NCBI GenBank assembly: GCA_024402715.1
Contig: JAKSTF010000005.1
Location: forward strand, 1 to 49,686
Direction of reading: 5' to 3'
DNA: 49,686 nt
Source: Alphaproteobacteria bacterium
GTDB lineage: Bacteria; Pseudomonadota; Alphaproteobacteria; Rs-D84
Shown piece after piece: positions 1 to 49,686 of this stretch. Numbering within the stretch: position 1 is the stretch's first letter; each line of letters starts with the position of its first letter. The position numbers and the translations under genes were made by a program. Below the pieces are notes generated by a model, which was not told the DNA's origin, did no database searches, and was given only the letters and a program-made list of their open reading frames with translations.

Positions 1-225
1 CACCAGAAATCTCTATTGCCCCACCAACACTACTACTATTATTAATAAAATCACCAGTTATATCACCGACCGTTCCACCAGAAATCTCTATTGCCCCACC
101 AACACTACTACTATTATTAATAAAATCACCCGTTATATTACCAATTATTCCACCCGAATTAGAAATCGCCCCACCATTAGAAGAAATATTTCCTATAAAA
201 TCACCCGTTATATTACCGACCGTTC
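1..225 (-). repeat. 75-bp in-frame tandem repeats in the adhesin gene
   Basis: Three consecutive 75-bp units (1-75, 76-150, 151-225) encode 25-residue beta-helix turns. The first two are nearly identical for most of their length, the third is more diverged, and older degenerate units continue to about 720. The repeats run off the window edge, so the copy number is unknown. They are coding repeats, not spacer-separated CRISPR repeats. Confidence 0.85.
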
Positions 226-1306
226 CACCAGAATTATAAATCGCCCCACCAGGTGCATTGGTTGAATTATTAATAAAGTCGGCCTTAATATCCCCAATTG
301 TTCCGCCAGCATTATAAATCGCCCCACCCGGACCGCCATAGATACCACCAACAGATTGATTCTTTATAAATTTTCCAGAAATTTGACCAATTATACCATT
401 ACCGTTATTATAGATAGCCTTACCATTAGAACCATTGTTACCAATAAAAATTCCAGCAATATTATCAATTACCCCATTATTACCAATAGCAGAACCGTTT
501 GCACTGTTATTATTAATAAAAACGCCCGAAATATTTCCAATATGCCCCGTTTCATTTGCTATTGCCCCATAATTACCCGCATAATTATTTATAAATGTAC
601 CCGTTATATAATCCATATATACCAAAGAATTATTATAAACGGCCGCACCATTTCCACCACCATCGTTATTAATAAATACCCCGTTTACACCACCATTAAT
701 TTCTGCAACCTGCGATGCAGAACCATAATAATAATAATTATTATTGGAATTATATATAACACCATTCCCATTTAACGATGGAACCGAAATAAATACACCG
801 TTAACCGCTTCTATTAAACCATCTGTATTATGTATATTCGCCCCAAACCGTCCGCCATCAATTTCTTTTCCGTCGACAATTCGTGTCCATTTATAAAATT
901 TTGCCACCCATTCCCCATCCGCATTTTTTTGATACGTTTTTATAATATTGGCACTTTGCAGGCTTGGTACAGCTGCATTTTGATATTGTGCACTTTCGGT
1001 TTCACTTAACTCAATAAATTTTAAATTATTATTTTCATACGATTTAATACTTGGAATCTTTGTATTATCATTATACTTATAACTGTAAAACTTAGCAACA
1101 TAGTCACCAGATTTATCGCGTTCATACGTTTTTATAATTCCATTATCATGCAATTGTTCATCGGTGTATTGTGATACTAATAAATAAATTTCATCTGTTT
1201 TAGTAATTTCTGAAAACAACAGATTTTTATTATCATTTTGAATTGCCACGGCATTTGCAGCCAAACAAACATTCAATGCAATTGCACTTATCAGTGTTTT
1301 TTTCAT
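1..1306 (-). CDS. Secreted repeat adhesin, autotransporter-like (partial, 3' end outside window)
   Basis: The reading frame is open from an ATG at 1306 to the left edge (435 codons, no stop), so the C-terminus is missing. GGAGAGAG lies just before the ATG. The first ~21 residues look like a Sec signal peptide (MKKTLISAIALN..., cleavage near AVA). Two related segments follow (IIKTYERD..GDYVAKFY and IIKTYQKN..GEWVAKFY). From about residue 195 the protein is built of ~25-residue units with the consensus GGAI.NSGGTIGDITGDFINN, rich in Gly/Asn/Ile. This pattern predicts a parallel beta-helix as in autotransporter or pectate-lyase-like passengers. The last units are nearly identical at DNA level with a 75-bp period. 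A role in surface adhesion is inferred from family resemblance; a C-terminal beta-barrel cannot be seen here. Confidence 0.8.
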   Translation of the reverse strand, partial: MKKTLISAIALNVCLAANAVAIQNDNKNLLFSEITKTDEIYLLVSQYTDEQLHDNGIIKTYERDKSGDYVAKFYSYKYNDNTKIPSIKSYENNNLKFIELSETESAQYQNAAVPSLQSANIIKTYQKNADGEWVAKFYKWTRIVDGKEIDGGRFGANIHNTDGLIEAVNGVFISVPSLNGNGVIYNSNNNYYYYGSASQVAEINGGVNGVFINNDGGGNGAAVYNNSLVYMDYITGTFINNYAGNYGAIANETGHIGNISGVFINNNSANGSAIGNNGVIDNIAGIFIGNNGSNGKAIYNNGNGIIGQISGKFIKNQSVGGIYGGPGGAIYNAGGTIGDIKADFINNSTNAPGGAIYNSGGTVGNITGDFIGNISSNGGAISNSGGIIGNITGDFINNSSSVGGAIEISGGTVGDITGDFINNSSSVGGAIEISG

Positions 1307-1343
1307 ATTCTCTCTCCGTTTTAATATGATTTATTTCACAGGT

Positions 1344-1372
1344 ATTATATCACAGACAAATACCGTTTTCAA
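1344..1372 (-). promoter_or_regulatory. Sigma70-type promoter of the adhesin gene
   Basis: On the minus strand TTGAAA (1367-1372) is followed after 17 bases by TATAAT (1344-1349), near-perfect spacing and boxes. This lies about 40 bases upstream of the adhesin ATG, giving a short leader with a good Shine-Dalgarno site. Confidence 0.7.
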
Positions 1373-1382
1373 ATTTCAGCAA

Positions 1383-1410
1383 TCAAAAACGCCCCAATTG
1401 GGGCCTTTTG
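1383..1410 (-). terminator. Intrinsic terminator after lgt
   Basis: GCCCC/GGGGC stem (1391-1395 with 1100-style numbering 1400-1404) and an AATT loop, followed on the minus strand by GTTTTTG. It closes the lgt transcript before the adhesin promoter; the opposite strand also has a T-rich run, so it may act in both directions. Confidence 0.75.
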
Positions 1411-1425
1411 TTTCTACATAACAAC

Positions 1426-2226
1426 CTATTTCTTTCGGTATATCGCCAATAAAAATATTATTGTCCCCGCCACAAACATTATCCCCGACAGCAATTGCCC
1501 CATCGTTAAGCCCCACGATGTCAAAAAGCCAATTTGCACATCTGGTGCTCGAAACAATTCACAAAAAACACGTGCACAGGCGTACCCCATCCCCATAATT
1601 CCGGCCAATGCCCCCGGTCGATGGCGCAAGCCAGTAAAATAATATAGTACCTGCATTAAAACAAATAACAACACACCTTCAGTTGCGGCTTCAAACAATG
1701 GGCTGGGATAATGGGGGACGGCATCAACACCCGCAAACATTACACCGAACGGCGAATCCGTAACCCGCCCCATTAATTCCATATTTATAAAATTTGCAAT
1801 ACGCCCGAAAAACAACCCAATTGGCGCAACAACCGCCATCATATCTAATATTTTCCATGCGTTTATTTTGCGTTTATGTGCAAACAAAATAACCGCGCAT
1901 ACCAAGCCAACCAATCCCCCATGAAAACTCATTCCACCGTGCCACAAGGCAAATATTTCCAACGGATTCGATATAAAAAATGGTAAATTATAAAATAAAA
2001 CATACCCTAAACGACCACCAAGTATTACGCCAAATATCACAAACGTTAATAAATCATCCAATTGATGTTTATCCAATTTTAATTGTGCATCTGTACGTCC
2101 CATTAAATACTTAAATAAATAATACCCGCCAACAAATCCCACAATATACGCCAACGCATACCAGCGCACAGGCAAACCAAACACAGAAAACGCAACCGGT
2201 GAAATCGGATTGATCATAACGGACAT
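1426..2226 (-). CDS. lgt: Prolipoprotein diacylglyceryl transferase
   Basis: Lgt moves a diacylglyceryl group from phosphatidylglycerol to the lipobox Cys of prelipoproteins in the inner membrane, the first step of lipoprotein maturation. The 266-residue protein is of usual length, with about seven membrane spans. It shows the family blocks HGGMSFHGG (residues 96-104, including the catalytic-region His) and the Lgt signature GRIANFINMELMGR (141-154). The start is uncertain: ATG at 2226 or ATG at 2217 (MINPISPVAF, where many homologues begin), neither with a well-spaced Shine-Dalgarno. It sits 21 bases downstream of a small coiled-coil gene. LspA, the next enzyme of the pathway, is encoded at 27932-28459. 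Confidence 0.95.
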   Translation of the reverse strand: MSVMINPISPVAFSVFGLPVRWYALAYIVGFVGGYYLFKYLMGRTDAQLKLDKHQLDDLLTFVIFGVILGGRLGYVLFYNLPFFISNPLEIFALWHGGMSFHGGLVGLVCAVILFAHKRKINAWKILDMMAVVAPIGLFFGRIANFINMELMGRVTDSPFGVMFAGVDAVPHYPSPLFEAATEGVLLFVLMQVLYYFTGLRHRPGALAGIMGMGYACARVFCELFRAPDVQIGFLTSWGLTMGQLLSGIMFVAGTIIFLLAIYRKK

Positions 2227-2247
2227 TTTATTTTTACTAATTCCTAA

Positions 2248-2547
2248 TTAATATTGTTTCAGCCGAAAAATTTCCCTAATAATTTTAACAATATCTGTTC
2301 TATTTTTATCTAAATTTTCCAGATAATTCAACGAACTTTTACAACTTTTTAAAAGAATTTCCACATTTTCTATATTTTTATAAGTTTCTTTATTTTTTTC
2401 TTTTTCGTTTTTCAAACGTTCTAATTTTTTACTGTATACATCTATCAAAAACAGTTGTGTATTAACACATTCTTCATACGAGTTGGGTTGAGTTGCGTGC
2501 GTGTGTTTTAAATATTTTGATTCTTTTGCAATTTTATTGATATCCAT
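2248..2547 (-). CDS. Small coiled-coil protein, unknown function
   Basis: A 99-residue protein that I do not recognise. AAGGAA stands at proper distance before the ATG, supporting translation. It is Lys/Glu/Asn-rich, with a long predicted helix around residues 33-80 (heptad-like Leu/Ile spacing) and no signal peptide or membrane span. It is the first gene of a two-gene unit with lgt and is divergent from the Bax-inhibitor-like gene. Its AT-rich composition differs somewhat from neighbouring housekeeping genes. No function is proposed. Confidence 0.6.
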   Translation of the reverse strand: MDINKIAKESKYLKHTHATQPNSYEECVNTQLFLIDVYSKKLERLKNEKEKNKETYKNIENVEILLKSCKSSLNYLENLDKNRTDIVKIIREIFRLKQY

Positions 2548-2566
2548 AACTATATTCCTTTTAACC

Positions 2567-2595
2567 TTGAAAATCGTACCAAATTATACCATACT
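2567..2595 (+). promoter_or_regulatory. Probable promoter of the Bax-inhibitor-like gene
   Basis: TTGAAA (2567-2572), 17-base spacer, CATACT (2590-2595), about 30 bases before the ATG at 2625. The -10 box is imperfect. Confidence 0.4.
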
Positions 2596-2624
2596 TATTT
2601 TGAAAATCAAAAAGGAGTTTTTCA

Positions 2625-3320
2625 ATGAAAACACAAAACAATGGTATTCAATTATACTTTAAACGCGTATTTGCATTAATGTTTGGTGCCGTTGCATTAA
2701 CAGCCATTTCTGCGTTTATTACAAGGGCAACACCACTGTGGACCATGTTAATCCGCGATACGAGTTTTAGCGCGCTGTATTACATATTGGCGTTTGGGGG
2801 TGTTGGTTTATCCCTGTGGGCACAGGCCCGGGCATTTAATATGCGCCCCACAACTGCAGGATTAATGTTAGCAATATATTCCATTACATTGGGCATCGTA
2901 ATGACACCATTGTTATTGGTTGCCGCAACAAACAACCCATTTACGATATTAGCCGCATTTATAATTGCCGCATTAATGTTTGCGTGCATGGCTTTGTTTG
3001 GATATAAAACAATCAAAGACCTGTCATTTTTGGGTGTATTTTTAACAATAGGCATGATTGGATTGGTATTGGTTGGGCTGGCATCATTTATATGGCCGGT
3101 AATCATGGGTGGAACATCTGGAACAATAATATGTTTGATTGGTGTATTAGTGTTCGCCCTGTTTACTGCATACGATATGCAAACATTGAAAAATGTATAT
3201 AACCAAATTGGCGGCGATGAAAAACAACGTAATCAATTGGCAGTGTTGGGGGCATTACATTTATACATATCGTTTATCGCCATGTTTGAATATATATTAA
3301 GCCTGTTAAATCGCGATTAA
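2625..3320 (+). CDS. Bax inhibitor-1/YccA family membrane protein
   Basis: A 231-residue integral membrane protein with seven predicted spans, matching the BI-1/TMBIM/YccA family in size and in the C-terminal layout: a helix ending in FALFTAYDMQTLK, a conserved pH-sensor-like Asp pair region, then ALHLYISFIAMFEYILSLL. Bacterial members act as Ca2+ leak channels or as modulators of the FtsH protease in the inner membrane; which applies here cannot be told. AAGGAG precedes the ATG. It is followed by the ferredoxin gene after 38 bases and may be co-transcribed with it. Confidence 0.88.
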   Translation: MKTQNNGIQLYFKRVFALMFGAVALTAISAFITRATPLWTMLIRDTSFSALYYILAFGGVGLSLWAQARAFNMRPTTAGLMLAIYSITLGIVMTPLLLVAATNNPFTILAAFIIAALMFACMALFGYKTIKDLSFLGVFLTIGMIGLVLVGLASFIWPVIMGGTSGTIICLIGVLVFALFTAYDMQTLKNVYNQIGGDEKQRNQLAVLGALHLYISFIAMFEYILSLLNRD

Positions 3321-3358
3321 TTAACCAATTAACACAAAACAACAAAAAAGGAAAAAAA

Positions 3359-3541
3359 ATGGCGTATAAAATAGATAATTCAAAATGCATTGGTTGTCAT
3401 ACATGCATGGGTGGATGCCCCGTTAGTGCAATATCGGTTGGACCAGACGGAAAATGCATTATAGACACAACAAAATGTATGTCATGCGGGACATGTGCCG
3501 CAATATGTCCGGTCGCAGCAATCACACCAGACGTGAAATAA
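3359..3541 (+). CDS. 2[4Fe-4S] ferredoxin, clostridial type
   Basis: A 60-residue electron carrier with two CxxCxxCxxxCP motifs (Cys 10/13/16/20 and 40/43/46/50), spaced as in low-potential bacterial ferredoxins that serve pyruvate:ferredoxin oxidoreductase, hydrogenases or similar enzymes. There is no N- or C-terminal extension, unlike the seven-iron ferredoxins common in aerobic proteobacteria. AAAAAGGAAA precedes the ATG. A strong terminator follows directly, so it ends a transcript beginning at 2567 or its own. Its redox partner is not in this window. Confidence 0.93.
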   Translation: MAYKIDNSKCIGCHTCMGGCPVSAISVGPDGKCIIDTTKCMSCGTCAAICPVAAITPDVK

Positions 3542-3546
3542 AAATT

Positions 3547-3572
3547 ACGGGGGCGCTTGCCCCCATTTTTTA
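3547..3572 (+). terminator. Intrinsic terminator after the ferredoxin gene
   Basis: GGGGGC/GCCCCC stem (3549-3564) with a GCTT tetraloop, followed by ATTTTTT. Confidence 0.9.
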
Positions 3573-3757
3573 TATGTTTCTATTCATTTCATAAATCAAA
3601 ACTGTACCAGTTTACAAAATATATTAAAAACATATGTTGCTATTTTGATTTATATACGTAATATGTTTTTACCGTTCAAAAACATTGCCAATTTTTTATA
3701 TTGCAAAAATGCGGTTTGTATATCACAATATATCCCGTTAAATTCAGAGGTTAAAAT

Positions 3758-5119
3758 ATGCCAGCAAAAACAGTTAATGATATTGTCGCATTATGTAAAC
3801 GACGTGGTTTTATATTCACAGGTTCCGAAATTTATGGTGGTTTAGGGGGGGCATACGATTATGGTCCATATGGCGTTGAGTTAATGAAAAACATTAAAAA
3901 CGCATGGTGGAATGCGATGATTTATTCCCGCAATGACATCGAAGGTTTAGATGCCGCGTTAATCAGTAATCGTTTAATGTGGAAATATTCTGGTCACGAA
4001 GGCAGTTTTTCTGACCCGTTGGTTGAATGTAAAAAATGTGGTGCACGCATGCGCCAAGATAAAATGATCGATCCAACAAAATGTGATAATTGTGGCAGCA
4101 CTGAAATTAGTGCCCCGCGTGAATATCAATTGATGATGGGCCTGTCAATTGGTGCAACCGCAGATGGTGCAATTAACGCGTATTTGCGTCCTGAAACAGC
4201 CACAACAACATATGTTAATTTCAAAAATGTATTAGATTCAAAACCACATAAATTGCCATTTGGAATTGCCCAAATTGGTAAAGCATTTCGTAATGAAATT
4301 TCACCACGCAATTTCGTATTTCGTATGCGTGAATTTGAACAGGCCGAAATGCAATATTTTGTTCGTCCAGGAGATGACGAGACACAACACGAACAATGGA
4401 AAAAAATCCGCATGGATTGGTGGATAAATGTTTTAGGAATACCAGCAGAAAAATTACGTTTCACCCCACACGACAAATTAGCTCACTATGCCAAAGCAGC
4501 ATTTGACATTGAATATGAATTTCCAGATGGATTTGATGAAGTCGAAGGGATCCATAATCGCCAAGATTTTGATTTGGGTTCACACACAAAATCACAAAAT
4601 GAATTCAAAATCAACGCAAATGTATTGGAAAACAAAGACAGTACAACAAAATTGTCATACAGCGATCCACAAACCGGCGATAATTTTATCCCATTTGTAA
4701 TTGAAACTGCAATGGGTGTAAATCGTGCAATGTTGGCCGTTATGATACAGGCATATACAGACGAACAATTGCCAGACGGTAAATCACGCACGGTATTAAA
4801 ATTGAAACCAAAATTAGCACCAGTAAAAGCCGCCGTTATACCGTTGGCACGAAATGTTCCAGAATTATTGGATACTGCAAATAACATTGAAAATGAATTG
4901 CGCAAATTGGCCATTGGACGCATTGAATTAGAAAATTCCGGTAACATTGGTAAAAATTATCGCAGACACGATGAAATTGGTACCCCGGTATGTATAACGG
5001 TTGATCACCAAACATTGGAAGATAACACGGTAACATTACGTCACCGAGATACAATGGCACAAGAACGTGTTAATATTAAAGACATTCCAAAACGCGTTCT
5101 GGAAATAATTAATAGTTAA
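3758..5119 (+). CDS. glyS: Glycyl-tRNA synthetase, single-chain (alpha2) type
   Basis: Class II synthetase charging tRNA-Gly. The 453-residue protein is the eukaryote/archaea/Thermus-like homodimeric form: the N-terminus has the EIYGGLGGAYDYGPYG block, a zinc-ribbon-like CxxC..CxxC (around residues 92-115), motif 2 FRNEISPRNF...REFEQAE, motif 3 with GVNRAML, and a C-terminal anticodon-binding domain. Most proteobacteria instead use the unrelated alpha2beta2 enzyme (glyQ plus glyS). AGAGG precedes the ATG at 3758; an overlapping upstream frame starting at 3645 is not supported. The 216-base gap before it holds a weak promoter-like TTGCAA (3701) to CACAAT (3724). Confidence 0.95.
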   Translation: MPAKTVNDIVALCKRRGFIFTGSEIYGGLGGAYDYGPYGVELMKNIKNAWWNAMIYSRNDIEGLDAALISNRLMWKYSGHEGSFSDPLVECKKCGARMRQDKMIDPTKCDNCGSTEISAPREYQLMMGLSIGATADGAINAYLRPETATTTYVNFKNVLDSKPHKLPFGIAQIGKAFRNEISPRNFVFRMREFEQAEMQYFVRPGDDETQHEQWKKIRMDWWINVLGIPAEKLRFTPHDKLAHYAKAAFDIEYEFPDGFDEVEGIHNRQDFDLGSHTKSQNEFKINANVLENKDSTTKLSYSDPQTGDNFIPFVIETAMGVNRAMLAVMIQAYTDEQLPDGKSRTVLKLKPKLAPVKAAVIPLARNVPELLDTANNIENELRKLAIGRIELENSGNIGKNYRRHDEIGTPVCITVDHQTLEDNTVTLRHRDTMAQERVNIKDIPKRVLEIINS

Positions 5120-5120
5120 G

Positions 5121-5148
5121 GAAAAAACGCCCAAATGGGCGTTTTTGT
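5121..5148 (+). terminator. Intrinsic terminator after glyS
   Basis: ACGCCC/GGGCGT stem with an AAAT loop, preceded by A-run and followed by TTTTTGT. Confidence 0.9.
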
Positions 5149-5172
5149 ATTACATAATTTTTATGTTATAAT
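5145..5172 (+). promoter_or_regulatory. Promoter of the P-type ATPase gene
   Basis: TTGTAT (5145-5150), 16-base spacer and TATAAT (5167-5172). The -35 box overlaps the T-tract of the preceding glyS terminator. The ATG follows at 5203 after AAAGG. Confidence 0.65.
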
Positions 5173-5202
5173 TTCATAAAACATATAAAGGTTCTGTATA
5201 CA

Positions 5203-7839
5203 ATGGAATACACAGGTCTAACATCCGCCCAAATAATTGCAAACCGTAAAAAATACGGTGCAAATATTTTACCAAAACCAAAAATAAAAAACATTTTTGA
5301 TTTTTTGTATGAAGTTTTTACAGACAAACTGAATATAATTTTAATATTTTTAGCGGTGGCATTTATAATACTATCAATCCTTGGACTGGGCAGTTTAACC
5401 GAAGCCATAGGTATACTGTTCATATTATTTTTAATTGCAATAATTGATACTGCAACTGGATTACGTGCACAACACCATACACAAAAATTACAAGAATTAG
5501 TCACAATACGGCATTGCGACGTCATCAGAAATGGGAAAATACAAAAAATTAAAACAACCGATATTGTGGTTGATGATATAATAATATTACACACAGGTGA
5601 TTCTATTCATGCCGATGGCTATTTATTATCTGGTGAAATATCTGTTGATAATTCTGTATTAAATGGTGAATCAGAACCCGTAAAAAAACATTCTATTAAC
5701 AATTATAAATATAATCCGGACAAAAAAATTACCGGTGATTCATACGTTGATAAAAACAGTCTATTTGCAGGAACAACCATACAATCTGGTCGCGGCATAA
5801 TGATTGCGACCCGTGTTGGCACCGGCACAGAAAATGGAAAAATATTGACCAGCATTCAAACCATTTCTGCCCCAAAAACATCATTGGATATCCAATTAGA
5901 TAACATGGCAACCAAAATCAGCAAATGGGGAGTTCTTGGTGCCATAATTGTTGGCACAAGTATAATAACAACAGATATTATTAATATAGGTGGAATAAAT
6001 GCATTTTTTTCAAATGGAAAATTAAACGTCATTTCAAACATATTATCCACTTTAGCAATTTCATTAACCATTATTGCTGCCGCTGTTCCAGAGGGGTTAC
6101 CATTAATTGTCAGTTTAATAATATCACAAAATGCACGTAAAATGGTTCAACACAATGTATTAGCCAAATATGCCAATAAAATACCCGAAGCCGGTAACAT
6201 CCAAATACTGTGCACAGATAAAACGGGAACATTAACACATGCAAATCTGGCCCCTGTTGCAAATTTTTTAGGGAATGGTATGAAAGTATCGTTTACCATC
6301 CGAAACCAAATAAATGAAATATTTTTTCGAAACATTGTATTAAACAGTGGTGCAACATATGATGCAGATAATAATATATCCGGTGGCAATGCAACAGGAC
6401 GCGCATTATTAAATTTAATTAAACCCAGCGATAAAATTTTTACAAAATTAAAATCAGATAAAATTCAACGTGAGATTCCATTTGACAGTTCTAACAAATA
6501 TTCTGCAACAGAAATAAAAAACAATACGAAAACCCATACATACGTTATGGGGGCCCCAGAACTATTATTAAAAAGATGTACCAATTATATGGATGAAAAC
6601 GGAAATATAAAAAAATTAAATCATGAAAAAATAAATAATTTAATTTTAGAAAAATCTAACCAAGCTATGCGCTTAGTTGCCACAGCATATTGCAATACAC
6701 CGTTACCAAAAAACGGCTTGCCAAATGAGATGATTTTTATATGTTTAACATCATTACGCGATAAAATTCGTAACGGTGTACCACACGCAGTTCAGACAAT
6801 GCAAAACGCCCATGTACAGGTTGTTATGATTACAGGCGACGCATTAGATACAGCCCGCGCAATTGCATATGATACAAAAATAATGGATAAAAATTCTGAC
6901 GACATTGCAATAAATGCAACTGAATTAGATAATATGCCAGATAATGAAATATTAAAAATATTACCACGTTTGCGTGTTGTTGCACGTGCAATCCCATCAA
7001 CAAAATTAAAATTAGTACATTTAGCACAAAGTATGGGGATGTGTATCGGCATGTGTGGTGACGGAACAAATGACGCACCAGCATTAAAATTAGCCGATGT
7101 GGGCTTTGCAATGGGATCCGGAACAGATGTTGCCAAATCGGCCGCTGATATAATAATTACCGATGATAATTTTGTTTCAATAACAAATGCCGTATTATTA
7201 GGGCGCACATTTTTACATAACATAAAAATGTTTTTGCATTTCCAATTACCAATAAACATTTGGTTAATGACGATTTGTTTGATTTTTCCACTATTTACCG
7301 GTGCCCCCGCATTTTGGGCAACACAAATTTTAATAATCAATATTATTATGGACAGTTTAAATTCATTAGCATTTGGCGGCGAACCCCCAAAAACAGAATA
7401 CATGCATGAAGCCGTTGTAACCAAGGGGGCCGCATTGATACCAAACAAAGACATCCATAGCATTATATGGAGTATTGCGGGGTTTATATTTACATTTGGT
7501 TTATTGTATATTCCACAAATTGCCAACCAATTTAATACAACTGATCAAATGATAACTGCCCGTTTTGTATTATTAATTTTTGTAGCAATGTTAAACGGAT
7601 TTAACATACGATCAACAACAATAAATCCATTGTACAAAATACAAACAAACCCAATCTTTTTGTTAATAACATTATTGGTATTTTTTGCAACAATCTTTAT
7701 GGTACAATTCGGTGGTCCAATATTCCATATTGGTAAATTAAATATCAACCAATGGTCAATATTATTTTGTATTTCTTTGTTAATATTACCTTGGGGAATA
7801 ATTGGAAAAATATTACAAAACAAAAAACAACGTGGTTGA
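5203..7839 (+). CDS. Cation-transporting P-type ATPase (P2, Ca2+ type)
   Basis: ATP-driven cation pump of the inner membrane, most like PMCA/SERCA-type Ca2+ exporters. The 878-residue length is typical. Visible in order: the N-terminal cation-ATPase segment (GLTSAQIIANRKKYG), actuator motif LNGESEPV, TM4 ion-site motif AAAVPEGLPLIV, phosphorylation motif CTDKTGTLT with Asp339, nucleotide-binding MGAPELLLKRC, TGDALDTARAIA, hinge MCGDGTNDAPALK, and a C-terminal six-span cation-ATPase domain. The PEGLP motif favours Ca2+ (or Mn2+) over heavy metals, and there is no N-terminal metal-binding domain. It is expressed from its own promoter and ends flush against plsX. Confidence 0.92.
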   Translation: MEYTGLTSAQIIANRKKYGANILPKPKIKNIFDFLYEVFTDKLNIILIFLAVAFIILSILGLGSLTEAIGILFILFLIAIIDTATGLRAQHHTQKLQELVTIRHCDVIRNGKIQKIKTTDIVVDDIIILHTGDSIHADGYLLSGEISVDNSVLNGESEPVKKHSINNYKYNPDKKITGDSYVDKNSLFAGTTIQSGRGIMIATRVGTGTENGKILTSIQTISAPKTSLDIQLDNMATKISKWGVLGAIIVGTSIITTDIINIGGINAFFSNGKLNVISNILSTLAISLTIIAAAVPEGLPLIVSLIISQNARKMVQHNVLAKYANKIPEAGNIQILCTDKTGTLTHANLAPVANFLGNGMKVSFTIRNQINEIFFRNIVLNSGATYDADNNISGGNATGRALLNLIKPSDKIFTKLKSDKIQREIPFDSSNKYSATEIKNNTKTHTYVMGAPELLLKRCTNYMDENGNIKKLNHEKINNLILEKSNQAMRLVATAYCNTPLPKNGLPNEMIFICLTSLRDKIRNGVPHAVQTMQNAHVQVVMITGDALDTARAIAYDTKIMDKNSDDIAINATELDNMPDNEILKILPRLRVVARAIPSTKLKLVHLAQSMGMCIGMCGDGTNDAPALKLADVGFAMGSGTDVAKSAADIIITDDNFVSITNAVLLGRTFLHNIKMFLHFQLPINIWLMTICLIFPLFTGAPAFWATQILIINIIMDSLNSLAFGGEPPKTEYMHEAVVTKGAALIPNKDIHSIIWSIAGFIFTFGLLYIPQIANQFNTTDQMITARFVLLIFVAMLNGFNIRSTTINPLYKIQTNPIFLLITLLVFFATIFMVQFGGPIFHIGKLNINQWSILFCISLLILPWGIIGKILQNKKQRG

Positions 7840-7860
7840 TTATTCAACCACGTCTTCTTT
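7831..7860. terminator. Shared bidirectional terminator overlapping two stop codons
   Basis: A perfect 9-bp inverted repeat, CGTGGTTGA/TCAACCACG with a 4-base loop (7831-7852), covers the last codons and stops of both convergent genes: TGA of the ATPase at 7837-7839 and TAA of plsX at 7840-7842. On the + strand TCTTCTTTT follows; on the minus strand TTGTTTTTTG follows. Confidence 0.75.
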
Positions 7861-8910
7861 TAATTCCTTGCGAATTTGTGCGACACGATGGGCACGAACT
7901 TCTATCATGTCATTCAAATTTGCCTTTGTTAAATCAGTCGTAAATTTGATTGAATTTGCAAACGCCAACGCATCACTGTTTCCATGTGTTTTAACCGCAA
8001 ATCCTTTCAAGCCCAAAAATGTTGCACCGGCATATGAACGCGGATCAATTTTATGTTTTAAACGTTTAAAAACATGAACCAAAAAGAAACCGCCAACAAT
8101 AGCTAAAATTGATTTTTTCAAATTTTCAACCAACACCCGTTTAATCAAACGAGCTGTCCCTTCAACCGTTTTTAATACAATATTACCAGTAAAGCCGTCT
8201 GTTACAACAACCTGAACGTTACCAGCACTAATATCATTACCTTCTACAAAACCAACGTATTCATACGGCAATTCATCTTTATGGGCCGCCAATACATGAT
8301 TTAAACGCTGTAATGTTTCATTTCCCTTAGTATCTTCTTCACCGATATTTAATACACCCAATTTCGGCCGCGGCATTTTTCCAATAACTTCGGCATAAAC
8401 ACTGCCCAATATGGCAAAATCGAACAAAATAGTCTCGTCACATTGAACATTTGCACCCAAATCTAAAACAACCACACGTGAATCACCACCACCAGATGGT
8501 AACATTGTTGTAATTGCCGGTCTTGAAATACCATCAATTGTTTTTAATGCTAATTTAGATAACGACATCAAAATGCCGGTATTACCCGCACTAATAACCG
8601 CCGAACTGTTACCTTCGCGTACATCTTTGATTGCCATATACATCGATGTATCCTGGGCATGACGAATGACATCACGAACCTTATCTGTCCCCTTAACAAC
8701 ATCTGGTGCATGAATAATTTGACAGTTACGTGCAACGCGGGGATACTTTGCCATCAACCCCGTCAAAATCTGTTCATCCCCAAAAACACGAAAATGAACA
8801 TTATCTTCACCATATTGATATAAGAACTGATTTATTCCCCCCAATGCAGCATTTGGGCCTTTATCGCCCCCCATTGCATCAATAGAAATGATTTTTTTAT
8901 CAGACATCAT
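7840..8910 (-). CDS. plsX: Phosphate acyltransferase
   Basis: PlsX makes acyl-phosphate from acyl-ACP for the PlsY step of phosphatidic acid synthesis and is a peripheral membrane enzyme. The 356-residue protein has the N-terminal signature ISIDAMGGDKGP (residues 9-19), SAGNTGILM, LDLGANV, LNIGEE and VTDGFTGNIVLKT, all characteristic of the family. Two ATGs (8910, 8907) are possible, and neither has a Shine-Dalgarno; an AT-rich TATATT box lies right before them, so leaderless initiation is possible. It follows rpmF after 74 bases that contain a terminator-like hairpin, the common rpmF-plsX arrangement. Confidence 0.96.
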   Translation of the reverse strand: MMSDKKIISIDAMGGDKGPNAALGGINQFLYQYGEDNVHFRVFGDEQILTGLMAKYPRVARNCQIIHAPDVVKGTDKVRDVIRHAQDTSMYMAIKDVREGNSSAVISAGNTGILMSLSKLALKTIDGISRPAITTMLPSGGGDSRVVVLDLGANVQCDETILFDFAILGSVYAEVIGKMPRPKLGVLNIGEEDTKGNETLQRLNHVLAAHKDELPYEYVGFVEGNDISAGNVQVVVTDGFTGNIVLKTVEGTARLIKRVLVENLKKSILAIVGGFFLVHVFKRLKHKIDPRSYAGATFLGLKGFAVKTHGNSDALAFANSIKFTTDLTKANLNDMIEVRAHRVAQIRKELKEDVVE

Positions 8911-8918
8911 GATAATAT

Positions 8919-8962
8919 ATAAAAAAAGCAGAAAGGCACCTTGGTGTGCCCTTTAATCTGCC
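8919..8962 (-). terminator. Hairpin with T-tract between rpmF and plsX
   Basis: Minus-strand GGCAC/GTGCC core with an extended imperfect GCAG/CTGC base, followed by CTTTTTTTATAT. It may end rpmF transcripts or attenuate read-through into plsX. Confidence 0.6.
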
Positions 8963-8984
8963 TAATTAATTTTTAACCCAAGCA

Positions 8985-9134
8985 TTACTTTGAACCACAT
9001 GCTGCACAAACATGATGTGGACGTTTCTTTTCGCCACAGGTTTTGCACACACCACATGGCATAATTGTCAAAGCATCATGTGAACGACGTTGTGCTGAAC
9101 GTGCTTTACTGGTCTTACTTTTTGGCGTTGCCAT
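8985..9134 (-). CDS. rpmF: 50S ribosomal protein L32
   Basis: A 49-residue large-subunit protein starting MATPKSKTSKARS, with the zinc-binding CGVCKTCG and CAACG Cys pairs (C27/C30 and C43/C46 region) intact. The start is the internal ATG at 9134, supported by AAAAAGGA seven bases upstream and by family alignment; the longer frame to 9191 is not. A TATAAT box on the minus strand at 9169-9174 probably marks its promoter. Confidence 0.97.
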   Translation of the reverse strand: MATPKSKTSKARSAQRRSHDALTIMPCGVCKTCGEKKRPHHVCAACGSK

Positions 9135-9228
9135 TTCAATATCCTTTTTATTTACAGTTCTGTATTTTATTATAATCTGACGGCATTGCAAGAAAAACTT
9201 TCACTACAATCCGCAATCTTTATTGTCC

Positions 9229-9257
9229 CTTTGGCACATAAATTGTATGTACCAAAG
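9229..9257 (-). other. Hairpin downstream of rpoC
   Basis: A 12-bp stem (CTTTGG.../...CCAAAG with one G-U pair) lies 17 bases past the rpoC stop. No T-tract follows on the minus strand, so it resembles a 3'-end stabiliser or Rho-dependent end more than an intrinsic terminator. Confidence 0.5.
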
Positions 9258-9273
9258 AAACGATCTTAATGGA

Positions 9274-12200
9274 TTATATATCCATCAACTGTTGTTGTTC
9301 CCCGCCTTCGCGTGCCAATTTTTCTGCCTTTTCTTCGGCTTTGGCAATTTCACGAACACGACGGACATATGCACCCGTACCAATTGGAATCAAACGACCA
9401 ACAATCAGGTTTTCATTGATACCAACCAATTTATCAGTTGAACCAGAAATCGCTGCATCTACCAATACTTTTGTGGTTTGTTGGAAAGATGCATTTGATA
9501 TAAATGAACGCGACGTTAATGATGCACGGGTCAAACCAACCAACACCTGAGATGCTTCGGCCAATTTACCACCATCACGTGCAACACGTGCATTTTCTTC
9601 TTCAAAGTCAACACGATCAACAACCTGTCCCATCAAGAATCCAGTATCCCCCGGATTTGTAATTTCAACACGACGAGTCATTTCACGTATCAAGATTTCA
9701 ATATGTTTATCGTTGATGCTTACACCCTGCAAACGATAAACCTGCTGAATCTGTTCAACCATAAATGTTGCCAATGCTTTCTGTCCCAAAATACGCAAAA
9801 TATCTTGTGGAACTGAATCACCATCAACCAATTTATCGGCTTTGCGAACAACATCACCGCTGCGAACTAACAAATTCGTTCCCTTTGGTACAGCATATTC
9901 GAATGGGGCAGATCCATCATCTGGTTCGATACGAATTATTATCTTAGATTTTGCATCTTCCAATTCAACCGTACCATCTATTTCTGCCAACAATGCAGGA
10001 TTTGCAGGACGACGAACTTCTAATAATTCATTAACACGTGGCAAACCACCGGTAATATCCCCCGTCTTTTTCGCCTGTACCGGAATACGGGCCAAAACAT
10101 CCCCAGCTGCAACTGTTGCACCATTTGCAACATTCAACACAGAATATGTTGGAACCATATATTCGGCAATCTTCTTACCGCCCAAAGATACAACATTACC
10201 CTTTTCATCAACCAATGTAATTGATGGGTTCAATGCTTTTTTAGTATTCGCTTTCCAATTAATAACCTTGCGAGAAACGATACCTGTCATTGGATCAACT
10301 TCTTCTTGATAAGAAACGTTTTCTACCAAATCTTTGAATTGAACGATACCGTCTTTTTCTGCAATTATTGTATTGGAATATGGATCCCATTCCGCAACCT
10401 TGGCGCCTTTTTCAACCATATCTCCATCATTAACAATCAACATTGACGAATACGGTAAATCTGCTGTGAACAACTGTGTTCCAGCTTCATCAACAACAGA
10501 CAATTTACCATTGCGTGACAAAACAACAACACGACCAACAGAATTCTTAATCGTATTTACACCCGTTAATTCTATTTTACCAGCAACCGGAACTTCAATA
10601 AAATGACTTTCCGCACTGCCACCAGCAATACCACCAATATGGAAGGTACGCAATGTCAACTGCGTTCCAGGTTCACCAATAGATTGTCCCGCAATAACCC
10701 CAACAGCTTCACCAACATGAACCAAAGCATTACGAGACAAGTCCATACCGTAACATTTTGCACACAAACCATCACTGCAACATGTCAAAACACTGCGAAC
10801 ATCAACAGATGGCAAACCAGATTCATTAATTTTTCTGGCGGCAACCTTATCAATGTATTCACCCGCTGGAACTATCATTTCTTTGGTAATTGGATGAATA
10901 ATATCACGTGCAGCGGTACGTCCAAATACAACATCACCCAATGCAACAGACAATGTTGCACCTTGATAGACAGGTTTTGCAGTAATGTATTCAGATGTTC
11001 CACAATCATGCTCTGTAATAACTGTATTTTGTGCCAATTCAACCAAACGACGTGTCAAATATCCAGCATCAGCTGTTTTTAACGCCGTATCTGACATACC
11101 CTTACGTGCACCGTGTGTAGACGTAAAGTATTCTGCCATTGTCAAACCTTCTTTAAAGTTCGAAATAATTGGAACTTCAATAATCGAACCATCAGGTTTT
11201 GCCATCATACCACGCATACCAGACAACTGTTTAATCTGGTTCTTGGAACCACGGGCACCAGACAACGCCATCATCAAAACCGAGTTCCAATTATCACCGG
11301 TCGTTTTACCCAATGCAGCATATGCCAAATCAGCCAATTTATCTGTTGTTTTCTGCCACAAATCAATCAATTTGTTATGACGTTCGCCACCAGATAACAA
11401 ACCGTTTTGATATTGTCCTTCGATTTCTTCAGCTGCTTTGTTTGCCTCTTCTATCATGGATTTCTTTTCAACAGGAATCACAATATCATCGAAACCAATT
11501 GAAATACCACTGCGGGCTGCTTGTTCAAAACCAGTATTTTTTAACGAATCGGCTAAAATAATCATCGCCTTGTCACCACAACGTTCATAAGTTGTTGCCA
11601 ACAAAGATTCAATTTCTTTTTTGCCCATAACTTTGTTTACCAAATCAAATGGCATATTATCTGATTGTGGCAACAATTGTCCCAAAATCATACGTCCAGC
11701 GGTTGTTTTATAAATTTTACCGTTGATACGGGCAATAATTGGAGTATGTAAAGTAATGGTTTTGTTTTCCAACGCCATTTTTACTTCATCCATACTGGCA
11801 AAACGTGACGATTTTTCAGTGTGTTCACCATTAATCAATGAAATATAGTAAACCCCCAAAACCATGTCCTGTGTTGGAACAATCATTGGTTTACCATTTG
11901 CTGGCGACAATACATTATTTGATGCCAACATCAATGTACGGGCCTCTAATTGAGCCTCTAATGAAATTGGAACGTGAACAGACATCTGGTCACCGTCAAA
12001 GTCGGCATTAAATCCAGCACAAACCAATGGATGTAAACGTATGGCCTTGCCTTCAATCAAAACAGGTTCAAATGCCAACAATGACAAACGATGCAACGTT
12101 GGTGCACGGTTCAACAAAACCGGATGTTCATAGATAACCTTTTCCAAAATTTCCCATACGATATCTTCACCATTTTCAACCATTTTGCGGGCTGTTTTCA

Positions 12201-13383
12201 ATGTATTCGCATAATCACCAGCCAACAAACGTGCAAAAACAAATGGTTTAAACAATTCTAATGCCATTGCCTTTGGCAAACCAACCTGATGTAATTTCAA
12301 ACTTGGCCCAGACACAATAACAGAACGTCCAGAATAATCAACACGTTTACCCAACAAATTCATACGGAAACGTCCTGATTTACCACGCAAAGAATCAGAT
12401 AATGATTTTAATGGACGACGGTTTTGTGAAACCATTGGTCGTGCCTTGTGTCCATTATCGAATAAAGAATCAACAGCTTCTTGTAACATACGTTTTTCAT
12501 TACGAACAATAATCTCAGGCGCATGCATTTCCATGAAACGCTTTAAACGATTATTACGTATAATAACACGACGATACAAATCATTTAAATCAGATGCTGC
12601 AATATTCCCTGCATTTAACGTTACCAATGGACGCATATCTGGTGGTATTACCGGCAAAATATCTGGCAACATCCACGCAGGATCTGTTTTTGAATCCAAA
12701 AACGCTTCAACCAATTTCAATTGCTTAATCATTGCCTTGCGTTTAGATTCAGATTTCGTTTCCGGCAATTCTGCACGCAAACGAGTCCGTTCATCACCCA
12801 TATCTAAGTTTGCAATTATGCTGCGAACGCCTTCGGCCCCAATACCGACACGAAACGCATCCGCCCCAAATTCTTCAACAGCATTTTGATATTCATCTTC
12901 ACTGATAACATCATACTGTTTCAAATTAGTCAAACCAGGTTCGATAACGATGTATGCATCATATGAAATAACCTGCTCTAATTTTTTCTGTGGCAAATTG
13001 TTTAACAATGTTGCGATTTTACCTTCGCGTAAAAACCATGTATGTGCAACAGGTATTGCCAATTTAATATGTCCCATACGTTCGCGACGAACAGATGACG
13101 AGCCAACCTCAACACCACAACGTTCACAAACAACACCACGGAATTTTATTCTTTTATATTTTCCACATGCACATTCATAATCTTTGACTGGGCCAAAAAT
13201 CTGCTGACAAAACAAACCTTCTGCCTCTGGCTTTAACGAGTGATAATTAATCGTTTCTGGTTTTTTTACCTCTCCATGAGACCACGACAGAATTTCTTCT
13301 GGTGACGCAATGGTAATACGCAATGCGTCAAATTGCTCTTTATTTTCTATTTGTCCAAATATCTTCTGCAACATATTTGTCAT
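9274..13383 (-). CDS. rpoC: DNA-directed RNA polymerase subunit beta'
   Basis: Catalytic subunit of RNA polymerase. The 1369-residue length matches compact alphaproteobacterial forms. It has the N-terminal zinc site CACG..C..C, the Mg2+-binding NADFDGDQM at residues 459-467, the trigger-loop/bridge-helix region with TRRLVE, and the second zinc cluster CCSDGLCAKC. The ATG at 13383 has AAGGAG eight bases upstream. It lies 84 bases after rpoB in the same operon. No large lineage-specific insertion is apparent. Confidence 0.99.
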   Translation of the reverse strand: MTNMLQKIFGQIENKEQFDALRITIASPEEILSWSHGEVKKPETINYHSLKPEAEGLFCQQIFGPVKDYECACGKYKRIKFRGVVCERCGVEVGSSSVRRERMGHIKLAIPVAHTWFLREGKIATLLNNLPQKKLEQVISYDAYIVIEPGLTNLKQYDVISEDEYQNAVEEFGADAFRVGIGAEGVRSIIANLDMGDERTRLRAELPETKSESKRKAMIKQLKLVEAFLDSKTDPAWMLPDILPVIPPDMRPLVTLNAGNIAASDLNDLYRRVIIRNNRLKRFMEMHAPEIIVRNEKRMLQEAVDSLFDNGHKARPMVSQNRRPLKSLSDSLRGKSGRFRMNLLGKRVDYSGRSVIVSGPSLKLHQVGLPKAMALELFKPFVFARLLAGDYANTLKTARKMVENGEDIVWEILEKVIYEHPVLLNRAPTLHRLSLLAFEPVLIEGKAIRLHPLVCAGFNADFDGDQMSVHVPISLEAQLEARTLMLASNNVLSPANGKPMIVPTQDMVLGVYYISLINGEHTEKSSRFASMDEVKMALENKTITLHTPIIARINGKIYKTTAGRMILGQLLPQSDNMPFDLVNKVMGKKEIESLLATTYERCGDKAMIILADSLKNTGFEQAARSGISIGFDDIVIPVEKKSMIEEANKAAEEIEGQYQNGLLSGGERHNKLIDLWQKTTDKLADLAYAALGKTTGDNWNSVLMMALSGARGSKNQIKQLSGMRGMMAKPDGSIIEVPIISNFKEGLTMAEYFTSTHGARKGMSDTALKTADAGYLTRRLVELAQNTVITEHDCGTSEYITAKPVYQGATLSVALGDVVFGRTAARDIIHPITKEMIVPAGEYIDKVAARKINESGLPSVDVRSVLTCCSDGLCAKCYGMDLSRNALVHVGEAVGVIAGQSIGEPGTQLTLRTFHIGGIAGGSAESHFIEVPVAGKIELTGVNTIKNSVGRVVVLSRNGKLSVVDEAGTQLFTADLPYSSMLIVNDGDMVEKGAKVAEWDPYSNTIIAEKDGIVQFKDLVENVSYQEEVDPMTGIVSRKVINWKANTKKALNPSITLVDEKGNVVSLGGKKIAEYMVPTYSVLNVANGATVAAGDVLARIPVQAKKTGDITGGLPRVNELLEVRRPANPALLAEIDGTVELEDAKSKIIIRIEPDDGSAPFEYAVPKGTNLLVRSGDVVRKADKLVDGDSVPQDILRILGQKALATFMVEQIQQVYRLQGVSINDKHIEILIREMTRRVEITNPGDTGFLMGQVVDRVDFEEENARVARDGGKLAEASQVLVGLTRASLTSRSFISNASFQQTTKVLVDAAISGSTDKLVGINENLIVGRLIPIGTGAYVRRVREIAKAEEKAEKLAREGGEQQQLMDI

Positions 13384-13467
13384 AAATTCTGCTCCTTTTC
13401 AAGTCGCGTTAAATTGAATATCCATATTGACCGAATGAGAAAAATCCCACCCGATCAATTTTGATTC

Positions 13468-16400
13468 TTAGTCGATTTTCTTTGGTGTCAATGCTAAACC
13501 CAAACCACGTAATTCGCGAACGAACACATTAAACGCTTCGGGCGTTCCGGTTTGAATATCATCACTGCCAGAAATAATCGATTCATACATTTTATTTCGG
13601 CCGGCAATATCATCAGATTTTACAGTCAGCATTTCACGCAACAAATGTGCTGCACCATGTGCCTCCAATGCCCAAACCTCCATTTCACCCAGACGCTGAC
13701 CACCCATGTGCGCTTTTCCAGATAATGGCTGTTGGGTTACTAATGAATAACTGCCGACAGAACGTGCGTGAATCTTTTCGTCTACAAAATGATGCAATTT
13801 CAACATGTACATTACACCAACGGTTACAGGACGTGCAAATTTTTCACCCGTCATACCATCGTACAAATCGAACTGACCAGTTTCAGGCAAGTTTGCCAAT
13901 TTCAACATATTATGAATATCATCAGGTGTCGCACCGTCAAACGTTGGGGTTGCCATTGGAACACCATCGCGTAACAAAGCTGCTTCAGCACGAACATCGG
14001 TATCCGTCATCTTTTCTAATTTTTCTGCAACGTCTTTACCGTATATTTTACCCATAACAGAACGCAAATCGTCTGTAACAGCACGTTTCTGTTTAACTTC
14101 TTCCAATACCTGACCAATTTGTTCACCCAATGCACGGGCAGCCATACCAAGGTGGGTTTCCAAAATCTGACCAATATTCATACGTGAAGGCACACCCAAT
14201 GGATTCAACACCAAATCAACCGGTGTACCATCCGCCAAGTGTGGCATATCTTCGACCGGAACAACCTTTGACACAATACCTTTATTACCGTGACGTCCAG
14301 CCATTTTATCACCAGGTTGCAATTTCATTTTATGTGCAATGTAAACTTTAACTTCTTTTAAGTCACCTGCACTTAAAGAATTGCTTTCTGTTGCTTTGGC
14401 AACTTCGGCATCGGCTTTTTCATTCAAAGCCTTTAATTTTGCGACATGTTGTTCACGCAATTCATCAATCTTGATTTGCGCTTCTTTATTACGCACAACC
14501 AATTTTTTGACGTCTGCTGGTCTGATACCATCGAATACTTCTTGGGTTAATTTTTTACCAACAAATGGTTTCAAACTGCCGGTACCTGAATCAATGATTT
14601 GCCCTTCTGCAATTTGGAATATCTGATCCGCAAAACCTTTCTCAATAATATTCGTTTCTTCTTCTCGATCCTTGTTAATCTTTTCAATTTTTTGCAGTTC
14701 TATCATTTGGGTACGTTCATCTTTTTTAACACCATGACGTGTTAAAACATTAACCCCAATAACAGTTCCTTCCTCATTTGGACCAACACGCAAAGAAGTA
14801 TCTTTTACATTCAATGCCTTTTCGCCAAAGATATTGCGTAATAAGGCTTCTTCTGGTGTCAACAACGTTTCAGATTTTGGCGAAACACGGCCAACCAATA
14901 TGTCACCCTGCTTTACACGGGCACCGACATAAATAATACCTGATTCGTCCAAATTCTTTAACGCTTCTTCACCAACATTTGGAATATCACGTGTTAATGT
15001 TTCTGGTCCTAATTGTGTATCACGAACACGGAATTCTTTTTCAACAATCTTAACCGAAGTGAAAACATCTTCACGTGAAATACGTTCAGAAATAACAATA
15101 GAATCTTCATAGTTGTATCCACGCCATGGCATAAATGCAACCAATACATTACGTCCCAACGCCAATTCGCCATAATTCATAGACGAACCATCCGCAATAA
15201 TATCCCCGGCCGCGATGCGATCACCAACACGAACCAACGGTTTTTGATGGATTAACGTTTCACTGTTGCTGCGTTCAAATTTTTCCAAATTATAAATATC
15301 AACCCCAGTTACAACGTTGCGACTATTCATACACTTAACAACGATACGGTTTGCATCAACAGATTCAACAACCCCACTATGTTTTGCCACCGTCCCTGTA
15401 CGTGAATCACGTGCAACCTCACGTTCAATACCTGTACCAACTAATGGTGCCTGAACACGCAACAATGGAACCGCCTGACGCTGCATGTTCGATCCCATCA
15501 ATGCACGGTTAGCGTCGTCATTTTCAACGAACGGTATCAACCCAGTTGCAATCGATACAACCTGACGTGGTTCAACGTCAATCAAATCGATTTCATCTTT
15601 CGGAACCATAGTAAATTCACCATCAACACGTGCGGTAACCATTTCTTCAGCTAAAACACCTGCAGATGTTGTCGGGGTATTTCCCTGGGCAATTTTATGT
15701 CCCAATTCTTCATCCGCAGTCAAATATACCATTTTATCGGTAATTTTGCTGTTTTCTACAACATAATATGGCGTTTCAATGAAACCATATGGATTTACAC
15801 GCGCATATGTCGACAAATGGTTAATCAAACCAATATTTGCACCTTCTGGGGTATGAATTGGGCACAAACGACCATAGTGCGTTGGATGAACGTCACGAAC
15901 ATCAATACCGGCACGATCACGATTCAAACCACCAGGTCCCAATGCAGAAATACGACGTTTATGTTCCAATTCAGACAATGGATTATACGAATCCATAAAC
16001 TGAGACAATTGTGACGTTCCCAAAAATTCAGAAACCAACGACATCAATGGTTTTACATTAACGACATCCTGTGGTTGCATGTTTGCAATATTCGGGCTGG
16101 ACAAACTTTCACGAACCAATCGTTCTATGCGAACCATACCTGTACGGAAATTCTGTTCTAACAATTCACCAACCATACGAACACGACGATTCGACAAATT
16201 ATCAATATCATCAATCGTATCTTTACGATCAATAATATTGGTTAATGTCTTCAACACTGCTAAGAAATCGCCTTTGGTTAACAAACGTTCATCTTCTGGT
16301 TTTTTACCTGTTTCTATTTTCAAACGCTTGTTCATTTTGAAACGACCAACCGCTGACAAATCATAATACGCTGCATCAAAACCTTGACGCATAAATAAAT

Positions 16401-17604
16401 TTATTGCAGCTTCTAACGTCGGACGTTCACCCGGACGAATAATATTATATATTTCGATTAAGGCTTCTTCACGGTTGGTTGTTTTATCTGCAACCAAAGT
16501 ATTACGCATATGTGCACTGATTGTTGCATTATCAATTGAAATCAATGAAATATTTTTGACATCCATTTTCTCTAAATCTGCCAAAACTTCTTCTGTGATT
16601 TCTGTACCGGCTGGGAAAATAACCTCATCACCATTTTTAATTGTATCAAACAAATACTCACCAATCAGGCTTTCTGTCACAACACCAAATTCTTTGGCCG
16701 CAGATGTAATTTTCGCCAAACGTTTAGCATTTATACGATCACCCTTGGATGCCAAAACCTTTTTATCTTTTGGATTAATCAAATCATAATTCAAACGATA
16801 TTTATCCAATCCTTCGAATACAGATGTTTCCCCACACCACAATTTACCATCAAAATTTAATGCAATACGTTTGTAGAATGCACCCAAAATTTCTGTATCA
16901 TCCATACCACGGATTGTTGTTTTATGTGGATCTGCAATCCATTTCTTTTCATCTTCTGCTGCGGGTAAACAGCGCAACAAAACAGTTGCCGGAACTTTAC
17001 GACGACGATCTATGCGAACATAAATTACACCTTTGGATTCTTCAAAATCAATCCAACTGCCGTGTTCTGGAATAATGCGCGCGGTATACGTTGTTTGATT
17101 GCCAGCAATCTTCGATTCTTTGGTTGTATCAAAAACAACACCTTGGGCACGATGCATTTGTGAAACAATAACGCGTTCAACCCCAGACGCAATAAAACTG
17201 CCGCGTTCAGTCATTAACGGCACTTCGCCCATAAATATCTCTTGTTCTTTGATATCGCGTAAAGTCTTTTTGCCGTCTTCTGCGACATCCCATAAAATCA
17301 ACCTCAGCTTCAACTTCAATTTGCTGGAATATGTCATATTACGCAACATACATTCTTTAACCGTATAAACAGGCTGGTCCAATGTATATTCAATGAATTC
17401 CAAATCAGCAATTCCCGCATAATCTTTAATTGGGAACATAGATTTGAATACATTCTGTAACCCAATATTTTTTCTGTTTTCTGGGGCTACATCTGCCTGT
17501 AAAAAATCTCGGTACGAATCGTACTGAATTTCAACCAAATCAGGAAGCGGGGTTTGCAAAAAACTTTTTCCAAAAGATTTTCTAAATTTTTGAATGACTG
17601 CCAT
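13468..17604 (-). CDS. rpoB: DNA-directed RNA polymerase subunit beta
   Basis: Beta subunit, 1378 residues from ATG 17604. An in-frame TTG nine bases upstream is rejected because it would sit on the AAGGA Shine-Dalgarno. The rifampicin-region block SQLSQFMDSYNPLSELEHKR keeps the residues equivalent to E. coli Q513, D516 and H526, and the following RISALGPGG keeps S531, but it has Ser-Tyr in place of Gln517-Asn518. GRLCPIHTPEGANIG, the NYEDSI region and the C-terminal GGQRLGEMEVWALEA clamp motif are conserved. Confidence 0.99.
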   Translation of the reverse strand: MAVIQKFRKSFGKSFLQTPLPDLVEIQYDSYRDFLQADVAPENRKNIGLQNVFKSMFPIKDYAGIADLEFIEYTLDQPVYTVKECMLRNMTYSSKLKLKLRLILWDVAEDGKKTLRDIKEQEIFMGEVPLMTERGSFIASGVERVIVSQMHRAQGVVFDTTKESKIAGNQTTYTARIIPEHGSWIDFEESKGVIYVRIDRRRKVPATVLLRCLPAAEDEKKWIADPHKTTIRGMDDTEILGAFYKRIALNFDGKLWCGETSVFEGLDKYRLNYDLINPKDKKVLASKGDRINAKRLAKITSAAKEFGVVTESLIGEYLFDTIKNGDEVIFPAGTEITEEVLADLEKMDVKNISLISIDNATISAHMRNTLVADKTTNREEALIEIYNIIRPGERPTLEAAINLFMRQGFDAAYYDLSAVGRFKMNKRLKIETGKKPEDERLLTKGDFLAVLKTLTNIIDRKDTIDDIDNLSNRRVRMVGELLEQNFRTGMVRIERLVRESLSSPNIANMQPQDVVNVKPLMSLVSEFLGTSQLSQFMDSYNPLSELEHKRRISALGPGGLNRDRAGIDVRDVHPTHYGRLCPIHTPEGANIGLINHLSTYARVNPYGFIETPYYVVENSKITDKMVYLTADEELGHKIAQGNTPTTSAGVLAEEMVTARVDGEFTMVPKDEIDLIDVEPRQVVSIATGLIPFVENDDANRALMGSNMQRQAVPLLRVQAPLVGTGIEREVARDSRTGTVAKHSGVVESVDANRIVVKCMNSRNVVTGVDIYNLEKFERSNSETLIHQKPLVRVGDRIAAGDIIADGSSMNYGELALGRNVLVAFMPWRGYNYEDSIVISERISREDVFTSVKIVEKEFRVRDTQLGPETLTRDIPNVGEEALKNLDESGIIYVGARVKQGDILVGRVSPKSETLLTPEEALLRNIFGEKALNVKDTSLRVGPNEEGTVIGVNVLTRHGVKKDERTQMIELQKIEKINKDREEETNIIEKGFADQIFQIAEGQIIDSGTGSLKPFVGKKLTQEVFDGIRPADVKKLVVRNKEAQIKIDELREQHVAKLKALNEKADAEVAKATESNSLSAGDLKEVKVYIAHKMKLQPGDKMAGRHGNKGIVSKVVPVEDMPHLADGTPVDLVLNPLGVPSRMNIGQILETHLGMAARALGEQIGQVLEEVKQKRAVTDDLRSVMGKIYGKDVAEKLEKMTDTDVRAEAALLRDGVPMATPTFDGATPDDIHNMLKLANLPETGQFDLYDGMTGEKFARPVTVGVMYMLKLHHFVDEKIHARSVGSYSLVTQQPLSGKAHMGGQRLGEMEVWALEAHGAAHLLREMLTVKSDDIAGRNKMYESIISGSDDIQTGTPEAFNVFVRELRGLGLALTPKKID

Positions 17605-17672
17605 AGATCTCAATCCTTTTTTTCCGTGCGCTTTGCAAACAAATATTTCTATATACGTTTTAACGTCTCATG

Positions 17673-17753
17673 GCCCGCTTGGAAAAACACTTCCCAAGCG
17701 GGCTTTCGACGGTGGGTATCACAACACCCTTTTTCGGAACAAAAACTGTTCCG
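17673..17753 (-). promoter_or_regulatory. Two hairpins in the rplL-rpoB intergenic region
   Basis: The 160-base rplL-rpoB gap holds a 7-bp hairpin (17735-17741/17747-17753) and a perfect 10-bp GC-rich hairpin GCCCGCTTGG/CCAAGCGGGC (17673-17682/17694-17703). No T-tract follows either on the minus strand. In E. coli the same gap contains an attenuator and an RNase III site that set the L7/L12 to RpoB ratio; similar use here is inference. Confidence 0.6.
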
Positions 17754-17764
17754 CCATTATCAAA

Positions 17765-18130
17765 TTATTTCAATTCGATTTTGGCACCAGCTGCTTCCAA
17801 TGTAGCTTTCATTTTTTCAGCTTCATCTTTTGCAACTGCTTCTTTAATAGCTTTTGGTGCAGATTCAACCAAAGCTTTTGCTTCACCCAAACCTAAACCT
17901 GTAATATCTTTAACTGCTTTGATAACAGCTAATTTATTTGCACCAGCTTCGGCCAAAACAACATCAAATTCTGTTTTTTCTTCAACTGCGGCTGCGGCTG
18001 GACCGGCTGCAACTGCAACAGCAGCAGCGGCACTAACGCCCCATGTTTCTTCTAAAGCTTTGGACAATTCAACTGCTTCCAAAACTGACAATTTTGACAA
18101 TTCTTCAACCAATTTTTGAATGTCTGCCAT
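17765..18130 (-). CDS. rplL: 50S ribosomal protein L7/L12
   Basis: 121-residue stalk protein: an N-terminal dimerisation helix pair ([22 protein letters not shown]), an Ala-rich hinge (residues ~32-50), and a C-terminal factor-binding domain with [15 protein letters not shown] and [17 protein letters not shown] precedes the ATG. It lies 47 bases after rplJ. Confidence 0.99.
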
Positions 18131-18177
18131 TTTTTAACTCCTAGTTTTTATATAATCAAAACGTTATATTTTGATGA

Positions 18178-18654
18178 TTAGTTTTTCTTCCCATACTCGG
18201 CAGAAACACGTGCCAATCGCGATGCCGGTTCGGCCAAAATACGTGCGATTGTTCCACGAATTTCCAACAAGGATGGTAATTTGGATAATTGCACAACGCC
18301 GTTCACATCCAGAACATCTGCATCCATTTTACCACCAACGATTGTCAAATTTGGATGTTCATCCGCAAATTTGGCCAACACTTTGGTAACTGCCAACGAA
18401 TCAGTTGCAACCGCAACCGCTGTTGGACGTTTCATCATATCGGATACAGGTGCAAAATCAGTGTCTTTCAACGCCAATTTCATCAAACGGTTTTTAACCA
18501 CCTTGAACAAAGAAACCATTGGGCGCAATTCATTACGCAATGTTTCCATTTCTTTTACGGTCAAACCATGATTTTCAATAACGAAAATACCGTCTGCTTC
18601 TTTCAAGGACGACTGCAACGCAGAAATCAAATCTGATTTTTCTTCGCGTCTCAT
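18178..18654 (-). CDS. rplJ: 50S ribosomal protein L10
   Basis: 158-residue anchor of the ribosomal stalk. The N-terminal RNA-binding domain and KVVKNRLMKLAL are family features, and the C-terminal helix binds L7/L12 dimers. It is preceded by AAGGA and by a 208-base leader that carries L10-leader-like structure, indicating autogenous control by L10-L7/L12. Confidence 0.98.
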   Translation of the reverse strand: MRREEKSDLISALQSSLKEADGIFVIENHGLTVKEMETLRNELRPMVSLFKVVKNRLMKLALKDTDFAPVSDMMKRPTAVAVATDSLAVTKVLAKFADEHPNLTIVGGKMDADVLDVNGVVQLSKLPSLLEIRGTIARILAEPASRLARVSAEYGKKN

Positions 18655-18659
18655 ATCTT

Positions 18660-18868
18660 TTATCCTTTATCCTGATTGCGAAAATTTCGCAACCCCCGTT
18701 TTGTTAAACTTTCCATCCGGTTTCCCAGAATGGGGCCTTGGTTCCTGCCCCAAAGAATTTTATCTTTGTCTATGATGGGAATTAAGCCAATCTTTTCTGT
18801 GGCACCATCAGTCTCGGACAGAAATCTGTTTATGGTGTGCAACATTCAATTACACACCATATGCTTTA
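18660..18868 (-). promoter_or_regulatory. L10 leader: autoregulatory mRNA structure
   Basis: The non-coding stretch between rplA and rplJ contains a perfect 9-bp stem (18831-18839/18853-18861), a GGGGC/GCCCC stem (18732-18736/18747-18751) within the GGAACCAAGGCCCC region typical of L10 kink-turn leaders, and a TTGCG/CGCAA hairpin (18676-18692) just before the rplJ Shine-Dalgarno. Position and motifs match the known ribosomal L10 leader class; the exact fold was not computed. Confidence 0.7.
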
Positions 18869-19543
18869 TTATTTTACCTCTATCTTCAAGCCCGGACCTT
18901 GTGTCGTCGCAACAGACGCACCCAAGATATATTGGCCTTTAGAGGATACAGGTTTTACTTTCTTTAATTGTTCAATCAATGCATTTACATTTTCAACCAA
19001 TTGTTCTGTTGTAAATGACATCTTACCAACACCTGCATGAATAATCCCCTTCTTTTCGGCACGGTATTCAATCTGACCCGCTTTGGCTGTTGCAACAGCT
19101 TCTGCTACATTGTTTGTTACCGTCCCCAATTTTGGATTAGGCATCAAACCCTTTGGTCCCAATATACGTGCAACCTTTGACATTTTTGGCATCATATCAG
19201 GTGTTGCAATAACGCGGTCAAAATTAATTTCACCCGCTGCAACTTTTTCAATTAAATCTTCGCCACCAACAACATCGGCCCCAGCTTTTTTAGCTTCGTC
19301 CGCACTGTTTACAGTAAACACCGCAACACGAACAGTTTTACCCGTTCCATTTGGCAAAGACAACATACCACGAATATTTTGATCAGCCTTGGTCACATCA
19401 ATTCCCAAACGAATCGCAACTTCCAAGCTTTCATCAAATTTTTTAGATACATATCCACGTAATGCTTCGATCGCATCAGCCAAAGAATAAACCTTTTCCC
19501 GATCCAATTGTGCCCACGCTTTCTGTCTTTTGGTAATCTTCAT
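18869..19543 (-). CDS. rplA: 50S ribosomal protein L1
   Basis: 224-residue L1-stalk protein, starting MKITKRQKAW with GGAGG upstream. It contains LPNGTGKTVRVAVF and the family signature GPKGLMPNPKLGTV. It follows rplK after 3 bases and is probably translationally coupled. Confidence 0.99.
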   Translation of the reverse strand: MKITKRQKAWAQLDREKVYSLADAIEALRGYVSKKFDESLEVAIRLGIDVTKADQNIRGMLSLPNGTGKTVRVAVFTVNSADEAKKAGADVVGGEDLIEKVAAGEINFDRVIATPDMMPKMSKVARILGPKGLMPNPKLGTVTNNVAEAVATAKAGQIEYRAEKKGIIHAGVGKMSFTTEQLVENVNALIEQLKKVKPVSSKGQYILGASVATTQGPGLKIEVK

Positions 19544-19546
19544 ATC

Positions 19547-19978
19547 TTAATCCTCCACCTTTACGCCCATAGAACGGCACTGACCCGCAACAATATTCAT
19601 CGCAGATTCAATGGTAGAGCAATTCAAATCCGGCATTTTATTTTCCGCAATTTGTTTTATTTGTTCTTGGCTGATCTTACCAACAAAATCACGACCTGGC
19701 TTATGCGAACCAAGTTTCAACCCTAATGCCTTTTTAATATAATACGACACAGGCGGCAATTTCATAACAAATTCAAAACTGCGATCTGTATAAACTGTAA
19801 TAATACATGGAATCGGCATTCCAGGTTCTTTATCAGATGTTTTATCATTAAATTGTTTGCAGAATTCTGCAATATTAACACCAGCCGCACCCAACGCCGG
19901 TCCAATTGGAGGGGCAGGATTCGCCTGTTTTGCAGGGACAACTATTTTAACTATCCCTTTTAATTCTTTTTTTGCCAT
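19547..19978 (-). CDS. rplK: 50S ribosomal protein L11
   Basis: 143-residue protein of the GTPase-associated centre. The start is the internal ATG at 19978 ([17 protein letters not shown]) with GGAG upstream; the frame extends to 20038 but without family support. [11 protein letters not shown] and the C-terminal RNA-binding domain ([10 protein letters not shown]...) are typical. Confidence 0.98.
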
Positions 19979-20089
19979 TGTTTTTACTCCATTTTTTATC
20001 GAGTCACGTGGTACGATGTGGCCCATCCACCACGACATTCTTGCAGAATTTTATAGAAAAAATTCTAAAAATCCACAAAAATCTTTCAC

Positions 20090-20623
20090 TTAGATACGTT
20101 CAACCTGTGTAAAATCTAACTCAACACTAGTTTCACGTCCAAAAACCAAAATACTAACAGTCATTTTTTGTTTTAAATTATCAACTTCGGCTGCAATACC
20201 ATTAAAGCCCGCAAACGGCCCATCCGTAACATGAACCTCTTGTCCAACAGAATATTCTGCAACATCCGTAGAAAACGCACCATCTTCAACCTGTTTCAAC
20301 AAACGACGTGCTTCTTCTTCACTGACTGCAATAGGTTTATTTTTTGCCCCCAAAAACATAACAACTTGAGGCATCAATTTTACCAACGAAAAGGTTTCAT
20401 TATTCAAAACCATTTGAACAACAATATACCCTGGAAAAAACTTCTTTTCAGTTTTCACACGCTTTCCACCCTTAATCTCGGTAACTTCACGTGTAGGAAC
20501 CAAAATTTCCCCAAACAACGCATTCAATCGACGCTTATCAATTTGTTCACGCAAACCACGCGCAACTTTATCTTCACACCCCGTATGAACATTTACAACA
20601 AACCATTGCATATTATTTTCCAT
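20090..20623 (-). CDS. nusG: Transcription termination/antitermination factor NusG
   Basis: 177 residues from ATG 20623, chosen because AAGGG stands six bases upstream and the protein then begins MENNMQWFVVNVHTG. The NGN domain (KFFPGYIVVQM) is followed by a C-terminal KOW domain (VTDGPFAGFNGIAAEVD). It couples RNA polymerase to Rho or the ribosome. A gap of 20 bases separates it from secE. Confidence 0.97.
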   Translation of the reverse strand: MENNMQWFVVNVHTGCEDKVARGLREQIDKRRLNALFGEILVPTREVTEIKGGKRVKTEKKFFPGYIVVQMVLNNETFSLVKLMPQVVMFLGAKNKPIAVSEEEARRLLKQVEDGAFSTDVAEYSVGQEVHVTDGPFAGFNGIAAEVDNLKQKMTVSILVFGRETSVELDFTQVERI

Positions 20624-20643
20624 TGCACACCCTTTTGTACGTT

Positions 20644-20823
20644 TTAGAAAATCCAACTAACCAACATATTCAGCAACCCATCAACTAAAAAGAAAAACAA
20701 AGCTGCCAAACCTGAAAAAAACAAAATCATCATCGTTGCCCGCACAACCGAATCACGCGCCGGCCATACGATTTTAAACCATTCGTTACGAACCGATTTA
20801 ATATATTCCAGTACTTTTTTCAT
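20644..20823 (-). CDS. secE: Preprotein translocase subunit SecE
   Basis: 59 residues, MKKVLEYIKSVRNEWFKIVW..., with the amphipathic N-terminal helix carrying the SecE signature (NEWFKIVWPARDS) and one membrane span (residues ~29-50). It is essential for SecYEG. It fits the trnW-secE-nusG order found in many proteobacteria. Confidence 0.97.
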   Translation of the reverse strand: MKKVLEYIKSVRNEWFKIVWPARDSVVRATMMILFFSGLAALFFFLVDGLLNMLVSWIF

Positions 20824-20876
20824 AAAAATTATCCATAATTTCCGACCATTAACCGCATAACAGTCCAGAATCTTCT

Positions 20877-20950
20877 TGGCAGGGGCTAAAGGAATCGAAC
20901 CCTTATCCGCGGTTTTGGAGACCGATATTCTACCGTTGAACTAAGCCCCT
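20877..20950 (-). tRNA. trnW: tRNA-Trp (CCA anticodon)
   Basis: 74 nt with encoded 3' CCA (20877-20879). Acceptor AGGGGCT/AGCCCCT, D-arm GTTC..GAAT, anticodon loop CTCCAAA with CCA, T-arm with TTCGATT. The first anticodon-stem pair (27-43) is a U-C mismatch. It is the first element of the secE-nusG-rpl-rpo operon. Confidence 0.96.
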
Positions 20951-20956
20951 GTATTG

Positions 20957-20987
20957 ATTATAACTGCACACAAACAACCACACACAA
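20957..20987 (-). promoter_or_regulatory. Promoter of the tRNA-Trp/secE/rpo block
   Basis: On the minus strand TTGTGT (20982-20987), a 19-base spacer and a perfect TATAAT (20957-20962), with the mature tRNA beginning seven bases later. Confidence 0.55.
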
Positions 20988-21030
20988 TCCACATGGTCCG
21001 CGATACAGTATCACACCCGACAAAAAAATC

Positions 21031-21049
21031 AAGTATAAATATTATACTT
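21031..21049. repeat. AT-rich perfect inverted repeat between tRNA-Trp and virB8
   Basis: AAGTATAA/TTATACTT (8 bp, 3-base centre) inside the 230-base intergenic gap, flanked by an A-run on the left and a T-run on the right. It could be an operator for either divergent unit or a weak terminator; nothing decides this. Confidence 0.5.
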
Positions 21050-21121
21050 TTTTATCCACATTCACGCAAGCGTTTTTTGACCACACAACCCAACTTAGAT
21101 TTAATTTAACCGCTTTTTTAC

Positions 21122-21151
21122 TTGCACAACGCAACAATTTTTGTCTACAAT
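21122..21151 (+). promoter_or_regulatory. Probable promoter of virB8-9-10
   Basis: TTGCAC (21122-21127), 18-base spacer, TACAAT (21146-21151). The GTG start follows at 21187 after GAGGGAA. Confidence 0.5.
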
Positions 21152-21186
21152 TATCAAAGAATTAATGAAAGCGAGGGAATTTTATT

Positions 21187-21879
21187 GTGCAAAACCGCAT
21201 AGAGCCACCAGTTTTACTGTCCAGATTGATGACCTTTGTATTGGCCGGCGCGTTAGTTGTTTTAACAACATTGGTTGTAACCTTATATAAAATGTTCCCC
21301 ATTAATCGCCCCCAAGTGTTTTTTTTATCAGCCAGACCACAAAATGATTTGCAGATAATTTTAAGCGAAATTCCACCGACAAATAAAAACATGGATTGGT
21401 ACAAACGTTCATTTATACGCGAATACATACGGGTGCGGAATGAAATTGTTCCAAATGTGAATGAAATGCATAATCGTTGGTCAAATAATGCGGGCGGGCT
21501 AGTTCGTGCATGGTCAACAACACCCGTATTCCAAGAATTTACCCAAACAAAATTATGGGCAGTCATGATGAACAACGTATTGGGGAATTATTTTACGTGT
21601 CGCGTTGAATTCAAAGACGGTGCATTAACACCACGAACACACGATACATATTCAGCAGAATTTAAATATTTTTGCACAGATATTAGTGGACAGGAATACC
21701 AAAAAGATTATACAATCGTAATAAAATTAGAACAAGAAAACACCAGCCCAATGAAATGGTTCGAAATTTTAGATAATCCATTGGGATTACGTGTATCAGA
21801 ATATAAAATAGAATCCGATAACGGTGACCCATTAAATATTGGATACCAAATGATTGGTAATCAAAACGGAATCTATTAA
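21187..21879 (+). CDS. virB8: VirB8-like type IV secretion protein
   Basis: 230-residue bitopic inner-membrane protein: a short cytoplasmic N-terminus, one membrane span (residues ~12-36), then a periplasmic NTF2-like domain. SFIREYIRVRNEIVPN and the C-terminal DNPLGLRVSEYKI match the VirB8 family blocks. VirB8 is an assembly factor of the T4SS inner-membrane complex. The start is GTG with GAGGGAA upstream. It is first in an operon with VirB9- and VirB10-like genes. The DotI-DotH-DotG order of type IVB systems is the main alternative, but the C-terminal NPLG motif favours VirB8. Confidence 0.8.
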   Translation: MQNRIEPPVLLSRLMTFVLAGALVVLTTLVVTLYKMFPINRPQVFFLSARPQNDLQIILSEIPPTNKNMDWYKRSFIREYIRVRNEIVPNVNEMHNRWSNNAGGLVRAWSTTPVFQEFTQTKLWAVMMNNVLGNYFTCRVEFKDGALTPRTHDTYSAEFKYFCTDISGQEYQKDYTIVIKLEQENTSPMKWFEILDNPLGLRVSEYKIESDNGDPLNIGYQMIGNQNGIY

Positions 21880-21907
21880 CAGACATACAAAGCTAAGGAA
21901 TGTTGAC

Positions 21908-23428
21908 ATGTTATTAAGAGATGCAGTCAAATTAAATACATCTATATTCTGTTTGGTATTGGCAATGATGACTAATATCTCATTTGCAGACGATTACGGT
22001 GTACAAACGGCTTGGGACAATCCAAGTGCCAATATGACCAGTGGCAGCAGCAAACCTGGATATGCACAATTATCATGGGCCGCGGGCAGTGTGTTACCAA
22101 TCAAATTACGTAATGGGATGGTAACAATGTTAACATTGCCAAATGGCGAACAAATTGCAGATGCCGTTGTTGGTGACAACGGTTTGTTTGCCATTGATGC
22201 CACCCAGGGCGATCGCACAATGTTCATCAGTCCGGCGCCCGAAAATCAAGGTTCGGATACAAATTTGATTGTAACAGGTAAATCAGGTAATAAATACATA
22301 TTTTATTTGCGCAGCGAACCCCGAAATGCCAGTGAAATTACATATTCCCAGGTTGATATTGTTTTGGATGGCAATGCCACATTACCGGGTGCTGCAAATA
22401 CCACTGTTACATCAGGTGGTGCAAAGTCTATATTTAAAAAATCAGCCCCTGCCCAAAGTGTCGTTGGTGTTGACGGCGAAGATTATGGATGGATAAAATC
22501 AATGAAAATAGATCCATCTGAGTTCAGATTTGATTTAGATATATTTGTTCCAAATCCAGATGATTATGTTATCGCCCCCGAACGTGTATGGCGTGATAGA
22601 ATATTTACATACATTGATTTTGGTGACAAAGTTATTGCGATGACACAACGTCCGGTTGTATCACTGTTAGTCGAAGGTGGGGAAGCCCCGGTTGGTTTCC
22701 GCACAGATGGCGAAGATGGGCGTCTATTAATTGTCGAAGCGGTCGGTGATATGGTGCTGCGCAGTGGTCAACGTTTGGTATGTATAAAAAAACGTGAAAA
22801 ACCATTCTTAATTGCCGATACCGCATCTGTTATGGCATTGGCCGAGGCAAATGTTGCCCAATCCATGATGTCCAATCAATCGTTAAATAACATTGCATAT
22901 ACAATGAATCAAAATGCAATTAACATGGGCGGAATGAACTATACTGGAACCCCCGTTATGATGGGTAATATGCCAAATAATTCAGGTGCTGGTTATTATA
23001 TGCCAACATCGTATTCCGCGTCACAAAATTATGGCACCAATACGGGATTAACAATGATACCAACAGAACGTGTAACGGCCGGTTCATATTTACCACAAAC
23101 AAATATCCCATTAATTACCAGCAATCAAAACGGTGTTGCCGTTGAATTAAAGGCAGACACTTCTGTCAAAGCATTAGATGATTATTGGGCCGGATTATTA
23201 TCAAAATTCAGTGGTGAAAATGGTCAAGGTTTATTAACACCATACAAAGACAAAGTATTCTTTGCCGTTGATGAACAGGGTGTTGGTGATTTGGGGGCCG
23301 CATCATCAACTGCACGCCTGTATCGTTTACGTATTGGTCCATTATCGGATATTGACGTGGCACAAACACTGTGTGACAAATTATTAAAATTCAGTGGCAC
23401 CAGTTGCAGTGTGGTTCGTATTCAATAA
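21908..23428 (+). CDS. virB9: VirB9/TrbG-like T4SS outer-core protein with C-terminal SPOR-like domain
   Basis: 506 residues from ATG 21908 (AAGGAA upstream). A signal peptide ends near residue 27 (NISFA-DDYG). The N-terminal VirB9 domain (residues ~30-130) contains LTLPNGEQIADAVVGDNGLF and TNLIVTGKSGNKYIFYLRS; the C-terminal VirB9 beta-sandwich (~185-297) contains RIFTYIDFGDKV and MVLRSGQRLVC. A Met/Asn/Gln-rich linker (~310-405) follows, then ~98 residues resembling a SPOR domain, ending YRLRIGPLSDIDVAQ and a final C..VVRI. VirB9 normally ends after its second domain (~270-300 residues), so the tail is an added peptidoglycan-binding-type module. No VirB7 lipoprotein gene lies next to it. 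Confidence 0.82.
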   Translation: MLLRDAVKLNTSIFCLVLAMMTNISFADDYGVQTAWDNPSANMTSGSSKPGYAQLSWAAGSVLPIKLRNGMVTMLTLPNGEQIADAVVGDNGLFAIDATQGDRTMFISPAPENQGSDTNLIVTGKSGNKYIFYLRSEPRNASEITYSQVDIVLDGNATLPGAANTTVTSGGAKSIFKKSAPAQSVVGVDGEDYGWIKSMKIDPSEFRFDLDIFVPNPDDYVIAPERVWRDRIFTYIDFGDKVIAMTQRPVVSLLVEGGEAPVGFRTDGEDGRLLIVEAVGDMVLRSGQRLVCIKKREKPFLIADTASVMALAEANVAQSMMSNQSLNNIAYTMNQNAINMGGMNYTGTPVMMGNMPNNSGAGYYMPTSYSASQNYGTNTGLTMIPTERVTAGSYLPQTNIPLITSNQNGVAVELKADTSVKALDDYWAGLLSKFSGENGQGLLTPYKDKVFFAVDEQGVGDLGAASSTARLYRLRIGPLSDIDVAQTLCDKLLKFSGTSCSVVRIQ

Positions 23429-23454
23429 AAATTATATTGGTAGATTAGATTACA

Positions 23455-26031
23455 ATGAAGCTGATAAAGAAAAATATTTTTAACCTGCAATCAATACCCA
23501 AAAATACCCAATGGTTATTATTGGCGGCAGCGTTCATATTAGTTTTGATAATGTTAACATTGGTGTTAACAGACCACAAATCTGCCACCGTTGTTGACGA
23601 TGATACACCCGTCAATTTAACAATCACTCCGGATTCAAAATCCATTGATTGGACAGATACCCCCCTGAATGTAACAAAAACAGAAACATTTACAATCGGT
23701 GCCTCTGCGGCGGCAAAAGTATTATCAGTTGAATTTGCCCCAGAAATTGCGGGTATGACCCAACCACAGGAAACATGTTCACATATTGGTGAAATTGATG
23801 ACAAAATAACATGCACAATAACAATAAAATATAAACCAAACGTGGAAATGATGGCAGAAAAGGCCACACTAACAATTAAATGGCATGTTGCTGCACAACC
23901 AGATGAAATGCAAAAAACGGACACCATTGAATTTGTTGTTGGTGCAAAAAACACAAAAAAAATTGTAACAACCAACACTGAAAGTGAAACACAAAATAAA
24001 AAAATAGATTACACAGATAAAAATGCAACGTCTGAAAAAACGGTGACAACGCCCCCTGTGGAAAAAGATGTTGTTGCGTCAACACCAACAGCAACATCCA
24101 CCATACCAACAATCACGCCAGACGAATATGACAATATTGATGATACGGATGACATGATAGATATTATTGACACCCCAAAGGTAAATAATACAAAAACAGA
24201 AAAAACTGTATCACAACCCATATCACCCGCACCAGAAAAATCAAACGTTGTTCCACGTGCCGAATCGTGTTCAGATTTTGCATTTCCGGGATACGACACA
24301 ACCGGTAAACAAATTGGTTGGATACGTCCCGAAAAAGGTTCATATTATTTTCACCCATTTTCCGATAAAAAATGTGACACCCCAACCGGTAAATATAATC
24401 CAGATACAGGTATGATTTATGATATAAATAATGCAGGTAAAAAAATTGGAACCGATGCCGACCATATGGGGCGCACCAATATTCGTACCAACGGCGTATT
24501 ACCACAATTATCATCCAAACAACAAAAAAATATTAACCGTGCAAAACAATTGGATTCCATTGAATCTTTTAAACCATCTGGTGGTGGAATGACACGTTTC
24601 AATCCAAATGCCAAAGAAGGTGAAAATGCCGCCCGCAATATTGACACCGGATTAAACATAACCCGTAAACAGGATACTACAATTGTTGGAACCAGTGGCG
24701 AAGCCATATTTTCGTCAGATCCATTTGACAGAACATTTGTATTACGTCAATATAAACCGATTCCCGCCACAATAGTATCAGAGGTTCGTGCAGACCCATC
24801 ACTGTATAACGATAAATTGGGCAGCATTTCTTTGCCCGTCCGTGCAACAGTTGACCGTAATGTATATTCAGACAATGGCCGCACAGTTATTATACCAACC
24901 GGAACATTATTATTGGGATATGTTACTGGAACGTTGCCAGGCCCATATAAATCAATCGGCCGAATGGACATAAAATGGTATCAATTTATTTTACCAAATG
25001 GTGTTGAGTTTAATTTTGGTAATATTGATACTGACCACCCGTTTTCTGGGGATTCACAGGGGCGTTCCGGTGTTCCCGGCCACGGCAGTACCGATTATGT
25101 TCAACAAATGGTTATGCCAATGTTAACGGCAATTGTTCCGGCGGCGGTAAATATGATTGCCCCAATATCCGATAAATTTATAAATCAAATTAATTTGGAT
25201 AATAATACCGTCGTGCAATCGGGAACGGTTCGTTCATCGGAATTGGCAAAAAATGAAATTGTTACGGCGTGGAATCAAATTGCACAAAAATTAATGGTTG
25301 ATATGTTGGATAATACCGTTCCCCCATTTTCCATTGCCGCCGGCACACGTATAACCGTGTATTCACCAAATGATTTGGTTATTACATGTGGGGATGATAA
25401 TTCAAAAAAATGTTCTGTAAAAAATCAACAAAAGAATATTGGAGACATGCGAGACATACGCAATGAACGAGCCGATTTATCCAGAATTTCCAGGCCCACC
25501 CCTGATTACAATGATGGGTCATGGGTTGGCCAGGCACGTTCATTCAGTATTAACCGTGATGAATTTTGTGACTGTAAATCTGATGGTTCTTGTCATGCAA
25601 AAACAGGTGAAGATGCACAAGAAAAAATGCAAAAAAAAGGATACGATTTCACAACAATTGAATTTTACTGTCAGACATTAAGTTACAAGGCAATTAATAA
25701 CGCCAAGCAAGAGGCCGTGTACAACAATCAAAAAAGCAGTTCCAATCAAAACAGCATAGCCTCAATTGGTGGGGGCGAAATAGGCACTAAAAAATACAAT
25801 GAAAATGTCTTGGGCTTAAAATACGATGAAAATGGTGCGATTGAAAACCCATTTGCAAAACCCGCCACCCCAGAATCCGAACCACAGGCTGCAACAATCA
25901 CATGTGAAGACGGCACCGTCCCAGATACCAATGGTTGTTGTACCGGTGAAATATACACAGATATGGGCGAACAGGGATTTAATTGTTGCCCCGAAACAGG
26001 TGGCGATTGTTTCCCACCAATACCAATGTAA
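23455..26031 (+). CDS. virB10: VirB10/TrbI-like T4SS core protein with Cys-rich C-terminal tail
   Basis: 858 residues. The order is a short cytoplasmic N-terminus, a membrane span (~18-38), a long Thr/Asp/Lys-rich periplasmic region with a beta-sandwich-like part (45-160), and an insert around 265-330 with paired Cys. The conserved VirB10/TrbI domain (~421-645) carries LPVRATVDRNVYSDNG, IIPTGTLLLGYV and IAAGTRITVYSPNDLVI. After it comes an unusual ~200-residue extension with CDCKSDGSC and, at 816-858, six more Cys (DTNGCC, GFNCCPETGGDC). VirB10 spans the periplasm and lines the outer-membrane pore. The start has only a weak Shine-Dalgarno. A strong terminator ends the operon; VirB4, B6, B11 and D4 are absent nearby. 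Confidence 0.82.
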   Translation: MKLIKKNIFNLQSIPKNTQWLLLAAAFILVLIMLTLVLTDHKSATVVDDDTPVNLTITPDSKSIDWTDTPLNVTKTETFTIGASAAAKVLSVEFAPEIAGMTQPQETCSHIGEIDDKITCTITIKYKPNVEMMAEKATLTIKWHVAAQPDEMQKTDTIEFVVGAKNTKKIVTTNTESETQNKKIDYTDKNATSEKTVTTPPVEKDVVASTPTATSTIPTITPDEYDNIDDTDDMIDIIDTPKVNNTKTEKTVSQPISPAPEKSNVVPRAESCSDFAFPGYDTTGKQIGWIRPEKGSYYFHPFSDKKCDTPTGKYNPDTGMIYDINNAGKKIGTDADHMGRTNIRTNGVLPQLSSKQQKNINRAKQLDSIESFKPSGGGMTRFNPNAKEGENAARNIDTGLNITRKQDTTIVGTSGEAIFSSDPFDRTFVLRQYKPIPATIVSEVRADPSLYNDKLGSISLPVRATVDRNVYSDNGRTVIIPTGTLLLGYVTGTLPGPYKSIGRMDIKWYQFILPNGVEFNFGNIDTDHPFSGDSQGRSGVPGHGSTDYVQQMVMPMLTAIVPAAVNMIAPISDKFINQINLDNNTVVQSGTVRSSELAKNEIVTAWNQIAQKLMVDMLDNTVPPFSIAAGTRITVYSPNDLVITCGDDNSKKCSVKNQQKNIGDMRDIRNERADLSRISRPTPDYNDGSWVGQARSFSINRDEFCDCKSDGSCHAKTGEDAQEKMQKKGYDFTTIEFYCQTLSYKAINNAKQEAVYNNQKSSSNQNSIASIGGGEIGTKKYNENVLGLKYDENGAIENPFAKPATPESEPQAATITCEDGTVPDTNGCCTGEIYTDMGEQGFNCCPETGGDCFPPIPM

Positions 26032-26035
26032 AAAA

Positions 26036-26073
26036 ATATATGCTTGCCCTAATGGCAAGCATATATTTTTTTT
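26036..26073 (+). terminator. Intrinsic terminator after virB10
   Basis: 13-bp stem ATATATGCTTGCC/GGCAAGCATATAT (26036-26048/26054-26066) followed by TTTTTTT. Confidence 0.92.
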
Positions 26074-26074
26074 A

Positions 26075-26325
26075 TCCAACCACATTTCCACAAACATAAA
26101 TCAATCCCGCACAAAATTACGTTACATGGTATATAAAACATATTACAATTCACATATTATTTTATCTTTTTATTATAACACAATACATTACCTTGATTAC
26201 AAGGTGCATTTTAAATACCAAAAACAGAAAAAAACATATTATAAAATATGTTTTATTTAAGCGTCACCATATGTAATAAACATCTATACACTTTACACAT
26301 TTTATTACATGTTAAAATACGTTAA
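26075..26325. other. AT-rich intergenic region without a recognisable gene
   Basis: The 250 bases between the two facing terminators carry no credible ORF on either strand. The only structure seen is a 9-bp A/T hairpin with T-tract (AAAACATAT/ATATGTTTT, 26231-26254). No promoter-gene pair could be assigned. Confidence 0.5.
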
Positions 26326-26356
26326 AACAAACCGCCACAAAAGTGGCGGTTCGTTT
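26326..26356 (-). terminator. Intrinsic terminator after yidC
   Basis: CCGCCAC/GTGGCGG stem (26332-26338/26343-26349), followed on the minus strand by TTTGTTTT. Confidence 0.88.
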
Positions 26357-26358
26357 TA

Positions 26359-27915
26359 TTATTTTGCACGTTTTTGCAAAATATAAATTTGAACGATTCC
26401 GCACAGATTTGATACTGTCCAATACAGAACCAATCCCGCTGGGAAAAACGCAAACATAACCGTAAATATAATCGGCATCCAACGCATTGCACGCTGTGTT
26501 GCAACCGCCATGTCATTACCATTCGATGTTGTACGTGTTGTATTTTGCATTTTTTGTTGCAACCACATTGTTCCCCCCATCAATATCGGCAGTATAAAAT
26601 ATGGATCCATAACCGCCAAATCAGATATCCATAAAAACTGTGCACTGCGCATTTGAACGGACACCAATAACGCTTTGTACAAAGCAAAGAAAATCGGAAT
26701 CTGAATCAACATCGGCAAACACCCGGACATCGGTGATGTTTTATGTGTTTGATATAAACGCAACAATTCCATCTGCATACGGGCCTTATCATTCGCATAT
26801 AATTTTTGAATACGTGCCATTTCCGGTTGCATTTTTTGCATAGCAATCATTGATGTGAATGATTTACGCGTCAATGGCCATATCAATAAACGTAACATTA
26901 TTGTAAATAAGATAATCGCAATACCATAATTACCAACAATGGAATTTAATGAATTTAATGACCATAACATCGGTCGTGTCAAAAATGCAAACGTCCCGTA
27001 ATCCATGGTTTTATTTATTCCAATAATTTTACCGGCAGCAACATCCAAAGTAACCTGATCACGTGGTCCGGCAAACATTTGCGTTGTAAACGAACGCGAT
27101 TGTCCAGCCGACAATACAACCGGTGCAACATTTATATCGGCAACATAAATATTTGCATTTTTACGAATACGCATTGTTTGATCTGATGCATTTACCTGGG
27201 CAATTGTTTCCCAATACTGATCTGCAAATCCTAAAAAACCATTAACAGTTGAATACATATATGACTTTTTATCTAAATCAATCCAATCAATATTTTCAAT
27301 ATCTGAATTTATATATGCAATTGCCCCTGTATCAACACCCGTATTTTTATTTTTTACGTCACGTGCCATACGTACAAATGGGGCCACAGATACATCATGA
27401 TGTGTTACATTATTTATAGTATCTGTAATCGTTACAATATTTCCATCAATTGTAAATTCACGTCGATATGTAACACCATCTGTGGCACGCCAAATATATG
27501 CGGTGCCTTCACGTGTCCATACCGTATTCGCCATAGGCCCCGTGGTCCCCGTCATTTGAAAACCGATTTCTGCATAACATTCTGCACAGTCCAATAATGT
27601 AACCGCAGACGCATTATCCGAAAAATCATTTAATTTAATATTTGAAATTCGTAATCCCTGAACACGTGCGGATATTTTTTCAGAATTAAATTCATCCGCT
27701 GGCACATCAGAAATATCTATATCATCCAAAAACTTTATGTTTGTATTATCGACATTTATTTTATTAAAACCGCCAAATATCCATAACAATGCAACGAATA
27801 CACCCGTCCACATAAAAAACGATTTTAATTGGAATTTTTTATTATTGTTTTCTGCATTACGATTTGCATTCCATTGTGCAAACCCAGAATTTTGATTATT
27901 TAAAAATTGAACCAT
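26359..27915 (-). CDS. yidC: Membrane protein insertase YidC
   Basis: 518 residues from ATG 27915 (AAGGTG upstream; the frame to 27966 overlaps lspA and lacks support). It has an N-terminal membrane span, a large periplasmic P1 domain, then the conserved five-span core starting YGIAIILFTIMLRLLIWPL, whose Arg is the hydrophilic-groove residue, and MSGCLPMLIQIPIFFALY. It inserts and folds inner-membrane proteins with or without Sec. It follows lspA after 16 bases. rnpA, rpmH and trmE, common yidC neighbours, are absent. Confidence 0.97.
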   Translation of the reverse strand: MVQFLNNQNSGFAQWNANRNAENNNKKFQLKSFFMWTGVFVALLWIFGGFNKINVDNTNIKFLDDIDISDVPADEFNSEKISARVQGLRISNIKLNDFSDNASAVTLLDCAECYAEIGFQMTGTTGPMANTVWTREGTAYIWRATDGVTYRREFTIDGNIVTITDTINNVTHHDVSVAPFVRMARDVKNKNTGVDTGAIAYINSDIENIDWIDLDKKSYMYSTVNGFLGFADQYWETIAQVNASDQTMRIRKNANIYVADINVAPVVLSAGQSRSFTTQMFAGPRDQVTLDVAAGKIIGINKTMDYGTFAFLTRPMLWSLNSLNSIVGNYGIAIILFTIMLRLLIWPLTRKSFTSMIAMQKMQPEMARIQKLYANDKARMQMELLRLYQTHKTSPMSGCLPMLIQIPIFFALYKALLVSVQMRSAQFLWISDLAVMDPYFILPILMGGTMWLQQKMQNTTRTTSNGNDMAVATQRAMRWMPIIFTVMFAFFPAGLVLYWTVSNLCGIVQIYILQKRAK

Positions 27916-27931
27916 TTTATTTTTCACCTTT

Positions 27932-28459
27932 TTATTTTTTTGCCCCACGACGTTTATATGCAACATACCAATTCAACGCATATAACCCAACACCAACACA
28001 TATACAGATATCAGCAACATTGAATGACGGATAATGCCATGCACCAACATGAAAATCCAAGAAATCAATTACCGCGCCAAAACGTATGCGATCGATTAAA
28101 TTACCAAACGCGCCACCACAAATTAATGCCAATGGCATACGTTCCGCATTTTCAGCACGCATGAACATATAATGTCCCAAAAAACCAATAACAAATGCGG
28201 TTAACAGAATTATAATCAATGGTGCAAATTCACCAATATTTCTAAATAATGAAAATGCCGTCCCCGGATTCCATGTAAATACAATATTAAAAAAATTTGT
28301 TACATGTGTTATAAAATATGGATACGGCACCAATTCCCAGGCAGTACCCACAACCGGCACATGTCCCGATACCATATATAACAATACACCTTTGGAAAAA
28401 ACATCGGCAACAATAACTGCCAACGCAATCGCAATATATTTTATCCAACCTTTCTTCAT
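27932..28459 (-). CDS. lspA: Lipoprotein signal peptidase (signal peptidase II)
   Basis: 175 residues from ATG 28459, chosen for AAGGG six bases upstream; the frame extends to 28531. It is a four-span inner-membrane aspartic protease that cleaves the signal peptide of diacylglyceryl-prolipoproteins. Catalytic Asp123 (GNLIDRIRFG) and Asp150 (FNVADI) are present, as is the NPGTAFSLF block. It acts after Lgt, encoded at 1426-2226. Confidence 0.97.
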   Translation of the reverse strand: MKKGWIKYIAIALAVIVADVFSKGVLLYMVSGHVPVVGTAWELVPYPYFITHVTNFFNIVFTWNPGTAFSLFRNIGEFAPLIIILLTAFVIGFLGHYMFMRAENAERMPLALICGGAFGNLIDRIRFGAVIDFLDFHVGAWHYPSFNVADICICVGVGLYALNWYVAYKRRGAKK

Positions 28460-28568
28460 ATACATCCCTTTAATTACATAGCAAAATATACCACGCGATA
28501 ATACAAAATCAAATACAAATCGCATATCCAATCATGGTTATGCGATTTAATTTATACATAAAATATAC

Positions 28569-30269
28569 TTATTTATCTGGTGCATTATCCGCATCCAACA
28601 TCGTATAATTATTCGCACGCAACAAATCCAATGTTTCATCAATTTGTTTTTCATCAACCCCCAATATTCCTAAAACGTTATAACCTAACATAAATGATGT
28701 TTCAATTGTTTCAGGTAATGCCTGTGATGCCCCATCTTTGACCAATACACGCGATTCTGCTAAATTACGTGCTCGTGCAAAAATTTTTACGCGTGGGACG
28801 ATACTACGAACAATTTGTACAACATTTTGTGATTCTGCCGCATTATCCAATGCAACAACAACCGCACGTGTATTACGATTTAAGCCCATTTCACGCAAAA
28901 CATCCGCATTTTTACAATTACCGTATACAACATTATCACCACGCTCACGTCCCATCATTACCGAATCAACCCCCAAATCAATTGCAACATACGAAACGTT
29001 ATGCATAGTCAACATTTTTGCAACGATCTGACCAACACGTCCAAAACCACATATAACAACCGACGGGGCATCTGCACCACGCATATTCTTTGCCTGTGCT
29101 GCGGCCTGAGTTAACAATTTACCAGACCTTTGCAATCTATCATAAATCGCCAATAACAACGGTGTTACCATTATGGACAATATGATTGTCGCGGTTAAAA
29201 TCTCTTGATGAGAATTTGATAACACATCAATCCCTGATGTCCGCATTGTCTGTAACATTAACAAACCAAATTCCCCACCCTGGGATAAAATCAATGCAAT
29301 TCTTGCTGCATCATTTATAGGCACATGCCGAACACGTGCCACAATAAATATTGCCCAAAATTTAACTGCAACCAATCCAATAACACCCGCAAATATCATG
29401 TACCAACGCGATAACAACAATGGTAAATTTAATCCCATTCCCAACGAAATGAAAAAGAATGCCAAAAATAGTGTTGCATATGGACTGATTTCAGCAACAA
29501 TTTGATGTCGATAAATTGTTTCTGACATCAACATACCGGCCAAGAATGCCCCCAGCCCGGCAGGCAATCCAATTAATGTAATCATCACAGCCCAGAATAC
29601 AATATTTAACATTGTTGCTAATAAAAATGCTTCTTTGGATTTTAATCTTGATACCTGACGCATCAATGGGTTTAAAACAAAACGCCCAACCACAGCCGCC
29701 CCAACCACCAATGCAGCAGACGATACCGTAATATCAATAACAGACGCACCAAAACTGAACGTTTTACCGGCAAACACTGGTAACATTGCCAATAATGGAA
29801 TCGACAACAAATCCTGAAATAATAATATGGAAAATGTTTGACGCCCCATATCTGTATTTACCTGATTTCTGTCTGCCAATAATTGCAAATCTTCAGATGT
29901 ACTGGACATTGCCAACATTAATGCGACCATTACGCATACCATAACCGACCAATTAGTTATCCCAAACAATATTGGGAATAACATCACAGCCACCATCATA
30001 ACCTGGGTTATACCAAAACCAAATATCGTTCGACGCATTTCCCATAAACGACGCATATTGATTTCCAACCCCAAATTAAACCACAAAAATAATATTCCTA
30101 ATTCCCCCAGAAAACTCCATGTTTCAGTTAATTGAAATAAATCAAAAATATATGGTCCGGATAATATACCAGCAATTAAAAATGCAACCAATGTTCCAAT
30201 ACGTGCAATACGCAACGCAAAAACCAGCATAAAAACAATGGCTAAAAATAGCAATACAGACAGTGACAT
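28569..30269 (-). CDS. CPA2-family cation:proton antiporter with RCK/TrkA-N domain
   Basis: 566 residues: about 12 membrane spans (1-385) with SSTSEDLQLLADRN and TFSILLFQDLLSIPLLAM, characteristic of KefB/KefC/YbaL-type transporters, then a cytosolic Rossmann domain (from ~400) with the nucleotide-binding GFGRVGQ and acidic IDLG. It likely exchanges K+ or Na+ for H+ under nucleotide or glutathione control. In the KefC regulatory loop HALESDIEP the equivalent here is HQIVAEISP, so glutathione gating like KefC is not assured. A strong purine-rich Shine-Dalgarno precedes the ATG. Confidence 0.9.
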   Translation of the reverse strand: MSLSVLLFLAIVFMLVFALRIARIGTLVAFLIAGILSGPYIFDLFQLTETWSFLGELGILFLWFNLGLEINMRRLWEMRRTIFGFGITQVMMVAVMLFPILFGITNWSVMVCVMVALMLAMSSTSEDLQLLADRNQVNTDMGRQTFSILLFQDLLSIPLLAMLPVFAGKTFSFGASVIDITVSSAALVVGAAVVGRFVLNPLMRQVSRLKSKEAFLLATMLNIVFWAVMITLIGLPAGLGAFLAGMLMSETIYRHQIVAEISPYATLFLAFFFISLGMGLNLPLLLSRWYMIFAGVIGLVAVKFWAIFIVARVRHVPINDAARIALILSQGGEFGLLMLQTMRTSGIDVLSNSHQEILTATIILSIMVTPLLLAIYDRLQRSGKLLTQAAAQAKNMRGADAPSVVICGFGRVGQIVAKMLTMHNVSYVAIDLGVDSVMMGRERGDNVVYGNCKNADVLREMGLNRNTRAVVVALDNAAESQNVVQIVRSIVPRVKIFARARNLAESRVLVKDGASQALPETIETSFMLGYNVLGILGVDEKQIDETLDLLRANNYTMLDADNAPDK

Positions 30270-30304
30270 TCTCTCTCCCTTATCCTGTTTGTGTATTTAT
30301 TATA

Positions 30305-31126
30305 TCATAAAAATTGGGCTATTTTTGAAAATATTTCAGGTGATAATTCTTCGGCCCGTTCTGTTCCATTTAAACCGAATTTATTCCAATCAACCCCAGG
30401 CATAATACCGCGTATCATTTTACGTCGATGGCCAAATAACAATGCGGTTAATTTTTCTACACGCGCCACATCCCCCAATACGCGAATTTTATCAATATTC
30501 GGAATAACCTGAACAACAGACGACTGAACCTTTGGCCGTGGAACAAATGCGGTATTTGGAACATCAAATAAAATACATGCATCTGCAATCAATGATGTTA
30601 AAACAGACAATCTACCGTATTCAGAATCACCAACATTGGCGGTAATACGACGTGCAACTTCGCGTTGGAACATTAATGTCATTGATTTAATTTTTGCCCC
30701 ACGGGCCGCAGATATAATCCAACGAACAAATAATTCTGTTCCGACATTATACGGCAAATTTGCACATATTGCATATCCATCTGGTGCCTGCGCATTACAA
30801 TCAACATGCAAAGCATCATCATAAATAACCGATAATCGACCATCCGATGCCGCCACAACACGCGACAAAATAGGTTCTGTTGTTTTATCTTTTTCAATCG
30901 CAAATACCCGTCTGGCCCCCGCTAATAAAATGGCCCGTGTCAATCCAGCAGGCCCCGGTCCAATTTCAATAACGGTGGTTGTATCAATATTTGGTACACT
31001 GCGTGCGATACGCCCCGTTAAATTTAAATCAAATAAAAAATTCTGACCAAATTGTTTTTTGGGTTCCAATCCACAATCACGCATCATTTCAGACACAGGT
31101 GGCAAAGATGAAATCATATCCGTCAT
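30305..31126 (-). CDS. rsmA: 16S rRNA dimethyladenosine transferase
   Basis: RsmA/KsgA dimethylates two adjacent adenines in helix 45 of 16S rRNA. The 273-residue protein has FGQNFLFD, the SAM-binding EIGPGPAGLTRAIL, the catalytic NLPYNV motif and the AFVPRPKVQSSVV C-terminal block. Its ATG overlaps the recR stop by four bases (ATGA), implying translational coupling. Confidence 0.97.
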   Translation of the reverse strand: MTDMISSLPPVSEMMRDCGLEPKKQFGQNFLFDLNLTGRIARSVPNIDTTTVIEIGPGPAGLTRAILLAGARRVFAIEKDKTTEPILSRVVAASDGRLSVIYDDALHVDCNAQAPDGYAICANLPYNVGTELFVRWIISAARGAKIKSMTLMFQREVARRITANVGDSEYGRLSVLTSLIADACILFDVPNTAFVPRPKVQSSVVQVIPNIDKIRVLGDVARVEKLTALLFGHRRKMIRGIMPGVDWNKFGLNGTERAEELSPEIFSKIAQFL

Positions 31127-31719
31127 AATGTTTTACGCCCCCCGAATGCTAAACTTAATGTTCCATCATCCAAATAATCCAAATCACCGCCCAAAGGTAC
31201 ACCAGATGCCAATTCTGAAAATATAACCGATGATCCCTCACCAATCACAGACATAACATAATGCTGCGTTATTTTGCCTTCCACCGTATTTGGCAACGCA
31301 AAAATAATTTCAGAAATTTTTTCATTTTTTATACGATGCCCCAAACCATACATATTTAAATCATCGGGGGTTATACCACTGGTCCCCGATAATAAACCGC
31401 CCAATATGTGATATCTGCCATGAAACACAGCCGATTTTTCCAACGTCCACACATCCGCCAAATCACGCACAATACACAAAACACCATTTTCTCGTGCACC
31501 ATTGCGACAAAACTCGCACATAGTATTCACATCAGTTAATACCCCACAATTTGGACATGGACGAATCGTTTCCGCCGCATCTAATAATGCTGATGCCAAT
31601 GCTGATGCACGTCCTGTTTTATCCTGCAACAACGACAATACGATGCGACTGGCCGCCCGAGAACCCAAACGAGGCAATTTTGCAAATTGTTTTATTAATT
31701 TTTCTATCTTAGGATTCAT
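31123..31719 (-). CDS. recR: Recombination mediator RecR
   Basis: 198 residues: N-terminal helix-hairpin-helix (LPRLGSRAASR), zinc finger Cys55/58/68/71, and a Toprim domain with GVLCIVRDLADVW and LLSGTSGITPDDL. It works with RecO and RecF in loading RecA on gaps. No clear Shine-Dalgarno precedes the ATG, 20 bases after the carboxypeptidase stop; dnaX/ebfC, frequent neighbours, are absent. Confidence 0.96.
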   Translation of the reverse strand: MNPKIEKLIKQFAKLPRLGSRAASRIVLSLLQDKTGRASALASALLDAAETIRPCPNCGVLTDVNTMCEFCRNGARENGVLCIVRDLADVWTLEKSAVFHGRYHILGGLLSGTSGITPDDLNMYGLGHRIKNEKISEIIFALPNTVEGKITQHYVMSVIGEGSSVIFSELASGVPLGGDLDYLDDGTLSLAFGGRKTL

Positions 31720-31739
31720 GTTATAACCATAATAATATT

Positions 31740-32900
31740 TTAATGAAAAACGAAACTGTCTATACCGTTGGCATCAGCACGCATTTTAATATTTTGTGCC
31801 GTTGTTTCCGTTAATCCACCGATACGAACACGATACATTCCATTCGGTGCAATCTCAATTTGTGCATTTACCCCAAGTTTATTTTTAACACTTGCGATCT
31901 GAACATTTGCCGCATCGCGTGAACTGAACGCACCAAATTGAACACCAACACCACCAACTGTAACATACTGTGATTTTACAGGCGTTGACCCAGCCGACAC
32001 ATTTTTACCACCCCCAGTGGTTGCAGCCATATACGCCGCTGATATTGTTGGAGCCACTTGTTCAGCATAAACAATAGGCTGGGGGGACGAATAACTTGAT
32101 ACCCCCTGCCCTTTGGCAGCAAAACCCTGATTTAATAAATTGGTTGCGACACTGGCCCGAACATCTTTATTTTGAGCCCCTAAAATAACCGCCATTAAAT
32201 GTTCACCATTACGTTCAGCCGTTGCAACCAACGAATAGCGTGATTTATTTGTGTATCCAGTTTTCATACCATCACACCCCGGATAAGTCCCCAACAAACG
32301 ATTCCCATTCGTATATGTTTTACCGTTGTATGTCCACGTTTTAATACCAAAATATTTCCAATATTGCGGAAAATGTTTATACACCGCCATAGACAGCAAA
32401 GCAATATCACGTGCCGTTGATAAATGATCATCATTTGGCAATCCAGATGAATTTTCAAAATTCGTCTGTTTCAAACCAATTTCAGATGCGACCCGCGTCA
32501 TTAAATCAGCAAAACTACCTTCTTTACCGCCTTTTAAATTTTCTGCCAACACACGTGCAACATCATTTGCACTCATTACCGTCAACGCCTTAATTGCATC
32601 TTCAACACGAATTTTACTACCTGCGCTTAAGCCTAATTTTACAGGTTCTGCTTGGGTGGCAAAATTTGATACAATTAAATAATCATCCAAATGTAAGCGT
32701 CCATGTTCCAACGCATCAAACGTTAAATACACTGTCATAATTTTGGTCAATGACGCAGGATAATTAGGTTCATCTGCATTTTCTTTGTACAAAACCTGGC
32801 CGGTATTCATATCTGCAACCAATGCCGCACGATATTGTGCACCAAATGCCGCACCCGCTGTAAACATAATCAGTAAAAAAAACGCACTAACATTTCTCAT
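31740..32900 (-). CDS. dacA: D-alanyl-D-alanine carboxypeptidase (PBP5-like) with SPOR domain
   Basis: 386 residues. A signal peptide ends near AAFG-AQYRA. The penicillin-binding active-site motifs are complete: SLTK (Ser50/Lys53), SAN (110-112) and KTG (213-215). It trims the terminal D-Ala of peptidoglycan stem peptides in the periplasm. The C-terminal ~80 residues form a SPOR domain (GVGVQFGAFSSRDAANVQI...YRVRIGGL) that targets septal denuded glycan, replacing the amphipathic membrane anchor of E. coli PBP5. The Shine-Dalgarno is weak. Confidence 0.94.
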   Translation of the reverse strand: MRNVSAFFLLIMFTAGAAFGAQYRAALVADMNTGQVLYKENADEPNYPASLTKIMTVYLTFDALEHGRLHLDDYLIVSNFATQAEPVKLGLSAGSKIRVEDAIKALTVMSANDVARVLAENLKGGKEGSFADLMTRVASEIGLKQTNFENSSGLPNDDHLSTARDIALLSMAVYKHFPQYWKYFGIKTWTYNGKTYTNGNRLLGTYPGCDGMKTGYTNKSRYSLVATAERNGEHLMAVILGAQNKDVRASVATNLLNQGFAAKGQGVSSYSSPQPIVYAEQVAPTISAAYMAATTGGGKNVSAGSTPVKSQYVTVGGVGVQFGAFSSRDAANVQIASVKNKLGVNAQIEIAPNGMYRVRIGGLTETTAQNIKMRADANGIDSFVFH

Positions 32901-32948
32901 TATACTTAATCATTCTACAAAAAAACAACTCAACGGGTCAACAACAAA

Positions 32949-32981
32949 CAAAAAAACACCCCTGTTGGGGTGTTTTTTTTA
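32949..32981 (-). terminator. Intrinsic terminator after pyk
   Basis: AAAACACCCC/GGGGTGTTTT stem with a short TGTT loop, T-rich on both sides, between the pyk stop and the carboxypeptidase gene. Confidence 0.9.
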
Positions 32982-32996
32982 TAATAACAAACGCTA

Positions 32997-34370
32997 TTAT
33001 TTGATTGTGCGCAGGCTGATTTCTTCACCATCAACAACAACCAATTTACCCGCATCAATACCACAACGACGGGCAGCAGCAAATGCATCACGTTTATCAA
33101 ACATTTCTGCATTCAATACAGGCATAACTCCGCGTGAAATACACAATTGGCTGGCAATAACCTGTTCTTTGCAAACCGCAACAATTGGCATATCTGGACG
33201 ACGACAAGAAATCTGCATTGCCGCATCACAATCAGCAGCAAAAACAACAATCGCTGCAGCATTATTTAAACCGGCGACGCTTGCAACACTGTATGACCAA
33301 TCATTTTCAACCGTATCATCAATCACACAACCCTCAACACATTCATTTTCAATTGCATCCGCATCAGAATATGCCAAAATCTTTGCCATTGTTTCCGCAA
33401 CAAATGCAGGATTATTGCTAATTGTTGTTTCTTCTGATGTCATTGTTGAATCAGCGCGTAAATATGCAGCTGTTGCAACATCAGAAATTTCTGCACGTGT
33501 TGGGAAATCACTGTTAACCATCGAGCCCAACATTTGTGTCGCAATAATTACAGGTTTGTTCATTGCGCGGCATTCACGGACAATATGACGTGTAATTGCA
33601 GGAACTTTTTCAAATGGAACTTCTACAGCCAAATCGCCACGTGCAACCATAATTGCATCTGCAACTGCAATGATTTCAGAGATACGTTCAACCGCATTTG
33701 GACGTTCAATTTTTGCAATAATTTTGATTGGACGTGATGTACGTGCTTTGATGAATTCACGAACTTCAATAACGTCTTCCGGTTTTTGAACAAAAGAAAT
33801 TGCAACCCAATCAGGATTTTTTGTAACCGCATAATCCAAATCAACACGATCTTTGGCAGTCAAAACAGATGTTGCAACTTCAGTATCTGGCAAATTAAAA
33901 CCGCGACGTGACCAAATTTCTGTTCCACGGATAACAGTTGCTTCGATTTTATCTGCACTAACTGCATCAACACGCATTTCAATTTTACCGTCATTCAACA
34001 AAATTCTGTCCCCAGCCCCCAATGATTTCATAACATCTGCGTCTGGCAATTGAACACGTTGTGAATTACCTGGTGTCGGATCTGTATCAAAAACAAACTT
34101 TTGTCCAGGTTCAATTGGGAATTTATCTTCGGTTTCAAAATTGCCGATACGATGTTTTGGACCCTGTAAATCAACCAAAACAGCCACTGGTGTATCCAAT
34201 TCATTAGAAATTTCACGAATCATATCAATTTTTGCCCCCTGAACATCACCTGTATCATGGCTGAAATTCAAACGGCAAATATTAACACCGGCACGAATCA
34301 TATTGGTCAAAACTTCGCGACTTTCGCTTTTTGGACCAATTGAAGATGTTATTTTTGTAAGTTTTTTCAT
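32997..34370 (-). CDS. pyk: Pyruvate kinase
   Basis: Last step of glycolysis, phosphoenolpyruvate + ADP to pyruvate + ATP. 457 residues from ATG 34370, with AGAGG eight bases upstream; the ATG at 34379 sits directly on that site. RLNFSHD, LQGPKHRIG, IIAKIE with the catalytic Lys, VARGDLAVE metal-binding motif and ATQMLGSM are present. The usual MLSGETA stretch reads TMTSEETT, a divergent but non-catalytic region. Its promoter region is shared with divergent gapR. Confidence 0.95.
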   Translation of the reverse strand: MKKLTKITSSIGPKSESREVLTNMIRAGVNICRLNFSHDTGDVQGAKIDMIREISNELDTPVAVLVDLQGPKHRIGNFETEDKFPIEPGQKFVFDTDPTPGNSQRVQLPDADVMKSLGAGDRILLNDGKIEMRVDAVSADKIEATVIRGTEIWSRRGFNLPDTEVATSVLTAKDRVDLDYAVTKNPDWVAISFVQKPEDVIEVREFIKARTSRPIKIIAKIERPNAVERISEIIAVADAIMVARGDLAVEVPFEKVPAITRHIVRECRAMNKPVIIATQMLGSMVNSDFPTRAEISDVATAAYLRADSTMTSEETTISNNPAFVAETMAKILAYSDADAIENECVEGCVIDDTVENDWSYSVASVAGLNNAAAIVVFAADCDAAMQISCRRPDMPIVAVCKEQVIASQLCISRGVMPVLNAEMFDKRDAFAAARRCGIDAGKLVVVDGEEISLRTIK

Positions 34371-34400
34371 TTTTTGCATCCTCTTGCTTTTTTGTTTTTC

Positions 34401-34428
34401 TTGATTTTTGCGTTTAATTGTATATCAT
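34401..34428 (+). promoter_or_regulatory. Promoter of gapR
   Basis: TTGATT (34401-34406), 16-base spacer, TATCAT (34423-34428), then AAGGGG before the ATG at 34461. Confidence 0.5.
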
Positions 34429-34460
34429 AAACTTTGTAAATAAACAAGGGGAAATCTGCA

Positions 34461-34709
34461 ATGAAAAACGCAAATCATGGTGCATTTGATAATGCTGTCT
34501 TAACCAGTTTTATCGAACGTGTTGAAAAATTGAACGAAGAATCTGCCGCAATTGCCGCGGATATCAAAGAAATTTTTAACGAAGCAAAATCTGCAGGATA
34601 CGATCCAAAATACATTCGTCAAATGATACGTTTGCGCAAAATGGATCCAGACGAATTGGAAGAAACGGATGAATTGACACAAATGTATCGTACAGCATTG
34701 GGATTATAA
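34461..34709 (+). CDS. gapR: GapR (DUF2312) nucleoid-associated protein
   Basis: 82 residues with the family pattern FIERVEKLNEESAAIAADIK..EAKSAGYDPKYIRQMIRLRK. GapR tetramers clamp overtwisted, AT-rich DNA and support replication and gyrase/topo IV action; the family is essentially confined to alphaproteobacteria, which helps place the organism. The protein is two antiparallel coiled-coil helices. It has its own promoter and terminator. Confidence 0.93.
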   Translation: MKNANHGAFDNAVLTSFIERVEKLNEESAAIAADIKEIFNEAKSAGYDPKYIRQMIRLRKMDPDELEETDELTQMYRTALGL

Positions 34710-34769
34710 TGGCATTAATTATCAATACCATCAAAAATTCGTCAACAACCACAATGTGGCATGTGAATT

Positions 34770-34809
34770 CAGGGCAATGGAAAACAAACCATGCCCTGTT
34801 TTGTTTTCA
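34770..34809 (+). terminator. Intrinsic terminator after gapR
   Basis: CAGGGCAATGG paired with CCATGCCCTG (one bulged base), loop of eight, followed by TTTTGTTTT. Confidence 0.85.
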
Positions 34810-34849
34810 ACGATAAATGCATTATTTGATACTAAGGGAATAATATAAA

Positions 34850-35212
34850 ATGAACACACGCAACCGCGAACCAAAATCCAAACCACAGAATCAAAAATCA
34901 TACAGAAACCCAAATTTAATCTTTTGTTGTCCGTATTGTCTAAGCTGTTTACCATTATCCCAATCATCCACAGAACACGAACCCCCACAATCCCGTCAAA
35001 ACGAATGCGGCGAAAGCAAAGAAATTTTAGCCTGCAAACAATGTAATAACGAAAAAAGCGCATTAACCAAAACCGAATACACACAATGGAAACAATTAAA
35101 TAAAATCAGGGGCGGTAAAACGGGAACAGACCAAGGCAACTTATCTGATGCGGATTTTGCAGAATTCCAACGTTTAAATGCAATTAGAAACGGTTTGTAT
35201 AAACAAAAATAA
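34850..35212 (+). CDS. Small HNH-like zinc protein
   Basis: 120 residues. The middle has an HNH/His-Me-finger-like layout: CPYC (27-30), STEHEPP with His43, then ACKQCNNEK (Cys62/65, Asn66-67). The second metal-binding His of a classic HNH is not obvious, so catalysis is uncertain. The C-terminal third contains a related pair of helices, YTQWKQLNKIRGG (78-89) and DFAEFQRLNAIRNG (102-115). TAAGGGAA precedes the ATG. It stands alone between the gapR terminator and comEC. A nuclease role is inference from the fold signature only. Confidence 0.6.
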   Translation: MNTRNREPKSKPQNQKSYRNPNLIFCCPYCLSCLPLSQSSTEHEPPQSRQNECGESKEILACKQCNNEKSALTKTEYTQWKQLNKIRGGKTGTDQGNLSDADFAEFQRLNAIRNGLYKQK

Positions 35213-35215
35213 TCA

Positions 35216-35246
35216 TTTACACTTGCAATCAACATAAAAATTTATA
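35216..35246 (+). promoter_or_regulatory. Possible promoter giving a leaderless comEC transcript
   Basis: TTTACA (35216-35221), 19-base spacer, TTTATA (35241-35246). The comEC ATG begins at 35257 and no Shine-Dalgarno is visible, so transcription could begin close to the start codon. Confidence 0.3.
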
Positions 35247-35256
35247 CCCTGCCAAT

Positions 35257-37194
35257 ATGCAGGATTTTTTTCGTCGCCAATTTGAAAATAAATTTTTATG
35301 GTTGCCTTTTTTTATGGCCGCTGGGGCAACAGCATATTTTATGATTTCAACCGAACCAAATGCCCTGGCGTGTTATACGGGATTAATAATCTGCATAATT
35401 TCAATATTTATCCATAAACATGTTTGGCTGCAGGCAATTTTTACCATGATATTTGGGTTTTGTTATGCCGCCACATTCACAAATTTAATTAACACACCAA
35501 AATTATCACGTGACATACGCGATATAAATATAACAGGGATTATTACAGATATTGATTATACAAACACAACACCAAAACTATATTTAACCATACCGACCAA
35601 TGATATTTTCACAAACGACAAAACAGCATCTGTCCGTCTATCAATCAGTAATGACCAAACCATTCCAAACATTGGTGATATTATAAACACAAACGTTGCA
35701 CTATTTCGTCCCGACATCCCCGACGTTCCAAACGGTTTCGATTTTGCCCGTTGGGCATACTTCAACAATTTAACCGCAACAGGTTATATAAAATCATATG
35801 AAACAATAAAAAAATCGAATACACATAATATAAAAATATTACGGGCATATATTCACAATCGTGCAAATTCTTTTTTAACGGACGGATTAATTTTAGGCTA
35901 TAAAAACGCAATTAATAAAAATGACAAATCTATTTGGACGACCGCTGGAATCGGACACGTATGGTCAATCAGCGGATTTCATATCACATTAATATCAGGC
36001 TGGCTGTATGTAATATTTTATACAATTTTTCGTATATTTCCGCAAATCACACGTCGCATTCCTGCAAAAATACCCGCAACATTATGCACAGGAATCGGTT
36101 TGATATTTTATCTGATATTATCCGGATCAGCGGTTGCAACAATTCGGGCTTTTTTGATGACAATACTGATATTTTCTGCTGTTATATTCGGCCGACATGC
36201 AATTTCCATTCGCAATATATGTATCGCATTTTGCATATTATTTTTAATAAACCCATATAATGTTATGCAGGTTGGGTTTCAGTTATCATTTTCTGCAATA
36301 TTTGGTCTGACGTGGTTATGGACAGATGTAAATCCCAAAATGCCAGAAAATAAAATTTTAAAAATCATTTACGCTGCATTATTAACTGCAACCGTTGCAA
36401 CAATATTTACCGCCCCATTTGTTATTTCGCATTTTCATACATTCCCGATATATGGAATATTGGGTAATTTAATACTGTTACCAATATTTTCTGTGGCAAT
36501 TATGCCATTGGTTACGCTTGGAACAATTGCAGCTATTTATGGATGGATGGCCCCATTAAACATTGCCCACAATATTTACCAACACACACTTCTTTTGGCA
36601 CAACATATTGGCAATTTTCCAGCATCAAATTTAATCGTCCCCGATATACCAAACATTGCTATGTTTTTTATTATAACGGGTTTTATATGCATAATGTTAT
36701 TACAAACCAAACGACAAATTAATCGATATATGATTGCAGCCATATCTATAATAATTGGTATAATAATAACCATAACATCACCCCGCCCTGTATTTTTTAT
36801 AACAACCGATCACGAATTAGTTGGATTCGTTGAAAATGGTAAAATCAGTTTTAATCATGCCCGCAACAGTCATCATAAATCTGCATTTGATACATGGCGA
36901 CAAATAAGCGGCGAAATAAATGATGGCAAAAACAAACGGCACACCGCCCAAAACGGTATTCATACATACAGCAACGATAATTTCAAATTAGTATATATAC
37001 AAAAATTTGTTCCATTGTTGAAAAATATTGAATCATTATGCAATGACAAAACATTGCAATATATTGTTTCATATTTCGATATTTATGCACCACAATGTCA
37101 CGCAAAAATTTTATATGACGGTTTCACAATTGCACCAAACGGCACAATAAAATATATCATTAGTCATCGGCGCTGGCATAATCAGCCGAAATAA
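35257..37194 (+). CDS. comEC: ComEC/Rec2 family DNA-uptake channel protein
   Basis: 645 residues: two N-terminal spans, a soluble OB-like (DUF4131) segment (~85-195), then the polytopic Competence domain with GHVWSISGFHITLISGW (~230) and GFQLSFSAIFGL (~345). The C-terminal ~130 residues are soluble and short, without a metallo-beta-lactamase HxHxDH motif, as in alphaproteobacterial ComEC. The protein forms the inner-membrane channel for single-stranded DNA import in competent bacteria; no other competence gene is nearby. The 3' end overlaps convergent truA by 35 bases. Confidence 0.88.
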   Translation: MQDFFRRQFENKFLWLPFFMAAGATAYFMISTEPNALACYTGLIICIISIFIHKHVWLQAIFTMIFGFCYAATFTNLINTPKLSRDIRDINITGIITDIDYTNTTPKLYLTIPTNDIFTNDKTASVRLSISNDQTIPNIGDIINTNVALFRPDIPDVPNGFDFARWAYFNNLTATGYIKSYETIKKSNTHNIKILRAYIHNRANSFLTDGLILGYKNAINKNDKSIWTTAGIGHVWSISGFHITLISGWLYVIFYTIFRIFPQITRRIPAKIPATLCTGIGLIFYLILSGSAVATIRAFLMTILIFSAVIFGRHAISIRNICIAFCILFLINPYNVMQVGFQLSFSAIFGLTWLWTDVNPKMPENKILKIIYAALLTATVATIFTAPFVISHFHTFPIYGILGNLILLPIFSVAIMPLVTLGTIAAIYGWMAPLNIAHNIYQHTLLLAQHIGNFPASNLIVPDIPNIAMFFIITGFICIMLLQTKRQINRYMIAAISIIIGIIITITSPRPVFFITTDHELVGFVENGKISFNHARNSHHKSAFDTWRQISGEINDGKNKRHTAQNGIHTYSNDNFKLVYIQKFVPLLKNIESLCNDKTLQYIVSYFDIYAPQCHAKILYDGFTIAPNGTIKYIISHRRWHNQPK

Positions 37195-37903
37195 AATACA
37201 ACCCCGCTGCTGGTGCAGTTGGTCCAGCGGCAGACCGATTTTTTGCGGCAAATATTTCATTTATATTATATGGTTTCCCCAACCCAATTTCTATCAACGT
37301 TCCAACCATATTTCGTACCTGATGATGCAAAAAAGAACGTGCAGAAAATTCAAAAATAATTTCATCCCCATCTATGGTTATTTCACATTTATCCATCGTT
37401 TTTATTGGACTGCGAGCCTGACATTCACTGCTGCGAAAACTGGTAAAATCATGTTTTCCAATCAATTGCATTGCCGCCCCACGCATTGCTTCAACATCTA
37501 ATTTACGTGGCACCCACCATACACGATTTTTTGTTAAAACCGGTGGGGCACTACGATTTAACACAACATATTTATAATGACGGGCAATGCAATCAAAACG
37601 GGCATGAAAATCAACTGCGACATTATCACATGATAATATTGTTACTGGTTTATCATTTAAATAAAAATTAGCCGCACGCATTACAGTATTTGCGTCAAAA
37701 TCACCATCTAAATCAAAATGTGCAACCATTGACACCGCATGCACCCCGGCATCAGTTCGCCCAGCCCCAACAACATCAGGACGCATACCGCAAAATTTTT
37801 CAATTGCGTCTTTTAACAAAGATTGAACAGATGGACCCTGACGGTTTTCCTGCCAACCGATTAAATCAGTTCCATCATATTCAATATTTACCCTATACCG
37901 CAT
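37160..37903 (-). CDS. truA: tRNA pseudouridine synthase A
   Basis: 247 residues. TruA converts U38-40 of the anticodon arm to pseudouridine. The catalytic Asp51 lies in GAGRTDAGVHA; also present are RHYKYVV, HDFTSFR and FLHHQVRNMVGTL. It is the last gene of rmuC-def-fmt-(Cys-rich)-truA, beginning 5 bases after the preceding stop. Confidence 0.97.
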   Translation of the reverse strand: MRYRVNIEYDGTDLIGWQENRQGPSVQSLLKDAIEKFCGMRPDVVGAGRTDAGVHAVSMVAHFDLDGDFDANTVMRAANFYLNDKPVTILSCDNVAVDFHARFDCIARHYKYVVLNRSAPPVLTKNRVWWVPRKLDVEAMRGAAMQLIGKHDFTSFRSSECQARSPIKTMDKCEITIDGDEIIFEFSARSFLHHQVRNMVGTLIEIGLGKPYNINEIFAAKNRSAAGPTAPAAGLYFISADYASADD

Positions 37904-37908
37904 AATTA

Positions 37909-38262
37909 TTATCTTTGACGATTACGATAATTTCCAGACAAAACAAAATTTGAGCACGTTTCATTCCATTTTACACAACGTGGTCCAAACACTTCAACAC
38001 GAAGTGAAGTCACATCAAAACATATCCGTTCATTTGAATGATTATACGGTCCTGAATTTTCACAATACAAACAAATTTTTGGAACATCAACTGAACGAAC
38101 TGATTTACACCCATCGCATTTGTGTGATGATGTTAACATTTTTTCACAATTATTACAATTATTATGGTCAACACACCCCATACATTCACACAATCCATTA
38201 TTGTTAAATTTAGATAATTCAACACGTGTTTCAAATTTACCACACAAATTCGTTTTTGACAT
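37909..38262 (-). CDS. Cys-rich zinc-ribbon-like small protein, unknown function
   Basis: 117 residues from ATG 38262; AGGGGAA, embedded in the end of fmt, gives a good Shine-Dalgarno, so the longer frame to 38319 is rejected. There are 13 Cys, including four CxxC pairs (27/30, 36/39, 49/52, 64/67), suggesting two zinc-ribbon/treble-clef units. There is no signal peptide or membrane span. It is embedded in a translation-related operon between fmt and truA with tight spacing on both sides (2 and 5 bases). I do not recognise the family. Confidence 0.7.
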   Translation of the reverse strand: MSKTNLCGKFETRVELSKFNNNGLCECMGCVDHNNCNNCEKMLTSSHKCDGCKSVRSVDVPKICLYCENSGPYNHSNERICFDVTSLRVEVFGPRCVKWNETCSNFVLSGNYRNRQR

Positions 38263-38264
38263 TA

Positions 38265-39071
38265 CTATTCCCCTAATTTTATATCCGCACCATGCAGACC
38301 ATTTACAAAACTTTTCCAATCCATAGACTTTTTTCCAGCCGGCTGTAATTGAATAATATCCAATTTATCACCATTAACGCGCGTTTGCAAAATTTTTACA
38401 TCCATACCATTTATTTTTGTTCGTCCCGCCCCCAATGCACGTATTTGATTATGAATATCACACACTGATTTTGACCAATCAATAATTTCATCGGCACCCG
38501 TAAATTTACGTGTAAATGTCGGCTGTCCATTTTGTTTGATTGCACCATACGCAGTCGGATTCTCCAAATATTTTACCAACATTTGTGATCCAATTTCAGA
38601 CACACGTTTTTCAACAATTTCATTTGTATCATTTTCATCAATTTCAAATTCACATCGCATATAAATGTCGCCGGCATCTAAATCAGGGGTTATTTGCATT
38701 AAACATACGCTGGATTTTTTATCACCATTATAAATAGCCGTCTTAATTGGTGATGGACCGCGATATTTTGGTAAGTCACTGGGGTGAATATTTATACACG
38801 GCGCACTGTCCAATACATTATCACGTAATATAGCCCCATATGAAACAACAACAACCATATCCGGTGAAAAATTATATTCCGATGTTTTATGAAAAACGGG
38901 CAAGCCATATTTATCCGCCCAAACATGAACAGGCGATTTGGTTAAAATTTGCTTTCGTCCTTGGGGCTTTGGCATGCGTGTAAAAACCGCCATTATTTCA
39001 TGTCCTGCGGCATGCAACGCCTCAAACATAGGAACAACAAAATCATTTGTTCCCATCAATACTAATTTCAT
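38265..39071 (-). CDS. fmt: Methionyl-tRNA formyltransferase
   Basis: Adds a formyl group to Met-tRNA(fMet) using 10-formyl-tetrahydrofolate. 268 residues, shorter than the usual ~310, with the deficit in the C-terminal OB domain. The catalytic set is present: INIHPSDLP (Asn, His) and LDAGD (Asp), plus the YRGPSPI loop. It overlaps def by four bases (ATGA) and acts with it: Fmt adds, Def removes, the formyl group. Confidence 0.95.
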   Translation of the reverse strand: MKLVLMGTNDFVVPMFEALHAAGHEIMAVFTRMPKPQGRKQILTKSPVHVWADKYGLPVFHKTSEYNFSPDMVVVVSYGAILRDNVLDSAPCINIHPSDLPKYRGPSPIKTAIYNGDKKSSVCLMQITPDLDAGDIYMRCEFEIDENDTNEIVEKRVSEIGSQMLVKYLENPTAYGAIKQNGQPTFTRKFTGADEIIDWSKSVCDIHNQIRALGAGRTKINGMDVKILQTRVNGDKLDIIQLQPAGKKSMDWKSFVNGLHGADIKLGE

Positions 39072-39577
39072 TTTTTATGTCTCCGAACCTTGCGCATAAC
39101 CATTTCCCGATGAACGGGTGATAAATAATCGATAAATAATTTTCCATCCAAATGATCTGTTTCATGTTGAACAATACGGGCGGGCAATCCGGACATTTCA
39201 GCCTGCATACGCTCACCAGATTCGTTTGTCCAGACAACAACAACCGCATCAGGGCGCACAACATGCGAAAATACCGGCAAGTTATCAGGTCCTAAAACAG
39301 ATAAACACCCCTCTTCCATTTTGCACGTTTTGGTACTGCGTGATATTATTTCAGGGTTAATCATTTTAAACACCTGATTAGTATCAGGATCCGTCATAAC
39401 CAAAAAACGCGATGTAATACCAACCTGGGGGGCGGCTAAACCAACCCCACTTTGTTCACGCATCATTTCAACCATTTTGTCTAAGACATTTAATAAATCG
39501 TCTGTAATTACATCAACCGGTGTACATTTTTGACGTAACACCAAATCACCGCACAAACGCATCTGTAAATCATTCAT
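39068..39577 (-). CDS. def: Peptide deformylase
   Basis: 169 residues from ATG 39577 (39580 also possible). It removes N-formyl groups from nascent proteins. The metal site is complete: GVGLAAPQ (44-51), EGCLS (89-93) with the Cys ligand and HETDH (138-142). EGCLSVLG replaces the usual EGCLSVPG. The start overlaps the rmuC 3' end by about eight bases, indicating coupling. Confidence 0.96.
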   Translation of the reverse strand: MNDLQMRLCGDLVLRQKCTPVDVITDDLLNVLDKMVEMMREQSGVGLAAPQVGITSRFLVMTDPDTNQVFKMINPEIISRSTKTCKMEEGCLSVLGPDNLPVFSHVVRPDAVVVVWTNESGERMQAEMSGLPARIVQHETDHLDGKLFIDYLSPVHREMVMRKVRRHKK

Positions 39578-40808
39578 CATCTTCATCATCCATTTTTCCA
39601 CCAGCAATCGCCAAATTTTTCGAAACCGTTAATCCACCCTGTTTCTTTATTTTTTCGAACCAACCAGATATACTGCCACGGCCATCTGTTAACTTATTTA
39701 AACCACCATCATATGCAGCCTTGGCACGATTTAATTCATCCCCAATTTTTTTATAATCTTCGGTAAAACCCGCATACTTATCATACAATTTTTCTGCATA
39801 TTCAACAATCTTACTGACATTTTGATTTTGTTTTTCAATTTTCATCAATGTATCAATTGTTCGTAACATTGGCAACAATAACGATGGGGTCGCTATTGTA
39901 ACACCACGATCAAATGCAAACTTATAAATATCATCCTGATCACGATTCATCAATTCAATATACGCATGTTCCAACGGCATAAACATACAAACATAATCAA
40001 ACTTTCTGTCAACCACCTGATTATAATTTTTATCACCCAATTCCACAATATGCTTTTTCGTTGCATCAACGAATGCACGCCACAATCGATGTTTTTCTCC
40101 AGGATCTTCGGACGACAAATAATCCATGTAACTGTTCAAAGACATTTTAGCATCAACCACAAAATGTTTGTCACCAGGCATATGAACAATATAATCTGGG
40201 ATATCATGACCACCAGATAAATGTTTCTGGGCATCATACTGAACACCAGGGGTCCATCCTAATATTTCAAATAAACGTTCAACCTGTATTTCACCCCAAT
40301 TACCCTGTAATTTTTTCTTACCACGCAAAGCATCTGTTAAATCTGATGCCTCTTTCTTCAAAGCCATGCTTGATTCCAACATATTTTTTATCTGACTTTC
40401 TAATGTAGCCCGATTTTCAGTTGAATTTTTTAACACATCTTTGATTTGTTTATTAAATTCTTCCGTTAATTTTTCAATTTGCACACGAAATGGTGTAATT
40501 GTCGTATTTAAATTTTGCGTTTGTTCAGCATTTGCATTTTTACGGGTTTGTTCCAAAACAGCAATTGATATATTTTTAAATTCCGCCATCATTTTACCGC
40601 GCATATCTTCTAAATTTTTCACCCGTTCATCAGCAGCACCAGCCCGTGCGATTAATTGCCGATTTTCTTGTTGAATATGGGCAATTTGTTCCTTTAACAA
40701 TTTAATTGCCCCCGCATCAACAGACACCTTAGTATTCATTAATCGCGCAATTACACCACCAAATACCAAACCCAAAGCAAAACCAATTAACAATGACTGT
40801 AAATCCAT
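39570..40808 (-). CDS. rmuC: DNA recombination protein RmuC
   Basis: 412 residues from ATG 40808 (AAGGGG seven bases upstream). An N-terminal membrane anchor (residues ~4-22), a coiled coil (30-165), then the conserved RmuC nuclease-like domain with LRGKKKLQGNWGEIQVERLFE, FVVDAKMSLNSYMDY and YVCMFMPLEHAYIE. RmuC limits inversion of short inverted repeats. It ends in an acidic tail (MDDEDDE) overlapping def. First gene of the operon ending with truA. Confidence 0.95.
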   Translation of the reverse strand: MDLQSLLIGFALGLVFGGVIARLMNTKVSVDAGAIKLLKEQIAHIQQENRQLIARAGAADERVKNLEDMRGKMMAEFKNISIAVLEQTRKNANAEQTQNLNTTITPFRVQIEKLTEEFNKQIKDVLKNSTENRATLESQIKNMLESSMALKKEASDLTDALRGKKKLQGNWGEIQVERLFEILGWTPGVQYDAQKHLSGGHDIPDYIVHMPGDKHFVVDAKMSLNSYMDYLSSEDPGEKHRLWRAFVDATKKHIVELGDKNYNQVVDRKFDYVCMFMPLEHAYIELMNRDQDDIYKFAFDRGVTIATPSLLLPMLRTIDTLMKIEKQNQNVSKIVEYAEKLYDKYAGFTEDYKKIGDELNRAKAAYDGGLNKLTDGRGSISGWFEKIKKQGGLTVSKNLAIAGGKMDDEDDE

Positions 40809-40862
40809 AAAAAACCCCTTAGACCAGATTATAAAATAAAAAAAACAGATATCAAGCATGCC

Positions 40863-40895
40863 AAAAAATAATCTGCCAAAACGGCAGATTATTTA
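40863..40895 (-). terminator. Intrinsic terminator overlapping the DUF262-HNH stop codon
   Basis: 11-bp stem AATAATCTGCC/GGCAGATTATT (40867-40877/40883-40893); the TAA stop (40889-40891) lies inside the stem. ATTTTTTGG follows on the minus strand. Confidence 0.88.
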
Positions 40896-41992
40896 TCCGA
40901 TTTTTCACGGTTATGTTTGCGACACAGCATAACGCAATTATCTTCGGTGGTTTGCCCACCACGGGACCATGGGATATCGTGATCACCCTCCATTTCTTCA
41001 AATGCCCAACATTTATTTTCATTTTGTGTCCCACGACACATGGGGCAAATACCCTTTTGGCGTTCATATACAGTGCGTTTTATATTGTCATCAAATTGGC
41101 GCAGATTTAAATGCTTTGAATCATTATCAAAAACATATTCGTATATACCACGTTTATTTTCAACCTCGCTATCACTCATCAATTTAAAGACTGTTTTTTC
41201 CAATTCATCGGCATCATATTGATTTGCATGATATGTGTTATAAAGTTTTCCCCAATCAACAGATTTCATTTCTTTGCGATATTTCGGAAACAGCAACTTT
41301 ATCCAATTTATAACAGCGGTAAAATACATCCACAACTCGTTATCATTTGAATCAAGTTGATGTGCGTTCATATAAGATTCTATTTTTCCATCTGATATCC
41401 ACGATAAAACAGTTTCCAAGCCTTCCTGTCGGTTCCATTTTGCGTTTATATATTTATCGCCAATGGATTGTGCCGGGTTATTATTTTTAGAAAAGTGCTT
41501 TTTAGCCGCCATCAACCATGGTCCCCGATATGTGGCATTGCGTAATTCTTGGTCGGATAATTTTTCGCCGGCGATATTTATTGTTCGGAACCATTCCAGT
41601 TTTTCAGAATCTGTTCCGTCACTGCAAACATAGACCTGTAATTGATAGTTTAATATTTGTTCCTGTTCGTCTGTTTCCAACGAATCAAATTGTCGATCAT
41701 TTATTGAAAAATATCCGTTTACATATTGGCATATTGATATGGTTCGTTGTTGTCCGTCCAGTATTTCAAATTGATTATCACCATTATCAACCCAATACAT
41801 AACATTTAATGGGAAACCCTTTCGCACAGAATCAATAACAGAATCACGTTGTTTGTCATGATATACAAATTCACGTTGATATGCCGGCCGCACATCCAAA
41901 TTTCCGCCGTATGCGACAACGCCATCTTCCAAATTATCAACATAGCCGTTGGCCAATTCACGAACAGTAATCGGTTTTAATTCAATCTTCAT
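40889..41992 (-). CDS. DUF262 (GmrSD-type) protein with C-terminal HNH nuclease
   Basis: 367 residues from ATG 41992 (AAAGGA nine bases upstream). The N-terminal DUF262 domain has RPAYQREFVYHDKQRDSV and the ParB/GmrS-like nucleotide-binding ILDGQQRT (77-84). The C-terminus is an HNH module: CPMC (316-319), GDHDIPWSRGG with Asp337-His338, Asn352 and CRKHN with His360, all catalytic positions intact. GmrSD-type type IV enzymes normally carry DUF1524 instead; here a McrA-like HNH is fused. It overlaps the methyltransferase by 11 bases, so it is the likely restriction partner. Confidence 0.85.
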   Translation of the reverse strand: MKIELKPITVRELANGYVDNLEDGVVAYGGNLDVRPAYQREFVYHDKQRDSVIDSVRKGFPLNVMYWVDNGDNQFEILDGQQRTISICQYVNGYFSINDRQFDSLETDEQEQILNYQLQVYVCSDGTDSEKLEWFRTINIAGEKLSDQELRNATYRGPWLMAAKKHFSKNNNPAQSIGDKYINAKWNRQEGLETVLSWISDGKIESYMNAHQLDSNDNELWMYFTAVINWIKLLFPKYRKEMKSVDWGKLYNTYHANQYDADELEKTVFKLMSDSEVENKRGIYEYVFDNDSKHLNLRQFDDNIKRTVYERQKGICPMCRGTQNENKCWAFEEMEGDHDIPWSRGGQTTEDNCVMLCRKHNREKSDK

Positions 41993-42983
41993 TTTTTGTA
42001 TCCTTTTTTCTGCGAATATAAATTCTTCTATATAATGTTTTTCCATTTACAACATTGTCTAAATTTCCTAAAACACCCCAATGATCCAACTGTATAATCT
42101 CAAATTGCTCTGGATTGTATTTATCCAAGAAAGTAATTGGAACACCCATGATTTCATAATAATCAACGGGTATATCAGCGGTATTATTTATATTTATTGC
42201 ATCATAATTATCGTATTTTGGAAAATCATTTTCATTGCCATAATAGTTTTTATAATTTTTGGGAATGAATTCGTCATGACGTTTTGAATAATCAAGATTT
42301 GTGTACCACCGAACACCCTTTACACGAATATATTTTTTACCGTTTTCGTCTATTCTGTAACCAACAGCATTTATTGGGTATGAATCTGGCACACCAAATT
42401 CTCTATCGCCACTATGAATGCTTTCGCCCAACCACATTTTATTTTCTTTTATCAGTGGGAAAATTTCTTTATATGTAACTGCGTTTATGTTTCCAATAAT
42501 TAAAAATTTTTTATTGTATTCCATTAACTGTGCAACATATTCACGAAACAACGAAAACGGCGGATTGGTGACGACAATATCCGATTGTTTTAATAATTCA
42601 ATACATTCTGGACTGCGAAAATCACCATTGGAAAATAACATTTCTTTTGTTTCAACATCTTGGCGGTTTATTTTGCCGTCACCATTTACATCACGACCAC
42701 GTGTTATTGTTAAAATATATGACTTTTTATTTTCATCTGCTTCATAGTGTGTACATATCAGTTTTTTCAACCCCAACACCGAAAAATTATCGGCAAAATA
42801 TTTGAAAAAATTTGACTCGGTCGGGTCATCACAATTACAAAATACAACCATATCTTTGAAATGGTTGTGTTTTGATAAATGGTTATAATTGTTTAACTCT
42901 TTTTCAATATCACTGCGTTGGGTATAAAATTCATCGTTTTTCCCTTTGCGTGCATTCGTTAACGCCCCCGTTGTATTCGCCAT
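41982..42983 (-). CDS. EcoRI-family adenine-specific DNA methyltransferase
   Basis: 333 residues from ATG 42983; the longer frame to 43091 runs through the structured leader. Features: NDEFYTQRSDIEKEL near the N-terminus, VVFCNCDDPTESNF, and the amino-methyltransferase catalytic motif IVVTNPPFSLF (NPPF 140-143), matching the EcoRI methylase family (N6-adenine). An EF-hand-like DVNGDGKINRQD (98-109) lies between them. The Shine-Dalgarno is GGGGCG. First gene of a two-gene unit with DUF262-HNH. Target sequence cannot be inferred. Confidence 0.88.
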   Translation of the reverse strand: MANTTGALTNARKGKNDEFYTQRSDIEKELNNYNHLSKHNHFKDMVVFCNCDDPTESNFFKYFADNFSVLGLKKLICTHYEADENKKSYILTITRGRDVNGDGKINRQDVETKEMLFSNGDFRSPECIELLKQSDIVVTNPPFSLFREYVAQLMEYNKKFLIIGNINAVTYKEIFPLIKENKMWLGESIHSGDREFGVPDSYPINAVGYRIDENGKKYIRVKGVRWYTNLDYSKRHDEFIPKNYKNYYGNENDFPKYDNYDAININNTADIPVDYYEIMGVPITFLDKYNPEQFEIIQLDHWGVLGNLDNVVNGKTLYRRIYIRRKKDTKNED

Positions 42984-43000
42984 TTTCGCCCCGATTTTTA

Positions 43001-43030
43001 TAAAAATAAACCGCCAACAGAAATGGCGGT
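43001..43030 (-). terminator. Intrinsic terminator just upstream of the methyltransferase
   Basis: ACCGCCA/TGGCGGT stem (43010-43016/43024-43030), followed on the minus strand by TTATTTTTA. The ATG is only 17 bases beyond the T-tract. Confidence 0.8.
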
Positions 43031-43225
43031 CGGGGTGTTGGTAAATCACTATATCGTTGATTCTGTTGACCTTTGGGTAACCCCTGAACATACGTCAACA
43101 GCACACCCGACCATAATAATCGGGTTTATAACGGTGCAAAAAACACCGAAACATCGGATTACGATGCTTTCGCACCGGATATAGAGGACTTACCACAGTC
43201 CCGAACCCAATTCCCATTGGATTCA
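43001..43225 (-). ncRNA. Structured leader RNA with terminator/antiterminator-like helices
   Basis: A promoter-driven stretch upstream of the methyltransferase with many perfect helices: 43207-43211/43216-43220, 43186-43190/43197-43201, 43132-43137/43172-43177 enclosing 43152-43156/43162-43166, and an 8-bp stem 43063-43070/43094-43101. Segment 43106-43112 can pair either with 43120-43124 (first 5 bases) or, over 7 bp, with 43028-43034, which overlaps the terminator stem. It may be a cis-acting attenuator or a stand-alone RNA. It does not match tmRNA, RNase P or SRP RNA hallmarks I know. Confidence 0.6.
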
Positions 43226-43231
43226 TTTGCT

Positions 43232-43260
43232 ATTTTAACAAATAAAATTTCATTAATCAA
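43232..43260 (-). promoter_or_regulatory. Promoter of the structured leader and RM unit
   Basis: On the minus strand TTGATT (43255-43260), exactly 17 bases, TAAAAT (43232-43237). Predicted start near 43225. The -35 box directly follows the T-tract of the upstream HAD gene terminator. Confidence 0.6.
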
Positions 43261-43290
43261 AAAAATATCGGCAATGTGCCGATATTTTTA
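43255..43290. terminator. Terminator after the HAD phosphatase gene
   Basis: ATATCGGCA/TGCCGATAT stem (43265-43273/43277-43285) with A- and T-runs on both flanks, so it could stop transcripts from either side. It overlaps the HAD stop codon. Confidence 0.85.
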
Positions 43291-43890
43291 TTTCTGGGTT
43301 CGCAGGCCGGTTTTTGCATCAATCCAAACCTGTTCCGTCGCAATTTCCATCATTGGCATATCGGTTTTACTGTCTGAATACGAACGAACAACACGTGGAA
43401 CAATTTTATTTTCTTTGGCCCATTCATCCATCGCAATAACCTTATTGGCACCCCAGCATAAAAATTTATATTTCCACGGACGTCTGGCATCCATTTGTGA
43501 ACACATAACCGCATCAAATTTCATATCACGAACCAGACCAGGTATTAAATAATCAGGACTGGCCGATATTAAAACAACCATACGCCCCGCGGCACGTTCC
43601 GATGCAACCTGTTCTTTGGCCCAACCAAAACGATCCATTTTATGTTGTTCAATAAAACCTGGGGCGTATTTTTTTACCATATTTGGCGTCATAAAACGAC
43701 GCATATTTTCACGCCACCACATTCCACCACGATTTAACCTGCGTGCAATGGCGGCGACGCCAATCATCGGTAAAAAAATCCATGGACGAACAGATCTGCG
43801 AAAACAATATTTTGCAAATTCAATATTCGAATCAAATGCCGACAACGTTCCATCAAAATCAAATACCACAACATCACGTTTCTGTAACAT
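43288..43890 (-). CDS. HAD-IB family phosphatase
   Basis: 200 residues from ATG 43890 (AAAAGGG upstream). HAD motifs: DFDGTLSAFDSN (motif I with nucleophile and acid Asp), LISASPDY (motif II), a motif III Lys in the WKYKFL region and SYSDSKTDMPMM (motif IV). It resembles phosphoserine-phosphatase-like HAD-IB enzymes, including those acting on phospholipid or lysophosphatidic intermediates; a hydrophobic patch at ~35-50 suggests membrane contact. The substrate is unknown. It is monocistronic, with its own terminator. Confidence 0.85.
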   Translation of the reverse strand: MLQKRDVVVFDFDGTLSAFDSNIEFAKYCFRRSVRPWIFLPMIGVAAIARRLNRGGMWWRENMRRFMTPNMVKKYAPGFIEQHKMDRFGWAKEQVASERAAGRMVVLISASPDYLIPGLVRDMKFDAVMCSQMDARRPWKYKFLCWGANKVIAMDEWAKENKIVPRVVRSYSDSKTDMPMMEIATEQVWIDAKTGLRTQK

Positions 43891-43975
43891 CAAATACCCT
43901 TTTGTTAATAAATACGTGGCGATTATAACAAATATTTTATTATCTGCAATTTTTATATTTGAATATATTCAGCAC

Positions 43976-44004
43976 ATAAAAAAACGGGGTTACCCCCGTT
44001 TTTT
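43976..44004 (-). terminator. Intrinsic terminator of the efflux operon
   Basis: A-run CGGGG/CCCCG T-run hairpin immediately past the RND gene, with TTTTTTT following on the minus strand; it touches the RND stop codon. Confidence 0.88.
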
Positions 44005-47000
44005 ATTTTTGATGTTTACGGTTAAACAATTTTTTCAATCGCATCTGCAAACCATCCATCATAAAGAACAATGCCGGTGTTAATGCAAATGTCCATATCA
44101 AGGATGCCGCCATACCACCAATCATAACCGCTGCCATTGCAGTTTTCATACCATCGGTACTCCATAACTGTGGTAACATACCCGTAATAATTGCAATCGA
44201 TGTCATTAACACCATATTCTTTTTATCGGTCAATTCTGCCCACAATGCAATACGTGCCCCCGCACCATTGGAAATACGTTTGACCGTTGGTTCCAAAACC
44301 AAAATATTATTATTAACAACCAAACCAACCAACATAACAAACGCCAACATACCACCAACATTCATTGATGCACCGGATAAAAACAACATGATAAATACAC
44401 CGGCAAAACTGGTCAAAATAGATGTTGCAATTGTGATTGGATGAATACCAGAATTCAATATCGCCGCCAACAACATAATTGTTAATATTGTTGCCAACAA
44501 AAACGCACGTCCTATTTCACCGGTTGTTTCAGATTGTGTTTCAGACATCCCGGCAAATGTGGCCGTATATCCATTTTCCCAATCAATCGCGTCAAGACCC
44601 GCTTGAATCTTCTGTTGTACAGGTCCCATGGTTGATTTACCGATATTAATATCAATTTCTGTAACCCGACCTTTGTCCAAACGGCTGATATTACGTGTTG
44701 CAGGCGTTTTAACAATTTGTCCCAATTGTGACAAAGCCACCATTCCACGTTGTGAATTTACATACACATTATCAAACATTTCTGCTGTTTTAAATGGTTT
44801 TGCAAATTCCAAAACAATCGGATATTCATCACCGTTTTCTTTGTATTTGTAGTTATCATTTCCATACAACGCCGCACGTAATGTTGTACCTGCATATGCA
44901 TTTGATACACCCCACGCACTCATTTTATCCTGATCTGGGATAAATTGAATTTCATTATTTGGATCTGGCAATGCAAATACCGCGGTTTGAACCTCTGGAA
45001 TGGAATTTATCATATCCATTACTTGATACGCATACGCTTCACGTTTTGCATCATCTTCGCCATAAACATTTAACACCATATCAGATGAAACAGATGATGA
45101 CATACCAGCCCCAGTTTTTATTTGTACATCCAAATCTGGAATCTGGGCCAACCGTGGCAAAAGTTGCCGTGCCAGTTCTTTATCGGATATACTGCGTGGA
45201 TTACCTAGCTGGGCCAATTGCAATTTAACCTTAATATTATGCAAACCACGTTCACCAATTTTAATTGTTGTTGCAACAACATCTGGAAATTCTGCCATTG
45301 CATTTTCAATTTGCATTGCAATTTGTTCTGATTTTTCATACGTTGCCCCCATTGGTGCACGTGCGGTAATTGTTATTTCATTTGTATCCGTTGCCGGTGA
45401 AAATTCATTTCCAACAAATCCCATCAATTGGGCCGATGCAACCAATATAACAAATGCCCCCAATACAACACGTCCCGGATGACGATATTGATAATCAAAC
45501 CATCTGCGCAACGGTGTTTTTTGTGTTGGAACATCTGCATCATCGGCAACAGGCGAACGCACAACAGCCGGTGCGGTTAAACGTAAAAACTTTGCAATCA
45601 TCATTGGTGCCAATGTGAACGAAAACATCAGTGATAAAATTGTTAAATACACAACCGTCATACCAAATTGAATCATAAATTGACCAGCAATTCCGCCCAT
45701 AAATGCCAATGGTAAAAACACAACGATATTTGTTCCAACACCCGCCAAAATTGGGACAGCAACTTTTTTTGTTCCTTCAATCGCGGAAATTTGCGGATTG
45801 TTACCATGTTGCATTTCCTGTAATGCTGATTCAATCAAAATAATCGCATTTGATACCAATGTCCCCAACGCTGACGAATAGGCCAACAGTGTCATAGAAT
45901 TAATTGTAAAACCTGCATTGCTCATAAAGAAAAATCCCGCCAACAATGATGCCGGAATAACCGCACCCGCAATAATCGTTGACCGCCAGTTACGTGTAAA
46001 GACCAATAAAACGATAATCGTAAATATAATTCCCAAAACGATTCCCCAAATTGTCCCATAGGTATCATCTAATACAGATATTGATGAATCAGATACAATT
46101 TGCATTTGCCCATTTTGAAAACGTGTTTGCATATCGGCCTGTAATTGAGGCAGCCGTTTTTGCAATTCTTTGGAAATCTTAATTGAATTTCCATCTGATG
46201 ATTTTACCACAGACACAATAACAACATCATCACCATTATAACGTGCACCGGTTGAAATATCACGTGCAGAATCAACAACCGTTGCAACATCTGACACACG
46301 GAATTTCTGTCCCTCCATCGTGGTTATTTGCAAATTTTCAATTTCTGCGACATTACGAAATTCACCGATAAAACGAACATTTGAAGATTGATTGCCAGAT
46401 TCAATTTTTCCACCAGGCACATTCAAATTTTTATTTCCCAGTGCAGACACAATATCAACAATGGTAACACCGCGTGACGCCATTTGATCTGGGTCCATTT
46501 GAATACGAACGGCCCGTTCACGTCCACCGAACACAGAAACACTGGCAACACCATTAATCGCGGTAATTTTATTTGATAATATATCATCAACATATTTTTC
46601 CAAATCACGTGCATCCCCACCACGCAAAACAATATCCGCGACCGATTCCTGTAACGGATTTAATTTTTCAACGACCGGTTTTTTTAATGCAGATGGAAAT
46701 TCTTCGGCCAATGCATCGATTTTTGTTTTAACTTCGGACGCCTTGTCATTAACATTTACCCCCAAATTAAATTCTACCATTACATACCCACCGTTTTCAT
46801 ATGCCTGGGATGTAATTTTTTTAACAGACGCCACCTGTGACACGGCATCTTCGGCCTTTTTTATAACCTGTGATTCTATTTCTGCAGGTTCCGCCCCGGG
46901 ATACACAAACGTCGCCGTAACCATTGGAAAATCAACCGATGGTGTACGTTCAATATTCATTTTCGGAAATGAAACCAGCCCCAAAACAACCCAAAACATA

Positions 47001-47047
47001 ACAAACATCAACGTGGTAATTGGGCGTGTTACAAAAAATTTTAACAT
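44003..47047 (-). CDS. RND efflux permease lacking the canonical proton-relay residues
   Basis: 1014 residues from ATG 47047 (AGGAG nine bases upstream). Typical AcrB-like architecture: N-terminal MLKFFVTRPITTLM, two large periplasmic loops, 12 spans, porter-domain motifs such as VYPGAEPAEIESQV. In TM4, where AcrB has GLLVDDAIVVVE, this protein reads GTLVSNAIILIE, so Asp407/Asp408 are replaced by Ser399/Asn400; in TM10, where AcrB has GLSAKNAILIVE, it reads GLVVNNNILVLE, so Lys940 is replaced by Asn912. Last gene of marR-tolC-adaptor-RND. Substrate and energy source are unknown. Confidence 0.93.
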   Translation of the reverse strand: MLKFFVTRPITTLMFVMFWVVLGLVSFPKMNIERTPSVDFPMVTATFVYPGAEPAEIESQVIKKAEDAVSQVASVKKITSQAYENGGYVMVEFNLGVNVNDKASEVKTKIDALAEEFPSALKKPVVEKLNPLQESVADIVLRGGDARDLEKYVDDILSNKITAINGVASVSVFGGRERAVRIQMDPDQMASRGVTIVDIVSALGNKNLNVPGGKIESGNQSSNVRFIGEFRNVAEIENLQITTMEGQKFRVSDVATVVDSARDISTGARYNGDDVVIVSVVKSSDGNSIKISKELQKRLPQLQADMQTRFQNGQMQIVSDSSISVLDDTYGTIWGIVLGIIFTIIVLLVFTRNWRSTIIAGAVIPASLLAGFFFMSNAGFTINSMTLLAYSSALGTLVSNAIILIESALQEMQHGNNPQISAIEGTKKVAVPILAGVGTNIVVFLPLAFMGGIAGQFMIQFGMTVVYLTILSLMFSFTLAPMMIAKFLRLTAPAVVRSPVADDADVPTQKTPLRRWFDYQYRHPGRVVLGAFVILVASAQLMGFVGNEFSPATDTNEITITARAPMGATYEKSEQIAMQIENAMAEFPDVVATTIKIGERGLHNIKVKLQLAQLGNPRSISDKELARQLLPRLAQIPDLDVQIKTGAGMSSSVSSDMVLNVYGEDDAKREAYAYQVMDMINSIPEVQTAVFALPDPNNEIQFIPDQDKMSAWGVSNAYAGTTLRAALYGNDNYKYKENGDEYPIVLEFAKPFKTAEMFDNVYVNSQRGMVALSQLGQIVKTPATRNISRLDKGRVTEIDINIGKSTMGPVQQKIQAGLDAIDWENGYTATFAGMSETQSETTGEIGRAFLLATILTIMLLAAILNSGIHPITIATSILTSFAGVFIMLFLSGASMNVGGMLAFVMLVGLVVNNNILVLEPTVKRISNGAGARIALWAELTDKKNMVLMTSIAIITGMLPQLWSTDGMKTAMAAVMIGGMAASLIWTFALTPALFFMMDGLQMRLKKLFNRKHQK

Positions 47048-47065
47048 AGTACTATTCTCCTGCAA

Positions 47066-47668
47066 TTATTTTTTTATTTGAATTTTCTGTCCATCCAAAA
47101 CACGTGACAAAATCAACATATCCCCATCATGCAAACCACGTGTTATTACAGATGTATCCGCATCGGAATGTGCAACAACAACTTCACGGATACGGGCAAC
47201 ACCATTATCAAAAACATATACAGAATTTGCATTGACTATATATGATGGAACAAAATATCCTGTTGTTTTATATTCAACATAGTTCAATCCATCTGATACA
47301 CCACGTGTACGAACATCGTACATACCAGTTTCCAAATTCAATTTATTTGACACATATTCAATTTTACCCATACCAACACGTTGGCCTGGTTTCAACATTG
47401 TTATCAAACCATTTGCAGCAATTGCACGATTACGTTTTACCGTTAATGGTATACGCAATACATCTGTTGTTTTTTTTACATGCATAACATCAACCGGTAT
47501 ACCCGCATCTGCAGAAAAACGTGCGGGGTTAAAAACCTGCAAACGACGCTCATTACCTATTTCAACAAATCGATATGCAATCCACCCACACATCAACAGT
47601 GCAATTATTACATAAAATATTTTTTTATTGCGTGGCTGTTGCATCCACGTACGCAAATTATTTTTCAT
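47066..47668 (-). CDS. Short RND membrane-fusion (adaptor) protein
   Basis: 200 residues from ATG 47668; the GTG at 47677 overlaps tolC. One membrane span (~17-36), then a periplasmic part with a lipoyl-like half motif (LKPGQRVGMGKIEYVS) and a C-terminal membrane-proximal-like domain (ARIREVVVAHSDADTSVITRGLHDGDMLILS). Usual adaptors (AcrA, MexA) are ~370-400 residues with a coiled-coil alpha-hairpin that meets TolC; that hairpin is absent. Assignment rests partly on its place between tolC and the RND gene. Confidence 0.75.
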   Translation of the reverse strand: MKNNLRTWMQQPRNKKIFYVIIALLMCGWIAYRFVEIGNERRLQVFNPARFSADAGIPVDVMHVKKTTDVLRIPLTVKRNRAIAANGLITMLKPGQRVGMGKIEYVSNKLNLETGMYDVRTRGVSDGLNYVEYKTTGYFVPSYIVNANSVYVFDNGVARIREVVVAHSDADTSVITRGLHDGDMLILSRVLDGQKIQIKK

Positions 47669-47669
47669 A

Positions 47670-48998
47670 TTATTCACCTAATTTTTTTACCATTTGTTCA
47701 GACATTAAAATGTTGTATTTCGCATTTAATAACGCCATATCTAATTGATAAAGACCTGCTGATACCTCGGCCAATTCAACTGCAGATGTTTGCCCCGCTT
47801 CAAAACGTTGAACACTGAATTTGTACGCTTTGGCAGCCAAATCACGTGCATTTTGCAAATTTGATAAATTTTCCCGTAAATGATTATATTTCTTTATCGC
47901 GTTATCATATTCTTCGGTTTTTAACTTTTTTGATTTATCCAAATCTTGACGTGCAGACGCCGCATCCATAGCGGCAACCGTCGCATTTGCCCGATGCAGT
48001 CCCCCTGTAAATATTGGCATTTGTAATGCCAAACCAACGGACGCAGATTGACCACCTTTTTTTTCAAACATATTATCGTATTCCGTTCCCATGGCAATGT
48101 AATTATACGATCCGGTTGCTGCCAATGTTGGCAAATATTCAGCACGTGCCGATTTAGATTTAGATTCATACATACGTACCTGCTGATCCAATATATCCCA
48201 TTCTGGATTAGACTTTAATGTCGTTATATCAATTTTTTTAAACTTCGTCGGAAAATCATCGGTTAATGTGATTTTTTCATCAACATCAATCCCCGCCAAA
48301 ATCTTTAACATTCTGTATGCAGTATCACGATTAAATTCAGCATCAGACAAATTTATTTCTTTTGCCGCAATATCTGATTCGATTTTAACCAAATTACTGC
48401 GACTGGCACGCCCAGCGGCCCCCAATTTACGCCGTGCATTACGCGCAGCATCCAAATCAGATTTTGCCAGTGCAACAATTTGATCAGTCATTTTGGCCGT
48501 CCAATACATATTTATCGCGCTATAACGAACCTCTCGCTGGGTTAAATCACGACTGGATTTTGAAATTTTAACGGCACTGCGCACACTGTCAACCGCATGT
48601 CCAATTTTTCCAAATGTGTAAATTGGTTGTGTCGCAGATAAGCCAGCCATAAAAATATTATCTGGGATTGATATTGTTGCAGTATCATCTCTTAAGACGG
48701 TCTGAATAATTCCCCCCAATTCTGGTGGTAATTCCGTTGATTTCGTTGGATTCTCAACATTAATCATATTCATGTATGTTGCTGTTGCATTTATATTTAT
48801 CCAACGGTTGGCATTAACCGCATCCAATTGTGCTTGGGCTTTTTTTACATTTGCATCCGCCTTTTTTAAATCTTGGGATTGATCCATAATTTTATCAACC
48901 ACATCATCCAAGGACAAATCCACTGCAAAGGCATTTGCATTTACACACAACACCACCCCCAGCGCACACGCCGCTGTGCCGATTTTCGACATATACAT
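47670..48998 (-). CDS. TolC-family outer-membrane efflux protein
   Basis: 442 residues from ATG 48998 (GGAG six bases upstream). A signal peptide ends near NAFA-VDLSL. Two homologous halves of long coiled-coil helices with beta-barrel strands: QPIYTFGKIGHAV in the first repeat and QMPIFTGGLHRANA in the second, the TolC signature P(I/L)(Y/F)..G. It forms the outer-membrane exit duct of the pump. It follows marR with overlapping signals. Confidence 0.93.
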   Translation of the reverse strand: MYMSKIGTAACALGVVLCVNANAFAVDLSLDDVVDKIMDQSQDLKKADANVKKAQAQLDAVNANRWININATATYMNMINVENPTKSTELPPELGGIIQTVLRDDTATISIPDNIFMAGLSATQPIYTFGKIGHAVDSVRSAVKISKSSRDLTQREVRYSAINMYWTAKMTDQIVALAKSDLDAARNARRKLGAAGRASRSNLVKIESDIAAKEINLSDAEFNRDTAYRMLKILAGIDVDEKITLTDDFPTKFKKIDITTLKSNPEWDILDQQVRMYESKSKSARAEYLPTLAATGSYNYIAMGTEYDNMFEKKGGQSASVGLALQMPIFTGGLHRANATVAAMDAASARQDLDKSKKLKTEEYDNAIKKYNHLRENLSNLQNARDLAAKAYKFSVQRFEAGQTSAVELAEVSAGLYQLDMALLNAKYNILMSEQMVKKLGE

Positions 48999-49001
48999 CA
49001 C

Positions 49002-49439
49002 TTACTCCATTTTTGTTAAAATCTGATTTATTGTTTTCAAAGATTCAACCATTTTACATTCGTCATCTGCGGACAAATCTTTGAACATATTACCAATTTC
49101 ATCCATAAAATATTCCATCGCCTGACGTGCCAATTCTGCCCCACGTTCGGTCACCTGATACCACGTATTACGTCGATCTGTTTCATCAACCGCACGCAAA
49201 ATCAATCCACCATGTTCCAATTTACGAAATGTCGCACACAAATTCGGTGTTGGAACCCCTTCACGCAATGCAATATCTTTTAGTTTGGCCCGTCCGTTTA
49301 TATGTAAACGCATCAAAACACTCATTTGTTGACGCGGCATCCCAGTATTACGCCGTGGCGAACGCTGCAAACGACACGCCAAACGTTCCAATATCATTAT
49401 ATTCGATTCCATTAATTGAACCAATTCTTTCCGTGACAT
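49002..49439 (-). CDS. MarR-family transcriptional regulator
   Basis: 145 residues, winged helix-turn-helix: recognition helix region VPTPNLCATFRKLEHGGL and wing VDETDRRNTWYQVTERG, with N- and C-terminal dimerisation helices. It likely represses its own tolC-adaptor-RND operon until a ligand binds. No Shine-Dalgarno is present; a TATAAT box ends four bases before the ATG, suggesting a leaderless mRNA. Confidence 0.92.
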   Translation of the reverse strand: MSRKELVQLMESNIMILERLACRLQRSPRRNTGMPRQQMSVLMRLHINGRAKLKDIALREGVPTPNLCATFRKLEHGGLILRAVDETDRRNTWYQVTERGAELARQAMEYFMDEIGNMFKDLSADDECKMVESLKTINQILTKME

Positions 49440-49443
49440 AAGT

Positions 49444-49479
49444 ATTATACCATTAAATTATTTATTAATTTTTTTAATG
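49444..49479 (-). promoter_or_regulatory. Efflux-operon promoter -10 and putative MarR operator
   Basis: TATAAT (49444-49449, minus) lies four bases before the marR ATG. Directly upstream is an inverted repeat CATTAAA/TTTAATG (49451-49457/49473-49479), seven bases with a 15-base centre, a plausible operator for the adjacent MarR protein. Confidence 0.45.
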
Positions 49480-49524
49480 ATTATATGTTTTAATATTTAA
49501 TTTTCAAGTTTAATTTTTTTATTA

Positions 49525-49553
49525 TTGCAAAATAAATATCGAACATATATAAT
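49525..49553 (+). promoter_or_regulatory. Promoter of tRNA-Gln
   Basis: TTGCAA (49525-49530), 17-base spacer, TATAAT (49548-49553), 11 bases before the mature tRNA 5' end. Confidence 0.75.
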
Positions 49554-49564
49554 TGACCTGTTAT

Positions 49565-49638
49565 TGGGGTGTCGTCTAATGGTAGGACAAGAGATTTTGG
49601 TTCTCTTTATCATGGTTCGAATCCGTGCGCCCCAACCA
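49565..49638 (+). tRNA. trnQ: tRNA-Gln (TTG anticodon)
   Basis: 74 nt with encoded CCA. Acceptor TGGGGTG/CGCCCCA (one G-U), anticodon stem AGAGA/TCTCT, loop TTTTGGT with anticodon TTG at 49597-49599, T-loop TTCGAAT. The U1-A72 pair is a usual Gln identity feature. Own promoter and terminator. Confidence 0.95.
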
Positions 49639-49647
49639 AAAATTTGG

Positions 49648-49675
49648 CCGCCTGTATGGCGGTTTAATTTTTGCG
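49648..49675 (+). terminator. Intrinsic terminator after tRNA-Gln
   Basis: CCGCC/GGCGG stem (49648-49652/49658-49662) followed by TTTAATTTTT. Confidence 0.85.
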
Positions 49676-49686
49676 TTACGGGCCAA

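Follow-up and report, generated by a model that had tools for sequence, protein, structure and literature searches.

A riboswitch-like candidate family of leader RNAs before accessory genes in an order of Alphaproteobacteria

c-di-GMP riboswitches (GEMM-I/II) are present in many copies per genome; they often have a terminator, and the genes behind them are often those of surface proteins. As for restriction-modification genes, to our knowledge it would be unusual for a structured RNA to control them in place of a C protein or autogenous regulation by the methyltransferase. A literature search of open-access papers found nothing comparable to RNA-controlled restriction-modification. The locus described here lies in a 49,686-nt stretch of an alphaproteobacterial genome (contig JAKSTF010000005.1, hereafter the window). 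On its minus strand, from 43260 to 43000, a promoter is followed by a 225-nt structured RNA and a terminator, and then by the gene of an EcoRI-type methyltransferase. The leader belongs to a previously undescribed, order-wide family, whose members stand before restriction-modification genes and, more commonly, before genes of surface proteins. Its parts and the genes behind it are the following.

43232 to 43260, minus strand: sigma-70-type promoter, with -35 TTGATT (43260-43255), a 17-nt spacer and -10 TAAAAT (43237-43232)
43000 to 43224, minus strand: leader RNA, from the predicted start G43224 through the end of the terminator tail
43203 to 43224, minus strand: P1, the 5' hairpin, GAATCCAA...TTGGGTTC
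43186 to 43202, minus strand: P2 hairpin, GGGACTG[TGGTAA]GTCC, whose loop (43195-43190) is the 5' arm of PK1
43202-43200 with a partner near 43035-43033, minus strand: P0, an alternative helix of GGG (in P2) with CCC
43178 to 43184, minus strand: 5' arm of P3, CTATATC, forming a long-range 7-bp helix with 43055-43049
43132 to 43177, minus strand: P4 domain, CGGTGCGAAA...TTTTTGCACCG, with a strongly conserved internal GCATCGT
43104 to 43125, minus strand: P5 hairpin, 5' arm 43125-43120, 3' arm 43112-43104, the latter being also the 5' strand of the antiterminator
43062 to 43101, minus strand: P6, CTGTTGAC...GTCAACAG plus an inner hairpin, absent from some copies (L011, L013)
43044 to 43061, minus strand: P7, AATCA (43061-43057) with TGATT (43048-43044)
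43055-43049, minus strand: 3' arm of P3, GATATAG, inside the P7 loop
43039 to 43044, minus strand: 3' arm of PK1, TTACCA, partner of the P2 loop 43195-43190
43028 to 43037, minus strand: 3' strand of the antiterminator, CACCCCGACC, overlapping the 5' arm of the terminator
43000 to 43029, minus strand: intrinsic terminator, CCGCCA (43029-43024), TGGCGG (43016-43011) and a T-rich tail to about 43000
41982 to 42983, minus strand: EcoRI-type adenine DNA methyltransferase, the first gene controlled, ATG at 42983 (PF13651, E 5.7e-128; PADLOC MTase_II)
40889 to 42046 (start coordinate tentative), minus strand: GmrSD_N and HNH protein, the overlapping second gene (PF03235, PF01844; PADLOC REase_II, E 7e-125)

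The GmrSD_N-HNH protein is probably the partner restriction enzyme of the window methyltransferase; here (40889-42983) an EcoRI-type methyltransferase stands with such a protein and not with an EcoRI-like nuclease. Directly before the leader promoter, a separate perfect hairpin between T-runs (43262-43290, AAAATATCGGCA...TGCCGATATTTTT) ends the upstream HAD-family gene. Elsewhere in the window, a cysteine-rich ORF of 136 aa (37909-38319) has no Pfam match.

The fold energy of the 225-nt window leader is −101.3 kcal/mol, compared with −69.3 ± 5.2 kcal/mol in dinucleotide shuffles, and none of 200 such shuffles is as stable (z = −6.21; 42984-43260). The initial annotation, made from the sequence alone, had described a 17-spaced promoter, a helix-rich stretch of about 225 nt and a terminator before the methyltransferase ATG, all of which lie where it had placed them. 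The segments that it named are also exact, namely GGTCGGG (43112-43106), CCCGA (43124-43120), CCCGACC (43034-43028), CCCCGA (43035-43030), and TCGGGG (42994-42989).

Nucleotide search revealed 6 leader copies in the window genome and also matched 53 of 99 relatives. When 35 copies are aligned, a single anatomy emerges (promoter, GAATCC start, P1, P2, P4, P5, P6, a conserved CUCCCCGACCG, terminator, start codon). Both promoter elements are kept at the same position in 115 leader copies, and the start and the terminator end are common to homologous copies (G at +1 in 92%, A at +2 in 98%). According to the covariance model, the leader is present in 54 of 59 sampled genomes of the genus and in 176 of 201 genomes of the order (17 of 23 genera), with 4 to 58 copies per genome in the 12 genomes examined further, which are roughly 1 Mb in size. 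The exact 19-nt P4 pattern, searched against 84,980 species, matched 99 stretches, nearly all of them confirmed by the covariance model; among the matches listed, record titles are almost only those of gut Alphaproteobacteria assemblies. The order that carries the family is probably Ca. Enterousia/GTDB Rs-D84, uncultured gut Alphaproteobacteria with genomes near 1 Mb (PMC12306168). Two leader-bearing contigs binned as Clostridia or Oscillospiraceae (L098, L137) are most likely binning contamination from this order. The viral collection gave 3 matches to the leader pattern, of which 2, on high-GC phage contigs, look like chance. A viral-collection contig of the leader-bearing lineage (L192:12535-13433) has phage tail genes and one leader before a lipoprotein gene; judging from it, accessory genes on prophages may carry the leader along, or the leader may adjoin a prophage border.

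The 3' strand of P5 (GGUCGGGGAG) can pair either with the P5 5' strand or with CUCCCCGACC, the last bases of which are the 5' arm of the terminator. Two exclusive partners of 43106-43112, one of them invading the terminator stem, had been predicted from the window alone, and the alignment of 35 copies bears this out. The antiterminator is 96% canonical, with changes on both sides at 6 of its 10 pairs; 0 of 500 shuffles match its covariation, and sliding the partner by one column gives a pairing of 54–64%. The P5 hairpin is 94% canonical and too conserved for much covariation. P0, in which GGGG of P2 pairs with CCCC immediately ahead of the terminator, can coexist with the terminator and has 13 double changes at column pair 25-193 (105 copies). 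The predicted layout of the leader is the usual one of a transcription attenuator. Median energies are −20.8 kcal/mol for the antiterminator duplex, −13.5 for P5, and −13.0 for the terminator; since this ranking favours the antiterminator, termination by default would require kinetic control or assistance. Regarding the Shine-Dalgarno region, the complementarity proposed to gate translation is present in the window copy, and pairing of this kind is stronger than in control segments. Gating itself, however, is not specifically supported: pairing with the own region (−7.16 kcal/mol) barely exceeds that with permuted partners (−6.87 ± 0.11 kcal/mol), so outside the window copy it is weakly copy-specific.

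Compensatory substitutions in related genomes, which had been proposed as a check, proved abundant, in particular in P3, PK1, P6, the terminator, and the antiterminator. Across 35 copies, 45 pairs are 94.7% canonical, with both-side changes at 25 pairs (205 double-change cells); none of 500 shuffles reaches this, and slid controls give 30–47%. According to the APC-corrected G-test on 105 nonredundant copies, P3 and PK1 rank top, with 10–62 double changes per pair in P3 and up to 58 in PK1 (P2 loop with the strand before CUCCCC). In the same copies P2 and P0 have double changes at both alternative pairings, and the terminator covaries at column pairs 198-211 and 201-208. P7 covaries little, its column pair 165-179 being 98% canonical. 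A second family of the order has the same architecture, where in the model-fitted alignment PK1 is paired in 21 of 21 matches and P3 in 19–21 of 21, with many pair types. P3 and PK1 also covary among paralogous copies inside single genomes (G202 and G199); in G202 alone (44 copies) they are paired in 98–100%, with many double changes. The aligned copies demonstrate the predicted helices, the pseudoknot and both alternative pairings, as well as a promoter, a terminator, and a position that are conserved. The bases GCAUCGU, A153 A154, and U177-A179, which are unpaired yet conserved, suggest a putative binding core.

The window leader has no match in Rfam 15 at the gathering threshold, with either strict or permissive search (the best sub-threshold match in the permissive one has 25 bits, the threshold being 54), which speaks against a known housekeeping RNA, an identity considered in the initial annotation. 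We regard it as likely that the leader is a cis-acting transcription-attenuation leader and a member of a multi-copy RNA family that would be the order's common switch for accessory genes.

In 114 of the 119 copies with a readable downstream gene, the start codon of that gene, taken as a simple first-ORF call, lies 20–59 nt beyond the core. This fixed position disfavours the independent small RNA that had been named as an alternative. Aligned copies do have their own promoter and own terminator, as expected of a multi-copy family of trans-acting small RNAs that end at the terminator and merely neighbour the next gene. Such RNAs, however, would explain neither the nearly constant start-codon distance nor the covariation of the antiterminator, which has no role in a free-standing RNA. 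Moreover, leaders of homologous genes from different genomes resemble each other more (0.76) than do those of unrelated genes within one genome (0.68), and we consider the small-RNA reading very improbable.

The cis-acting leader precedes at least 76 unrelated gene clusters, mostly of exported proteins. A hydrophobic N-terminus is found in 43 of 76 downstream clusters versus 141 of 505 background ORFs (p = 2e-6), and lipoboxes are enriched too, both features being called by heuristics. These gene statistics are skewed to close relatives, because copies were sampled by similarity to the window genus and by one exact pattern. Pfam matches of downstream genes include several methyltransferase types, an Mrr-like nuclease, glycosyltransferases, outer-membrane barrels, ankyrin proteins, and a PLD-like protein; there is no common metabolic theme among them, unlike the case of most metabolite riboswitches. 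A riboswitch specific for restriction-modification would fit the window genome, where 6 of 6 copies precede methyltransferase or nuclease genes (two EcoRI-type methyltransferases, an Eco57I-type protein, HsdM, another N6 methyltransferase, and a protein that by eye is a GIY-YIG nuclease). Most copies elsewhere, however, precede genes of exported proteins, and many methyltransferases of the genus have no leader: it is present before 4 of 8 full-length EcoRI-type methyltransferases and 1 of about 6 strong HsdM matches. As a general reading, this specificity is refuted by the order-wide gene list, and we hold it to be extremely improbable. The RNA switch of a restriction-modification operon proposed in the initial annotation thus stands as a structured cis leader with terminator/antiterminator geometry, but not as one specific for such operons. 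In genome G014, nearly all sampled leader copies precede one paralogous exported-protein family. This genome has about 46 or more copies (among them L254-L273), and the proteins, with a signal peptide followed by ASI(I/V)SRGFFDE, resemble a variable surface-protein family under a single leader type.

Leader identity also tracks protein identity (Spearman 0.55). Given this and the greater likeness between leaders of homologous genes, the leader travels with its gene. This inheritance, together with the conserved promoter, start site, and start-codon distance, argues for an element that acts in cis and not for a mobile repeat. A dispersed mobile or repeat element, with promoter and hairpins incidental, would account for up to 58 copies per genome spread over unrelated genes. 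On the other hand, nearly all copies point toward the next gene, they diverge by about 30% while tracking gene identity, and their pairs are strongly conserved, which makes such an element hardly credible.

In the closest pairs, P3 and PK1 evolve at about four times the rate of the remaining leader (post hoc comparison). P3 is unchanged in 0 of 7 near-identical same-genome pairs versus 12 of 16 orthologous pairs (p = 1.7e-4, post hoc). Two G014 copies are near-identical from the promoter into the coding sequence, with P3 and PK1 arms that differ and still pair. In the near-identical leaders L258 and L262 (G014) and L062 and L289 (G047) both P3 arms differ, usually PK1 too, and pairing is kept. 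A P3 'barcode', with uniqueness kept among the copies of one genome, was rejected: exact P3 repeats number 0 of 231 versus 1.5 expected, and in G202 they number 2 versus 2.8 expected. As exact repeats are no rarer than chance, there is no support for copies of one genome actively avoiding the same P3.

As for the signal, the GGDEF domain is found in 0 of 35 genomes of the genus and the RelA_SpoT domain in 0 of 24; both GGDEF and RelA/SpoT domains are present in other families of the order. Because the genus lacks them, c-di-GMP and (p)ppGpp, whose synthesizing enzymes are absent from the sampled genus genomes, are unlikely to be the signal. The missing genes for two common second messengers, as well as a large regulon of mixed function that fits a global regulator, would suit the same terminator/antiterminator leader with its state set by an RNA-binding protein of the order instead of a small molecule. 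However, no candidate protein was identified, there is a single NusG, and the elaborate two-pseudoknot core with its conserved unpaired bases looks more like a self-contained aptamer; control by a protein is in our view unlikely, though a serious contender. In the 37 genomes with a match there is at most one NusG per genome and no paralogue, which argues against a partner of the RfaH/LoaP type. It also counts, together with the leader's own competing terminator, against a polymerase-modifying cis element of processive antitermination (put, EAR, or ops/RfaH type). Accessory, horizontally moving genes are, as generally known, typical targets of these elements; still, processive antitermination appears improbable here.

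With the leader read as a cis-acting attenuator, RNA polymerase would start at about 43224, and P2, PK1, the long-range P3, and P6/P7 would hold the transcribed core together. In the OFF state, GGUCGGG would be sequestered by the P5 hairpin (with PK1/P0), and the terminator would form ahead of the start codon. The ON state would have the P5 3' strand paired with CUCCCCGACC instead, so that the terminator is disrupted and the polymerase enters the gene. We infer that the cell switches between the alternative pairings and that a single common signal, a metabolite or ion rather than a protein, makes the choice. The leader resembles riboswitches in general in being a conserved structured RNA in the 5' leader of genes and, on comparative evidence, in having a mutually exclusive terminator and antiterminator as expression platform; membership proper needs a ligand. 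The best reading is a putative new orphan riboswitch-like attenuator family for accessory genes. More tentatively, we propose a new riboswitch class as a general on/off switch of accessory genes (phage defence, surface-protein families), with up to 58 copies per ~1 Mb and with P3 and PK1 rewritten far faster than the rest, even between near-identical same-genome copies, yet perfectly paired. If the leader is indeed a switch, an entire order of uncultured gut bacteria with reduced genomes relies on a single RNA element for both variable surface proteins and restriction-modification, and this element operates in a genus without the common second-messenger enzymes. It would also provide a ready family of hundreds of strongly covarying copies for ligand discovery and a handle on host-facing gene control in probable symbionts or parasites.

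In comparison with described systems, the leader is like GEMM-I/II in the many copies of one structured leader per genome, the surface-protein genes, and the terminator, and differs in that nothing in Rfam matches it at gathering score and none of 35 genomes of the genus encodes a GGDEF protein. It shares the terminator/antiterminator choice in a leader of 200–300 nt with T-box and amino-acid attenuator leaders; unlike them, it has no Rfam match and, by eye, no conserved leader ORF or specifier/UGGN pattern. Similarly to ops/JUMPstart with RfaH, EAR, and put RNA, which promote read-through as RNA or DNA, it is an element of accessory operons; in contrast to them, it has its own terminator and alternative helix, and the genome has no second NusG-like gene. 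As for the orphan riboswitch candidates of intergenic-region surveys (e.g., PMC11109978), the leader differs from them in its many copies per genome, its mixed accessory genes, and its occurrence in one order as far as searched, and shares with them a conserved, covarying 5'-leader RNA, an apparent expression platform, and an orphan ligand.
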